49,225 nt of DNA, taken from a virus. Position numbers and translations under genes: made by a program. The first letter of the stretch is position 1. The number at the start of each line of letters is the position of its first letter. Shown in pieces: positions 1 to 49,225 of this stretch. The stretch spans positions 1-49,225 of the IMG/VR virus record IMGVR_UViG_3300042465_004642. The stretch is one strand, 5' to 3'. A model generated the notes under the pieces. The model did not search any database. It had not been told where the DNA came from and was given only the letters and a program-made list of their open reading frames with translations.

Positions 1-330
1 AAAGAACTGTGTTATAGGACTTTCTGGGAATAATGTCTTGAATATAAAATTACTATAAGCATTAGTTACCTTTTGCTTATACAGGTTAATAACATTCTGA
101 CCTTTCATGTACACTTTGTTTACTCTCTGTTTCTTTTTACTACACATAGTAGCAATTTCATCTTGAGTAAATGCACTTAGACCATATAATGCTCTTTTAT
201 ATAAATGATTTTGATAACCGTTATAGTTATCTTTTTCATATTCTGTATAAGTATTACCTCTATACAATTGATAAGCCTCTAACTTACCTTTATACTCTAA
301 TTTGTTGTTCTGTTGTAACTCCATGACCAT
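1..330 (-). CDS. Conserved crAss-like phage protein, C-terminus cut by window edge
   Basis: The reading frame is open from a start at 330 to the left edge, 110 codons without a stop, so only the N-terminal part is present. The protein starts MVMELQQNNKLEYKGKLEAY and is rich in Tyr, Lys and Gln, with a mostly helical, hydrophilic character. It resembles an uncharacterised protein found in crAss-like phages, but I cannot assign a function. A second in-frame ATG at 324 is an equally good start. It lies downstream of a minus-strand terminator (338-377), so it probably needs its own promoter or readthrough. Confidence 0.7.
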   Translation of the reverse strand, partial: MVMELQQNNKLEYKGKLEAYQLYRGNTYTEYEKDNYNGYQNHLYKRALYGLSAFTQDEIATMCSKKKQRVNKVYMKGQNVINLYKQKVTNAYSNFIFKTLFPESPITQFF

Positions 331-337
331 TAGTTTT

Positions 338-377
338 TACAATTAATAAAAAAGGGATAGCTGTTACACTATCCCTT
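338..377 (-). terminator. Intrinsic terminator after the SSB-like gene
   Basis: A 9-bp perfect hairpin (aagggatag at 352-360 with ctatccctt at 369-377, 8-nt loop) is followed on the minus strand by a T-rich tract ending near 340. It sits 16 bases past the stop of the gene at 393-863 and separates it from the next gene. Confidence 0.85.
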
Positions 378-392
378 ATATACATTTAATAC

Positions 393-863
393 TTAAAAAT
401 TGAATTCATCAGATGTTTCAGCATTTACTGCAGATGTTTTTTGAACACCTCCAAATGCATTTCTGATTTGCTCTACATTATCATGTTTAATAAATACATC
501 TTCTGCATTTGATGATAATGTGTACAGAGTTTTTCTGTAAATTGGTTCACCTCCAAGAGTACAAACAATACCAGTGTTACCTGCTTGTTTAATATCTCTT
601 TCAGGATTCTTTTTGTTAAATGGAGTTAATGCCTCCAATACTACAATTTTACCATTTAATTCTTGTCCACTGTAATAACCTTCTGATTTTAAATCAGTTA
701 AATGACCTTGAATCAAGGTACTAATAGATCTTTTTCTTAAAAATCCATTATCATCAATGGTAGTTTTTACACTTTCTACTCTTACATATCCATAATCTGG
801 ATTAGTTGCTGACTGGTTGATAACATTTCCTGTTTCATCTCCAATTACTCTTACTTTACTCAT
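393..863 (-). CDS. OB-fold-like, probable single-stranded DNA-binding protein
   Basis: A 156-residue protein starting MSKVRVIGDETGNVI. The middle alternates short beta-type segments (YVRVESVKTTI, RSISTLIQGHLTDL, ELNGKIVVLEAL, TGIVCTLGGEPIYRKTLYTL), as expected of an OB-fold. The C-terminus ends in a short acidic/aromatic tail (SDEFNF), the kind of tip SSB proteins use to recruit partners. crAss-like phages carry divergent SSBs near their replication genes, which fits. A terminator follows directly, suggesting a defined operon end. A different OB-fold protein remains possible; the call is from composition and tail, not a family match. Confidence 0.5.
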   Translation of the reverse strand: MSKVRVIGDETGNVINQSATNPDYGYVRVESVKTTIDDNGFLRKRSISTLIQGHLTDLKSEGYYSGQELNGKIVVLEALTPFNKKNPERDIKQAGNTGIVCTLGGEPIYRKTLYTLSSNAEDVFIKHDNVEQIRNAFGGVQKTSAVNAETSDEFNF

Positions 864-956
864 AACTTGTGTTTTTGCGATTAATACTTGTTTTGTTTTT
901 TAATTGATTTGAGTATAATTTTAGCTATTCCTTGGCCTACTCTTCCAAGTTAAGTT

Positions 957-1238
957 TTACATATCCATACTATCTATTCTATCTAAATCATCTTGAGTTA
1001 AATCCTCAAATGATATTTCTCTTACATTCTCATCATCTGGTGAAATAAATGAGAAATCATATTCTTTGTTTTTGTGCTTTTCTGTGGAGTTTTCATCTAG
1101 TGCAGATCTAGTGAAGGGATTGTGAATTGATTCACCTGCATTTGTTGATATAAGATACTGTATATCATTATCAGTCATAGACAAATATTGTTCTATAGTA
1201 ATGTAAATTACACGTCCCGTAGGTAACTGATATTGCAT
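957..1238 (-). CDS. Conserved crAss-like phage protein of unknown function
   Basis: A 93-residue acidic protein. The first 40 residues (MQYQLPTGRVIYITIEQYL onward, then SMTDNDIQYLIS) form a conserved-looking beta-plus-helix unit. It is followed by a low-complexity hydrophilic linker and a very acidic tail (LTQDDLDRIDSMDM). I recognise the N-terminal pattern as one shared among crAss-like phages without known function. It lies between the SSB-like gene and a terminator, so it probably shares a transcript with 393-863. An 18-bp palindrome lies 12 bases before its start codon. Confidence 0.75.
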   Translation of the reverse strand: MQYQLPTGRVIYITIEQYLSMTDNDIQYLISTNAGESIHNPFTRSALDENSTEKHKNKEYDFSFISPDDENVREISFEDLTQDDLDRIDSMDM

Positions 1239-1249
1239 GTTTTATAAAT

Positions 1250-1267
1250 AAGTCTAAATTTAGACTT
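1250..1267. repeat. 18-bp perfect palindrome in a 5' leader
   Basis: AAGTCTAAATTTAGACTT is a perfect palindrome 12 bases upstream of the start codon at 1238. It could be an operator for a dimeric repressor or a leader hairpin. It sits downstream of the terminator at 1322-1354, so it is within the leader of the next unit. Confidence 0.4.
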
Positions 1268-1321
1268 TATATATAAATAATTCAACAGTTTATCATTTAT
1301 TTCAGCATTATATGGCTAAAT

Positions 1322-1354
1322 AATAATGGGGAATATAAATACTCCCCAAATTAT
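1322..1354 (-). terminator. Intrinsic terminator after 1371-1796
   Basis: Complementary blocks tgggga and tcccca around a 10-nt loop, extended by aataa/ttatt flanks, are followed on the minus strand by a T-rich tract. It lies just past the stop of the gene at 1371-1796. Confidence 0.6.
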
Positions 1355-1370
1355 TGGTCATGTAGTATAC

Positions 1371-1796
1371 TCAGATACTATCTTTTAAATCCTCTTGTAA
1401 CCAAATAAATTGATCAAAAGCAACTCCATTTGATATAATTTGTATTTCACCTGCAGAATCATATGTTGGAAATTCTATTGATACTTGTGAATACTCAGTA
1501 TATCCATTAATTCTTACTACTTTACAAGATAAAGTTCCTTTTACATCTAAATTAGTATTCTGTGTAAATTCTTTATTAGTAAACCACATGTGTTCCATTT
1601 TGACATAACCCATTTGACCAACAGTTGGTTTTATAGGTAATTCTTCACCTAATAATAGTTGACCAAGCATTTCTTTTGCTTTTTGAGTATGATTAAACAT
1701 ATCTTTTATAAGATCTCTAACTCCACCAGCACCAATAAAACCATCTAATGCATTTACTAATTTCTCTTCATCCACTTCTATTCTTATTTTACTCAT
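1371..1796 (-). CDS. Hypothetical protein with helical N-terminus and beta-rich C-terminus
   Basis: A 141-residue protein. Residues 1-55 look helical (MSKIRIEVDEEKLVNALDGF, then KEMLGQLLLGEELP). Residues 60-140 alternate beta-type segments with aromatic residues (MEHMWFTNKEF, GTLSCKVVRIN, YSQVSIEFPTYD). I do not recognise a family. Its ATG overlaps the TGA stop of the upstream gene (ATGA at 1793-1796), so the two are likely translationally coupled. Confidence 0.7.
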   Translation of the reverse strand: MSKIRIEVDEEKLVNALDGFIGAGGVRDLIKDMFNHTQKAKEMLGQLLLGEELPIKPTVGQMGYVKMEHMWFTNKEFTQNTNLDVKGTLSCKVVRINGYTEYSQVSIEFPTYDSAGEIQIISNGVAFDQFIWLQEDLKDSI

Positions 1797-2014
1797 AATG
1801 AATGTTTTACTGACCTTAACCTAAAGAATAACTCCCAGTTAAAGTGGTCAAACACCTTAACATCAAGGGTATTGTTAATACATTCTTCACTTGCAATACC
1901 ATATACAGGTGGCATAACTGTTCTAGTTACACCTCCTGTAAGTACTTTACCGTCTACCTCAAGTTGACAAGCTTTATCAAAACCTATCACTGACATAATT
2001 AAATCTTTTTCCAT
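1793..2014 (-). CDS. Small hypothetical protein
   Basis: A 73-residue protein starting MEKDLIMSVIGFDKACQLEV with an aromatic and basic C-terminus (HFNWELFFRLRSVKHSL). No motif is recognised. It overlaps the next gene by 4 bases (ATGA), typical of compact phage operons, which is the main support that it is real. Alternative start M7 would shorten it by six residues. Confidence 0.6.
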   Translation of the reverse strand: MEKDLIMSVIGFDKACQLEVDGKVLTGGVTRTVMPPVYGIASEECINNTLDVKVFDHFNWELFFRLRSVKHSL

Positions 2015-2047
2015 ATCTTTTCTGAATTATATACATTGACCAAAATG

Positions 2048-2134
2048 TTATTTATTTTTATCAATACTGATTATGATCATTACACTGACCATTACTACTA
2101 GTATTGAACAACTTATTACTATTAATGTTTCCAT
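2048..2134 (-). CDS. 28-residue single-pass membrane peptide
   Basis: The peptide starts METLIVISCSILVVMVSVMI and ends in a short charged tail (DKNK): a single hydrophobic stretch of about 20 residues, N-terminus first. Its ATG lies one base after the TGA of the gene at 2136-2282, tight coupling that supports real translation. Such microproteins in phage early regions often act on host membrane proteins, but nothing here shows a function. Confidence 0.45.
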   Translation of the reverse strand: METLIVISCSILVVMVSVMIIISIDKNK

Positions 2135-2135
2135 A

Positions 2136-2282
2136 TCAGTTAGTTATTGTGAATTCAATACACATAATTGCATATTGAATTTCATTTTTCATATACTCTT
2201 TTACATCCCATGATGCATTTAAAGAGTCTACATCCTTGAGACTTTCTCTCAGACTGTTCAGTTCATTTATCATTTCCTCCAT
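2136..2282 (-). CDS. Small acidic coiled-coil-like protein
   Basis: A 48-residue protein (MEEMINELNSLRESLKDVDS at the N-terminus) with heptad-like Leu/Ile spacing in the first 20 residues and a second helix around VKEYMKNEIQYAIMC. The alternative start M4 is at 2273. It overlaps the end of the gene at 2263-2508 by 20 bases and is followed immediately by a membrane microprotein. No family is recognised. Confidence 0.5.
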   Translation of the reverse strand: MEEMINELNSLRESLKDVDSLNASWDVKEYMKNEIQYAIMCIEFTITN

Positions 2283-2508
2283 AAAATAACTTTTTACTTA
2301 ATTTTTTTACGTGACCATTATCACACATTATTGTGTATGATATAGCCGATTCTCCTAATACTGCATATTCCTTATGATATGATAATAAATTAAGATAACC
2401 CTCTTTACAGGTTATCTCTCTTATACTTATCTTCTGTAATACATATTCACTGCAGTTTCTATGGTGTGTAATCTCATTACATCCCACTAAACAATTTTCA
2501 GTAATCAA
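2263..2508 (-). CDS. Small Cys/His-containing protein with a TTG start
   Basis: An 81-residue protein with Cys and His spaced in the N-terminal third (C6, C10, H15, H16, C19, C34), which could bind a metal. There is no ATG near the start. The frame opens with TTG overlapping the TGA stop of the upstream gene (TTGA at 2505-2508), so re-initiation by the terminating ribosome is the likely start mechanism. Function is unknown. Confidence 0.55.
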   Translation of the reverse strand: MITENCLVGCNEITHHRNCSEYVLQKISIREITCKEGYLNLLSYHKEYAVLGESAISYTIMCDNGHVKKLSKKLFYGGNDK

Positions 2509-2771
2509 AATTCAGGACCAGCATTGATCCATTGTCCATCAACTAAAACTTCAAGTTCATGGATAAATCCATCTTGACCTAAGCTTAATCTTTGATTTGA
2601 ATAATTAACTTGAATATTTTTACCTGAGTGATATATTTCATTAGGTTCACCATTTAATTTAATAATATTATTAATGAATTCTGTTTCACTTTTAGTAAAC
2701 CTGGTTGTTGATCTGCTATCTTTAGGAGTATTATATCCAAAGAAGCTTAATGCTATTAATATTAGTTTCAT
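2505..2771 (-). CDS. Small secreted or membrane-anchored protein
   Basis: I chose the ATG at 2771. The open frame extends to 2846, but that part overlaps a strong terminator hairpin. From this start the protein has 88 residues, begins MKLILIALSFFGYNTPKDS (a short hydrophobic N-terminus like a signal peptide or anchor) and continues as a small beta-type domain (NIQVNYSNQRLSLGQDGFIH, ELEVLVDGQW). The upstream spacer (aaaactaaaaatt-ATG) resembles the repeated A-rich leaders of nearby genes. Role unknown. Confidence 0.65.
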   Translation of the reverse strand: MKLILIALSFFGYNTPKDSRSTTRFTKSETEFINNIIKLNGEPNEIYHSGKNIQVNYSNQRLSLGQDGFIHELEVLVDGQWINAGPEF

Positions 2772-2787
2772 AATTTTTAGTTTTAAG

Positions 2788-2925
2788 TTAAAAATAACAG
2801 GAAGCACCTGTTCAGATTGTAAAGAACAAATTAAATAGTCTACCACGCAATAACCCTCTCATGATCTTCAACGCGCGGACACTAACCTTAATTTGCAACC
2901 CATGCCTTTGGGTCAATCTGTTTAT
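2788..2925 (-). ncRNA. Candidate small structured RNA ending in an intrinsic terminator
   Basis: The stretch between the genes at 2505-2771 and 2928-3044 folds on the minus strand. A 7-bp closing helix pairs 2914-2920 with 2813-2819. Directly inside it is a 5-bp hairpin (ACCCA 2898-2902 with TGGGT 2909-2913). A GC-rich arm pairs 2873-2878 with 2843-2848 (one G-U). Abutting the closing helix on its 3' side is a terminator hairpin (2796-2801 with 2807-2812) followed by ATTTTT. The locally high GC (acgcgcgg) stands out in this AT-rich phage. The first arm resembles a tRNA D-arm, but no T-arm or anticodon arm is seen. Confidence 0.45.
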
Positions 2926-2927
2926 TA

Positions 2928-3044
2928 TTAATCAAATACTCCAAATGGATTTGGATCCTCTGGAGCTTCTGGATCATAATAATACAATCTCTTTTTTACA
3001 TCTTCTACTGCTAGCATAAATGCATCATACTCTTCTTCACTCAT
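2928..3044 (-). CDS. 38-residue acidic microprotein
   Basis: A 38-residue protein (MSEEEYDAFMLAVEDVKKRL at the N-terminus) with one amphipathic helix followed by a Tyr-rich, Pro-rich acidic tail (DPEAPEDPNPFGVFD). The start is preceded by the A-rich repeated leader shared with neighbouring genes (3045-3070), which supports translation. The PNPFGVF tail recalls SSB-type C-terminal tips, but this is only a resemblance. Confidence 0.55.
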   Translation of the reverse strand: MSEEEYDAFMLAVEDVKKRLYYYDPEAPEDPNPFGVFD

Positions 3045-3070
3045 AATTTTCAGTTTTTAGTTTTCAGTTA
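3045..3070 (-). promoter_or_regulatory. Repeated A-rich translation leader (copy 1)
   Basis: On the minus strand this reads as two AACTGAAAA boxes separated by a TAAAA spacer, ending three bases before the ATG at 3044. Nearly the same string precedes the genes starting at 3366 and 3759. Bacteroidota ribosomes favour A-rich leaders over Shine-Dalgarno sites, so it may be a strong initiation signal. Confidence 0.5.
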
Positions 3071-3366
3071 AAATTATAATCTTCTTCTTGTTGTTCTTTA
3101 TCATATTCAAGTTTAATCTTGTATTTTATATACTCATATAATTCACGGTTATTAAACTCAAATGTTCTTGCATCTTCTGCTAACTTGGCTTGTTTTGCCA
3201 TCATTAACATATTTGCTAATTCTTCAATGGTATATTCACATGCTTGTTTTGCAGGTTTTTCTGTGCTAATATAAACCTTTGAGTTAGGGTTTGTATCTAC
3301 ACCAATCATTGCTACTAATTCAACAATAGTTGTACTTTTTAACTTACCAAATCTAATTGCTTTCAT
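3064..3366 (-). CDS. Hypothetical Lys-rich helical protein
   Basis: A 100-residue protein. The N-terminal 30 residues are beta-like (MKAIRFGKLKSTTIVELVAM). The rest is strongly helical and charged (EYTIEELANMLMMAKQAK, then YIKYKIKLEYDKEQQEEDY). The N-terminal IRFGKLK...IVEL pattern is a recurring one for small phage proteins of unknown role. It carries the repeated A-rich leader upstream (3367-3394). No catalytic motif is seen. Confidence 0.65.
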   Translation of the reverse strand: MKAIRFGKLKSTTIVELVAMIGVDTNPNSKVYISTEKPAKQACEYTIEELANMLMMAKQAKLAEDARTFEFNNRELYEYIKYKIKLEYDKEQQEEDYNFN

Positions 3367-3394
3367 AATCTTTTCAGTTTTTAATTTTCAGTTA
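3367..3394 (-). promoter_or_regulatory. Repeated A-rich translation leader (copy 2)
   Basis: The same arrangement as copy 1: the upstream stop TAA leads into an AACTGAAAA box, a TTAAAA spacer, a second AACTGAAAA box, then ATG at 3366. The match in spacing as well as sequence suggests selection and not only base composition. Confidence 0.5.
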
Positions 3395-3626
3395 TATCAT
3401 ACCATTCATCCATCATATCTCCCATTATTTCTTCAATGATCATATTATCATGCATTTCTTGTGCAATCTCACCATTGAATTTAAACTCTTTAACAGGTTT
3501 AACTACTTGTTTATTAGAGTTTCTAATAATCATTTTAAGAGTATTTCTTAAATGTTTTTCATCCATTAGGTCAACATCTATTTGCTGACCATTTCTCATT
3601 GTCCAATATACTATTTCTTTATTCAT
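3381..3626 (-). CDS. Hypothetical acidic/Met-rich protein
   Basis: I place the start at the ATG at 3626 (MNKEIVYWTMRNGQQIDVDL), 81 residues. The longer open frame to 3680 runs inside the upstream zinc-ribbon gene. The N-terminus looks beta-like (IVYWTMRNGQQIDVDLM), followed by basic helices and a C-terminal Met/Glu/Asp-rich helix (MIIEEIMGDMMDEWYD). It overlaps the upstream gene by 8 bases. It may be a small regulator; no family is recognised. Confidence 0.6.
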   Translation of the reverse strand: MNKEIVYWTMRNGQQIDVDLMDEKHLRNTLKMIIRNSNKQVVKPVKEFKFNGEIAQEMHDNMIIEEIMGDMMDEWYDITEN

Positions 3627-3759
3627 AATCATTAAGATTTGGGTTTTCAAAATCATATTCTTCTTGTGCATAACAATCAAAACATTGTATATATGTTCCT
3701 TTTGTTACATAAGATTCTATAATAATATTACCACATTGACTACATGTTAATTCTTTCAT
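3619..3759 (-). CDS. 46-residue zinc-ribbon microprotein
   Basis: The protein starts MKELTCSQCGNIIIESYVT and has a second pair CFDCY at residues 26-30: CxxC-x16-CxxC, a classic four-Cys zinc ribbon. The C-terminal tail is acidic. The upstream A-rich double-box leader (3760-3797) and an 8-base overlap with the next gene support translation. Zinc ribbons of this size usually bind nucleic acid or a polymerase subunit. The specific partner is unknown. Confidence 0.65.
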   Translation of the reverse strand: MKELTCSQCGNIIIESYVTKGTYIQCFDCYAQEEYDFENPNLNDYE

Positions 3760-3797
3760 CTTTTCAGTTTTAGTTTCAGTTAATAATTTTTCAGTTA
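3760..3797 (-). promoter_or_regulatory. Repeated A-rich translation leader (copy 3)
   Basis: On the minus strand it contains three AACTGAAA-type boxes ending one base before the ATG at 3759. It also overlaps the T-rich stretch that follows the last helix of the large structured RNA candidate. It may therefore serve both as the 3' end of that RNA and as the leader of the next gene. Confidence 0.45.
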
Positions 3798-5020
3798 ATA
3801 AAAATAAACAAGCAGGTGTAGACCCATGGAATATCTACACACTCTGTTCCCCGTTCCCACCCTTGGTAGCTAACTCCAAAAGCACAGATAAGTTAGTACA
3901 ATGTACTCTGCTTGTTTATATCAGGCTAGACATCATAAGTTTATATACTGAACTATTGTTCAGCCTTATGAATTTCTCCTGACAAATCCTCTTCAGGATT
4001 GATTGTCTTGAATCATATAATAATAACACTCCTTATATACTGGTTATTGCTAACCACCTTTGTTTAACGGATTAAGTCCCTTAGCTTTTATTGGTTAAGG
4101 TGCATAGGACTATGTTATTAAAATGTAGTGTATCAATACTGAACTGGGCATCCCCGATTTATGATACTAAAGACTTTGTCAATCTGTTCAGCGTAACCCC
4201 AAAGATCCTCTTTGGTTAATGGTTGTCACCTACATTTAATTTCTCACTTGTCTGTTATGGTGAGCCAACGCCAGCAACTTACTGGATAGGATGTTCTTCA
4301 GTTTTTACGTGTATTCAAGAACCCAAACAGGACATCACGGTAATAATCCCTCTGTACTCAGTTGTAATACATAAGCTGATGTTTTAGTTCTCTAATTAAA
4401 GAGTCTATCACAGACATGTTACATACACCATTTTAAACAGTATTTACCAAATATTCTATTGGGCTTTTTAAGGGAGCCTTTGGAGGTTTCAACTGAGTCT
4501 ATATGTGTATTACAACTGCTCACCCTTGGGAAGTGAGAATGGTACATTACTATTTTAAATTTATTAAGATTCCGGATTCAATAGCTATTATACTCTCCTA
4601 CTAACTAATAGATAAGAATATAGTATTGTAATGTGAGTGAGTAGACTAAGTTCATGATTTAGCCATATATTAATATAGATATAGCCTAATCAGGTAGTTA
4701 CAGATGTGAGTTAAAGCATTAGTTTAGGTGGGTGTTTGACTGTCAACTACTTTATCTCACACATTCTCACACAAATTATATCCACATAACTATTTAACTA
4801 CCAGCATGTTACAACATTACCTACAACATAACTAACATCACCTATAATATAATCAATTTGACTACAAGTACCGGTGTGAGACTGTCAATATGATTAATAT
4901 AAATACAACATTACTGTCAACTTATACTTAATGCATCTGACTAAGTATATATAATAAGACCATGTAGTTAAATGACATTATATCTTTATATCAATAGACC
5001 ACATAATTTACCAACACTAC
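3798..5020 (-). ncRNA. Candidate large, highly structured non-coding RNA
   Basis: There is no plausible gene for about 1.2 kb on either strand, yet the stretch is dense in helices. Perfect long-range helices are 4359-4371 with 4506-4518 (13 bp) and 3804-3815 with 3908-3919 (12 bp). Nested sets include 3921-3925/3978-3982 enclosing 3934-3939/3965-3970 enclosing 3948-3953/3958-3963, and 4705-4710/4756-4761 enclosing 4713-4716/4750-4753 enclosing 4721-4724/4745-4748. Others are 3985-3990/3995-4000, 4199-4205/4209-4215, 4544-4550/4628-4634 and 4041-4046/4051-4056. The last has a GNRA-type GCAA loop only if read on the minus strand. A T-rich tract follows the last helix. Phages carry large ornate RNAs such as GOLLD and ROOL; this may be one or a new class. 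The ends are uncertain and some short helices will be chance. Confidence 0.6.
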
Positions 5021-5073
5021 TATCCCCTACAGTTTAAAGCTGAATAATAAAGCTGGCAAAGCCAAGAAAAAAT
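5021..5073 (-). promoter_or_regulatory. Leader element copy 1, upstream of the large RNA
   Basis: A conserved block shared with 5537-5593: hairpin TGGC-AAA-GCCA, then AGCT, an A/T spacer, AGCTGAA-type box (reverse TTCAGCT), TAAACT and GGGATA. Copy 2 has hairpin TGCC-GCA-GGCA, a compensatory change. On the minus strand it lies just after the terminator at 5138-5172 and just before the large RNA candidate. It may be a promoter, a leader or a protein-binding RNA motif. Confidence 0.5.
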
Positions 5074-5137
5074 ACATAGTGCATCATACACAGTATATCA
5101 AACACAGTAATACATTTAACTACAATGGGAATAAAAA

Positions 5138-5172
5138 TAATAAACCCCTACCTATTAAGGTAAGGGTTTATT
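5138..5172 (-). terminator. Intrinsic terminator after the SSB gene
   Basis: A 12-bp stem with one mismatch (5141-5152 with 5159-5170, loop tattaa) is followed on the minus strand by a T-rich tract. It starts 10 bases past the stop of 5181-5507 and marks the boundary between the SSB unit and the large RNA unit. Confidence 0.85.
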
Positions 5173-5180
5173 CTTCCGTG

Positions 5181-5507
5181 TTAAGAGAATGGGTTTTCCA
5201 TATCATCTTTAACAGCAGGTGCAGGTGCAGTGATACCAAAATCATCATATGATAATGATTCCATTGGTAATCCTAATACACTTGGGATAAGTGTTTTGTT
5301 ATCATCCATTAAGGATAACGCCACATTTACTTCATCTCCCTGAGATACTTTATCCCACACAACTTCATAAATCACTCCTCTAGCAGGTTTCCCTGAAGCA
5401 GTGATTAAAGTTACTTTTTTGTATCTTTTACCATTGGTATTGATACTGATTTCTGCGTCTATACTTTTAATAGTACAAACCGCAATTGGGTCTTTAACAG
5501 TTTCCAT
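5181..5507 (-). CDS. Probable single-stranded DNA-binding protein
   Basis: A 108-residue protein. Residues 1-85 are a compact beta-rich domain (AVCTIKSIDAEISI, KRYKKVTLITASG, RGVIYEVVWDKVSQGDEVNV) consistent with a small OB-fold. The C-terminus is a Pro/Ala linker and an acidic tip, DDMENPFS, very close to the DDDIPF-type tip with which bacterial and phage SSBs recruit replication and repair proteins. It stands alone between a conserved leader element (5537-5593) and a strong terminator, so it is expressed as a single-gene unit. A second OB-like protein lies at 393-863; the two may have separate roles. Confidence 0.65.
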   Translation of the reverse strand: METVKDPIAVCTIKSIDAEISINTNGKRYKKVTLITASGKPARGVIYEVVWDKVSQGDEVNVALSLMDDNKTLIPSVLGLPMESLSYDDFGITAPAPAVKDDMENPFS

Positions 5508-5536
5508 AACTCTAAATTTAATTAATTAAACATTTA

Positions 5537-5593
5537 TATCCCTAATAGTTTAGAGCTGAATAAATAAAAGCTGCCGCAGGCAAGAAAAAAATA
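5537..5593 (-). promoter_or_regulatory. Leader element copy 2, upstream of the SSB gene
   Basis: It matches 5021-5073 through TATCCCT, AGTTTA, AGCTGAATAA and AAGCT, with hairpin TGCC-GCA-GGCA and CAAGAAAAAA at the end. The stem differs at both partner positions from copy 1, keeping pairing. It ends about 30 bases before the SSB start codon. Confidence 0.55.
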
Positions 5594-5608
5594 AGGGTAT
5601 AACCCTTA
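5584..5608 (-). terminator. Intrinsic terminator after 5606-5803
   Basis: A 7-bp perfect hairpin (TAAGGGT at 5592-5598 with ACCCTTA at 5602-5608, loop ATA) runs into a T7 tract on the minus strand. It overlaps the stop codon region of the upstream gene and the start of leader element copy 2. Confidence 0.8.
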
Positions 5609-5803
5609 CTTAGTTCTTATAATCTCAAATAATAAGTGGTCATTACAAGGGCCAACTTTATATTTAACAAGAACACCTTGTGTTATCCAGGTGTTGATCA
5701 TTGCTTGAGCTTGGCTCATAGCAATAACTCTAGCACCTTCAGGTGCAGCAGTAGCAAGTGTTGGATCCACCAACACAAGTACAATTCTAATATCTGTTCT
5801 CAT
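5606..5803 (-). CDS. Small hypothetical protein
   Basis: A 65-residue protein. An N-terminal beta-strand (MRTDIRIVLVLVDPTLA) is followed by a helix (VIAMSQAQAMINTWITQ) and two strands (VLVKYKVGP, LLFEIIRTK), a small mixed alpha/beta fold. No family is recognised. It is a single-gene unit with the third leader-element copy upstream (5832-5884) and a terminator directly after it. Its base composition is slightly less AT-rich than its neighbours. Confidence 0.6.
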   Translation of the reverse strand: MRTDIRIVLVLVDPTLATAAPEGARVIAMSQAQAMINTWITQGVLVKYKVGPCNDHLLFEIIRTK

Positions 5804-5831
5804 AATTTTTAGTATTTTTCATAATGGTTGT

Positions 5832-5884
5832 GAGCTGAATTCCTTTAAACAATGGGGGGTACCAGCTAGGCCTGAAGGGCCGGG
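5832..5884 (-). promoter_or_regulatory. Divergent leader element copy 3, upstream of 5606-5803
   Basis: It shares the AGCTGAA box, then (after a longer G-rich spacer) AGCT followed by a GGCC-TGAAG-GGCC hairpin. The order box, AGCT, hairpin is the same as in copies 1 and 2, but the sequence is more diverged and flanked by two G6 runs. It ends about 30 bases before the start codon at 5803. Confidence 0.35.
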
Positions 5885-5949
5885 GGGTTTGCTATGGAGG
5901 GTCCACTACATCTTACTGCATATACTAAATCTACCTCCGTATTTATTTA

Positions 5950-6141
5950 TTATAGGTAAGGTGTATTCCCGGGGAATTGTTTTATATTTGTATTAGGTGC
6001 CAGACACGCTTCCCGTAAGATCAGCGTCCCAGGTTTGGACTTCTTAGTAAGGGAAAGGACAATGTCTATAACTTTACTACCCCCAGGAAAGTTTCTCTGA
6101 TCAAGAATTACTACCTGGGTTTTTTTATTGTATATTTGCAT
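5950..6141 (-). CDS. Doubtful small open frame in the divergent control region
   Basis: A 63-residue frame (MQIYNKKTQVVILDQRNF at the N-terminus). The peptide is not implausible, but it uses codons rare elsewhere in the window (GGG, CGG, ACG, CCC, CTG). It is crossed by plus-strand promoter-like sites at 5983 and 6131 and a plus-strand T7 terminator. I think a plus-strand RNA is at least as likely as this gene. Confidence 0.25.
   Translation of the reverse strand: MQIYNKKTQVVILDQRNFPGGSKVIDIVLSLTKKSKPGTLILREACLAPNTNIKQFPGNTPYL
5983..5990 (+). promoter_or_regulatory. Promoter-like -7 box TATATTTG
   Basis: It matches the Bacteroidota TAnnTTTG -7 element in the divergent region, 31 bases after a TAGGTAAGG motif that recurs before other promoters here. 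Confidence 0.35.
5995..6126 (+). ncRNA. Candidate small plus-strand RNA in the divergent region
   Basis: A promoter-like TATATTTG (5983-5990) lies upstream. A long-range helix (cccaggt near 6028-6034 with acctggg near 6112-6118) is followed by T7 at the 3' end, giving a transcript of roughly 130 nt. GC content is higher than around it. It overlaps the doubtful minus-strand frame at 5950-6141; one of the two is probably wrong. Confidence 0.25.
6131..6138 (+). promoter_or_regulatory. Promoter-like -7 box TATATTTG
   Basis: TATATTTGC follows directly after the T7 tract at 6119-6125. It is oriented towards the plus-strand gene block, with a terminator-like hairpin 40 bases downstream. Confidence 0.4.
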
Positions 6142-6180
6142 GTATCATAAATTTTTTTAAATTTATTTAGTTAGGTAAGG

Positions 6181-6214
6181 AAATCCCTGGGCACATGTCT
6201 GGGGATTTTGTTTT
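6181..6214 (+). terminator. Terminator hairpin in a terminator-promoter cassette
   Basis: AAATCCC (6181-6187) pairs with GGGATTT (6202-6208), followed by TGTTTTT. The preceding TAGGTAAGG and the stem are repeated almost exactly at 7565-7608. Confidence 0.6.
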
Positions 6215-6220
6215 TATTAT

Positions 6221-6228
6221 TATCTTTG
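6221..6228 (+). promoter_or_regulatory. Promoter-like -7 box TATCTTTG before the first plus-strand gene
   Basis: It fits TAnnTTTG and lies 20 bases before the ATG at 6248, directly after the terminator at 6181-6214. It is probably the main start of the plus-strand block, giving a short leader. Confidence 0.5.
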
Positions 6229-6247
6229 TATCTTAAAATTATTTATT

Positions 6248-6511
6248 ATGCAGTTATATAGAGAAAGGCCTAAGAGTATTGAGGCTATACAGTATGATGG
6301 TACAGAAGAATGTGCTATTAAGATTTCCGGATATGAGAATTTTGAGGGACATATTAATTATATCAATCATAAATTTGATAGCTTTTTTCTCACTACTGAT
6401 AATGGTGAAATTAGATTAGTACCGGGGGACTATGTGATACAGGATTGGGCCGGTACATTTTCACTCATGCCAGAAAAAAAATTTAATAGGATGTATAAGG
6501 TATTTGAATAA
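6248..6511 (+). CDS. Small phage protein of the PGDYVI/GDWII type
   Basis: An 87-residue protein. The N-terminus (MQLYRERPKSIEAIQYDG) and C-terminus (RLVPGDYVIQDWAGTF, then FNRMYKVFE) match a widespread family of small phage proteins: start with YRKKPVVIEA, later 'GD-W/Y-V-I', end 'F-x-x-x-Y'. No function is established for that family that I know of. It is the first gene of the plus-strand block, with a promoter 20 bases upstream and another promoter-like site just after its stop. Confidence 0.75.
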   Translation: MQLYRERPKSIEAIQYDGTEECAIKISGYENFEGHINYINHKFDSFFLTTDNGEIRLVPGDYVIQDWAGTFSLMPEKKFNRMYKVFE

Positions 6512-6515
6512 TACT

Positions 6516-6523
6516 TATATTTG
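6516..6523 (+). promoter_or_regulatory. Promoter-like -7 box TATATTTG
   Basis: It follows the stop codon at 6511 by 4 bases and precedes a strong terminator (6581-6616), so it could drive a very short transcript of about 80 nt. It is followed by two copies of TTATTGTTTTG. Confidence 0.4.
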
Positions 6524-6580
6524 TGATATCATTATTGTTTTGCGATTTATAATGGTTATTGTTTTGATTGGTTATCAGGG

Positions 6581-6616
6581 TAAGTCTAGATGTAAAATTC
6601 TAGACTTATTTTTTTG
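6581..6616 (+). terminator. Strong intrinsic terminator
   Basis: TAAGTCTAGA (6581-6590) pairs perfectly with TCTAGACTTA (6599-6608), 8-nt loop, followed by a T-rich tract. It separates the gene at 6248-6511 from the GroES-like gene. Confidence 0.85.
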
Positions 6617-6676
6617 TTTAAACTTTAATTGTTTAATAAATTTATTATCTTTACTGGATAATTAAAACATAGTATT

Positions 6677-6967
6677 ATGAGTAAAGCAATTAAAAGTCTT
6701 AAAGGACGTAGAGTATTAATCAGTCAGCCAGAAAGAAAAGAATCTGTGATTGAATTAAGTGAAGCTGACAAAGCACACATGGATGCTGAGGACATGAAGA
6801 AGTGGACCAAGTTAACAGTGTATGCAGTTGGTGAAGAAGTTAAAACTTTAGAGGCAGGTGATGTAGTTTACATTGGTGTTAATGCTATCAAGAATGCAGA
6901 AGCTATTGAAGTTGACGGAGGTATTAAGTTGATGGTAAGTGAATATGACATTGCAATAGTATGGTAG
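6677..6967 (+). CDS. GroES-like co-chaperonin candidate
   Basis: A 96-residue protein whose length and beta-pattern fit GroES. It opens with LKGRRVLISQPERKES (GroES: 'PLGDRVLVKP...E..S'), then a helical or mobile-loop-like insert (ELSEADKAHMDAEDMKKW). A KLTVYAVGEEVKTLEAGD core follows ('V.AVG......G....VKVGD.V'), and it ends MVSEYDIAIVW (GroES: '...E.DILAIV'). Phage GroES analogues such as T4 gp31 adapt host GroEL to fold capsid proteins. The match is by pattern; an unrelated beta-barrel cannot be excluded. It overlaps the next gene by 7 bases. Confidence 0.6.
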   Translation: MSKAIKSLKGRRVLISQPERKESVIELSEADKAHMDAEDMKKWTKLTVYAVGEEVKTLEAGDVVYIGVNAIKNAEAIEVDGGIKLMVSEYDIAIVW

Positions 6968-7275
6968 ATATGAATAAACTTTGTGATCTCTATAATGAGA
7001 AATCTAAGAATAGATATTATGATAATGCATTACCAAACTCTTTTAAGTACACAACTCCTAAGCCTGTACTAAGACCAGAACACTATGGTGGTGATGGAAA
7101 TGTATATGAAGTATTCAACGTACTAGAAGCATGGGGACTTGATAAAGATTTTTACTTAGGTAATGTAATTAAATATCTGGCACGTGCTGGAAAAAAAGAT
7201 GCTACTAAAGAGTTAGAGGATCTGGAAAAAGCTGAAGTATATTTAAAAAGAAGAATAGCTGAGTTAAAGAAATGA
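6961..7275 (+). CDS. DUF3310 family protein (SaV-like)
   Basis: A 104-residue protein. Residues 40-104 carry the DUF3310 signature: RPEHYGGDGNVYEVFNVLEA, WGLDKDFYLGNVIKYLARAG, KKDATKELEDLEKAEVYLKR. The family is common in phages and sometimes annotated as a nucleotide-kinase-associated domain; its biochemical role is not settled. The start may be 6961 or the ATG at 6970. It overlaps both neighbours, so it is part of a compact operon. Confidence 0.9.
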   Translation: MVDMNKLCDLYNEKSKNRYYDNALPNSFKYTTPKPVLRPEHYGGDGNVYEVFNVLEAWGLDKDFYLGNVIKYLARAGKKDATKELEDLEKAEVYLKRRIAELKK

Positions 7276-7493
7276 AATGGTTCTTGATATTATTATTGTA
7301 TTCATGTGCATCAGTTGGTCCTAACTATAATCAAGGAGGGAGTCACAATGATGATATGGCAATGCGTAATAAGATTGTATTCAAGGAAGACCTAAGAGTT
7401 AAAAACAAAATGGTTAATGCTAGAACCTCTGCTAGAAAAAGTATACATAAGACAAAAAAAATTAGAAATAAAAAATTAAAAAAGTATATCTAA
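7272..7493 (+). CDS. Small lipoprotein with a basic tail
   Basis: A 73-residue protein starting MKWFLILLLYSCASVGPNYN: a short signal peptide with lipobox LYSC, so Cys12 would be lipidated. The mature part is highly basic (KSIHKTKKIRNKKLKKYI at the end). It overlaps the DUF3310 gene by 4 bases (ATGA). Possible roles include an outer-membrane lysis partner (Rz1-like) or a surface-exclusion lipoprotein. Rz1 proteins are usually Pro-rich and sit in the lysis cassette, so I favour neither. Confidence 0.7.
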   Translation: MKWFLILLLYSCASVGPNYNQGGSHNDDMAMRNKIVFKEDLRVKNKMVNARTSARKSIHKTKKIRNKKLKKYI

Positions 7494-7572
7494 TTAAAAT
7501 ATTATTTATATATTGCAACAGCTAAACTATTATTCTCAGTATTAGACTATTTATTCGACTAGCTAGGTAAGG

Positions 7573-7608
7573 AAATCCCAGAAAATTAATCTGGGATTTT
7601 GTTTTTTA
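7573..7608 (+). terminator. Intrinsic terminator, second copy of the cassette
   Basis: AAATCCCAGA (7573-7582) pairs perfectly with TCTGGGATTT (7590-7599), followed by TGTTTTTT. It is preceded by CTAGGTAAGG, as at 6172-6180. The 48 A/T-rich bases before the ATG at 7656 (TTTTGTATATTATAG at 7617-7631) probably hold the fibre-locus promoter. Confidence 0.85.
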
Positions 7609-7655
7609 TATAATTATTTTGTATATTATAGTATATATATATAAAAAAAATAATC

Positions 7656-8327
7656 ATGGACATTTTAAATTTTATTTCCTGGATCAAAGCAAAGCGTGTA
7701 ACTACTACACCTCCAGATGGATCTTTAGTTGCTGTAGGTGCGCCCTCAAGAAAAAGAGATGACAAATATCTTACAGTAGCAATGACATTAAATGATGCAG
7801 TTGCTGCAGGTTGTCAAGCTAATAGTACTTATAAAACAGGTATCTTAGATGATTATCCTTGGATCATTACACCATCAATGATTAAAACTTGTACAAGAAT
7901 TGAAGATACTCCTGCTTTTCCTACAGCATTTGCAGCAAATCTAGTTGGTCAAAAAATAGGTGGATCATATGATCTTATTGCAGATAATAGTATTGTAGAA
8001 TACATTGGTACAATACAATGTCTTAATGGTCTTAATTTTAATTTGCCATGGAAAACATCTGGGTCAGTAACTTCTAATGGATTAACACCATCATCACTTG
8101 CATCTGCTTTTGCAAATGGTGCATTTGTAACAGATGATAATAGTGGTGCTAGAATTCCTGCAGAATATATGACTATTGCATTAGATAATTATTCTCCAAC
8201 TGAAGTAGATTTGTATTTAGTAATAGATGCGGCTACTGCTGGTATTGATGGTATTGATGCTAAAGTTTCATTTGAATATGAGTTCTTAACTATTGAAGGT
8301 GAAGAAATAAATTTTATTATATACTAA
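7656..8327 (+). CDS. Virion-associated protein, paralogue of 8532-9161
   Basis: A 223-residue protein. The N-terminal 40 residues (MDILNFISWIKAKRVTTTPP, then RKRDDKYLTVAMTL) match those of the gene at 8532. This N-terminus is a recognisable crAss-like phage module, probably the part that anchors the protein on the particle. The rest is Ala/Thr/Ser-rich and beta-type, ending FEYEFLTIEGEEINFIIY. A structural or host-binding role is inferred from family resemblance and position at the head of the fibre locus. Confidence 0.7.
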   Translation: MDILNFISWIKAKRVTTTPPDGSLVAVGAPSRKRDDKYLTVAMTLNDAVAAGCQANSTYKTGILDDYPWIITPSMIKTCTRIEDTPAFPTAFAANLVGQKIGGSYDLIADNSIVEYIGTIQCLNGLNFNLPWKTSGSVTSNGLTPSSLASAFANGAFVTDDNSGARIPAEYMTIALDNYSPTEVDLYLVIDAATAGIDGIDAKVSFEYEFLTIEGEEINFIIY

Positions 8328-8344
8328 TTTAAAAAATATTAATC

Positions 8345-8515
8345 ATGGGATTATTTAATAAACTAGCAGGATGGAGTAAACCAGTTGCTGTAAAACTTAC
8401 TAAAGCTCAAGCAGCTAAAGCAGCTAAAGAAGAAGTAAAAGGAGACAAAAAACGTCAAGCAGAAATTAGAAAAAAAGCTAATGAAATAAAAGCAAATTTA
8501 TTTACTAGAGCATAA
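8345..8515 (+). CDS. Small Lys/Ala-rich helical protein
   Basis: A 56-residue protein (MGLFNKLAGWSKPVAVKLTK at the N-terminus, then an Ala/Lys-rich helix and LFTRA at the end). It lies between the two paralogous virion genes with 17-base and 16-base gaps. It resembles small basic proteins that co-occur with fibre genes; its function is unknown. Confidence 0.6.
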   Translation: MGLFNKLAGWSKPVAVKLTKAQAAKAAKEEVKGDKKRQAEIRKKANEIKANLFTRA

Positions 8516-8531
8516 ACATAAAATAAATAAC

Positions 8532-9161
8532 ATGGATATATTAAATTTTATAAGTTGGATTAAAGGTAAGAGAATAGTAACAACAGTAGACCCTGCTAAA
8601 ACAGTAATACCATTAGGTCTTAAAGATGGACGTAGAGATGATGACTACTTAGCTGGTACTATTTCAGTTGCTGACTTTGCTGCTGTAGTTTCAGATCCTT
8701 CAGTAACCTTTGTACAAGGTTCAATTGAACCAACAGTTCAAGCTACTATGACTGCAATAGGTGGTACAATAACTAAGAAAAATGGTACTGTACTTAAAAG
8801 ATATAGAATACAAGGTATTGCTGATCTTACAGGTTCAAGTTCATATGCTCTGCTTATTGGAGTTGTTTCAGGTTCTAATACTTCATTTAGAGTAAGAGAA
8901 GATACAGTAATCTTAGCAGAAAATACTAATATATATGACACTGTTGCTTCTGCAATGAACTTTAATGTTTTAGTAGCTAATAATGCAGGTAATTTAATTT
9001 CAACAACAAATGCTCTTATAGCAGATGATAATACAATTAGTACTATACAAGATCATTGGTATACTTTAGTAATGGCAGCAGCTACTCCATTTAAAGCTCA
9101 AGTAAATATTGATTTTACAATAGCAATACCTGAAGATGAAACAGTAGAATTTATTAATTAA
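8532..9161 (+). CDS. Virion-associated protein, paralogue of 7656-8327
   Basis: A 209-residue protein starting MDILNFISWIKGKRIVTTVD, with RRDDDYLAGTISVADFAAV following. The shared N-terminus with 7656-8327 and the diverging beta-rich C-terminus point to duplication followed by change of the distal domain, as in receptor-binding or decoration proteins. The C-terminal half (SYALLIGVVSGSNTSFRVRE, FKAQVNIDFTIAIPEDE) looks like a jelly-roll or similar beta domain. No enzyme motif is seen. Confidence 0.7.
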   Translation: MDILNFISWIKGKRIVTTVDPAKTVIPLGLKDGRRDDDYLAGTISVADFAAVVSDPSVTFVQGSIEPTVQATMTAIGGTITKKNGTVLKRYRIQGIADLTGSSSYALLIGVVSGSNTSFRVREDTVILAENTNIYDTVASAMNFNVLVANNAGNLISTTNALIADDNTISTIQDHWYTLVMAAATPFKAQVNIDFTIAIPEDETVEFIN

Positions 9162-9176
9162 TAAAACTTAAAAATT

Positions 9177-9299
9177 ATGGAAAAAGAAAATAGAGTAACC
9201 GCTTTTTTATTAAAAAAGTATGGAGCAGATGTGACAAAAAAAGCTATGGAAGTTTTTAAACAAAAACAAAGTGAATATATTAAAAAAGATAAAGTATAA
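9177..9299 (+). CDS. 40-residue basic microprotein
   Basis: The protein (MEKENRVTAFLLKKYGADVT at the N-terminus, then KKAMEVFKQKQSEYIKKDKV) is a Lys-rich helix pair. It fits neatly between the genes at 8532-9161 and 9331-9567 with 15- and 31-base gaps and an A-rich leader. Function unknown. Confidence 0.5.
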   Translation: MEKENRVTAFLLKKYGADVTKKAMEVFKQKQSEYIKKDKV

Positions 9300-9330
9300 A
9301 TAAATTAATTAACTATAAAAAATAAATAAA

Positions 9331-9567
9331 ATGGCAGCACCAATAGCATTAAAAGAAGCAGATATTAAAGTATACGCATCAGTATTGATGAATAACTCAG
9401 TATCATTAGATGAAAAAGCAGTAGCATTAACTGCAATATATGATTTTTTTGTTAATTCATATAATAATACTGACGTATACAATGAATTTGGATTAGGAGT
9501 ATATTTCCGTGATAGTATATCAGGTGATATTTTAACTACAAAAGTACCTGCACCAATAGTACCGTAA
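9331..9567 (+). CDS. Small hypothetical protein of the fibre locus
   Basis: A 78-residue protein (MAAPIALKEADIKVYASVLM at the N-terminus). The first 50 residues are helical (SLDEKAVALTAIYDFFVNSY), followed by a short beta segment ending TTKVPAPIVP. The opposite-strand frame covering the same bases is a shadow with low-complexity composition. A terminator follows at 9591-9628, closing the first small unit of the fibre locus. Confidence 0.65.
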   Translation: MAAPIALKEADIKVYASVLMNNSVSLDEKAVALTAIYDFFVNSYNNTDVYNEFGLGVYFRDSISGDILTTKVPAPIVP

Positions 9568-9590
9568 TTAAAAAAAAAATAAAAAAATAT

Positions 9591-9628
9591 AAATACCACA
9601 GATATAATATGTTTGTGGTATTTTTACA
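9591..9628 (+). terminator. Intrinsic terminator inside the fibre locus
   Basis: AAATACCACA (9591-9600) pairs perfectly with TGTGGTATTT (9614-9623), followed by TTACATT. It separates the small genes from the large fibre gene starting at 9649. Confidence 0.75.
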
Positions 9629-9648
9629 TTAAACTAAAAATAAATATC

Positions 9649-11298
9649 ATGTTAAATAATTTAACTAATTTTTCTCCACTGATTAAAGCAGGGAAAATAA
9701 AAACACTTTTAGAAGCAAGTGATTTATTTACCATTGGTGTTAGAAATCCAAACTTTGGTGGACACTATGAGCCAGCATTAATTACTACAACTAATTTAGC
9801 TAATAGTATTGCTCCTTTATTACCATTCCCTTTTACTTTAACTACAACAGGTACATCAGGAGTATCAACATTAATTGGTACAGTATTAAACATTCCTAAT
9901 TATACTAGTACTGGTGTTGCTTCAGTTACTGGATTAGATACAGATAACACAGATCCTTTAAACCCAATAGTTAATATTGCAGTTGATGGAGTTACAGTTA
10001 CAGGAGATGGAACTTCTGGAAATCCTTTAGTTTCAGTTAGTGCAGTTCTTCATACTCATTATGCTTTTGTAGATTTAGTACATGGTGATGATTCAACTGC
10101 TGTTTTAGGAAATGAAGGTAAACCTTTCTTCAATATTCTTGAAGCTCAATTAGCATTAATTGCATTTGGAGTATCTGAAACCTCCCCAGGTTGTATATAC
10201 TTAAGAAGTGGTGAATATGGAGTAGCTGTAACTTTAAGAACTAATATAATTACTTATTGTGAACCAGGAGTAATATTCACATCAGGTGGTTTTTTTGATG
10301 AGATTACTACTGTTAAAGCAATAGTGTTAGGATATGGACAATTTATTCAAAATGCTACACTTTACACTGGTCTTTACGCTACAGATGTTTATATTGAAGC
10401 TCATTCATTAATTAAAACTGCAGGATATGGTAATAGGGGTATTAGTGTTATACCAAGTAATGGATGGTCTACAGTTACTGTTGTACTAGATAAATGTATA
10501 TTTGGTACTACAGCTTATGATATTACAACTAGAGGTCTTACAAATTTTAATTTTACATGTAAAACACAAGTTGAATTTACTTATGCAATTATTGCTGTTG
10601 TTGCAAATGGAGCTCAACCATCAATTGGTAAAATTGTTATGACTGCGCCATCATGGTTATTTAAAACTGCAGGTGCTTCATATCCTAAATATGCTTTTAG
10701 AATACAAGGTTCTGCTTTAGGATTTGAATGTATAGTTAATGGGGATGTACTTTTTGAAGCAGGAAATAATACAGCTTTGCTTAGTTATATTTTATTAGGT
10801 TATGATGATACACTTACATTTAATGGTAATATAAATCTAGGAGGTGGTAATGGTGGTACTGCACTTAATAGTAGTAGTACAAAAATTATATTTAATAGTC
10901 CTACATTTAAAGGAACTACTACTCTTATGAGTGCTGTTCAATCTTTACAAATATTATTTAATAAATGTAGAATCATTAAACAATTAGGTACTGTAACAGC
11001 AGCTTTTCAAGTTGGAAATTCAGCAAAATTAAACATGATTGGATGTCAATTTTTACAAGAAGATGTTGCTGCTATTGATATGATAAATGTTAGTGCAACA
11101 GCAACTGAAGTAAATTTATTAAGAACAGATTGTGTTTTAACAGGATTAGGTGGATTTTTAATTAACTCTAATGCTTTTACTCCTTCATTAGGAATAAAAA
11201 ATAGTATTTCAAATGTTGCGGTTTCAAATGTAGTTCTATATAAATATGCAACAAATAATTTAGAAATAGAACCATTATTAACATTACCAAATTTTTAA
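9649..11298 (+). CDS. Large fibre or tailspike protein, probable beta-helix
   Basis: I chose the ATG at 9649 (MLNNLTNFSPLIKAGK, 549 residues); the frame opens at 9613 but that part overlaps the terminator. Residues about 90-140 carry a module (SVTGLDTDNTDPLNPIVNI) also found in the protein at 43557-44906. From about residue 150 there are irregular short strands with N/G turns (GCIYLRSGEYGVAV, AKLNMIGCQFLQEDV), typical of a right-handed beta-helix as in phage tailspikes. 'AFVDLVHGDDSTAVLGNEGK' resembles the entry into such a helix. It likely binds or cleaves host surface polysaccharide. A small partner gene follows 3 bases later. Confidence 0.65.
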   Translation: MLNNLTNFSPLIKAGKIKTLLEASDLFTIGVRNPNFGGHYEPALITTTNLANSIAPLLPFPFTLTTTGTSGVSTLIGTVLNIPNYTSTGVASVTGLDTDNTDPLNPIVNIAVDGVTVTGDGTSGNPLVSVSAVLHTHYAFVDLVHGDDSTAVLGNEGKPFFNILEAQLALIAFGVSETSPGCIYLRSGEYGVAVTLRTNIITYCEPGVIFTSGGFFDEITTVKAIVLGYGQFIQNATLYTGLYATDVYIEAHSLIKTAGYGNRGISVIPSNGWSTVTVVLDKCIFGTTAYDITTRGLTNFNFTCKTQVEFTYAIIAVVANGAQPSIGKIVMTAPSWLFKTAGASYPKYAFRIQGSALGFECIVNGDVLFEAGNNTALLSYILLGYDDTLTFNGNINLGGGNGGTALNSSSTKIIFNSPTFKGTTTLMSAVQSLQILFNKCRIIKQLGTVTAAFQVGNSAKLNMIGCQFLQEDVAAIDMINVSATATEVNLLRTDCVLTGLGGFLINSNAFTPSLGIKNSISNVAVSNVVLYKYATNNLEIEPLLTLPNF

Positions 11299-11301
11299 AC
11301 C

Positions 11302-11619
11302 ATGGATATTAAAATAACAAATAATGTTTCTACACAAATTGAGGAAACAATTGTAGTTGACTTAGGTGCTCAAGAAGTAGTAATAAAACCATCTTTAGAA
11401 AATAAAACAGATGCAAAAGCATTAACTGATTTTATTGCTTACTTTAGTACTAATTTTTTTACTGTAATTTTAGATGCTCCATACTGGGCATTTATAGATT
11501 TAATTAGTTCAATTGATTCAGTTGAAAATACAATACCAATTGAAATTAATTTTAATGATCTTCCAACTAAGATTAAAAAAGTAATTTTAGAAGTTAATAC
11601 ACACAGCTTTGCTGAATAA
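11302..11619 (+). CDS. Small acidic partner of the preceding fibre gene
   Basis: A 105-residue acidic protein (MDIKITNNVSTQIEETIVVD at the N-terminus) with a beta N-terminus and helical C-terminus. It starts 3 bases after the fibre gene and is followed by a terminator. Small genes in this position recur after the other large fibre genes of this locus, so a chaperone or accessory-subunit role is plausible. Sequence similarity between these partners is not obvious. Confidence 0.65.
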   Translation: MDIKITNNVSTQIEETIVVDLGAQEVVIKPSLENKTDAKALTDFIAYFSTNFFTVILDAPYWAFIDLISSIDSVENTIPIEINFNDLPTKIKKVILEVNTHSFAE

Positions 11620-11631
11620 AAATTAAAAAGT

Positions 11632-11661
11632 AAGAGTCACAGTAATGTGGCTTTTCTTTTT
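11632..11661 (+). terminator. Intrinsic terminator
   Basis: 11632-11640 pairs with 11647-11655 (9 bp including two G-U pairs, loop agtaat), followed by CTTTTTT. It ends the 9649-11619 unit. Confidence 0.7.
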
Positions 11662-11669
11662 TATATTTG
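11662..11669 (+). promoter_or_regulatory. Promoter-like -7 box TATATTTG
   Basis: It follows directly on the terminator T-tract and lies 50 bases before the ATG at 11719, the same terminator-then-promoter order as at 6181-6228, 21448-21518 and 44948-45010. Confidence 0.5.
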
Positions 11670-11718
11670 TATATCTAGAATCTTTTGCGTATATTATTAT
11701 ATATAAAATCAAATTATT

Positions 11719-12324
11719 ATGTCTGTAGGAAATTTAAAAACATATGGTGGCAAAGGTACCAATATGCCATGGCAATTAAAAATGTTATATGGTCAAGAGT
11801 GTACCTGTGACAATTTAGTTGATATTAATAATAATACTGTTAATGTTGACTCATTACTTAACCAAATATTAACTGCAATTCAAGCAGGAACTGAATATGA
11901 AGCAGCCTTAGTTATTGATGCTAATGATGTTACTTGGTTAGAGATAAGAATTTATAATGCAGGTACGGGAACATTTGATCCACCAGTTTATTATTTAGCA
12001 GGAACAAATACTCCAGGTACACCAGTTGCACCAATTACTTATATCAATCCTAATACTTACTTAGCTCAAATAGTAAATAATACATCAGCTGTTAGTAGAA
12101 CTCCAGTTTACTTTAGAACAACTACATCAGGTACAATAGCTGCAGTAACATATAGCTTTTCTATAGCAAATGTAGGAACAGGTAATGGAACTTTCTTAGG
12201 TGATACAATTAAACCAGGTGAATCAGTAAATTTTGGAGCTGATGGTATTAATAATTCTTATGCTGCTTCTACATTTACATATGATGGAACTGGTACTGAA
12301 TTACTTATTACTTATAATTCATAA
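11719..12324 (+). CDS. Structural or fibre-associated protein
   Basis: A 201-residue protein. The N-terminus (MSVGNLKTYGGKGTNMPWQL, then KMLYGQECTCDN) is a conserved-looking capping segment I associate with Bacteroidota phage virion proteins. The C-terminal 130 residues form a beta-rich domain (SRTPVYFRTTTSGTIAAVTY, TIKPGESVNFGADGINNSY) like an Ig-like or jelly-roll fold. It is the first gene of the unit driven from 11662. No catalytic residues are recognised. Confidence 0.65.
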   Translation: MSVGNLKTYGGKGTNMPWQLKMLYGQECTCDNLVDINNNTVNVDSLLNQILTAIQAGTEYEAALVIDANDVTWLEIRIYNAGTGTFDPPVYYLAGTNTPGTPVAPITYINPNTYLAQIVNNTSAVSRTPVYFRTTTSGTIAAVTYSFSIANVGTGNGTFLGDTIKPGESVNFGADGINNSYAASTFTYDGTGTELLITYNS

Positions 12325-12329
12325 TACAT

Positions 12330-12992
12330 ATGAGTACTCAAATCTCTACAAAAACAATTGTACAAGATGAAGGTACAACTGTACTTTCTAATGACATTAT
12401 AAATTTTACCGGATCTGGTGTTACTGTAAGTAATGTAGGAGGTGCAGCTACAGTAGATATTCCTGGAAATATTCCATCTACAAGTTATGGGTTATATGCT
12501 CAAACAGTAACTGGACCAAATGTAACAGGTATTGCAGAACAAAGTATAATAGGTGCAGGAGTAGGTACTTTATCAGTTCCTGCAAATGCTTTTTCAATTG
12601 GTGATTCTTTTACTGCAGCATTAGATGGAATAATTTCATGTATAAGTTCAGCAACAATACATATTTATGTAAAAACAGTAGCAGGTGCAATTCTTGCTGA
12701 TACAGGTGTAGTGTCACTAGCTGCAGCAACTAATAAATCTTGGATATTAAATTTATACTTTACAGTTAGAACATTAGGAGGAGTAGGTGTTGCATCAATT
12801 TCATCAGGTGGTTTATTTTCATATATTAGAAATGGAGGAACTCAATTTGAAGGATTTGTATTAAGTACTATTAATGCTACTACATTTGATACAACAGTGA
12901 ATAATGAATTAGTTATTACTGCTCAATTTAATACAGCTAATGCAGGAAACACTATTAAATCATATAACTTTACATTACAAAAAGTATACTAA
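12330..12992 (+). CDS. Fibre protein, paralogue of the 12992-16135 N-terminus
   Basis: A 220-residue protein. Residues 1-46 (MSTQISTKTIVQDEGTTVLS, then IINFTGSGVTVSNVGG) align in pattern with the start of the next protein, suggesting a shared particle-anchoring module. The C-terminal domain is beta-rich and Ser/Thr-rich, C1q/TNF-like in character (SFTAALDGIISCISSATIHI). Its stop TAA overlaps the next ATG (TAATG), so the pair are co-translated and may assemble together. Confidence 0.65.
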   Translation: MSTQISTKTIVQDEGTTVLSNDIINFTGSGVTVSNVGGAATVDIPGNIPSTSYGLYAQTVTGPNVTGIAEQSIIGAGVGTLSVPANAFSIGDSFTAALDGIISCISSATIHIYVKTVAGAILADTGVVSLAAATNKSWILNLYFTVRTLGGVGVASISSGGLFSYIRNGGTQFEGFVLSTINATTFDTTVNNELVITAQFNTANAGNTIKSYNFTLQKVY

Positions 12993-15900
12993 TGAGTACA
13001 GATATAAACATAAAAAAAAGAATTACAATACTAGAGGAATCTGCAATATTAACTAAAGATGTTAATAGTATTGATTTTGTAGGAGCAGGTGTAGTTGCAT
13101 CTACAATAGGAGATGATGTTACTGTTACAATAGGTGGTGGTGTAGGTGCTATAACTTATTATTTAAATCAAACAGTTACACAAACTCCTTATAAAGAATT
13201 TTCTTCTATAGTAACTACAGCAGCAGAACAATTAGTTCCACTAACAGTAGCAGGAGGAGTAACATCAGTTATTGCAGAATATCAAACTCCAGTAGGAGTA
13301 CCAGGGTCTACTCAAATAGCAGCTGGACTATGGTCTCTTTATTTACATTTTAATGCTGCTATTGCAGGACAAAATTGGATAATAAGACCTACTGTATGGA
13401 AAAGAGATTTAGGTGGTATTGAAACATTACTATTTACTTCAGATCCTATTGTAGTAACTAATATGGCTACAGTAACTACAATGTATCTTTCTGATGGTGT
13501 ATTTCCTGCAACTACTTTACTTACAACAGATAGATTAGTAGTAAGGATTTCAATGGAAAATACTACTGGTGTATCTCAAACCGTTACATTTAGAACAGAA
13601 GGATCTCAGCATTACTCAGTAGCAACAACTACTTTAAATCCAACATATAATCCATCAGCAGTTACATCTGTAACAGGAACAGCTCCAGTAGTATCTTCAG
13701 GAGGTACAACACCAGCTATTAGTATGGCACAATCATCAGCAATAGCAGATGGATATTTATCTTCTTCAGACTTTGCAGTATTTAATGCTAAAGTAGGAGG
13801 TAGTGGTACTACTAATTATTTATCTAAATTTACTGGAACTGGAACTATAGGTAATAGTCAAACTCAAGATGATGGTGCTAATATAGCAGTTAATGGTGCA
13901 ATATTATCAGCATATAAATTTGCTGTATATAGTACAACTCCTGGAGAGAACTATAACATTTATGGTAATACTACAGTTAATGGGGCAGTTGGTGTTGCAG
14001 GAGTAAATCAAGGTGTAGGTGCATCTACTAATTATGGTACATCAGGTACAGCACAAAGTTCAACTGCTTTAAACATTGGTGTTTACGGTCAAGCAACTGG
14101 TGCAAGTGCTGAAAATGTTGGTGGTAAATTTAGTGCAATATTAGCTACTACAAACTATTCAGTACAATTACAAGATGGAACAGAAGGAATAGGCAAGGTT
14201 CTTACTTCAATGACAGCAGATGGTAAGGCACAATGGGCTGCACTATCAACAAGTATTCCACAAGCTAATAAAATTTACGTAGATTCACTTAATGGAGTTA
14301 ATGCAACAGGTAGAGGTAATATTAATAATCCTTACTTAACAGTTGAATATGCTTTATCAGATATAACTAATACAGGTACAGTAACAGCAACTACAGCAAA
14401 TTTAAGTGCTACATTAACAGCGGTAAGTTCTACAGCTAATATAGTTATAGGACAATTTATTACAGGAACAGGAATACCTTATAACACAATAGTTGTAAGT
14501 AAAACGTCTAATACAATTGTATTAAGTAAAGCGTGTACAGCAAGTGCTACAATTACTGCAACATGGTGGACTATTTATGAAGTTATATTAAACGGTAATT
14601 TTGTTGTAACAAGTAATATACATAAAACAGGATTCTATATTAACAGTAAAAGTTTAGGAGCTACAATATCTTATGGTAATTTATCTTTATTTACTTTTAC
14701 TGCAAATATTGTAATTCCTTTTTATTTAAGCTTAGGTAAAACTTTTGGAACTCATACAAATTCAGGATTAATTAATCCAGCAGGATTTACTGCAATTGAT
14801 GGATTTTTAGATTTAGGAAATTACTATTCAATTGGTACTGTAATTCAATTAGGGCATCCAACAGGAACTAACTATTTATCATTTACAAATTTAAGTATCA
14901 ATACAGAAATGTTTGATTGTAGATTTGGTTCTATTTCTTTTATTACAGTATCAGGTAATTTTACTTGGAACGGTAATGCTTATGGATTGTTAGCAGGTTT
15001 AAGATATGTAGCTGGATATGCTGACGTAAACACAAAAGTAACAACACCTGCAAGTATTTTAGCTATAAACGGAACTGCTACACGTGGCAATATAAACGGA
15101 ACTATCTTAGGAAGTTATACTCATGGTGGAATAGTTAATTTATATGCTAATATAGTAGGAACAACAGCTTTAATAGATGGCGGAGATGGTGTTAAATCTG
15201 TAAATGTTTACGGTTCTTTAACTGTAACAACAACAACTTTAGCAGGTTCTCCTGTAATATTAGATGGGGATATTACAGGAAATGTAATTGTTAATGGATT
15301 AGCTTCTACAATGGGAAGTGTTATAAATGGTTCAATAAACGGTACTATAACAGTAAATGCAGGTAGTGTAAAATTTAATGGAAATCAAGAAGGTACACAT
15401 CCTTCAAGATATATGACTGTTATTATTGGAGCAGGTACATTTATTAATAATGGTCTTATAAGATTAATAGCATTAACATATACAGGTGCAGGAAAATTTG
15501 TAAATGATGGTACGATTATAACAAGTGGTGCAACAAATACCTCTGCTCCCATTAAAATAACAAATGCAGGAAAATTCATAAATAATAAAGATTTAATTTC
15601 TGACAACACAGTAGATTACTGTCCATTAATAGAAAAAACAAGTGGTGTACTTGTTAGTAATGGGAGAATGTCCAATCCGTGTAATATGTATGTTAAATAT
15701 GGTGCTAATACATCTGTTTCAAAGGAAGTTATTTTAGCTTATGCAATGTCTAATGGAAATGTATATGGTAACTCTACAAGTGGAACAGGGGATATAAATA
15801 GATTTGGTGTTTCTTTAGCAAATACAGATACAAGTTTAACAATATTTGATGGCACTAATACAGTTATAATTTCTGTTGTAGGTGCAGGGAAATCAATTGC

Positions 15901-16135
15901 AGTTATTTCTGCTGAAATAGTAACATTAGTTAAAGCTAGTATTTTACTATTTCAAAACTGTTCTTATGCTTCTGCTTATGGATTTGTAATATTTATACCA
16001 CGAGCAGGATTTACGGCAACTTTTACGGTAACTACAAATATTGGTTCTATTGGTACTTATGCAGGTGGTGGTGGTTTTGTAGGAACTGTGTTGGGTGGTG
16101 GAACAGAATTATTAAGTTCATCATATAATTATTAA
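12992..16135 (+). CDS. Very large tail fibre or spike protein
   Basis: 1,047 residues, among the longest genes here. Residues 1-50 resemble the start of the upstream protein (MSTDINIKKRITILEESAIL, then IDFVGAGVVASTIGDD). Residues 55-220 form a beta-sandwich-like domain. Residues about 270-430 hold a repeat-type region (GSGTTNYLSKFTGTGTIG, then IGVYGQATGASAENVGGKF, TEGIGKVLTSMTADGKAQW) also seen in the protein at 43557. Residues about 430-1000 look like a long beta-helix with N/G turns. It ends GGGFVGTVLGGGTELLSSSY. It likely projects from the particle and contacts host glycans. Confidence 0.75.
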   Translation: MSTDINIKKRITILEESAILTKDVNSIDFVGAGVVASTIGDDVTVTIGGGVGAITYYLNQTVTQTPYKEFSSIVTTAAEQLVPLTVAGGVTSVIAEYQTPVGVPGSTQIAAGLWSLYLHFNAAIAGQNWIIRPTVWKRDLGGIETLLFTSDPIVVTNMATVTTMYLSDGVFPATTLLTTDRLVVRISMENTTGVSQTVTFRTEGSQHYSVATTTLNPTYNPSAVTSVTGTAPVVSSGGTTPAISMAQSSAIADGYLSSSDFAVFNAKVGGSGTTNYLSKFTGTGTIGNSQTQDDGANIAVNGAILSAYKFAVYSTTPGENYNIYGNTTVNGAVGVAGVNQGVGASTNYGTSGTAQSSTALNIGVYGQATGASAENVGGKFSAILATTNYSVQLQDGTEGIGKVLTSMTADGKAQWAALSTSIPQANKIYVDSLNGVNATGRGNINNPYLTVEYALSDITNTGTVTATTANLSATLTAVSSTANIVIGQFITGTGIPYNTIVVSKTSNTIVLSKACTASATITATWWTIYEVILNGNFVVTSNIHKTGFYINSKSLGATISYGNLSLFTFTANIVIPFYLSLGKTFGTHTNSGLINPAGFTAIDGFLDLGNYYSIGTVIQLGHPTGTNYLSFTNLSINTEMFDCRFGSISFITVSGNFTWNGNAYGLLAGLRYVAGYADVNTKVTTPASILAINGTATRGNINGTILGSYTHGGIVNLYANIVGTTALIDGGDGVKSVNVYGSLTVTTTTLAGSPVILDGDITGNVIVNGLASTMGSVINGSINGTITVNAGSVKFNGNQEGTHPSRYMTVIIGAGTFINNGLIRLIALTYTGAGKFVNDGTIITSGATNTSAPIKITNAGKFINNKDLISDNTVDYCPLIEKTSGVLVSNGRMSNPCNMYVKYGANTSVSKEVILAYAMSNGNVYGNSTSGTGDINRFGVSLANTDTSLTIFDGTNTVIISVVGAGKSIAVISAEIVTLVKASILLFQNCSYASAYGFVIFIPRAGFTATFTVTTNIGSIGTYAGGGGFVGTVLGGGTELLSSSYNY

Positions 16136-16138
16136 TTT

Positions 16139-16462
16139 ATGGAAAATTTTAAACAAATAGTATATAGACAATCAGATAAAGCTCTGATGATTATACCACA
16201 AAATGAGGAACTTCAAGTAGTACCAAGATTTGTAAATGAATTAACAGTAGAACAACAAGCATCATTCTATGAACTTGAAGCATTTTGTTTAACACAAAAA
16301 GACCCATTAGTATATATAGTTTATACAACTGATGTAAATAGATTGGATATACAAGGTGAAGATAATGAGGTAGTATGCTTAATTGTTTCTGAAATGAGTC
16401 CTGAAGATAAAGCAATAGTAGATAAGGTAGGAGTTATATGTACAGAATTATTAAATAGTTAG
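16139..16462 (+). CDS. Small acidic partner of the large fibre gene
   Basis: A 107-residue protein (MENFKQIVYRQSDKALMIIP at the N-terminus; C-terminus ...KAIVDKVGVICTELLNS). Mixed alpha/beta, acidic. It lies 3 bases after the fibre gene and 3 bases before the next fibre gene. Its position matches 11302-11619 and 17720-18067, suggesting a dedicated assembly factor for its neighbour. No family is recognised. Confidence 0.65.
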   Translation: MENFKQIVYRQSDKALMIIPQNEELQVVPRFVNELTVEQQASFYELEAFCLTQKDPLVYIVYTTDVNRLDIQGEDNEVVCLIVSEMSPEDKAIVDKVGVICTELLNS

Positions 16463-16465
16463 AAG

Positions 16466-17707
16466 ATGGCAATAGTATATACAAAAACTGACCAAGGATT
16501 AACAGTTGCAACAGGAACAGGAGCACCTGTACATACAGCAGTTGCAGGAGATAGATATACAGATACAGCAAATGGTAATACGTATCAATATACTACAATA
16601 TGGAATTTAATGCCATTAAGTGGTGGTTTAACTTACTTTACAGAAGCACAAAACACAACAGCACCTAATGCTACTGTTCCTGTAGATACTTTAACAGCAG
16701 TAACAGCAACAACCAATGGAGATGTTGCAATAGTTCCTAAAGGTACAGGAGCATTTACTTTAGCAGTTGCAGATAACCTTGCAAGTGGAGGTAATAAACG
16801 TGGAACTAATGCAGTAGATTTGCAGAGTATTAGAAGTTCTAATTCCCAAGTTGCAAGTGGTATAAGTTCTTTTTTGGCTGGAAATGGAAGTACAGCAAAT
16901 GGCAGTTATTCATCTGCTATTGGTTATTTAAATACTGCAAGTGGTACTTATTCATCAGCTATTGGCTATGGAAATATAGCTAGTAATACATTTTCATTTT
17001 CATTTGGAAGTAGTTGTACAGCATCTAATGCTAATGCTATTGCAATGGGTAATAGAGCTAAAGCAACAGGAGATTCTTCCATATGTTTAGCAAGTTATTT
17101 TTTTGCTGATTCTACTGCAAGTGGTGCTAATTCAACATTAATTGGATATGGGTCTGCAGGTGGAACATATTCTTTAGGTTTAGGTTTTTCTGTAACTGCA
17201 ACTGGTGCTCAAGCAACTGCTATTGGTTATAGTGCTAATACTTTCAGTACAATTGGTAGAATAGCAATTGGTGGAGTAGCTGGAGGCACAGGAGAAGCAC
17301 AAAAAGGTATAATTCAATATAGACAATTAACTACAGATGCCACACCTACAATATTAACAACAAATAATGCAGTTGCATTTAATGATAATGCTGGTTCACA
17401 ATTAGCTTTACGAAATCAACAAGTAATGAGGTTTAAAGGTTCTATTACAGCTAAGAAAAGTGGAACAACTGATATAGCTGTATGGGATATTGATGGAGTA
17501 ATTGTAAGAGGAGCAAATGCAGCTAGTACTGTGTTAACGGTAGGTAACGTAAATGTTGTTACAAACATACCTGCTTGGGTAACTCCTACTTTAGCTGCAA
17601 ACACAAGTGTAAATGTTGGTGGTTTATTAATAACAATTACAGGAGTAATAGCAACAAACATACAATGGTTTGCGGTTTTAGATACAGTAGAAAATATTTA
17701 TGCATAA
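16466..17707 (+). CDS. Fibre protein with YadA-head-like repeats
   Basis: 413 residues. Residues 1-60 form a capping domain (TDTANGNTYQYTTIWNLMPL). Residues about 130-270 hold tandem turns of about 14 residues of the form 'S-x-A-I-G-x-x-x-x-A-x-G' (SSAIGYLNTASGTY, SSAIGYGNIASNTF, NAIAMGNRAKATGDS, ATAIGYSANTFSTIG). This is the left-handed beta-roll repeat of YadA/Hia-type trimeric adhesin heads, which phage fibres also use. Residues 280-413 form a C-terminal beta domain ending IQWFAVLDTVENIYA. It is probably a trimeric receptor-binding fibre. A 115-residue partner gene follows. Confidence 0.75.
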   Translation: MAIVYTKTDQGLTVATGTGAPVHTAVAGDRYTDTANGNTYQYTTIWNLMPLSGGLTYFTEAQNTTAPNATVPVDTLTAVTATTNGDVAIVPKGTGAFTLAVADNLASGGNKRGTNAVDLQSIRSSNSQVASGISSFLAGNGSTANGSYSSAIGYLNTASGTYSSAIGYGNIASNTFSFSFGSSCTASNANAIAMGNRAKATGDSSICLASYFFADSTASGANSTLIGYGSAGGTYSLGLGFSVTATGAQATAIGYSANTFSTIGRIAIGGVAGGTGEAQKGIIQYRQLTTDATPTILTTNNAVAFNDNAGSQLALRNQQVMRFKGSITAKKSGTTDIAVWDIDGVIVRGANAASTVLTVGNVNVVTNIPAWVTPTLAANTSVNVGGLLITITGVIATNIQWFAVLDTVENIYA

Positions 17708-17719
17708 AAATAAAATAAT

Positions 17720-18067
17720 ATGAAATTAAAAACATTAGTACCTGTAACTTATAACAATGGGATAGCAGGACAAGAGACTTCAATAGTAGAAGGAATTTTA
17801 TCAACTTGTAATCAACAATTAGGAGGTTCATTTAATTCTATGTATATGTTTCAATACGTATCTGAATTAGGTCAAGTTATTACATCTAACTTATATCCTG
17901 TTACAGAAGAAGAAACAAATGCTTTGTATGTTCAAGTTAAAGATGAAGTACCAACAGATTTAAGTTATACTGATGCTACTACATATCTTTACTACTTAGG
18001 ATTCAGAATAAAAATGGCTATAACATTTGGTATAGAAGTAAGTGAAATAGAAATAATTTTAAACTAA
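17720..18067 (+). CDS. Small partner protein of the YadA-like fibre
   Basis: A 115-residue protein (MKLKTLVPVTYNNGIAGQET at the N-terminus) with an alternating beta/alpha pattern and an acidic C-terminus (ITFGIEVSEIEIILN). It lies between two fibre genes with 12- and 5-base gaps. Role as fibre chaperone or accessory subunit is inferred only from repeated position. Confidence 0.6.
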   Translation: MKLKTLVPVTYNNGIAGQETSIVEGILSTCNQQLGGSFNSMYMFQYVSELGQVITSNLYPVTEEETNALYVQVKDEVPTDLSYTDATTYLYYLGFRIKMAITFGIEVSEIEIILN

Positions 18068-18072
18068 ATATT

Positions 18073-18846
18073 ATGGCAGGAGGATCATATTGGACTGAAG
18101 ATGTTTTAAATGTATTATATTTAAAGCCATCTGTAACATACAGAGGTATTTCAATAAATAATAATACTACAACAGTTGTAGTTGATGGTGGTATGTCAAT
18201 GTCATCTTCAGCTTCAACATCATCACAATCTGTTGCATCTACTAATTTTGCAACAAAACAAATAAGATTAAGATATTATGCATCGGTAGTATCTGGAGGA
18301 AGATACACAGGAACAAGAACAACTGGTTTATATTGGTATATACACGGTGGTTTTAAATACATATGTGATTTTAATATTTCTGATACTGCATATTCAGCAG
18401 GTTGTCAACAATTTTATGGAATGGCTGGTCAAACTACTGATTTAGCTTATGGTGGAGTATCTAATACATTAGTTAGTACATTAACTAATATAATTGGTGT
18501 TGGTAATGAAGTTGGAGATACTAATTTACAAGTATTTTATAATGATGCTACAGGTACAGCTAGTAAAATAGATTTAGGAGTTGACTTTCCTGCAAATAGA
18601 ACCGCAGGTGCAATCTCAACAACTGTTTATAGTATAGTATTATATAATGAACCTAGTTCTACAAGTGTTACATATAGAGTAGTAAATAATGAAACTGGAG
18701 TGGTTGCAACGGGAATACTTACAACAGATTTACCAGCAACATCACAAGGGTTAAATTTATTTGCAAGTAGATGTATGTCAGCAACCTCTGTAACAAATAC
18801 AGGACAATTTGATTTAATGAAATTAGGAGTATACTCACAATTATAA
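18073..18846 (+). CDS. Lectin-like or fibre-tip virion protein
   Basis: A 257-residue protein with Ser-rich (SMSSSASTSSQSVAST) and aromatic, Gly-rich segments (YTGTRTTGLYWYIHGGFKYI), beta-sandwich in character. The later part (STTVYSIVLYNEPSSTSVTY, GLNLFASRCMSATSV, QFDLMKLGVYSQL) resembles concanavalin-like LamG domains of phage tails, which often end 'MKLGVYS'-like. A carbohydrate-binding tip is plausible. Followed 2 bases later by another small partner gene. Confidence 0.6.
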   Translation: MAGGSYWTEDVLNVLYLKPSVTYRGISINNNTTTVVVDGGMSMSSSASTSSQSVASTNFATKQIRLRYYASVVSGGRYTGTRTTGLYWYIHGGFKYICDFNISDTAYSAGCQQFYGMAGQTTDLAYGGVSNTLVSTLTNIIGVGNEVGDTNLQVFYNDATGTASKIDLGVDFPANRTAGAISTTVYSIVLYNEPSSTSVTYRVVNNETGVVATGILTTDLPATSQGLNLFASRCMSATSVTNTGQFDLMKLGVYSQL

Positions 18847-18848
18847 TT

Positions 18849-19091
18849 ATGGAAAAATTTATTTTAATAGCAACTACTTTTGTTGAAGAAGACTTAGAAG
18901 CTAATGTATGTTTAAAACCTTCAAGTCCATTAATAGAAAACTATATAGCAACATATAAAACTTTTGAGAATGAGGCTATAGCAATTGCTGAAACACCAGC
19001 TTTTATTACTGAGATGACACCATTACTGTTTATAGAATTTCAGTTAATGGATAATGTGCCCTTAGAAATCAGAAACCAATTTGAATTATAA
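18849..19091 (+). CDS. Small acidic partner protein
   Basis: An 80-residue acidic protein (MEKFILIATTFVEEDLEANV at the N-terminus). It closes the fibre locus: large gene, small gene, directly before the lysozyme with a 2-base gap. Role inferred as for the other small partners; no motif. Confidence 0.6.
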   Translation: MEKFILIATTFVEEDLEANVCLKPSSPLIENYIATYKTFENEAIAIAETPAFITEMTPLLFIEFQLMDNVPLEIRNQFEL

Positions 19092-19093
19092 TT

Positions 19094-19540
19094 ATGAAAA
19101 CTTCACAACAAGGCATAGACCTGATTAAAGGATTTGAAGGATGTAAGTTAAAGGCTTATGTTGATCCTGGAACTGGTGGATTACCAATAACTATTGGGTA
19201 TGGAAATACATCTAGAAAGGATGGTAGCAAGTTTAAATTGGGTGATAAGATTACTCAAGAAAGAGCTAATGAATTATTTATAGAGTTACTACCTAAGTAT
19301 GAAGCTACTGTAGATAGGAATATAAAGGTTACTTTAAACCAAAATCAATTTGATGCACTAGTATCTTTTTGCTGGAATTGTGGTAGCTCAAAAGATTTAT
19401 TTGGTTTAATAAATAAAAAAGCTACAGATGCAGTTATACATGATTGGTGGATAAACCATTATGTATCTAGTGGAAATAAAATACTTCCTGGATTATTAAA
19501 AAGAAGAAAAAAAGAAGCAGATTTATACATTAAAAAATAA
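19094..19540 (+). CDS. GH24 lysozyme (endolysin)
   Basis: 148 residues, the usual length of phage GH24 muramidases that cleave the MurNAc-GlcNAc bond of peptidoglycan. The catalytic block is intact: GFEGCKLKAYVDPGTGG with Glu15 and Asp24, then PITIGYGNT with Thr33. The C-terminal half has the usual helical landmarks (QNQFDALVSFCWNCGSS, LPGLLKRRKKEADLYI). There is no signal peptide, so it needs a holin, which is the likely role of the next gene, 4 bases downstream. Confidence 0.93.
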   Translation: MKTSQQGIDLIKGFEGCKLKAYVDPGTGGLPITIGYGNTSRKDGSKFKLGDKITQERANELFIELLPKYEATVDRNIKVTLNQNQFDALVSFCWNCGSSKDLFGLINKKATDAVIHDWWINHYVSSGNKILPGLLKRRKKEADLYIKK

Positions 19541-19544
19541 GATT

Positions 19545-19757
19545 ATGAAAAATTTAAAAAAAAGATGGAATGCTAAAACTCCAACATTTTGGAAAAAAGT
19601 ACAAAAAATTGGTATTATAGCAGGAACAATAGGAGGAATAATTATTGCTTCTCCTGTAGCATTACCTGCAATATTGGTATCAGCTAGTGGATACTTAATA
19701 TTAGCTGGAACTGTAACTGCCACATTATCACAGTTAACCATAGAACCAGCAAAATAA
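19545..19757 (+). CDS. Holin candidate
   Basis: A 70-residue protein. A basic N-terminus (MKNLKKRWNAKTPTFWKKVQ) is followed by two adjacent hydrophobic segments (IGIIAGTIGGIIIA, ALPAILVSASGYLILAGTV) and a short polar tail. Size, topology and position directly after the lysozyme fit a class II type holin that opens the inner membrane at lysis. Sequence alone cannot prove function. Confidence 0.7.
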   Translation: MKNLKKRWNAKTPTFWKKVQKIGIIAGTIGGIIIASPVALPAILVSASGYLILAGTVTATLSQLTIEPAK

Positions 19758-19830
19758 TTTTAAAAAAGTGCGCTGTATCTAGTAAAATATAACTATATTA
19801 GAATATATATTATTTTTTATTTTTATTACT

Positions 19831-20142
19831 ATGAATACAATACTTACAATAGGTTTATTCTGTATAGGTTTTATTATTACAGTTATAGGGTACTTTTTAA
19901 AAACAACACACACATCAATAATTGCAGATGTTGCAGTTCTTAAATCTAATGATCAAGCTCACACAGAAGAAGAGGGTAGATTAAAAGGCAAAATAGAATT
20001 ACTTGAACAAGAGCATAGACTTAAATATCAGTTGATCACAGAAACAACTCAACAAGAGATTAAGAATATGGCTACTAAAATTGGTGAGTTATCTGATACA
20101 GTTGGTAAACTAATTACCATTCAACTTAAAAATGTAAAATGA
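19831..20142 (+). CDS. Membrane-anchored coiled-coil protein, spanin-like
   Basis: A 103-residue protein with one N-terminal transmembrane helix (LTIGLFCIGFIITVIGYFL) followed by a long charged coiled coil (EEEGRLKGKIELLEQEHRLK, ATKIGELSDTVGKLITIQL). This is the layout of an inner-membrane spanin (Rz-like), which bridges the periplasm at lysis. It lies in the lysis cassette. No overlapping Rz1-type lipoprotein gene is seen, so an alternative is a holin-associated or antiholin protein. It overlaps the next gene by 4 bases. Confidence 0.6.
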   Translation: MNTILTIGLFCIGFIITVIGYFLKTTHTSIIADVAVLKSNDQAHTEEEGRLKGKIELLEQEHRLKYQLITETTQQEIKNMATKIGELSDTVGKLITIQLKNVK

Positions 20143-20624
20143 ATCCCACATTTTTAAAAACGGGAGATATATTACATTGTAGTGGAAAAAATTTAAATAG
20201 TAAATTAGTTAAGAAATTTACTAAATCAAAATTTACACATTCTGCAGTATTCATAGAAGTATGGGGAGAACCCTATGTCTTAGATGCACAAAAAGATGGT
20301 GTAAATTTAAGAGCATGGGCAGACTGGTTACTTGAATATGAATATGATATTATAATACATAGATCAAGTACAGTCACTAATGAGAAAACATTTGCTCAAA
20401 GAGCACTCTCCAGAGTAGGTTGTTCAGCATATAGTTTTGAAGAAATTATTATGAAGAAACCTTTTCAATTACTTACAGGCAGGTGGAGAAAGAAAAAATA
20501 TGAAAGTTTATACTGTTCAGAGTATATTGCATGGATATATTGTATAGAGAAAGTATATAACTTTACACCACAAGATTTACATGATTGGTGTAAAAAGAAT
20601 TTCTTTTATGAAATTGTAATTTAA
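20139..20624 (+). CDS. Permuted NlpC/P60-type cysteine hydrolase
   Basis: A 161-residue protein with the circularly permuted NlpC/P60 (YiiX/YaeF-like) order: the His comes first (KFTHSAVFIEVWGEPYVLDA, His34) and the Cys later (SLYCSEYIAWIY, Cys126), with 'GDILHCSG' at the start as in that family ('GDIIF...'). Members cut amide bonds in peptidoglycan or act on lipids. Position in the lysis cassette suggests wall degradation, but an accessory role at entry is possible if it is packaged. Confidence 0.75.
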   Translation: MNPTFLKTGDILHCSGKNLNSKLVKKFTKSKFTHSAVFIEVWGEPYVLDAQKDGVNLRAWADWLLEYEYDIIIHRSSTVTNEKTFAQRALSRVGCSAYSFEEIIMKKPFQLLTGRWRKKKYESLYCSEYIAWIYCIEKVYNFTPQDLHDWCKKNFFYEIVI

Positions 20625-20629
20625 ATTTG
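20622..20629 (+). promoter_or_regulatory. Promoter-like -7 box TAAATTTG
   Basis: It fits TAnnTTTG, overlaps the stop codon of the NlpC/P60 gene and lies 38 bases before the ATG at 20668. It may give the YkuD-like gene separate expression. Confidence 0.35.
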
Positions 20630-20667
20630 TATTTTTATAATCAGGTTTAACCAATAAATAATAAGTT

Positions 20668-21270
20668 ATGATATTAAGTCAAATAAGAAATGCAGTTAAC
20701 TCTAAAGGCTACAAGTGGTTTGAGGATGCAGCAAACAAAAGTTATGATGTTAATATAGTAGGAGTACGTAATAGTGCTACTGGTAGAAAAGTTACTAATG
20801 TATTTGATGATGTTATCACAATATCATATAAAGATGATAAAGGTATATGGCAATACCATGAATGGATGAATACAACTGAACCAGGTAAAAAAGGTGTAAT
20901 GCAGTATCATAATCCTAAAGGTGTAGCAAGACTTATTCCTGGACAATACAGAGGTGTATGGTCTATTGATAAGCATCAAGGTAAATATGAAGCCCTATGT
21001 CAAAGAAATGGTGCTGTAGCAATCTTTAGAGATAATAATAAAGACATGACCTTTGATGATATAACTAGAGATAATGGTATGTTTGGTATTAATATCCACA
21101 AAGCAGGTCAAGATTCTACATGGGTAGAGAACTGGTCAGAAGGATGTCAAGTATTTAAAAGAGTAAAAGACTTTGATGAGTTCATGAAGATCTGTAGAAT
21201 AGCAGCAAAAATACATGGTAACAAATTCTCTTACACATTAATTGAATCTAAAGATATAGTAGCAGTATGA
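20668..21270 (+). CDS. YkuD-like (L,D-transpeptidase-fold) protein
   Basis: A 200-residue protein. The C-terminal half carries GMFGINIHKAGQDSTWVE followed by NWSEGCQVFKRV, with His144 and Cys160 in a H-x12-S-x-G-C arrangement close to the catalytic motif of the YkuD fold. In phages this fold is thought to modify or cut peptidoglycan. The N-terminal part (residues 1-100) has beta segments and a PGQYRGVW motif common to phage members. It follows other wall-acting genes, so a lysis or entry role is likely. Confidence 0.65.
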   Translation: MILSQIRNAVNSKGYKWFEDAANKSYDVNIVGVRNSATGRKVTNVFDDVITISYKDDKGIWQYHEWMNTTEPGKKGVMQYHNPKGVARLIPGQYRGVWSIDKHQGKYEALCQRNGAVAIFRDNNKDMTFDDITRDNGMFGINIHKAGQDSTWVENWSEGCQVFKRVKDFDEFMKICRIAAKIHGNKFSYTLIESKDIVAV

Positions 21271-21425
21271 AATTAAGAAATGCCTGGAAAATAAAGAATA
21301 AACAATGGGATAAAGCCTGTGTAAGAATCCGTCTTGGAGCTTTAGACTTATTCACTATTGAATTTGATATAGATAGAAATTTTTATATGTTGACTATATT
21401 AAACTTTACAATTAAAAATAGATAA
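21267..21425 (+). CDS. Small basic protein coupled to the YkuD-like gene
   Basis: A 52-residue protein (MKLRNAWKIKNKQWDKACVR at the N-terminus, then beta-type segments LGALDLFTIEFDID and FYMLTILNFTIK). Its ATG overlaps the upstream TGA (ATGA), supporting translation. It is the last gene before the terminator at 21448. Function unknown. Confidence 0.5.
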   Translation: MKLRNAWKIKNKQWDKACVRIRLGALDLFTIEFDIDRNFYMLTILNFTIKNR

Positions 21426-21447
21426 TAACTACGCATCTATAATTTAG

Positions 21448-21478
21448 AACTCAGGTAATTAACGTATCTGAGTTTTTT
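21448..21478 (+). terminator. Intrinsic terminator closing the lysis cassette
   Basis: AACTCAG (21448-21454) pairs with CTGAGTT (21468-21474), followed by TTTT. It separates lysis genes from the packaging operon. Confidence 0.8.
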
Positions 21479-21510
21479 ATTTTAAATACTAGAAGTTTAA
21501 ACTTATTTTG

Positions 21511-21518
21511 TATATTTG
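21511..21518 (+). promoter_or_regulatory. Promoter of the packaging/head operon (TATATTTG)
   Basis: TTTTGTATATTTGCG is a clean TAnnTTTG -7 element, 23 bases before the ATG at 21542, in a short A/T-rich gap directly after a terminator. It is the best promoter candidate for the terminase/portal block. Confidence 0.6.
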
Positions 21519-21541
21519 CGTAAACATATAAAATATATATC

Positions 21542-21817
21542 ATGAGTACAGAAAACCAACATCAAGAAGAAGTAGAATTAACAGCAGAAGAATTAGCAGA
21601 AAGAAAGGCTGATATGCTTAAATTTTACACAGAATCAATTCCTTATTTAACAGCACAATTAGAGTATGAGAAAGTACTATGTGAAATTGATGAGGCTAGA
21701 TTCAAAAGAACAAGTATTAACTATCAACTTGCAATGATGATGAACCCACCTACTGAAGGTGAAGAAGAAATTGATGCACCAACACCAGAACAAGAAAGAA
21801 AACTTAAAACTCAATAG
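21542..21817 (+). CDS. Hypothetical helical acidic protein
   Basis: A 91-residue protein: an acidic N-terminal helix (EEVELTAEELAERKADML), a second helical stretch (YLTAQLEYEKVLCEIDEARF) and an acidic Pro-rich tail. It is first in the packaging operon. Similar short helical proteins precede terminase genes in crAss-like phages, but no function is assigned. Confidence 0.7.
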   Translation: MSTENQHQEEVELTAEELAERKADMLKFYTESIPYLTAQLEYEKVLCEIDEARFKRTSINYQLAMMMNPPTEGEEEIDAPTPEQERKLKTQ

Positions 21818-21823
21818 GAACTT

Positions 21824-22186
21824 ATGGCATTAGTAAATCAAGTACAGAAACGTGCTGTAATGCCAAAATGGGAAATTGTTAAGTTTCAGATATTATCTCA
21901 CTGCTATATTAATCATATAGTGGTGAGTGATTCTGACTTAAACTGTTTAACATTATTGAGCATGTCAGGACCTATTGAATTAACTCATTTTTGTTATGAT
22001 GCTTCTTCTGATGAACAGATGATATTTAAGTCTCCACAAACAGTTAGAAATGCGGTTAATAAAGCAATGAAGACAATGTTAGTAATTAAAGATGATGTAG
22101 ATAAAAAACTTATCAGATTAAATCCTACCTTGCAAGTACAAACAGAAGGAGATATATTATTAGATTATAAATTTCTAGGAAGATGA
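21824..22186 (+). CDS. Conserved crAss-like protein upstream of terminase
   Basis: A 120-residue protein (MALVNQVQKRAVMPKWEIVK at the N-terminus), alpha/beta, with a helical middle (SPQTVRNAVNKAMKTML) that could be a winged-helix type DNA-binding segment. It recurs in this position in crAss-like phages as far as I recall. It overlaps the next gene by 4 bases (ATGA). Role unknown. Confidence 0.7.
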   Translation: MALVNQVQKRAVMPKWEIVKFQILSHCYINHIVVSDSDLNCLTLLSMSGPIELTHFCYDASSDEQMIFKSPQTVRNAVNKAMKTMLVIKDDVDKKLIRLNPTLQVQTEGDILLDYKFLGR

Positions 22187-22572
22187 TTCCAAAAAAACCT
22201 AATATATTATATAAACAAGTTGCTGAAGATTTAAATGTCTCAGAAACACTTGTAGATAATTTCATGACTTTCTACTATAAAGAGATAAGAAAAAATTTAA
22301 CTGAGTTAAATCATATCAGAATAAACTTAGATGGTTTAGGAATCATGTCAATTAAACCTAGATTAGTTACTGCACTCTTGGACAAGTATCATAATAGTAT
22401 TGAAACACTAAATACTGATACTATGGCCAATTATAACTATAAGAAAAGAATAGAAGCTAAAGTTATATTATTAGAGAAAGTAGATAAAATGCTAAAAACA
22501 GATAAAGAAATTAAAGATAAATTTTTAAAGGATAAAGCAGATGGTAAAGCTAAAGGAAATTTGGAACAATAG
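22183..22572 (+). CDS. HU/IHF-like DNA-binding protein candidate
   Basis: A 129-residue protein. Residues 1-65 (LYKQVAEDLNVSETLVDNFM, then TFYYKEIRKNLTELNHIRIN, LDGLGIMSIKPR) follow the HU/IHF layout: two helices, then strands with an 'I-x-L-x-x-L-G' turn. The C-terminal half is a Lys-rich helical extension. crAss-like phages are known to encode divergent IHF-like proteins in the late region, which fits. It may bend DNA for packaging. The longer Lys-rich tail is unlike host HU. Confidence 0.55.
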   Translation: MIPKKPNILYKQVAEDLNVSETLVDNFMTFYYKEIRKNLTELNHIRINLDGLGIMSIKPRLVTALLDKYHNSIETLNTDTMANYNYKKRIEAKVILLEKVDKMLKTDKEIKDKFLKDKADGKAKGNLEQ

Positions 22573-22840
22573 AAAACAGATTATGGAGGGTATTAAGAAC
22601 TCTGTAATAAGAGATGCCTTTGTAGAAAAAATTGCAGCAGACAGAATGGAGTTATGTAATGTGTGTGTAAGAAAAGATACTAAAGGTAAATCATGTGTAA
22701 TGCCAGGGACGCAACCATGTTGTAATTTATGCGGATGCTCACTTACATTTAAAACAAGATCATTATCATCAGACTGTCCAGACTTAAGATGGAAAGCAGT
22801 TATCACAGAAGAAGATGAAGATAAACTAGAAAAATTATAA
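22541..22840 (+). CDS. Cys-rich zinc-binding phage protein
   Basis: 99 residues with a dense Cys cluster: CNVCVRKDTKGKSC, then PGTQPCCNLCGCSL and SSDC. The 'C-x2-C ... PGTQPCC-x2-CGCSL-x-KTRSLSS-DCP' pattern is a recognisable family in Bacteroidota phages with no known function. It likely binds two zinc ions. I keep the early start (MVKLKEIWNNRKQIMEGIKN), because related proteins share the N-R/K-x-I-x-E-G-I-K-N segment, although it overlaps the upstream gene by 32 bases. ATG 22583 is the alternative. Confidence 0.75.
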   Translation: MVKLKEIWNNRKQIMEGIKNSVIRDAFVEKIAADRMELCNVCVRKDTKGKSCVMPGTQPCCNLCGCSLTFKTRSLSSDCPDLRWKAVITEEDEDKLEKL

Positions 22841-22842
22841 AA

Positions 22843-23649
22843 ATGAGTATAGTATTTAAAGCAGATGATCATAGTTATACTAGTATTGAAGGTGAAGAAT
22901 CTATCAAATGGACTAGTGTAACAAGTCTTATATCAAAATTAAAAAAGCCATTTGATAAAGTTAAAGTAGCTGCTAAATGCTCCAAACAAAAAAAATCAAA
23001 ATGGTTTGGTATAGCACCAGAAAAGATAATTGAAATCTGGGATAGTGAAGCACTAAGAGCTACATCATTAGGGACCTTTTATCATAACCAAAGAGAATCA
23101 GATCTATGCAGTCTATCTTCATTGGAAGTAGATGGTGTGATAATACCAATAATAACTCCGGTACCTGAAGTAAACAATTTAAAGTATGCTCCTTCTCAAA
23201 AATTAGAACAAGGTGTATATCCTGAACATATGGTTTATTTAAAGTCTGCAGGTATATGTGGTCAATCAGATTTAGTAGAAGTAGTTAATGATAGGATAAA
23301 TATCATTGATTACAAGACAAATAAGAAGATTGATGTTGAATCATATAAGGATTGGGATGGGATTAGTGACAAATTACAGGAACCTGTATCACATTTGGAT
23401 GACTGTAATTTTAACCACTATGCACTACAATTAAGTATATATATGTATATTATGTTAAAGCATAACCCAAAATTAAAACCGGGTAAATTGTTTATACATC
23501 ATGTTACATTTGACTTAGATGGAGTAGATGAATGGGGATATCCTATTACTAAATATACTGATCAAGGAGATCCAGAAATTAAACAAGTAATACCAATGGA
23601 AATACCATATTTAAAAGAAGAAGTTATAGCAATAATTAAAAACTTATAA
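22843..23649 (+). CDS. PD-(D/E)XK nuclease
   Basis: 268 residues with the RecB/Cas4-type nuclease landmarks in order: LGTFYHNQRE (His81), CGQSDLVEVV (Asp143), NIIDYKTNK (Asp156, Lys158) and YALQLSIYMYIM (Gln196, Tyr200). These form the metal-dependent active site of PD-(D/E)XK exonucleases. A PD-(D/E)XK gene close to the terminase is a hallmark of crAss-like phages. It may process concatemers or recombination intermediates before packaging. Target and polarity cannot be read from sequence. Confidence 0.88.
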   Translation: MSIVFKADDHSYTSIEGEESIKWTSVTSLISKLKKPFDKVKVAAKCSKQKKSKWFGIAPEKIIEIWDSEALRATSLGTFYHNQRESDLCSLSSLEVDGVIIPIITPVPEVNNLKYAPSQKLEQGVYPEHMVYLKSAGICGQSDLVEVVNDRINIIDYKTNKKIDVESYKDWDGISDKLQEPVSHLDDCNFNHYALQLSIYMYIMLKHNPKLKPGKLFIHHVTFDLDGVDEWGYPITKYTDQGDPEIKQVIPMEIPYLKEEVIAIIKNL

Positions 23650-23651
23650 TT

Positions 23652-23945
23652 ATGAAATTTTATGAAATAAGACATTATGACAAGAACTATCCAGGTAGAA
23701 CAATTATATTAGGTTATTCAGGCTTAGTATTATTTAGATATAAAGGTAAGATACTTGTAAAGATTAAACCTAATCAAAAACTAGGTAAAAACTATTCAGA
23801 AATTGAAGAAGAATATTTAAAAGGATATGTTGTAGTTAACAATGATCATTTATTTCTTAATCCTTATCTTGCTACAGGATTTATTGATGGTTTTAAAAAA
23901 CTATTTAAAATAAAATCTAAACCAAAAGTAATAAATCCTTTTTAA
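23652..23945 (+). CDS. Hypothetical protein between nuclease and terminase
   Basis: A 97-residue protein, beta-rich in the N-terminal half (MKFYEIRHYDKNYPGRTIIL, LVLFRYKGKILVKIKPNQ) and basic at the C-terminus (FKKLFKIKSKPKVINPF). 2-base gap to the nuclease and 1-base gap to the next gene, so it is part of the operon. No family is recognised. Confidence 0.65.
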   Translation: MKFYEIRHYDKNYPGRTIILGYSGLVLFRYKGKILVKIKPNQKLGKNYSEIEEEYLKGYVVVNNDHLFLNPYLATGFIDGFKKLFKIKSKPKVINPF

Positions 23946-23946
23946 C

Positions 23947-24462
23947 ATGTTAATAAAATTATTTGATGTACAAAATAATGTAGTAATACCAACTGAACAT
24001 TGTTATACCCTACATGCACTTAAGGATGTTATGGATGAATATCCGGAAAACTACATTAAGATATATCAGTACTTGTTTTATATGACATGTCCTAATCCTG
24101 ATATGAATCCATTCTTTCACACACCAGAGATAGATAAAGAAGATTTAATTCTAGCTGAAATAAAAGCTGAATTTTCTACTGAAGATAAAACAATATATCA
24201 AGCATTAGTATTCTGTCAAAGATTATATGAGACTCCTACATATAGAGCATATAAAGGTATGGCATCTATGTTAGATAGATTAGCTAGATATATGGAGACT
24301 ACTCCAATTACTGCAGGAAGAGATGGTAATATAAATTCATTAGTTGCTGCAGCAAAGAACTTTGATCTTATTAGAGCTTCTTTTAAAGGAGTATATAAAG
24401 ATTTACAGGAAGAACAATCTAGTAAAGTTAGAGGAGGAATTGGTTTATCTTATGATAGTTGA
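23947..24462 (+). CDS. Helical protein next to TerL, possible small terminase equivalent
   Basis: A 171-residue mostly helical protein. After an N-terminal beta segment (MLIKLFDVQNNVVIPTEHCY) there is 'YLFYMTCPNPDMNPF' and a long helical region (YRAYKGMASMLDRLARYMET, NSLVAAAKNFDLIRASFKGV). It lies 2 bases before the large terminase ATG. Size, helical content and position fit a DNA-recognising small terminase, but I see no clear helix-turn-helix. The call is inferred from position. Confidence 0.5.
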   Translation: MLIKLFDVQNNVVIPTEHCYTLHALKDVMDEYPENYIKIYQYLFYMTCPNPDMNPFFHTPEIDKEDLILAEIKAEFSTEDKTIYQALVFCQRLYETPTYRAYKGMASMLDRLARYMETTPITAGRDGNINSLVAAAKNFDLIRASFKGVYKDLQEEQSSKVRGGIGLSYDS

Positions 24463-24464
24463 TT

Positions 24465-26669
24465 ATGGAAAATATGTACACGGATATCCCCACCTGGGAT
24501 AATGGAACATGGACTACTACATCTTTTGATACAAGAAAAGAATTTGGTGAGTTTGTGTTTGCATTATTTAAAGAGCCAGGTGAATATGAATTTGATGATG
24601 TTAGTAATAAAATATTTATATCTGAATCAACAAAATTCAATATAGATAAAGTATATTGTGTAGCTCCCTTTAAATCTAAAGATTTTATTAACTATTGGGA
24701 AGACCAAAAAGCTAAATGCAGATTAGGTGTAATAATTAAATCAGGACCTAAAACCTGGTTCCTTACAAGAGATTATTATATGTGGTTAAACTTCTTACCT
24801 ATCTTTGATAAGGAAGAGCAAAAGTTTGGATTTGCTAAGATAAGAGATGCACAATATCACATGGCTTTATATGAGATACTTGCAGAGATAAACTACATGC
24901 ACGTGGCTATTCTTAAAAAAAGACAGATAGCTAGTTCATACTTTCATGCAGGTAAACTCATTAATCAGTTATGGTTTGAAGCAGGGGTCACATTAAAAAT
25001 GGGTGCCTCACTTAAAGATTACATCAATGAGAAAGGTACATGGAAGTTTTTATCTGAGTATGCAGCATTCTTAAATGAACATACTGCATGGTATAGACCT
25101 ATGTCTCCAGATAAAATAATGATGTGGCAACAAAAAATTGAAATAAGAAAAGGTGATAGAAAAGCTGAAATAGGACTTAAAGGTACTATGCAAGGTATGT
25201 CTTTTGAGAAAGATCCAACAAATGGTGTAGGGGGTCCAGTTAAGTTCTTCTTTCATGAGGAAGCAGGAATTGCTCCCAAGATGGATACAACTTTTGGATA
25301 TATCAAGCCAGCACTTAAGTCTGGTATGATTACTACAGGATTATTTATTGCTGCAGGATCAGTAGGGGATCTTGATCAATGTGGTCCTTTAAAGAAAATG
25401 ATACTTGATCCAATTAGTAATGATATATACCCAGTTAAAACTAATCTAATTGATAAAGATAATACATGGGGAGAATCAGGATTGTTTATACCGGAACAAT
25501 GGTCTATGCCACCATATATAGATGACTATGGTAATTCACTTGTCCAAGAAGCATTAATTGCTTTAGATGAATACTTTGAGGAAATCAAGAAAAATAAAGA
25601 ACCTAAAGATTATCAACTTGAGGTATCTCAGCATCCAAGAAATATAGAAGAGGCATTTGCATTTAGAAAAGAGGCTAAATTCCCACCACATCTTGTAAAT
25701 GCTCAGATAAAAAGAATAGAAGAAAAAGAATACTCTTCAGAGTTTCTTGATATATCTAGAGATGAAACCGGTAAAGTAAAAGTAAAAGCTACTAATAAAT
25801 TACCAATAGCAGAATTCCCTATATCTAAGAAGACAGAAGATAAAACAGGTACATTAGTAGTATGGGAAAGACCAGTACCAGATCCTACATTTGGTATGTA
25901 CTATGGTAGTATTGACCCTGTTGCAGAAGGAAAGACAACTACCTCAGACTCACTATGTTCCATATATATAATGAAAGCTCCAGTTGAAGTAACTAAGGTT
26001 ACTAATGGTGAGGCTGAGACATTTATAGAAAGAGATAAAATTGTAGCAGCATGGTGTGGAAGGTTTGATGATATCAATAAAACACATGAGAGACTAGAGT
26101 TAATAATAGAATGGTATAATGCATGGACTATAGTAGAGAATAATATATCTCAATTTATAAACCACATGATATCAAGAAAGAAACAAAGATATCTGGTACC
26201 AAGAAACAAAATAGTATTCTTAAAAGATTTAGGTTCTAATGCAAATGTATTCCAGGAATACGGATGGAGAAATACAGGAGTACTATTTAAGAATCATATG
26301 ATCAGTTATACTCAAGATTTCTTAACTGAAGAGATAGATCATATACAGAAAGATGATGGTACTACTGTAAAGATACATTATGGTGTAGAAAGAATACCGG
26401 ATATAATGTTAATGAAAGAAATGCAGGCTTATCAAGATGGACTCAACGTGGATAGGTTAGTAGCTTTTTCTGCATTAGTTTCATTTCTTAAAATCCAACA
26501 AGCTAATATGGGTTATACAAAAAGAATTGTAAGAGATGAGGCAAGTAAAAAATTGGAAAATTCAAAAAATTTGTATACCTTAAAGAGTAGTCCTTTTAGA
26601 CATATGGGTAGAAGTGGATTAGGTGAAAATCAAAAATTTAACAGATCACCATTTAAAAATTTAAAATAA
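24465..26669 (+). CDS. terL: Terminase large subunit (packaging ATPase/nuclease)
   Basis: 734 residues from the ATG at 24465; the frame opens with a TTG six bases earlier. The ATPase domain has a Walker-A-like segment (ILKKRQIASSYFHAGKL, about 150-165) and Walker B (VKFFFHEEAG, about 259-268, with catalytic Glu). The nuclease (RNase H-fold) domain includes YYGSIDPVAEGKTTTSDS (Asp about 484) and TIVENNISQFINHMISRK. It powers DNA translocation through the portal and cuts the DNA. At over 700 residues it is longer than many TerLs but typical for crAss-like phages. The portal gene follows 6 bases later. Confidence 0.92.
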   Translation: MENMYTDIPTWDNGTWTTTSFDTRKEFGEFVFALFKEPGEYEFDDVSNKIFISESTKFNIDKVYCVAPFKSKDFINYWEDQKAKCRLGVIIKSGPKTWFLTRDYYMWLNFLPIFDKEEQKFGFAKIRDAQYHMALYEILAEINYMHVAILKKRQIASSYFHAGKLINQLWFEAGVTLKMGASLKDYINEKGTWKFLSEYAAFLNEHTAWYRPMSPDKIMMWQQKIEIRKGDRKAEIGLKGTMQGMSFEKDPTNGVGGPVKFFFHEEAGIAPKMDTTFGYIKPALKSGMITTGLFIAAGSVGDLDQCGPLKKMILDPISNDIYPVKTNLIDKDNTWGESGLFIPEQWSMPPYIDDYGNSLVQEALIALDEYFEEIKKNKEPKDYQLEVSQHPRNIEEAFAFRKEAKFPPHLVNAQIKRIEEKEYSSEFLDISRDETGKVKVKATNKLPIAEFPISKKTEDKTGTLVVWERPVPDPTFGMYYGSIDPVAEGKTTTSDSLCSIYIMKAPVEVTKVTNGEAETFIERDKIVAAWCGRFDDINKTHERLELIIEWYNAWTIVENNISQFINHMISRKKQRYLVPRNKIVFLKDLGSNANVFQEYGWRNTGVLFKNHMISYTQDFLTEEIDHIQKDDGTTVKIHYGVERIPDIMLMKEMQAYQDGLNVDRLVAFSALVSFLKIQQANMGYTKRIVRDEASKKLENSKNLYTLKSSPFRHMGRSGLGENQKFNRSPFKNLK

Positions 26670-26675
26670 AAGAAT

Positions 26676-29426
26676 ATGCAAGTATATAATGCACTACAGT
26701 TAAAAAAAGGAGCAAAGACAGAACACAACAGGTTAGGTAGTATAACTCAACCTTTACAGTTTATTCCTAAAGCAGAAAAAGATGATAAGTGGGCAGCTTG
26801 GAATCTTGACTGGTTAGAGTGGAATGGTCTTAAACAGATTAAGAGAAATGCCCGTAGGTTAATGAAAAATTATAAGTTAGCTAAAGGTGTTATTGATAAG
26901 TCTGACTACATTGTAGAGGAAGATAATGATTATAGAGATATAATTGAGACTCTTACTAAAGAAGATTCTTCTGCACTTGAACTTAAATTTTATCCAATTA
27001 TACCCAATGTAATTAATGTTCTTGTAGCTGAGTTTGCTAAAAGATCAAGTAAATTATCTTACCGTGCTGTTGATGAAGGATCATATAATGATATGATGGA
27101 GCAAAAAAGACAAATGGTAGAAGACACCTTAATGCAAGATGCACAGATGAAGATAACATCTGCATTAATTGAACAAGGTCTTAATCCAGAATCTCCAGAA
27201 GCACAAGAAAAATTAAATCCAGAAAAACTTAAAACACTACCTGAAATAGAAAAATTCTTTAAAAAAGATTATAGATCTATAGTAGAACAATGGGCTACTC
27301 ATCAACATGAAGTTGATACTGAAAGATTCAGAATGGATGAGTTAGAAGAAAGAGGTTTCAGAGATATGCTTATTACTGATAGAGAGTTCTGGCACATGCG
27401 TATGATGGAAGATGATTATGATGTAGAATTATGGAATCCTGTATTAACATTTTATCATAAGTCTCCTGATGCAAGATACATATCACAATCTAACTGGGTT
27501 GGTAAAACTGACATGCTTACAGTAGCAGATGTTATTGACAAGTATGGATATATGATGAATGAAGATCAGATGGCATCATTAGAAGCTATCTATCCTATCA
27601 GATCTGCAGGATATAATATTGGTGGTACTCAGAATGACGGATCATTTTATGATGCTACTAAATCACATGAGTGGAATACTAATATGCCTTCATTAGGATT
27701 CAGACAATATTCTACTGCAGCAGCTAATAGTATATTCAACGGAGGAGATATTGTTAATTACATACTTAGAGAAGGAGAAGATTATTATGATCAAGGTACT
27801 GCATATCTATTACGTTGTACTACAGCATATTGGAAATCTCAAAGAAAAGTAGGTCACTTAACTAAAGTTACTGACTCAGGTGAAGTAATTACAGAAATTA
27901 TTACTGAAGACTATAAAGTAACAGACTCACCCGTGTATGATACAAGACTCTTTAAAAATAAAACTAAAGACAATATTGTATATGGTGAGCATATAGACTG
28001 GATTTGGATTAATGAGGTATGGGGTGGTATTAAAGTTGGACCAAATATTCCTTCTTTTTGGGGTATGAATAACCCTGGTGGATTTACTCCTATATATATT
28101 GGTGTTGATAAACAAAATATAGGACCACTTAGATTTCAATTTAAAGGTGATAATAGTTTATACGGATGTAAACTACCAGTAGAAGGTGCAGTATTCTCAG
28201 ATAGAAATACTAAGTCAACTGCATTAATAGATTTAATGAAACCTTTCCAGATAGGATATAACATTGTTAATAATCAAATAGCAGATATCTTAGTAGATGA
28301 GTTAGGTACAGTTATCTTATTAGATCAGAATGCATTACCAAGACACTCTATGGGTGAAGACTGGGGTAAAAACAATTTAGCTAAAGCTTATGTAGCAATG
28401 AAGAATTTTCAGATGCTTCCTTTAGATACCAGTATTACTAATACAGAGAATGCTCTTAACTTCCAACACTTTCAGAAATTAGACCTAGAACAGACTAATA
28501 GGTTAATGTCAAGAATACAATTAGCTACATATATGAAACAACAAGCATATGAAGTTATAGGTATTAATCCACAAAGAATGGGTCAGCAGTTATCTCAACA
28601 AACTGCAACAGGTGTAGAACAAGCAGTTGGATCATCTTATGCTCAAACAGAAATGTACTTTATACAACACTCAGATTACTTAATGCCAAGAGTACATCAG
28701 ATGAGAACAGATCTTGCACAGTTTTATCAATCTACTAAACCTTCTGCTAGGTTATCATATATGACTTCTGCAGATGAAAAAGTAAACTTCCAGATTAATG
28801 GTACAGATTTATTAATGAGAGATCTTAATATATTTGCAACTACTAAAGCTAACTATAGAGCAGTATTAGAGCAATTGAAAAACATGGCAATATCTAATAA
28901 TACTACAGGAGCTTCAATATATGACTTAGGAAAATTAATGCAGTCAGAAAGTATATCTGAATTAAATAGTGTACTTAAAGATTCTGAGCAAAAAGTTAAA
29001 GCACAGAAAGATGCAGAAATGAAACATCAACAAGACATGCAAGATCAAGCATTAAAAGCAAGAGCGGAAGATGAAAAACTTAAAAGAGATTCAGAAGACA
29101 TTAGAGGAGAAAAAGATAGACAGAGAGATATCCTTGTTGCTGAAATTAGATCCGCTGGGTTTGGTGCTACACAAGATATTAATCAAAATCAACAATCTGA
29201 TTACAATGATACTCTAAGAGAAATACAAAACTCAGAACAGTTTACTAGTCAAATGAGTTTAGAGAGACAAAAAGAATCTAATAGGACTTCTAGCAATAAT
29301 CAAAAAGCAGGATTAGAGAGAGAAAAACTCATGGTTCAACAAAATATTGCTGATAAACAATTGCAAATAGCTAGAGAAAACAAAAATAAATTTGATGTTA
29401 AAGGAAAATCTGATAACAAAAAATAA
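26676..29426 (+). CDS. Portal protein
   Basis: 916 residues, large as in crAss-like portals. It follows TerL directly and precedes the scaffold-like and capsid genes. Landmarks: WAAWNLDWLEWNGLKQI near the start, a long helical stem region, 'FSDRNTKSTALIDLMKPFQI' and 'GINPQRMGQQLSQQTATGVE' in the crown-side half. The last 150 residues are a Lys/Gln/Glu-rich coiled coil (AEDEKLKRDSEDIRGEKDRQ). It forms the ring through which DNA enters and leaves and on which the tail assembles. A P22-like fold is expected but not shown here. Confidence 0.88.
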   Translation: MQVYNALQLKKGAKTEHNRLGSITQPLQFIPKAEKDDKWAAWNLDWLEWNGLKQIKRNARRLMKNYKLAKGVIDKSDYIVEEDNDYRDIIETLTKEDSSALELKFYPIIPNVINVLVAEFAKRSSKLSYRAVDEGSYNDMMEQKRQMVEDTLMQDAQMKITSALIEQGLNPESPEAQEKLNPEKLKTLPEIEKFFKKDYRSIVEQWATHQHEVDTERFRMDELEERGFRDMLITDREFWHMRMMEDDYDVELWNPVLTFYHKSPDARYISQSNWVGKTDMLTVADVIDKYGYMMNEDQMASLEAIYPIRSAGYNIGGTQNDGSFYDATKSHEWNTNMPSLGFRQYSTAAANSIFNGGDIVNYILREGEDYYDQGTAYLLRCTTAYWKSQRKVGHLTKVTDSGEVITEIITEDYKVTDSPVYDTRLFKNKTKDNIVYGEHIDWIWINEVWGGIKVGPNIPSFWGMNNPGGFTPIYIGVDKQNIGPLRFQFKGDNSLYGCKLPVEGAVFSDRNTKSTALIDLMKPFQIGYNIVNNQIADILVDELGTVILLDQNALPRHSMGEDWGKNNLAKAYVAMKNFQMLPLDTSITNTENALNFQHFQKLDLEQTNRLMSRIQLATYMKQQAYEVIGINPQRMGQQLSQQTATGVEQAVGSSYAQTEMYFIQHSDYLMPRVHQMRTDLAQFYQSTKPSARLSYMTSADEKVNFQINGTDLLMRDLNIFATTKANYRAVLEQLKNMAISNNTTGASIYDLGKLMQSESISELNSVLKDSEQKVKAQKDAEMKHQQDMQDQALKARAEDEKLKRDSEDIRGEKDRQRDILVAEIRSAGFGATQDINQNQQSDYNDTLREIQNSEQFTSQMSLERQKESNRTSSNNQKAGLEREKLMVQQNIADKQLQIARENKNKFDVKGKSDNKK

Positions 29427-29487
29427 TACTTAGCCATATAATGCCAAAAATGAAAAAATAAAATTGCACTATTCTAAATTTTTGAAG

Positions 29488-29495
29488 TTTATTTG
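29488..29495 (+). promoter_or_regulatory. Weak promoter-like site before the scaffold-like gene
   Basis: TTTATTTG is one base off TAnnTTTG and lies 44 bases before the ATG at 29540 in a 113-base gene-free gap. It could boost scaffold and capsid expression over portal. No terminator hairpin is seen in the gap. Confidence 0.3.
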
Positions 29496-29539
29496 CATTA
29501 AAATAGTTATATTATTTATAGTAACATAAAGACCAACAT

Positions 29540-30793
29540 ATGAATACTGAAGAACAAACAACTCAAGAAAACACTACTGTATCACAAGTAGATGTAAACT
29601 TGGATGAATTATTTGGAATGCCTGGGGCAGAAAACGTGATGCTACCAGAAGAAGAAGAGGAAAAGAAATCTCTTTTTACTAAGGATAAAAAAACTGATTA
29701 TGAGTTCCTTGACAGCAAAACTGGTGTAACAAGTAAACCAGATACGGCAGAGCAAACTATTACTAAGGAAGAAGTCCAAGAAACTATTGATGAGTTAGAT
29801 GGACTTATTGCTCAGGAAGAAGATGCAGGTAACAAAGGAAGACCAAAGATAGATAAGTCAGGTCTTCATGAGTTAGCAGCTAAGATGATAGAAGAAGGTA
29901 CTCTATTTGGATTTGATGATGATAAAGATTTAGAAGATTATACTACTAAAGACTTTAGAGAGTTATTTGAAGCCAACTTTCAAGAGAAAGAGAGAAAGAT
30001 TAAAGAGGCAGCTCCTAAAGATTTCTTTAATGCATTACCTGATGAATTGAAAACTGCAGCTAAGTATGTAGCAGATGGTGGACAAGATCTTAAAGGTTTA
30101 TTCAGAACTCTTGCTCAAGTAGAAGAAGTATTTGAACTTGATGCAGATGATGAGAATCACCAAGCAGAAATTGCAAGACAATATCTTTGGGCTACTAATT
30201 TTGGTACACCAGAAGAAATAGAGTCAGAGATTGAAGACTGGGCAGATGTAGATAAGTTAGGACAAAAAGCTAGACAGTTTAAACCTAAGTTAGACAGAAT
30301 GCAAGAAGAGATAGTATCTAGAAAACTTGCAGAACAGGAAAACAAAAAGGAACAACAAGTACAAGCTGCTAAAGTATATACAGATAATGTATATAATGTA
30401 TTATCAGTAGGTGAATTAGATGGTGTTAAACTAGATAAGAAAGTACAAAACATGTTATACAGTGGATTAGTTCAACCAGCTTATCCTTCTATATCAGGTA
30501 AACCTACTAACTTACTTGGACACTTATTAGAGAAGTATCAGTTTGTAGAACCAAGACATGATCTTATTGCTGAAGCTCTTTGGCTATTAGCAGATCCAGA
30601 AGGGTATAAAAATAAGATTAAAGATCAAGGTACTAAACTTGCTACTGAAAAAACTGTAAGAATGTTAAAGACTGAAGAAGGTAAAAAAATTGCTTCATCT
30701 ATTCCACATGAGGAAAGAGCACAGACTAGAAAAACAGGATCAAATAACACAGTCTCAAGAACAGGTGGTAACAACATGTTTAAAAGATTTTAA
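29540..30793 (+). CDS. Acidic scaffold-like head protein
   Basis: 417 residues. A very acidic, unstructured N-terminus (LDELFGMPGAENVMLPEEEE) is followed by helical, charged segments (TKEEVQETIDELDGLIAQEE, RMQEEIVSRKLAEQENKKEQ). A basic C-terminus (EERAQTRKTGSNNTVSRTGG, ending NNMFKRF) closes it. Position between portal and major capsid, helical charge pattern and basic tail match scaffolding proteins that bind the capsid through a basic C-terminus. In crAss-like phages the gene at this site has not always been called a scaffold, so a packaged inner protein is an alternative. Confidence 0.65.
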   Translation: MNTEEQTTQENTTVSQVDVNLDELFGMPGAENVMLPEEEEEKKSLFTKDKKTDYEFLDSKTGVTSKPDTAEQTITKEEVQETIDELDGLIAQEEDAGNKGRPKIDKSGLHELAAKMIEEGTLFGFDDDKDLEDYTTKDFRELFEANFQEKERKIKEAAPKDFFNALPDELKTAAKYVADGGQDLKGLFRTLAQVEEVFELDADDENHQAEIARQYLWATNFGTPEEIESEIEDWADVDKLGQKARQFKPKLDRMQEEIVSRKLAEQENKKEQQVQAAKVYTDNVYNVLSVGELDGVKLDKKVQNMLYSGLVQPAYPSISGKPTNLLGHLLEKYQFVEPRHDLIAEALWLLADPEGYKNKIKDQGTKLATEKTVRMLKTEEGKKIASSIPHEERAQTRKTGSNNTVSRTGGNNMFKRF

Positions 30794-30828
30794 AAAAGTA
30801 TTATAAATAAACAAATAAATAAATACAA

Positions 30829-32445
30829 ATGGCAACTCCAGTATTAAATAATGGGATTTTCTTGCGTGATACGGCATACAATGCTAGTTCACATGTAGAT
30901 TCTTACCATTTACAAAACATGCTAAAAGATGCAGAACCAATGGATTTAGGTCCAGTAGACTTATGGGCTATGGCTCAAAAAGTTGAAATGCCTTTATACC
31001 AGTTGTCTTCTTTTGGTGGAAAAAATGTTATCAATGTAGATAACGCACGTGGTGAGTATAAATGGCAAACTCCACTATCAATTGATCTTCCTTACATAGT
31101 TGAAGATATTGAGCCAATGAATTCAGCAAAAGGTATTGAAGGTACTACTTTCAAAATCAAGTTGAACAAACGTGAATTTGGACATGGTGATATCATCACT
31201 TATGACAAATACAATGGTTGTGAGATGTACATTACTGCTGATGACATTTTACCAATTGGTGATGGTTTTATCTATACTGTACAGTTAGTTAACAATGATA
31301 ACTACAAGTACATTGATAATGCTTATTTAGCTAATGGTACTAAAGTATTCCGTAAAGGTTCTGCTAGAGGTGAGTATGGTGAGAGATTCTCAGACATCCA
31401 AACTAACACAGGATTCCGTGAGTACTACAACTTTGTTGGTGGTGCTGAAGCTCACGTTCATTATTCTATCTCTTCTAGAGCAGATTTAATGATCAAAGGT
31501 GGAATGAATGCAGATGGTACAGTTCCTGTAACTGAAATCTGGAGATCTCACTTGAAAGGTTTAGATCCATCTATTTCATCTTTGGATGACATGGTTAAAG
31601 TAATGGGTAAAGACTCAGTTAAAAAAGCATTTGACAATGGTGATTTATCAAGAACTTTCTTGACAAACATGGAAGCTGCTCACTTAACTAAAATTGCTTC
31701 TGATATTGAGACTTACCTTATGTGGGGACACGGGGGTAGAGTACGTCAAGATGGACCTGATGATGTAAGATTATCTGTAGGTTTGTGGAAACAATTAGAC
31801 AACTCTTTCAAAAGAATTTATAACAAAAATAACTTTAACTTGGATTTATTCAGAGGTGAGTTATATAACTTCTTTAATGGTAAAGTTGAATTCCAAGGAC
31901 CAGATCCTAAACGTCAACTTGTTGTTCAAACAGGTATGGGTGGTATGCGTATGGTTAATGAATCAATTAAACAAGAAGCTATTTCTTCAGGTTTATTAAT
32001 TCAAGCTGCTGATATTGGTGCTATTACTGGTAAAGGTATGGACTTAAACTTTGGATTTGCTTACACTTCTTACGTTATACCATTCTTGGCTAATGTGAAA
32101 TTTGTACTTAATCCTGCATTTGATAATGTTCACACTAATGATATTGAGAATCCTATTATTGATGGTTTCCCATTATCTTCTTATTCATTCATTATCTTTG
32201 ATATCACAGATAACACTAATGACAACATTTACATGTTGAAATTATCTTGGGATAATCAATTGAAATGGTGGTACCAAAATGGTACAATGGATTATATGGG
32301 TAGATCTCAAGGATTCCAATCTTCTGGACAATTCAACGGTTACCGTGTAATGATGTCTCAAACAATGCCAGCTATTTGGGTTAAAGATCCAACTAAAGTA
32401 TTGAAAATTGTTATGAGAAATCCAATCACAGGTGGATCATTCTAA
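30829..32445 (+). CDS. Major capsid protein
   Basis: 538 residues, of HK97-fold size for this group, located after portal and scaffold-like genes and followed by a strong terminator. Recognisable segments: VDLWAMAQKVEMPLYQLSSF, GEYKWQTPLSIDLPYIVEDI, FVGGAEAHVHYSISSRADLM, TYLMWGHGGRVRQDGPDDVR, NGYRVMMSQTMPAIWVKDPT. Codon use differs from neighbours, with more CGT, TTC, AAC, ATC and TTG, as expected for the most highly translated late gene. It forms the icosahedral shell. The best-supported structural call in the window along with TerL. Confidence 0.92.
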   Translation: MATPVLNNGIFLRDTAYNASSHVDSYHLQNMLKDAEPMDLGPVDLWAMAQKVEMPLYQLSSFGGKNVINVDNARGEYKWQTPLSIDLPYIVEDIEPMNSAKGIEGTTFKIKLNKREFGHGDIITYDKYNGCEMYITADDILPIGDGFIYTVQLVNNDNYKYIDNAYLANGTKVFRKGSARGEYGERFSDIQTNTGFREYYNFVGGAEAHVHYSISSRADLMIKGGMNADGTVPVTEIWRSHLKGLDPSISSLDDMVKVMGKDSVKKAFDNGDLSRTFLTNMEAAHLTKIASDIETYLMWGHGGRVRQDGPDDVRLSVGLWKQLDNSFKRIYNKNNFNLDLFRGELYNFFNGKVEFQGPDPKRQLVVQTGMGGMRMVNESIKQEAISSGLLIQAADIGAITGKGMDLNFGFAYTSYVIPFLANVKFVLNPAFDNVHTNDIENPIIDGFPLSSYSFIIFDITDNTNDNIYMLKLSWDNQLKWWYQNGTMDYMGRSQGFQSSGQFNGYRVMMSQTMPAIWVKDPTKVLKIVMRNPITGGSF

Positions 32446-32465
32446 TATGTCAAACTAGAAAAATA

Positions 32466-32496
32466 AAAAAGGAGGGGATAAAACTCCTCCTTTTTT
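32466..32496 (+). terminator. Strong terminator after the major capsid gene
   Basis: AAAAAGGAGG (32466-32475) pairs perfectly with CCTCCTTTTT (32486-32495), with more T after it. It is followed by TATATTTA (32499-32506), a possible weak promoter for the next gene. Confidence 0.9.
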
Positions 32497-32536
32497 ATTA
32501 TATTTACAATTATAAACATTTTAAAACCAACACAAA

Positions 32537-33547
32537 ATGGATTTTACACACGTAGAAGTATTAAACGTTAACAAGAGTAATAAGATCTCTGTTAAACCTT
32601 ATTTTGACAACTCAATGTCAAACATGGGATTAGAACATTATGGCCAATCATTATTTGATGGTGTTAAACATTATGAGCAACTAGCTTGCTTAGAACAAAA
32701 TGGAGTAGTAAGATATGTAACAGGATTAAATGAATTTGCTCCTGAGATTAAATTATTACCAGCAGATGAAAGAATTGCAAAAGTTAGAGAGATCAGAATT
32801 GCAGTAGCTGAATTAGAAAAAGAATTAGCAGCTAATGTAGTAGATATTGATAGTCCAACATTCTGGAATGATATCAAGTTACTTAATCCAAGTAATAAAG
32901 AATTCTGGAATAAAATAAATATGTCATGTGGTAATGATCCAGTATATCTAGATCCTGCAAATCCATATGATAGAATTAAACTATATGCTGTTGAAGCTGG
33001 AGGATTTTCTCTTATATCAAGAAGTTATGATGATGCTAGATCAAAAGCAGTTCCACCAAAATTTTATTTAGATAAAGTTACAGAAACAAGTGGAATTAAA
33101 ACTGAATACAAAAAACTTAAAAATAAAGCACTTGCTGAATTACAAAAACTATTTGATAAAAATAGTACTAAATTATTCTACATTGCTAAATCTGTTGATA
33201 CTGCAAGTATACAGTATAAAAAACATACACCAAATGATGTAATCTATGACAACATGGATAGACATATTAATGGTGAAGGTACAGAAGGAAACAAAGAAAG
33301 AGCTGCAAAAGGGTTCTTAGAAGCTGCTGCTTTAGATATGGAAACATTAAAAATTAAAGCAATTGTCAAAGATTCCATATTTTTTAAGTATATTATTAAT
33401 AAGTCAGATGGACATATCTATCATACTAAGACAAATAGCTTACTTGGTAGAAATGTTTCAGATGTAACTGAGTTCTTAAGAAACCCTTTAAATGAGGATA
33501 TCCTAAAGGATTTAAATGCACAAGTTGAAAAACTGTGGAATATGTAA
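32537..33547 (+). CDS. Conserved late protein following the capsid gene
   Basis: 336 residues, mixed alpha/beta. It starts MDFTHVEVLNVNKSNKISVK and contains ERIAKVREIRIAVAELEKEL (helical) and FWNKINMSCGNDPVYLDPAN. A similar protein follows the capsid gene in other crAss-like phages, to my recollection; role unassigned, probably virion or head assembly. It stands as a single-gene unit between two strong terminators. Confidence 0.65.
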   Translation: MDFTHVEVLNVNKSNKISVKPYFDNSMSNMGLEHYGQSLFDGVKHYEQLACLEQNGVVRYVTGLNEFAPEIKLLPADERIAKVREIRIAVAELEKELAANVVDIDSPTFWNDIKLLNPSNKEFWNKINMSCGNDPVYLDPANPYDRIKLYAVEAGGFSLISRSYDDARSKAVPPKFYLDKVTETSGIKTEYKKLKNKALAELQKLFDKNSTKLFYIAKSVDTASIQYKKHTPNDVIYDNMDRHINGEGTEGNKERAAKGFLEAAALDMETLKIKAIVKDSIFFKYIINKSDGHIYHTKTNSLLGRNVSDVTEFLRNPLNEDILKDLNAQVEKLWNM

Positions 33548-33557
33548 ATAACTCTAG

Positions 33558-33587
33558 AGTATACCAGTAATTCTGGTATACTTTTTT
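33558..33587 (+). terminator. Strong intrinsic terminator
   Basis: AGTATACCAG (33558-33567) pairs perfectly with CTGGTATACT (33573-33582), followed by TTTTT. It ends the 32537-33547 unit. Confidence 0.92.
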
Positions 33588-33599
33588 AAACTATATATC

Positions 33600-33770
33600 A
33601 TGGCTAACGCAAAAGTAAATGTACAACAAAAAGCAACAGGCAGAGTAGGTGGAACCAATTCTCCAGTGTATGCATTAAAAACTCCAGGTGGAAAATCTCC
33701 AGGTAAAGTAAATAAACCACAGCCATCTCCTAAGATGAAAATGGGAGGTACTAAAGGTAAAAAGTGTTAA
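33600..33770 (+). CDS. Small basic Gly/Lys/Pro protein
   Basis: 56 residues (MANAKVNVQQKATGRVGGTN at the N-terminus; ends PKMKMGGTKGKKC). The 'K-M-G-G' element recurs in the next two proteins. It is the first of a run of basic, low-complexity proteins (33600-37169) that probably associate with DNA or the capsid interior. A-rich start context. Confidence 0.6.
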   Translation: MANAKVNVQQKATGRVGGTNSPVYALKTPGGKSPGKVNKPQPSPKMKMGGTKGKKC

Positions 33771-33790
33771 TAATATTAAAATAAATTATT

Positions 33791-35563
33791 ATGGCAAAGA
33801 TGGGATGTGCTAAATGTGGAGGCACTAAAAAAATGGCTACTGGTGGAATGACCACTAAAGTAATGGGACCAGGCAAAAAACCATTTGCAGCTGGTATACC
33901 ATATTATACAGGTGCTGGTAAAACAGGTCCTGAATCTATGAAGATGGGTGGTTCTCTTAATAAAATGGGTAGAGGTGGTAGTTCAAATGCATCTACAGCA
34001 TCAAAAGCTGCTCAAGCTGCTTCTAGAAAAGTACTTGCAAATAAAGCACTTGCTGCTAGAACAGCAGGAGCAAATAAAGCAAATGCTGGAAATATTAAAA
34101 TTAAAAATATTAAAGGTCTTAGTACTAGTGTTAAAACTTCTGCTAAATTAGGAACTAATGCACGTAATGCTGCAATTAAAATTGGTGCTGGAAAAATTGC
34201 AACTAAATCTAACCTTCCTGCTAAAGTTGTTAAAGCTGCTTTACCTGCTGTTGCTAAAGTTGCGTCTAAAGCTCCAGCTAAGGTTATAACTATGGCACAA
34301 CTAAAAGCATTAGACGCTGCAAAAAAAGCTTCAACTAAAATAGTTGGTACAGGAGTAAAAGTTGCATCTAAAGTACCTGCAGTATTAGGTAAAATTAATT
34401 TTACTGAACTAGCAAAAAAAGGTGGCAAGAATTGGAAAAAACTTGCAGGATATGCGGCTCTTGGAGCAGGTGCATATGCACTTGATTCTTATAAGAATAG
34501 TACATCTTCTAAAGTACCAGCTAAAGCACCAGCTAAAAAACCAACTGCAGCACCAGCTAAAGTTGGAACTAATAAAGGTGCTCTAGCTTCACTTGTTAAA
34601 ACTGCAACAGCAGAAAATAAAAAAATGACTAATACAACAAATAAACAAAGTTATAAAAATAGCAATGTTGTTGGTAGTCATGTTAATTTTACTCCAGCTA
34701 AAACTACTGCAAGTACAAGTACAACTCCAGCTGCAAGTACTACAAGTACTACAAGTACAACAAGTACAACTCCTGCTACTACAGTAAAAAAAGCTGCAGT
34801 AAAAAAAGTTGTTAAAAAAGCTAAAACACCTGTTGCAACAGTTGATAAAATGGCAGTAAAAAAACCATCAGCTATTGAAACAAGAAATTTTGCAAAGTCA
34901 GAATTGATTGGATCTAAAGCAAAAGCAACTGCAGTAGAAAATACAACAGAAAAAGCTAAACCTGCAAAAACTAAAAGTGCAATTTCAACTGGACCATCAG
35001 AATCCTTTGCTAATAAAATAAGAGGAGCCATAAATGATAGTAGATTAAGAAGAGCAGAAAGAGCAATTGATAGAGGTGATAAAGAAAGATCAGATGCATT
35101 ACTTAATAAAGTAAAAGAATCTGAATCTAAAATGAAAAAAGGTGGATCAGTAAATAAAATGCTAGAAGGTGGAACAAGTTCTACAAAAACAAATATGTTT
35201 GGTAAAACTAAAGATGTTTCTAAAGCAAAAGCTGAGAGAATAGGTACTAGATTTGCAACAAAATCTAAACATACATTTGAGGATGTTGGTGATGGGGAGT
35301 CATATACAATAAAGCCAAGAGAAAACTCTAAGAGATCTGTAACAACTACATTTAAAAAAGTAGGTGGAGCAGTTAAAAAACCATTAGCAAAAGCACAAAT
35401 GGGTAAAACTGTTAAAACTAAACCATTATCACCAGCACCTAAACCTAAAACAGGAATGGATGCATTAAAAGCATTAGGTCAATATGTTAGCACATTTGGG
35501 TTTGCTACGGAAGGATATAACCCAGCTCCAAAAAAGACAGCAGTTAAAACTAAAAAGAAATAG
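33791..35563 (+). CDS. Large Lys/Ala-rich histone-H1-like protein
   Basis: 590 residues, strongly basic. N-terminus MAKMGCAKCGGTKKMATGG has a CxxC pair. A central low-complexity region is built from Lys/Ala/Pro repeats (KVPAKAPAKKPTAAPAKVG, VKKAAVKKVVKKAKTPVAT), close in character to histone H1 tails and bacterial AlgP-type proteins. Two copies of a 'K-x-G-G-S-x-N-K-M' motif occur at about 51-60 and 448-460. It is likely packaged or ejected with DNA, or condenses it in the head. Position within the head gene cluster supports a virion protein. Not similar to any enzyme. Confidence 0.6.
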   Translation: MAKMGCAKCGGTKKMATGGMTTKVMGPGKKPFAAGIPYYTGAGKTGPESMKMGGSLNKMGRGGSSNASTASKAAQAASRKVLANKALAARTAGANKANAGNIKIKNIKGLSTSVKTSAKLGTNARNAAIKIGAGKIATKSNLPAKVVKAALPAVAKVASKAPAKVITMAQLKALDAAKKASTKIVGTGVKVASKVPAVLGKINFTELAKKGGKNWKKLAGYAALGAGAYALDSYKNSTSSKVPAKAPAKKPTAAPAKVGTNKGALASLVKTATAENKKMTNTTNKQSYKNSNVVGSHVNFTPAKTTASTSTTPAASTTSTTSTTSTTPATTVKKAAVKKVVKKAKTPVATVDKMAVKKPSAIETRNFAKSELIGSKAKATAVENTTEKAKPAKTKSAISTGPSESFANKIRGAINDSRLRRAERAIDRGDKERSDALLNKVKESESKMKKGGSVNKMLEGGTSSTKTNMFGKTKDVSKAKAERIGTRFATKSKHTFEDVGDGESYTIKPRENSKRSVTTTFKKVGGAVKKPLAKAQMGKTVKTKPLSPAPKPKTGMDALKALGQYVSTFGFATEGYNPAPKKTAVKTKKK

Positions 35564-35565
35564 TC

Positions 35566-35910
35566 ATGGCAACTAGAGCAGTTAAAACATCTTGTAAAAA
35601 TACTAAAGTAAGAACAGCTTCAGGTGCGTGTGCTACTGAAAGAAAACCTATGATGAAATCTGGTGGAACTAGTCCATTTGGTATTTTATCTATTATAGCT
35701 GGTATTGATAATAATCCTAAAGCTACAATGAAAAATAAAAAAATGGCTAAAGGAGGTATTGCTCATCCAGGTTTTAAAGCTGTACAATCTAGTATTGCTG
35801 CTAAACAAGGAATTAGTAAACAAGCTGCTGGAGCTATATTAGCTTCATCAACTAGAAAAGCTGGTGCTAAAGCTAAAGCTAAAAATCCTAGACTTAAAAA
35901 AGTAAAATAA
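35566..35910 (+). CDS. Basic phage protein with HPGFKAVQ motif
   Basis: 114 residues. The C-terminal half (AHPGFKAVQSSIAAKQGISK, then QAAGAILASSTRKAGAKAKA) matches a small basic family seen in many tailed phages ('hPGFKaVq-x-x-IA-x-x-qG-x-s-x-x-AgaILAs-x-tR'). The N-terminal part contains KKMAKGGIA, related to the KxGG motif of the upstream protein. It is tightly packed (2-base gap) with its neighbour. Likely a head-interior or DNA-binding protein. Confidence 0.7.
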   Translation: MATRAVKTSCKNTKVRTASGACATERKPMMKSGGTSPFGILSIIAGIDNNPKATMKNKKMAKGGIAHPGFKAVQSSIAAKQGISKQAAGAILASSTRKAGAKAKAKNPRLKKVK

Positions 35911-35911
35911 G

Positions 35912-36064
35912 GTGGCAAAGGAAATGTTAAAGCGTAAAGATGGTAGTGTATCTCAAAGAGGTCTTTGGGATAACATTAGAGCTGCAAAAGGTTCTGATAA
36001 AAAACCTACTACACAAATGCTTAAGCAAGAAAAAAAGATTAAAGCAACAACTAAAAAGAAATAG
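35912..36064 (+). CDS. 50-residue basic protein, probable GTG start
   Basis: The frame starts GTG GCA AAG (35912), mimicking the ATG GCA AAG starts of nearby genes, one base after the upstream TAA. The protein is VAKEMLKRKDGSVSQRGLWD at the N-terminus and very Lys-rich at the C-terminus. An internal ATG at 35924 is an alternative. It fits exactly between two genes (3-base gap before the next ATG). Confidence 0.5.
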   Translation: MAKEMLKRKDGSVSQRGLWDNIRAAKGSDKKPTTQMLKQEKKIKATTKKK

Positions 36065-36066
36065 TT

Positions 36067-36348
36067 ATGGCAAAGTCTCCAGCATGGCAAAGAAAAGAAG
36101 GTAAGAACCCAGCAGGTGGTCTTAATGCCAAAGGAGTAGCAAGTTATAGAGCTGCTAATCCTGGAAGTAAACTTAAGACAGCTGTAACTACTAAACCTTC
36201 TAAAATTAAACCTGGAAGTGAAGCTGCAGGTAGACGTAAAAGTTTCTGTAGTAGGATGGGTGGAATGAAGAAAAAACTAACAAGTGCAAAGACTGCAAAT
36301 GATCCTGATTCCAGAATCAATAAAGCTTTGAGAAAATGGAACTGTTAA
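36067..36348 (+). CDS. Conserved basic phage protein (KSPAWQRKEGKNP type)
   Basis: 93 residues with a strongly conserved pattern known from many phages: SPAWQRKEGKNPAGGLNAKG at the start and RRKSFCSRMGGMKKKLTSAK, DPDSRINKALRKWNC at the end. The family (annotated as DUF6321 in my recollection) has no firm function. Its basic nature and occurrence near capsid genes suggest packaging or DNA binding. Confidence 0.8.
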   Translation: MAKSPAWQRKEGKNPAGGLNAKGVASYRAANPGSKLKTAVTTKPSKIKPGSEAAGRRKSFCSRMGGMKKKLTSAKTANDPDSRINKALRKWNC

Positions 36349-36358
36349 ATTAAATATT

Positions 36359-36586
36359 ATGGCAATTAGAAAAACAACTACTACAAAAACACCTGTGAAA
36401 AAAGCTTCAGTAGGTATTTCTATATCTGCAACACCAAAAGCAGAAATGAGAAAATGGGAAGTTGAATCTGCTCTAAGTACATTAAAGAGAGCAGATGAGA
36501 TTAGAAAAAATACCAAGATGATGGCAGATGTTAAAAAACTTGCTCAAGAACAAATGAATGTATTAAGTACATATACTAAAAAATAA
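36359..36586 (+). CDS. Small basic helical protein
   Basis: 75 residues. N-terminal Lys/Thr-rich tail (RKTTTTKTPVKKASVGIS) followed by a helical region (RKWEVESALSTLKRADEIRK, NTKMMADVKKLAQEQMNVLS). It belongs to the run of basic proteins. 4-base gap to the next gene. Function unknown. Confidence 0.65.
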   Translation: MAIRKTTTTKTPVKKASVGISISATPKAEMRKWEVESALSTLKRADEIRKNTKMMADVKKLAQEQMNVLSTYTKK

Positions 36587-36590
36587 TATC

Positions 36591-37169
36591 ATGGCAATTA
36601 AAAAAACAATAACTAAAGAACATCCATTAACTGCATTTAGAAAAGCTAATGAAGCTAGACAAGCTTCAGTAAAGAAGTCTTTAAAAAAAGCTCAAGATGG
36701 TATTGAGACTAATGATGACATGATTAATAAACCAGGATATGGTGAGAAGAAAAATGTTTATGTCAGACCTGAACCAAAACCTGCAGCTAAAAATGCTATA
36801 TATCAAGGACCTGTATCAGAACAAGTACCATACGAAGTTTCTAGAAATAATAGGGCTAATCCAGGTATGACAAATTTTAATGCAATTCGTGCAAAAGAAT
36901 TTGAAAATGCAAGTAGAAATCCTAAGAATTCTGAAATACAAGAAAAAGGTACTAAATATTTAACATCTAGAAAAATTAGTAAAGAAGCAAAAAAAGCAGG
37001 AAAACAAGATTGGAAAAATTTACCTTCAAATTCTCCACAAAAAAAAGAGAATAGAAGAAATATTGCGGGAATAGCTGCTGCAATGATTGCATCTCCTTTT
37101 TTAGGAAAAGCAATAGGAGGAGGTTATGAAAAAAGAAAAGGTGGTGCTGTAAAAACTAAAAAGAAATAA
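36591..37169 (+). CDS. Basic protein with C-terminal hydrophobic segment
   Basis: 192 residues. A basic N-terminus (MAIKKTITKEHPLTAFRKAN), similar in the first residues to the upstream protein, is followed by a disordered Pro/Asn/Lys region and one short hydrophobic stretch (IAGIAAAMIASPFLGKAIGG) before a Lys-rich end (GGAVKTKKK). The hydrophobic helix could insert in a membrane, so an ejected protein is conceivable. The final 'KKGGAVKTKKK' echoes the KxGG motif of the group. Confidence 0.6.
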   Translation: MAIKKTITKEHPLTAFRKANEARQASVKKSLKKAQDGIETNDDMINKPGYGEKKNVYVRPEPKPAAKNAIYQGPVSEQVPYEVSRNNRANPGMTNFNAIRAKEFENASRNPKNSEIQEKGTKYLTSRKISKEAKKAGKQDWKNLPSNSPQKKENRRNIAGIAAAMIASPFLGKAIGGGYEKRKGGAVKTKKK

Positions 37170-37172
37170 CAG

Positions 37173-37871
37173 ATGCTTAATAGTACTATAGTAACTAAAG
37201 TGAAAAGCCGTTTAAACAAATTAGACAGCCAAGACTATGACAACATTGAATGTTGGCAAGTAGTGGAGTCTTTTAATAAGGCTCAGGTTGAATGGATTAG
37301 AAGACAACTTCATGGTATCAATATTGTTAAAGAAGGTGATGAGCAGTCTACTAGAAGAATAGATGATTTACAAATACTACTAGATACTATTAATGTACCA
37401 TTTGTTAAATCTGATATATCTTCTTATTCTGATTTACCTCCTAATTATTTACAATGGAAACGTGTAGATATTCAAGCTAGAAAAGGATGTTGTGATGATA
37501 GAAGAATGTCAGTGTATCTTGCAGAAGAAGGCAACTTAAATCAATTATTATTTGATAGTGCTAAGAAACCTAGTTTTGAGTGGGCTGAAACATTTGCTAC
37601 TTTAAAAAATAATAGAGTCAATGTGTATACAAATAATGATTTTGATATCAGTTCTGGTAGTCTTACATATTATAGACAACCAATAAAAATTGAGATACAG
37701 GGATGTATAGATCCTTACACTAGTGTACAAACTACTACAAATGTAGAATGTGAATTTAAAGATGATATAGTTGAATTACTAATTGATGAAGCAGTGAGTA
37801 TACTTGCTGGTGATATTGAATCAGGTAATCAATTCTCTAGAGGAACAGAAACAGCAGAAAGAAACAATTAA
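37173..37871 (+). CDS. Head-tail connector (neck) protein candidate
   Basis: 232 residues. It begins MLNSTIVTKVKSRLNKLDSQ, then NIECWQVVESFNKAQVEWIR, a helical start typical of Bacteroidota phage adaptor proteins. Then come beta segments (RRMSVYLAEEGNLNQLL, NNRVNVYTNNDF) and a final helix (ELLIDEAVSILAGDIESG). Position between head and tail genes and alpha-beta-alpha layout suggest a ring protein docking below the portal. Not proven by motif. Confidence 0.6.
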   Translation: MLNSTIVTKVKSRLNKLDSQDYDNIECWQVVESFNKAQVEWIRRQLHGINIVKEGDEQSTRRIDDLQILLDTINVPFVKSDISSYSDLPPNYLQWKRVDIQARKGCCDDRRMSVYLAEEGNLNQLLFDSAKKPSFEWAETFATLKNNRVNVYTNNDFDISSGSLTYYRQPIKIEIQGCIDPYTSVQTTTNVECEFKDDIVELLIDEAVSILAGDIESGNQFSRGTETAERNN

Positions 37872-37882
37872 TATTTATAATA

Positions 37883-38335
37883 ATGGAAAAACCCAAATTA
37901 CTTAAAAGAGAGTCCTCAACTTCATATGCAAGTTATTCAGCTCCAGCATCAGGATCAATTGATTCAGCTACGGCTGCATGTGTTACAGAATTAATGAATG
38001 CAGCAACATCATTTCATAAACTACATTTAAAAGTTCAAGGTTCAGGAGCATATGCTGCACACAAAGCTTTAAATGAATTATATGATGCTTTACCAGATCA
38101 TGCTGATTCACTTGCAGAAGGATATCAAGGAGCAGCAGAAAAAATTTTAGAATGTTCAGAAGCAGTACCAAGAAAATTAGCTACAGTTGCAGATGCTTTA
38201 GCATATATCAGAGATATTACATCTATGGTAACAGGATTACAAGCTAAAATGCCTTACTCTGAAATTGTTAATTCACTTGATACAGTTAAAGATACTCTTA
38301 ACTCAGGCAAGTATAAATTATTATTCTTGAAATAA
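37883..38335 (+). CDS. Ferritin/Dps-like four-helix protein (DUF5856-like)
   Basis: 150 residues, almost all helical. Residues 34-80 (ELMNAATSFHKLHLKVQGSG, YAAHKALNELYDALPDHADS, LAEGYQGA) follow the ferritin-like layout in which His, Glu/Asp positions face the helix bundle, and match the pattern of DUF5856 phage proteins. Host Dps proteins store iron and protect DNA. A virion or DNA-protection role is possible. The N-terminal 30 residues are a Ser-rich tail. A functional ferroxidase site cannot be confirmed from sequence. Confidence 0.7.
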   Translation: MEKPKLLKRESSTSYASYSAPASGSIDSATAACVTELMNAATSFHKLHLKVQGSGAYAAHKALNELYDALPDHADSLAEGYQGAAEKILECSEAVPRKLATVADALAYIRDITSMVTGLQAKMPYSEIVNSLDTVKDTLNSGKYKLLFLK

Positions 38336-38340
38336 TTTTG
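38333..38340 (+). promoter_or_regulatory. Promoter-like -7 box TAATTTTG
   Basis: It fits TAnnTTTG and overlaps the stop of the ferritin-like gene, 58 bases before the ATG at 38399. With the strong terminator at 39731-39766 it would make 38399-39706 a separate, highly expressed transcript. Confidence 0.4.
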
Positions 38341-38398
38341 TAAATAGAAATTATTTTATTATATTATATATATATTTATTAATTAAAATTAAAAAGTT

Positions 38399-39706
38399 AT
38401 GGCTTATTTTAATCACGCCTTCCAGAAGGCTTTTGTTGGAACACAAGGTTTTACTGACCTTGGTGAAGGACAACTAGGAACACCAGGTAACATTCTTACT
38501 ACAGGTGATTTTGCATTTGTTGATCCAAAAACTTGGGAAATTGTTAATATTAACACACCTCCTACAGGTTGTTGCCCATTAATTCTTGCTTCAGGATCTT
38601 TGTATTCTAAAGACAAAATTGGTTCTCATGGTGGATATTTAGAATCTAATAAATCTAAAATCATCAATCCTAAGTATGTTAATAGATTCTACAGAGTAGA
38701 TCCTAACATTGCTCAACAAAATGTTATTAACATTGGATTCACACCTTTTACTGAAGCTAATGGTGGTTCTTGTGAAAAAGAATTTTTATGTGATGAGACT
38801 TACTCTTTACGTATTGATGTTAAAGGTTCTCCTGCATTAAGATTCTTAAATCACAATGCTTACTTAACTGTTGAAGCTTACACAGGATGTTGTCCTGCAG
38901 GAGCACTTGCTCCAACTCCAGTTGATGGTACTTTAGTTATGATCCAATGGGCTCAAGCAATTGTTGGTGAGATTTTACCTAATACAATTGTTGATTCAGC
39001 AAGAACAGTAATTTCTCCATTTGTATTGCCAGTAGTTACTGCTGAAAATTTATCTTTATGGTATGCTCCAGGAACTGATACAACAGGTTTTGTTGCTCCA
39101 GTTGGTTATACAATTGGTGGTACTTGGGATAACTATGTATCTCCAGGACATACTCCAGGTGCTTATGCGGGTATCACTTTATTTGGTGCTTATGTTGGAA
39201 CTACTTTCAGTGACTGTACATTCCAAACTTCTGATTTCTTTGAAAAAGAACCAGTTAAGTTATATGCATCATTAGTTGATTACGCAGGTAATCCATGTGA
39301 GTTTGAAGGATTATGTGTTGTTACTGAGTGTACAGGTTTACAAGCAATGGGTCTTGGTGAATCAGTTGCTAGAGATGTAATCTTATCAGAAAGATACAGA
39401 CAAAACTTCTTTGCTACTGATCTTAGAATAAGAGAGGTAACTCAAGGAAATGAAATCTTGAATACTATTAACAGAACTGCATTCTATACAAGATATTACT
39501 TGCAACATTCAGTTCCACGTTTCAATAACCCAACTGGTACATTTGATAATGATCAATACTTACTAGAAGTTATTACAACTGGTGCTGATGTTACATTTGA
39601 AAAATTTGTTGAAGATTGGATTGCTGCATGTGGTAACTGTATTGAACTTGAAGAAATTAGTGCAATTACAGCTTGTACTCCACTAATTCCATTGGAAGCT
39701 GCATAA
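38399..39706 (+). CDS. Abundant structural protein of the late region
   Basis: 435 residues. It starts MAYFNHAFQKAFVGTQGFTD and has several Cys pairs (TGCCPL, TGCCPAG, CVVTECTG, CGNC). Beta-rich throughout. Like the major capsid gene it uses more CGT, TTC, CAC and AAC codons than its neighbours, and it has its own promoter-like site and strong terminator: signs of very high expression. Probably a capsid decoration/auxiliary or tail-barrel subunit. Its exact place in the particle cannot be read from sequence. Confidence 0.65.
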   Translation: MAYFNHAFQKAFVGTQGFTDLGEGQLGTPGNILTTGDFAFVDPKTWEIVNINTPPTGCCPLILASGSLYSKDKIGSHGGYLESNKSKIINPKYVNRFYRVDPNIAQQNVINIGFTPFTEANGGSCEKEFLCDETYSLRIDVKGSPALRFLNHNAYLTVEAYTGCCPAGALAPTPVDGTLVMIQWAQAIVGEILPNTIVDSARTVISPFVLPVVTAENLSLWYAPGTDTTGFVAPVGYTIGGTWDNYVSPGHTPGAYAGITLFGAYVGTTFSDCTFQTSDFFEKEPVKLYASLVDYAGNPCEFEGLCVVTECTGLQAMGLGESVARDVILSERYRQNFFATDLRIREVTQGNEILNTINRTAFYTRYYLQHSVPRFNNPTGTFDNDQYLLEVITTGADVTFEKFVEDWIAACGNCIELEEISAITACTPLIPLEAA

Positions 39707-39730
39707 GTAGTACAAAATTATATTACTAAC

Positions 39731-39766
39731 AAAGGGAGGTGAATTTATTTTCCCTCCCTTTTTTTA
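39731..39766 (+). terminator. Strong intrinsic terminator
   Basis: AAAGGGAGG (39731-39739) pairs perfectly with CCTCCCTTT (39753-39761), followed by more T. It ends the abundant structural gene. Confidence 0.9.
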
Positions 39767-39775
39767 TAAATTATT

Positions 39776-40321
39776 ATGGCACATCATTTATTAAGTTTAG
39801 AAGTACCTACTGTAATGAATACTTGTATAATGTCAATATTAGACACAAGTATTTATTCTCCATTGATGCCCGTATCATGTCCTACATTAAATGTAACTGT
39901 ACCAGGATTTAGTTATTCTTCTCAGATTACAACAGTGCCAGGAGGAAATACAATTCTTACAGCATGTGATTTACAATTACAAACTCAAGGATGTGATGGT
40001 ACAGTGTTTAGTGATTTACCAGATGGTATATATGTTATTAAATATAGTGTGTCTCCTAATGATACAGTATTTGTAATATATAATCATTTAAGAATTACAA
40101 GAGCATTAAATATTTATAATAATATTTTATGTAAATTAGATCTTGCTGCGTGTGAACCACCAGCAAATATTCAAAAGAAATTAGAGATATTGAAGATGGC
40201 TAAGATGTACTTGGATGCTGCAAAAGCAAAAGTAGAATTCTGTCATGAACCAACTCACGGAATGACTTTATATAATTATGCATTAAAGATAATGCGTAAG
40301 ATAGAGTGTAAAAATTGTTAA
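39776..40321 (+). CDS. Conserved crAss-like virion protein
   Basis: 181 residues. A beta-rich first half (PTLNVTVPGFSYSSQITTVP, then DLPDGIYVIKYSVSPNDTVF) resembles an Ig-like domain. A helical second half (IQKKLEILKMAKMYLDAAKA) is followed by a Cys-ending tail (IMRKIECKNC). It heads the cluster of Cys-rich fibre proteins. I recognise the pattern from crAss-like phages; role unassigned, probably a fibre base. Confidence 0.65.
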   Translation: MAHHLLSLEVPTVMNTCIMSILDTSIYSPLMPVSCPTLNVTVPGFSYSSQITTVPGGNTILTACDLQLQTQGCDGTVFSDLPDGIYVIKYSVSPNDTVFVIYNHLRITRALNIYNNILCKLDLAACEPPANIQKKLEILKMAKMYLDAAKAKVEFCHEPTHGMTLYNYALKIMRKIECKNC

Positions 40322-40341
40322 ACCATTAAAAAACCAAAATT

Positions 40342-40479
40342 ATGGCTAGATGTTCAAACTGCAGTAAAAATTTATCATGTGGCTGTCAAAAAAGAGTTGC
40401 ATCAAATAAAGCACAAGTATGTACAAACTGTATTTCAGCTTATGAAATGAAACTTAAACAATCACAACCAAAAAAATAA
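40342..40479 (+). CDS. 45-residue zinc-binding microprotein
   Basis: It starts MARCSNCSKNLSCGCQKRVA and has a second Cys pair (CTNC), seven residues from the CGC turn: six Cys in all. This small protein recurs in crAss-like phages next to fibre genes. It may be a structural zinc clip for the Cys-rich neighbours, which is inference. 5-base gap to the next gene. Confidence 0.7.
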   Translation: MARCSNCSKNLSCGCQKRVASNKAQVCTNCISAYEMKLKQSQPKK

Positions 40480-40484
40480 TTAAG

Positions 40485-42056
40485 ATGGGATCATTTTATA
40501 AGTTATATAATTGTTTTAATGATGAGGTAATATATACGGATACTACTAACTGTCCTTTATGTAGTGCATATGTTCCTAATAAATTAATGCCTACTACTTT
40601 AGATCCAATTAGTTGTTGGTATGTAACAAGAGTAACTACTGTAGTATATCCATTAATTCCTGTAGTAACTGATATAGAACAACCATGTACACCTTGTGTA
40701 ACTAAATGTTATACAATTACTGGTATAGGTAATGTAACTTATATAGATCATTTTGGTCAACTTATAGAAGATACTGTTCCAACAAGAATATGTTCAAAAT
40801 CATATCCAGATGCTGTAGGCACTGATATTAATATTACAATGGGAGACCCATGTGTACAAGTTCCTAATGATAAATTATATGAATGTCAAGATGTCTGTTA
40901 TGAATTAATCAATTGTGTAACTCGTGAAATAATACAATCTAATTCACAAGAATTAGCATTTTCTTATTCACTTGGTGAAATTGTTACTCTTGCTGAATTT
41001 CCAGGATGTTGGCAAATAGGAACTGCAGTAGTTTGTTTAACTCCAATTCCTGTAACAGTACTTACTACATTTACAGATTGTATTTCATGTCTTCCTATAA
41101 TTAATTATAGATTAGAATCATGTGATCCAGCTGATGATTTTGTATTATATACATCAGAAGACTTATCAGTATATGTTGATAGAATAGTAACTCTTGATGA
41201 ATATGAAGGATGCTTTTATGTAAGTATATATATTGGTGCTGTACCTTCTCCAGTAGTAGTAACAGTATCAATTGCTTATGATACATGTCAAGAATGTGCA
41301 GTAACAAGATATGCAGTAATAGATTGTGCAGGTATAGCTCCAACAGTATATACAACTACTAATTTATCTGCATACTTAACATCTATTATTAAACTTAAAT
41401 TTTGTCCTGAGTCATGTTACTATGTTGAAGAAACTGATGTAAATACTTCAGATGATTTAGTTATAGTAGAAGCAGTATATGAATCATGTGAAGTATGTTT
41501 AACTAATACAGTATGTTTCTGTAGTGTAATAACTAATAACAGTGATGCAACTGCAGTTTTCTTATTTGAAGATTGTGATAATGTAATTAAATCAATTACA
41601 TTAGCAGCAGGAAAAAATAGTGTAAAGTTTTGTGTATTAAGATGGATCTATCCTGAAGGATGGGATCTTCCTGAAATATATACTGATAATGGTCCATGTG
41701 TAGATAATGGATGTCCATCAGATGTTCCTTTTAAAAGTGTAAGACCAGGATATAATTCTCCAGCATGTTCAACTGAATACTATGAGAGAATAGCTTGTTC
41801 ATACTCTCAGGTCCTATATAAAGATGTTATAGCACAAAGATATGGTATTGCTCCATGTTGTCCAGAAGATGACTTGTATAGACTTGATATTAAATTTCAA
41901 TTATTAGAGTTACAAGCAATTTTAAATCCTGATTATGTATGCAGACCTTTCCAAGATTGTTGTACACATAATACAGGTTGTGGATGTGGATGTAATACTC
42001 CTAGTACTAATAGTTGTCATCAAACTATAAATTGTGGTTGCGGTTGCAATTCTTAA
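40485..42056 (+). CDS. Cys-rich repeat fibre protein
   Basis: 523 residues, with dozens of Cys. From about residue 130 to 350 there are about three copies of a roughly 70-residue unit of the form 'Y-x-L/I-x-x-C ... Y-T-S/T-x-D/N-L-S-x-Y ... I-V-x-L-x-E-x-x-G-C-W/F-Y ... P-V-x-V ... C-x-x-C' (e.g. YTSEDLSVYVDRIVTLDEYE, then GCFYVSIYIGA). The C-terminus carries two CGCGCN motifs (TGCGCGCNTP, NCGCGCNS). Disulfides or metal clusters would give a rigid extracellular rod. Likely a head or tail fibre. Upstream is a zinc microprotein. Confidence 0.65.
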   Translation: MGSFYKLYNCFNDEVIYTDTTNCPLCSAYVPNKLMPTTLDPISCWYVTRVTTVVYPLIPVVTDIEQPCTPCVTKCYTITGIGNVTYIDHFGQLIEDTVPTRICSKSYPDAVGTDINITMGDPCVQVPNDKLYECQDVCYELINCVTREIIQSNSQELAFSYSLGEIVTLAEFPGCWQIGTAVVCLTPIPVTVLTTFTDCISCLPIINYRLESCDPADDFVLYTSEDLSVYVDRIVTLDEYEGCFYVSIYIGAVPSPVVVTVSIAYDTCQECAVTRYAVIDCAGIAPTVYTTTNLSAYLTSIIKLKFCPESCYYVEETDVNTSDDLVIVEAVYESCEVCLTNTVCFCSVITNNSDATAVFLFEDCDNVIKSITLAAGKNSVKFCVLRWIYPEGWDLPEIYTDNGPCVDNGCPSDVPFKSVRPGYNSPACSTEYYERIACSYSQVLYKDVIAQRYGIAPCCPEDDLYRLDIKFQLLELQAILNPDYVCRPFQDCCTHNTGCGCGCNTPSTNSCHQTINCGCGCNS

Positions 42057-42091
42057 TTAAAATTGTTATATTATAAATAGATACTAAAGAT

Positions 42092-43546
42092 ATGAAACCA
42101 TTAAATTTTGATAATTCACCGTGTACTCCAACTTCTTCAAATTGTGTAATTTGGGCAGGTCCGGATTTAAACTGTATAAACTTATGTAGAGGAGATTCTA
42201 TTACAGATGTAGTTGAGAAACTAGCAACTGAGTTATGTGCAATTCTAGATACATTAAGTATTACTTCTTATGATCTTGATTGTTTCAATCTAGTAAATTG
42301 TGCACCAAGTACTTTTACTGACTTAATTAATTTCTTAATAGTTAAAGTATGTGAACTTGAAAATGTTCCACTTACTCCTGGTGTACCTCCTTCTAGTGGA
42401 TGTCCTACAGATTGTATAGTATCAGTAGCACCATGTTTTGTATCTGGTACTATAACTACAATGAATCTTACTGAGTATGTAATTGCTATTGGAGAAAAAG
42501 TTTGTGCAATTATTGATGCTAATGCATTACAAGATATAGCAATTAGTGATCTAGAAATAAGAGTAACTGATTTAGAAAATACAGTACCTCCAACATATAC
42601 TACACCTACTATGGTAATGGCAGATACATTGCCTTCATCTCCAGTTTTACTAGTTGGAAGTACACAAGGTATTGATACTGTTATAAATTCATATGTAAAT
42701 CAAATTTGGTTTCCATATGTTACAGCTACAGGTGATACAGGATGTCTATTAACTGCAGTAGGAAATCAAACTGTTGCACCTACTGATTTTTCAAAAGTAA
42801 ATCCTCTTGCACAGATGTCTGTACAATATGCAGGACTATGGGTAACACCAGCAACATCAGTATGTGATACTATTAATAATATTTGGGCATGTATTAAAGA
42901 TTTAAGAAATGGAAGTGTAACAGTTTCTGCTTTAAATACTGCTACAGTTAATATGACTGTAACAGGAGGACCTGCATATGTAGTTAGTGCAGATGTAATT
43001 CCTTCAGCTATATCAGTTGCAGATACAGCAACAGTTGATTTATCAGTTGGTGCAGGTCCAACATATACATTAACAGCAGATGTAATAGTACCAGGTGCAA
43101 TGTTTGCACAAATACAACCACCAACTGTATTAAAAGTTACACCAAATTTAACAACAAGTTTAAATAATGCTAATGCAGTAAAAATATTATTAACAGAAGT
43201 ATATGATGATGATAATGCATATGATGCTTTAACAGGATTATGGACTTGCCCAGCAACAGGAATATATAACTTTAGTTTTTATATACATTTATCAGAAGGA
43301 ACTACTGGTTTTAATTCAGGAAGTATTGTAGCTGGTATTACAGATAATGCTGGAAATATTTATCATGTAGCTACTACATGTGGAATTACTAATCAATTAT
43401 TATATGTTGATCTTAATGGATCCATGTTAGGATTAGAAGTGAATATAGGTACTCAAGTATGTCTTAGAGTAGTTAATTTTTCTGATGTAGACTATACAAC
43501 AGCAAGTGGTGATATTGCAAAAATGACAATACAAAAAGTTAAATAA
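42092..43546 (+). CDS. Fibre protein with C1q-like C-terminal domain
   Basis: 484 residues. The N-terminus has a Cys-rich anchor (WAGPDLNCINLCRGDSITDV, then VEKLATELCAILDTLSIT) typical of crAss-like head/tail fibres. The middle is coiled-coil and beta linker (LEIRVTDLENTVPPTYTTP). Residues about 340-484 look like a trimeric C1q/TNF jelly roll (GLWTCPATGIYNFSFYIHL, then EVNIGTQVCLRVVNFSD, ending MTIQKVK), a common receptor-binding tip. Probably trimeric. 10-base gap to the next fibre gene. Confidence 0.7.
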   Translation: MKPLNFDNSPCTPTSSNCVIWAGPDLNCINLCRGDSITDVVEKLATELCAILDTLSITSYDLDCFNLVNCAPSTFTDLINFLIVKVCELENVPLTPGVPPSSGCPTDCIVSVAPCFVSGTITTMNLTEYVIAIGEKVCAIIDANALQDIAISDLEIRVTDLENTVPPTYTTPTMVMADTLPSSPVLLVGSTQGIDTVINSYVNQIWFPYVTATGDTGCLLTAVGNQTVAPTDFSKVNPLAQMSVQYAGLWVTPATSVCDTINNIWACIKDLRNGSVTVSALNTATVNMTVTGGPAYVVSADVIPSAISVADTATVDLSVGAGPTYTLTADVIVPGAMFAQIQPPTVLKVTPNLTTSLNNANAVKILLTEVYDDDNAYDALTGLWTCPATGIYNFSFYIHLSEGTTGFNSGSIVAGITDNAGNIYHVATTCGITNQLLYVDLNGSMLGLEVNIGTQVCLRVVNFSDVDYTTASGDIAKMTIQKVK

Positions 43547-43556
43547 ATAAAATACT

Positions 43557-44906
43557 ATGAATACATGTAAAAAATGCGGATGTGATGATGCTTATCCTTC
43601 TTTACCTCCATGCCCAACTCCAGTAGATTGTCCTAATCCACAACCTTGTGCAGAATTTTTTGATGCACAATGTGTAAGATATACATTACCAGATATTATG
43701 TGTGGACTAAATATTGTTGTTGCACAAGATTCTTCAATTGCTGAGGCATTAGAAAGTATTGTATTATTTTTTTGTACAAATTTTTCAAATAGTGTACAAT
43801 CAGTAACAGGTTTAAATACAGACAATACTGATCCACTTAATCCTATAGTTAAAGTTTCTGTAGATGGAATAACTATTACAGGTTTGGGTACACCAGCAAG
43901 TCCACTTATTGCAGTAGGAGGTGTTGATGGTTCAGGTATTACTGATTATATAGCTAGATGGACTCCTAATGCTACAACACTTGGAACAGGACTTATTAGA
44001 GATAATGGAACTACTGTAGGTATAAATATAGCACCTAATGCAAACACAAAGTTACTTGTTTATAACAATGCGCAACCAAATGCCATTCTTGGTCAATCTA
44101 ATGTTGCCAATGGTGTAGGGGTTTACGGACAAGCTTTTACAGGTACAGGAACATTAACTGGGGTTATAGGTAATGCTAATTCTAGTACTGCTTCAATTAA
44201 TATAGGTGTTTCTGGTTCAGCATTGTCAGGTGCTCTTAACTACTGTTTTCAAGGAACAGATGGTACTGAGGGGATTGGTAAAGTATTAACTTGTATAACT
44301 TCTGATGGTAAAGCTAATTGGGTAACTCCTAGTGGTGGTGGTGGAATTGCAGGTTCTGGTACAAATAATTATGTAGCACGTTGGACTCCAGATGGTGTAA
44401 CTTTAGGAACTGGTTTAATTAGAGATAATAATACTAGTGTTGGTATAGGTGGATTTACTGTTGCAATTTACAGAGTAAATATTGAAACATCAACACAACT
44501 ATATGGATTAGTTGTTAAAAATACTCATAGTAGTGCTCTTAATACTAATTATATAGGGATTAATGGTTCAGCAGAAGGTATAAATACAGTAGGTCAAAAT
44601 GCAGGTGTTGTAGGTTCTGCAACAGGAAATAGTAATGTTAATATAGGTGTTTCTGGTTCAGCTACTTCTGCTGCAGGTGATAATATTGGTATTTTTGCTC
44701 AAGCTTTAAATGGTACATCAAATCATGCAATTAAACTTAATGATGGTACTAATGCTCTTGGTAGAGTATTAACATGTGTAGGAATTGCTGGTGAAGGTAG
44801 TTGGGGTAAAGTTACATCAACGTATACTACTGGAGCATCAGGTTCTTTTGTAGTAGGTGCTCAAACAATTACTGTAACAAATGGATTAATAACTAGTATA
44901 GTTTAA
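43557..44906 (+). CDS. Fibre protein with duplicated and shared modules
   Basis: 449 residues. A Cys/Pro-rich N-terminus (MNTCKKCGCDDAYPSLPPCP) precedes a helical anchor. Residues 82-120 (SVTGLNTDNTDPLNPIVKVS onward) match a module in the fibre at 9649-11298. Residues about 129-158 and 270-297 are an internal duplication (Y-I/V-A-R-W-T-P ... TLGTGLIRDN). A GVYGQA...TDGTEGIGKVL region is shared with 12992-16135. The protein is a mosaic of exchangeable fibre units. It ends the block; a strong terminator follows. Confidence 0.7.
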   Translation: MNTCKKCGCDDAYPSLPPCPTPVDCPNPQPCAEFFDAQCVRYTLPDIMCGLNIVVAQDSSIAEALESIVLFFCTNFSNSVQSVTGLNTDNTDPLNPIVKVSVDGITITGLGTPASPLIAVGGVDGSGITDYIARWTPNATTLGTGLIRDNGTTVGINIAPNANTKLLVYNNAQPNAILGQSNVANGVGVYGQAFTGTGTLTGVIGNANSSTASINIGVSGSALSGALNYCFQGTDGTEGIGKVLTCITSDGKANWVTPSGGGGIAGSGTNNYVARWTPDGVTLGTGLIRDNNTSVGIGGFTVAIYRVNIETSTQLYGLVVKNTHSSALNTNYIGINGSAEGINTVGQNAGVVGSATGNSNVNIGVSGSATSAAGDNIGIFAQALNGTSNHAIKLNDGTNALGRVLTCVGIAGEGSWGKVTSTYTTGASGSFVVGAQTITVTNGLITSIV

Positions 44907-44947
44907 AAATATGTCGCAGTTTGTTGGTTTCTGTGGCTAACAACGAG

Positions 44948-44982
44948 ACCCCGGTATGTATTTTATTACCGGGGTTATTTTT
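44948..44982 (+). terminator. Strong intrinsic terminator ending the fibre block
   Basis: ACCCCGGTA (44948-44956) pairs perfectly with TACCGGGGT (44967-44975), 10-nt loop, followed by TATTTTTT. The GC-rich stem stands out. Confidence 0.92.
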
Positions 44983-45002
44983 TATATATGAGTTATATAT
45001 AT

Positions 45003-45010
45003 TATATTTG
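45003..45010 (+). promoter_or_regulatory. Promoter-like -7 box TATATTTG of the tail operon
   Basis: It fits TAnnTTTG, comes after the terminator and lies 54 bases before the ATG at 45065. It probably drives the tightly packed genes 45065 to beyond 49225. Confidence 0.55.
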
Positions 45011-45064
45011 TTTAACTTGTAATTTTTATAAGTCTGAAAATTTTAGTATATTAATGTATAAGGT

Positions 45065-45655
45065 ATGGAAAGTAAAATATTTAAGGGACCAGATGTAAAA
45101 GGTAAAAGATTTAGACAAGATGTATATCATGTATTAAATAGACAATTCTATAAAGCATTTAAAGAAAAGTATCCTAAATATAAGGATGTAGACACTAAGG
45201 ACTTATATAAAATATGTACAACATTTCATAACTTATTTTTTGAAACAGTAATTGAAACCAGGGATGGTGTAAAGTTACCAGAAAATTTAGGTAACATATT
45301 TATTGGTACATGTCAAACAAGTAAGTTTAGAAGAAACATTGATTTTGGCAAGTCAACAAAATATGGAGTAATAGTAACAAATACAAATTGGGATACAGAT
45401 GGCAAGCTTGCTAAAATCTTTTATACTAATAATGCTACTAAGTATACTTTTAGTAATAGGGAATGCTGGGCCTTTGCAGGATCTAGAAATTTTAAAAGAA
45501 GTGTAGCTAAAACATATTCAGAAAATTGGCCTATGTATATACAGGTTGATCCAATGAAAAAAATACGTAAGATGTTTACTAAGTCTAGGCAAAAGGATTA
45601 CGTTAAAGGTATTGAAAAAGAAAAGTTAAAAACATATAATGAATTTGATATATGA
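45065..45655 (+). CDS. IHF/HU-like conserved crAss-like protein
   Basis: 196 residues, basic. It contains a HU-like segment: a helix pair (RFRQDVYHVLNRQFYKAFKE, DLYKICTTFHNLFFETVIET) followed by RDGVKLPENLGNIFIGTCQ, which has the strand-turn 'G-V-x-L-P-x-x-L-G-x-x-x-I' of IHF-fold proteins. A basic C-terminus follows (KKIRKMFTKSRQKDYVKGIE). crAss-like phages encode an IHF-type protein just before the tail tubular gene, which fits. It overlaps the next gene by 4 bases (ATGA). Confidence 0.65.
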   Translation: MESKIFKGPDVKGKRFRQDVYHVLNRQFYKAFKEKYPKYKDVDTKDLYKICTTFHNLFFETVIETRDGVKLPENLGNIFIGTCQTSKFRRNIDFGKSTKYGVIVTNTNWDTDGKLAKIFYTNNATKYTFSNRECWAFAGSRNFKRSVAKTYSENWPMYIQVDPMKKIRKMFTKSRQKDYVKGIEKEKLKTYNEFDI

Positions 45656-46323
45656 CAACAATTGGTGAAGCAATATCAAGAGTTAGGAATGCACTTAAAG
45701 CTGTAAAGGAGGATCCATTCTTAACTGATAGAACAATATATTTTGCAATTTCAAAATATGGAAAAACTCTTTTAAAGAGAGAAGATAATCAAAATAGGTT
45801 AATGAAGATAAGTTCAATATTTTCTACTTTAACATTTGTTGAATTAATAGATGTAGATAAAGTAGAGGCAGGATGCTTTGGTATTACCTCTGGTTGTTAT
45901 ATTAAAAGAACTAAAGAAAGACTACCTAAGTTTTTTGATGGACTTAATGGCCCACTTATACGTACTGTATCTTCATTAGACACCTCAGTAGAATTATTTA
46001 GAACTGATCCAGGTACATATTCTTCTATGACTAAAGTAAATAGTTTCAGATATAATACTAGAAAATATTTCTGGTATTTAGATGGTTATTTATATATGCC
46101 TAATGTTCCATGGGAAGCAATTAAAGTAGAAGGTATGTTTGAAGATACTATTACAGGATTTACATGTGATACATCTCAAGAATGTAGATTTAGAAATGAT
46201 GACCAATTAATGTTCCCAGATTACTTATTTGGTGAAATTGAACAATATGTATTAAAAGAATTAACTATGTCTATTAATGTACCTGCAAATGGTCCTGATG
46301 ATAGTCAAAACTCATTAAGATAA
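45652..46323 (+). CDS. Tail tubular (P22 gp4-like) protein
   Basis: 223 residues. A helical start (IGEAISRVRNALKAVKEDPF), 'AISKYGKTLLKREDNQNR', beta domain ending YFWYLDGYLYMPNVPWEAIK and a C-terminal helix (FGEIEQYVLKELTMSINVPA). This layout and the 'D-G-Y-L-Y-x-P' turn are those of the tail tubular/adaptor protein of crAss-like phages, which binds the portal and carries the tail. It is coupled to both neighbours by overlapping start and stop codons. Confidence 0.75.
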   Translation: MTTIGEAISRVRNALKAVKEDPFLTDRTIYFAISKYGKTLLKREDNQNRLMKISSIFSTLTFVELIDVDKVEAGCFGITSGCYIKRTKERLPKFFDGLNGPLIRTVSSLDTSVELFRTDPGTYSSMTKVNSFRYNTRKYFWYLDGYLYMPNVPWEAIKVEGMFEDTITGFTCDTSQECRFRNDDQLMFPDYLFGEIEQYVLKELTMSINVPANGPDDSQNSLR

Positions 46324-47339
46324 TGGATTTTAATTATACACTCAAGTTTAGAACATTTGACCAATTACTGGAAGATGTTACTATTGACTTAAATACATAT
46401 GCTCTTGAAAATTTAATTGAGCCTCAACAACTAATTAAAGTTGCAAAAAGAGTAACATATGATTTAGGTCTCAGAATTAATATGACTAAAGAAGCCATAT
46501 TAGAAGTAGAACATCATAAGATAAAATTACCTGATGATTTCTATGTAATGAACTTTGGGTCAATATGTGGATCATTTAGACAAGAGGTAGGATATCAATC
46601 TGGAGGTACTACTACTATGGAAGTACCTTATACTGAAGTACCAAGTACAGTAGATTTATGTGCACCTCCTACAGTTAATTGTAGTACTTGTAATGCTAAT
46701 CCATGTAATCATACTATTGCTTGTGCAAATAGTACATTTAATAATACTCCTATATTAGTTCCACAATATGATCCTAATAATCCATTTGGTAATACTTGTG
46801 TAAGACCAAGAGTATTTTCTAACTGTAAAGGTGAAGCATTTGAATTAATCCAAGTAATACCTACTGGAGAAACAAGAATATATGAATCACTTATTCCTTT
46901 AAGGTTCAGATCTTCAAGAGAAATAGAATGTGATTGTCCTAATCTTTATCTTAATGCACCTAATGAAGCATGGATTAAAGATGGTTTTTTACATACTACA
47001 TTTGATTGTGGCAAAGTATACATTAATTATCAAGGAGCACTAGAAGATGATAATGGTAACTTATTAGTTCCGGATCATGATGAAATCAATGAGTATTATG
47101 AATATGCTGTAAAGCAAAGAATATTTGAAAACTTATATCTTAATGGTGAAGATGTAGTACAGAAATTACAACTTATAGAACAAAGATTAAAAGCTGCAAG
47201 AAATTATGCTTTATCAATTGTTAATACACCTAACTTTGCAGAGATGAAAGGGTTATGGATGGCTAACAGAAGAGCACAATATTCTAAATACTATGACATG
47301 TTTAAAAGTTTTAACTATAACAGTATGCGGATATTATAA
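46323..47339 (+). CDS. Neck/tail ring protein, conserved in crAss-like phages
   Basis: 338 residues. A helical N-terminus (RTFDQLLEDVTIDLNTYALE, then PQQLIKVAKRVTYDLGLRIN) leads to 'VEHHKIKLPDDFYVMNFGSI'. A Cys-rich insert follows (CSTCNANPCNHTIACAN), then 'IECDCPNLYLNAPNEAWIKD' and a C-terminal helical part. The fold pattern resembles the preceding tail tubular protein, so it is probably another ring of the tail barrel. Its ATG overlaps the upstream TAA (TAATG). The large tail stabilisation protein follows. Confidence 0.7.
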   Translation: MDFNYTLKFRTFDQLLEDVTIDLNTYALENLIEPQQLIKVAKRVTYDLGLRINMTKEAILEVEHHKIKLPDDFYVMNFGSICGSFRQEVGYQSGGTTTMEVPYTEVPSTVDLCAPPTVNCSTCNANPCNHTIACANSTFNNTPILVPQYDPNNPFGNTCVRPRVFSNCKGEAFELIQVIPTGETRIYESLIPLRFRSSREIECDCPNLYLNAPNEAWIKDGFLHTTFDCGKVYINYQGALEDDNGNLLVPDHDEINEYYEYAVKQRIFENLYLNGEDVVQKLQLIEQRLKAARNYALSIVNTPNFAEMKGLWMANRRAQYSKYYDMFKSFNYNSMRIL

Positions 47340-47351
47340 TATTATTATGTT

Positions 47352-49225
47352 ATGGCAAAGAAAAATATACAAGATACAGGTCAAAATAAAACAAATACCT
47401 TTATAAAGGGATTAAATAAAGATTCAGATCCTACATTTGTAAGTGAGGGCATGTGGACTCATGCACGTAATGCAGTTAACAATACATTAGAAGGTAATGT
47501 TGGTACATTATCAAATGAAACATCTAATATATTATGTGCTGAGGCTGGTGCAACTTTAACTGGTAAAAAATATATCATAGGTGCAATACATTTATATACT
47601 GATAAATGGATCCTTTTTACTGTAGCACATCCAGCATCAGGAGTTGGTGCAGCTACTGGACATGAAATAGGATTATTTGAAGAAGATACTTGTAGATATA
47701 GAATTATTGTACAGGATACATGTTTAAATTTTGATAAACGCTTTTTAATTACTGGTGCATCAAGAGAGAAAGAAGATTGCTCATGGTCTGTATATTTTGC
47801 TGATGGTAATAATCCTGATAGATATTTAAATGTTGGAGATGATGCATTATGGCCAACTCCTGATTATATATGGATTGGTAGTAATACATATGCAAATGGA
47901 TCAGGTGTAAATATTCAATGGCCAGGAGTTCAATGGGATCAAGAATGTAAAGATGAGAATGGTATAGTAATACCAGCTCCAGGTGGTTATATTCCTGTAG
48001 GATGTATAATATGTAAAGATCTAACTACATTAAATTGTGAAGCATTAAGACTTGCAAGATTAATGGATACACCTACTATTCAAGTTACACAAGGTATTGG
48101 TGGAGGAGTATTAAGAAATGGATCATACTTTGCAACTCTTGCATATACTATTAAAGGTCAAAGAGTTACTGATTATTTTTCACCAAGTAATACTCAACCT
48201 ATTTGGAATGTTGATGATGTACAAGGTTGTATTGATATATTGATTACAGCTGACTCAACACATTTTACTGAATTTGAATTAGTAGTAATACAAGTAATTA
48301 ATCAAGGTGCAGTAGCAAAAAGAATTGGATTATATTCTACAAATACATCTGTGGTACATTTAGATCAAATTAAAGAAGATCTTATTACTGTACCAATTGA
48401 AATGATTCCTTTAAGAACTCCTGTATATGAAACATCAGATCAAATTACTGAGGTTAATACATACTTATTAAGAATTGCACCAAGATCTAAATTTGATTTT
48501 AACTATCAACCTTTAGCTAATCAAATACAATCACAATGGGTATCAGTAGAATATCCATCAGATTATTATGTAAACGGTGGTGGTAATACAAGTTACTTAA
48601 GAGATGAAGTATATACTTTCTTTATTAGATGGGTATATAGTACAGGAGATAAATCTTCTTCTTATCATATTCCTGGACGTGCTCCAGTACAATTTAATGT
48701 ACCTAATGTAGGAAATACATTAGAAACATCTCCACTGTCTGGTAATATAAATTCTTTAAATTCAAATGATAGAGTATTTGAAGTATATAATACAGCAACT
48801 TTAGGTGGTTTACCTCCTGTAACAACATTACCTGATGGTGGTATTATTATTGCAACAGGTAGAATGGGTTACTGGGAATCAACTGAAAAATATCCAGATA
48901 ATAGACATGATATATGGGATGCATCATCTCAATGTTGGTCAGGTACAACTGATCCACAATTTGATTTATGTGCTGAACCAATAAGACATCATAAATTTCC
49001 TGATAATATAACAGCAAATAGTGATGTAACAAATCATTATTCTCAAGGTGGTGCTAATATTAGATTAATGGGTATAAACTTTACTAATATACTTTTACCA
49101 AAAGACAATGACGGTAATGATATACCAGGAATAGTAGGTTATGAAATACTAAGGGGATCTAGAGAAGGTAATAGAAGTATTATTGCTAAAGGTATGGTTA
49201 ATAACATGCGTACCTATAATATCAA
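47352..49225 (+). CDS. Tail stabilisation (muzzle) protein, C-terminus beyond window
   Basis: Open from the ATG at 47352 to the right edge: 624 full codons with no stop, so only the N-terminal part is here. Landmarks: NTFIKGLNKDSDPTFVSEGM, then WTHARNAVNNTLEGNVGTLS, 'IGAIHLYTDKWILFTVAHPA', 'LRLARLMDTPTIQVTQGIGG' and 'GRMGYWESTEKYPDNRHDIW'. These match the very large tail stabilisation protein of crAss-like phages that closes the tail barrel. Usual length in the group is well over 1,000 residues, consistent with a cut. It carries many Cys-containing loops. Highly confident as a family, despite truncation by the window. Confidence 0.85.
   Translation, partial: MAKKNIQDTGQNKTNTFIKGLNKDSDPTFVSEGMWTHARNAVNNTLEGNVGTLSNETSNILCAEAGATLTGKKYIIGAIHLYTDKWILFTVAHPASGVGAATGHEIGLFEEDTCRYRIIVQDTCLNFDKRFLITGASREKEDCSWSVYFADGNNPDRYLNVGDDALWPTPDYIWIGSNTYANGSGVNIQWPGVQWDQECKDENGIVIPAPGGYIPVGCIICKDLTTLNCEALRLARLMDTPTIQVTQGIGGGVLRNGSYFATLAYTIKGQRVTDYFSPSNTQPIWNVDDVQGCIDILITADSTHFTEFELVVIQVINQGAVAKRIGLYSTNTSVVHLDQIKEDLITVPIEMIPLRTPVYETSDQITEVNTYLLRIAPRSKFDFNYQPLANQIQSQWVSVEYPSDYYVNGGGNTSYLRDEVYTFFIRWVYSTGDKSSSYHIPGRAPVQFNVPNVGNTLETSPLSGNINSLNSNDRVFEVYNTATLGGLPPVTTLPDGGIIIATGRMGYWESTEKYPDNRHDIWDASSQCWSGTTDPQFDLCAEPIRHHKFPDNITANSDVTNHYSQGGANIRLMGINFTNILLPKDNDGNDIPGIVGYEILRGSREGNRSIIAKGMVNNMRTYNI

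Follow-up and report, generated by a model that had tools for sequence, protein, structure and literature searches.

The window analysed here, 49,225 nucleotides of viral DNA (IMG/VR record IMGVR_UViG_3300042465_004642), encodes a Crass_capsid major capsid protein at 30829–32445 (E 1.3e-31), which bears out the claim of a preliminary description that the DNA comes from a crAss-like phage; terminase and portal matches are also found in this genome (PHROGs). The long gene-like ORFs between 393 and 5803 are all on the minus strand, and for this reason minus is taken as the RNA strand. Within this stretch lies a region, 3798–5020, that was described as carrying no plausible gene, and under the standard code the longest ORF contained in it, among those of 40 aa or more, indeed has only 54 aa. 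Two alternative codes give longer frames: one of 88 aa that enters the region from 3619 if TAG encodes Q, and one of 99 aa inside it, at 4118–4417, if TGA encodes W. The right end of the window (47352–49223), which looks gene-free at first, consists of a single 624-aa frame running off the window.

Read along the minus strand, the gene at 5181–5507 is followed by a terminator-like hairpin, an inverted repeat with a 15-bp stem and a T tail (5139–5172), and then by a repeat, TTTCTTGSC..CAGCTTT..ATTCAGCTYTAAACT, at 5013–5072. A second copy of this repeat lies at 5529–5590, and both copies come after a terminator-like site and ahead of a gene or transcription unit. The copy at 5013–5072 is perhaps the promoter of the leader and array unit, a role that we can only infer because each copy holds a small hairpin that is also called terminator-like. 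Next comes a leader (4556–5020), recognised by its recurrence, with the core TATATRGCTAA..TCCGGAAT at about 4569–4670. Downstream of it lie a three-way junction termed module A (4348–4550); module C (about 4242–4292), recognised by conservation and composed of TATCCAGTAAGTTGCTGGC and an interchangeable hairpin, here CTCAC/GTGAG; a domain bounded by TGTAG/CTACA (4124–4234), a reading of the sequence only, which may form an H-type pseudoknot (CTGAAC..GTATCA..GTTCAG..TGATAC); and a last domain (3800–3925) closed by a perfect 12-bp helix.

The locus had been proposed to hold one large ornate non-coding RNA of about 1.2 kb. A large structured RNA on the minus strand is retained, but as an array of separable modules rather than a single fixed fold; it looks like a structured RNA of roughly 760 nt, at about 3800–4555, preceded by a separate leader. 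The long-range pairs on which the proposal drew are real, both the 12-bp pair (3804–3815/3908–3919) and the 13-bp pair (4359–4371/4506–4518), the latter being helix P3 of module A and showing compensatory changes in many phages. The GCAA loop of the minus strand is likewise present at about 4042–4055, closed by GGTTA/TAACC. The description of the flanks stands in part: T residues abound at the 3′ end (TTTATTTTTATTAA), where the terminator scan gave no call, and the leader is recurrent but apparently unstructured.

Folding energy does not discriminate the region from other sequence. The minimum free energy of 3798–5020 on the minus strand is −304.1 against −283.5 (s.d. 8.8) for shuffled sequence (z −2.3; 1 of 60 shuffles as low), with a z of −1.4 for the plus strand, yet a coding control, the single one used, gave −2.9 and −3.1. 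For 3798–4555 the values are −2.2 (minus) and −2.8 (plus), for module A alone −0.8 and −2.0, and for the last domain −2.7 and −2.9. Energy against shuffles was consequently rejected as proof of structure, and the leader was rejected as a structured element with a z of about 0 (minus) and +1.6 (plus). As the energy test was undecisive, comparative evidence was sought. A 19-mer from 3800–3925 had as its sole carrier found a 106.7-kb contig, L002, which is identical to the window over the region and is regarded as its twin, and homologues of the segments in 3800–4240 were not found. A 15-mer of the same array occurs in 69 viral stretches including the twin contig; the other 68 (611 kb) are taken as chance matches, contain an exact A, B or C core in no case, and served as control viral loci.

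Module A is by contrast widely shared. It is composed on the minus strand of helix P1 (4541–4545/4353–4357), a P2 hairpin with loop UUCCCAAGG (4519–4537), helix P3 with a hypervariable arm (4506–4518/4359–4371) and a GAGGG motif (4348–4352), and it scores 84.7 bits against our model R1, the window being among the sequences that built R1. The 19-mer CTCACTTCCCAAGGGTGAG (minus strand, 4519–4537) is found in at least 119 IMG/VR viral stretches and in one contig of a prokaryote genome collection, a 4.6-kb MAG contig, against a chance expectation of about 0.3 stretches for a 19-mer, a rough yardstick taken from the 68 stretches of the 15-mer. The common context of A reads, with variation, TAATGCACCA-CTCAC/GTGAG-CAGTTGTAATA..TATTACAACTG-A-GTGCA-GAGGG, and of 107 distinct contexts 95 have its 3′ half, TGAGTRCAGAGGG, within 1 kb; the 12 exceptions include contexts cut off at a contig edge. 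In the window, P1 is TGTAC/GTACA in place of TGCAC/GTGCA.

Covariation provides strong support for the helices of module A. Across 42 aligned modules (alignment A2, drawn from 106 extracted) the three helices have 91.9% paired cells, with 100% in P1 and P2; double-sided changes occur at 17 of the 22 pairs, and none of 500 shuffles reached any of five measures. All five pairs of P2 are compensated, as is one of the five in P1, the other four being invariant. Extraction used a 3′ pattern and a P2 filter of at least four of five pairs, which 139 of 144 sites (copies included) pass. The result holds in loci fetched for another module: a second set, with 73 R1 hits of which 61 are distinct, was taken from B-fetched loci and the MAG contig, and its alignment, fitted to the model, is 94.2% paired, with 97.9% in P2 (5/5 compensated), 19 of 22 pairs changed on both sides and 0/500 shuffles as high. 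Among TTCCCAAGG sites in the fetched loci, 171 of 189 distinct ones have a five-of-five Watson–Crick stem, in 12 stem sequences; since 117 sites bear the stem that fetched many of the loci, the freer count is 54 of 72 with a perfect stem. Of the 97 loci retrieved through B, 56 contain A according to R1 (one at 21 bits only), as do 26 of the 56 additional loci retrieved through C (23/52 and 3/4), and R1 and R2, whose E-values are rough, found no A or B in the 68 control loci at E up to 0.1.

The arms of A are as variable as its core is constant. They fall into 80 clusters among 94 arms, very different in length and sequence, and module A ranges from about 50 to 350 nt; in L123 the arm is merely a short hairpin. 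A nested sub-element, approximately TGTGACCnnnTAGTGTCTTAACnTATCYGTGAT, occurs inside the A arms of L020, L033 and L060, loosely twice in L060. Pairing of UUCCC in the loop with GAGGG was considered and is unsupported, as variants with other loops keep GAGGG.

Module B, which was not found in the window, has the form TACTCTCA-TCCAAGCAGG..arm..CAAGG-GTTGCAA-CCTTG-TGAGAGTA and is present in 118 viral stretches, from which 66 modules were extracted by rules on helix P1 and hairpin P3 that bias the pair count. In 30 of these (alignment A3) 99.7% of cells are paired and three of 13 pairs changed on both sides. With so little variation in B, its support is modest, and 39 of 500 shuffles reached one of the five covariation measures. 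Module C, TATCCAGTAAGYTRCTGGC with interchangeable hairpins, has its core in 85 viral stretches and occurs in 28 distinct contexts, which on comparison by eye carry several different hairpins; the window copy is 96% identical to that of L098 over 51 nt. In 23 of the 26 C-fetched loci holding A, where geometry was checked, C and A share a strand in every case, C is upstream in 21, and C starts 48–78 nt before A in 11. Further elements include D, an A-like junction with loop TTAG (three sites), and E, GGGAGCATGTGACCATGAAA (10 sites, seven directly after A or D). An exact A, B or C core occurs in 276 fetched loci, copies included. A and B are supported by covariation (A strong, B modest), and C and the others by conservation.

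An ordinary AT-rich intergenic spacer with chance helices is scarcely credible in the light of these data. Such a spacer would fit an energy z of only about −2.3, no better than the coding control, but it does not account for covariation and conservation across contigs when the controls are empty. The reading is refuted for A and less strongly for B; it may still apply to the segments in 3800–4240, for which no homologues were found.

The array has a consistent orientation with respect to both leader and genes. Among 28 sources of the leader core TATATRGCTAA..TCCGG, kept from 33 listed after matches longer than 200 nt were dropped, A or B motifs lie within 3 kb downstream in 25 and upstream in one. 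Taking ORFs of at least 80 aa, the closest one upstream shares the strand of A in 82 of 93 cases and the closest one downstream in 87 of 93. Gaps containing A have a median length of 947 nt (n = 79), compared with 176.5 nt over all gaps. Taken at the level of sequence, these comparisons establish a strand-biased, gene-free array of modules with invariant cores and variable arms downstream of a recurrent leader. Covariation and strand bias are what point to a putative RNA.

A strand shared with most flanking genes, together with a leader that precedes the array, would also suit a cis-acting mRNA element for downstream accessory genes, such as a riboswitch, an antiterminator or a stabiliser of the exonuclease-resistant type. 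In 23 of 95 cases an ORF begins 31–50 nt after the end of A, which may leave room for a cis role. However, the 95 ORFs downstream of A form 70 clusters, the largest with six members, so that no gene family is tied to the array and the constant downstream family that marks a gene-specific riboswitch was not seen. The several module types spread over about 1.6 kb in L031 exceed what a switch needs, and the arms are hypervariable. We therefore consider a cis-acting element unlikely as the main explanation.

Comparison between related contigs reveals how the array changes. L003 is about 90% identical to the window across the leader and the beginning of the array, where it has an A with a different arm, and then carries B at the place taken in the window by C and the domains beyond it; the second half of its array differs in sequence from that of the window. 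L004 is about 70% identical in parts of the leader, which is followed immediately by a gene, and no A or B match was found in it, although the capsid protein of its contig is 99% identical to the window's (L361). Recurring arm families have different upstream neighbours in 9 of 11 cases and different downstream neighbours in 10 of 11, and recurring upstream families have different arms in 13 of 15. Modules and hypervariable arms are evidently exchanged between phages, as judged from these junctions. Copies of the window or of L004 (L001, L002, L005 and L115) were excluded from most counts.

Cassette-like exchange of hypervariable inserts between conserved ends recalls the attC sites of integrons, which are folded single-strand cassettes, and the conserved cores could in principle be a DNA-level device that serves recombination and itself causes the shuffling. 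We regard this as distinctly less probable than a cis-acting element. It does not explain a strand bias with the genes and with the leader, the G–U pairs that occur in A, mostly in P3, or three-way junctions with an invariant 9-nt loop.

The array is patchily distributed. Among 26 contigs of at least 80 kb scanned with both models, 25 of which were fetched for holding A or B, 14 have A and B, seven A only, four B only and one, that of L004, neither. In each of the 14 contigs with both, the closest A and B share a strand and are at most 712 nt apart; where A is repeated, successive copies are no more than about 1.2 kb apart if weak matches are disregarded, and a further B lies 2.3–2.7 kb away in two contigs. 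There thus appears usually to be one array locus per contig. Crass_capsid is present in 33 of 43 related contigs (19/28 and 14/15), and two of the 10 without a match exceed 100 kb, including L002, though the overlapping window has the gene. One contig of 135,860 bases (G043, the contig of L121) carries the capsid gene twice, about 122 kb apart, and so probably runs past one genome length. An independent view comes from 23 contigs of at least 40 kb with capsids 90–99% identical, picked by length from 80 loci kept by capsid identity and not by RNA. A is present in five of these and B in six (one weak, E 0.005); A or B, the weak match excluded, is found in 7 of 23, a rough figure because many contigs are fragments and four were already in the set. 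The array is clearly not universal among close kin, as far as these contigs represent them.

Records of cultured phages gave little further. A blastn search with the 48-nt core of A and a 451-nt stretch of L128 containing B and A returned nothing from 50,697 records. The nearest capsid relative among them, Leptolyngbya phage Lbo-JY46 (28.5% identity), has an R1 match of 19.9 bits that was judged to be chance, being inside a CDS, on the other strand and poorly aligned, and single matches under about 25 bits were for this reason not relied on. There was no R1 match in csAssE-Sib or phi17:2, and no R2 match in these two or Lbo-JY46.

Of known RNA classes, GOLLD and ROOL are nearest in kind. In PMC12286853, GOLLD is a large structured phage-borne RNA, part conserved and part variable, that forms a homo-oligomeric nanocage, and ROOL is a large phage RNA of intricate structure; the array resembles both in these general respects. 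Unlike GOLLD, with one fold and a conserved 3′ region, it consists of many self-closed modules in variable order, and unlike ROOL it has no single conserved domain order and shows cassette shuffling. The preliminary description had suggested GOLLD, ROOL or a new class. Neither GOLLD nor ROOL is supported, since no Rfam family matched anywhere in the window at the gathering score, and a permissive scan of 3600–6260 (E up to 10) gave nothing inside 3798–5020; the Rfam models thus speak against membership, and the domains were not seen to keep a fixed order. The suggestion of a possible new class is borne out to this extent. To our knowledge, cassette-like exchange of RNA domains is undescribed for GOLLD or ROOL. 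Searches of open-access PubMed Central turned up no account of such arrays.

Other comparisons are more distant. Type III toxin-antitoxin RNAs (ToxI and its kin) are likewise tandem folded RNA units in mobile genomes, but with near-identical repeats beside a toxin gene, whereas the modules here are dissimilar and A alone spans a wide range of lengths. Flavivirus-type exonuclease-resistant RNAs share a three-way junction with A and can pair a loop with downstream sequence, a pairing that the variants of A do not support, and they belong to a different virus world. GOLLD and ROOL are often near tRNA islands; a tRNA is predicted in 34 of 142 loci with an A core, at a median distance of about 2.4 kb, and tRNA prediction across the window found none. 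A tmRNA was predicted (ARAGORN) at 8424–8818 of L013, whose contig has a crAss-like capsid gene. Among 12 relative loci, Rfam at gathering score matched one Hatchet ribozyme and three tRNAs, and at E up to 0.5 nothing was matched on the arrays of three loci. The Hatchet ribozyme (78.1 bits; L008, 5635–5767) precedes A by about 1 kb, on a contig that also encodes a crAss-like capsid protein, and hints that some arrays may be processed, as a single case among the 12 scanned loci.

An RNA-only scaffold, assembling like GOLLD or ROOL into a multimeric particle through loop–loop contacts such as the palindromic UUGCAA of B, is suggested by the size and phage-borne nature of the array, by its usual restriction to one locus per contig and by its invariant hairpin loops. 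The B loop is GUUGCAA or AUUGCAA in 66 of 66 modules, largely by construction, as the loop pattern was in the extraction rule. Module order and content vary between phages, unlike a fixed assembly, and the window has no B module and no Rfam match. We rate such a scaffold as improbable, about on a par with the cis-acting element.

Invariant cores, variable arms, exchange and patchiness are better accommodated by an accessory trans-acting RNA than by an essential structural RNA or a single-gene switch. Our leading explanation, which we put forward tentatively, is a phage accessory RNA locus encoding a structural RNA that would work in trans, on the host or against it, in takeover or counter-defence. 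The element upstream of the leader would drive transcription of leader and array, and the modules would then fold separately. Their invariant cores could be docking sites for a common partner, namely the UUCCCAAGG loop and GAGGG of A, the UUGCAA loop of B and UCCAGUAAG of C, with the fast-changing arms carrying specificity. The array would then be the RNA equivalent of the surrounding accessory small-gene islands. A more specific proposal, and a more speculative one, is a combinatorial RNA repertoire: a locus whose modules, with fixed docking cores and hypervariable arms, come and go and change their combinations, so that every phage would have a different trans-acting RNA directed at host factors. 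If true, the repertoire would correspond, at the level of RNA, to a variable effector or counter-defence island, of which no description turned up in the literature searches, and cassette exchange of RNA domains would point to an RNA-based layer of phage–host conflict. Two RNA families with covariation support (A and B) plus the conserved C, free of Rfam matches in the loci scanned, are added for crAss-like phages from environmental samples.

Antisense targeting of the phage's own genome is marginal at most and unconvincing. Plus-strand antisense 10-mers number 97 against 73.3 expected from shuffles (2 of 200 as high), 11-mers 35 against 22.2 (4 of 200), 12-mers 11 against 6.2 (20 of 200) and 13-mers 3 against 1.7; antisense matching of the minus strand to its own genome gave nothing.

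Two other intergenic regions near the array have features of their own. A second, smaller gene-free element at 2785–2935 on the minus strand is closed by a helix, CAGATTG..CAATCTG, after which come a CAGG/CCTG hairpin and a T run; both of its ends recur at about 9155–9290 of L004, beside a sequence that by eye resembles a tRNA-Leu. The divergent intergenic region at 5826–6140 folds well on the plus strand, as judged without shuffle comparison, and its GACACGCTT..CAGCGTCCCAGGTTTGGACTT recurs, whole or in part, in L003, L125, L185 and L214.
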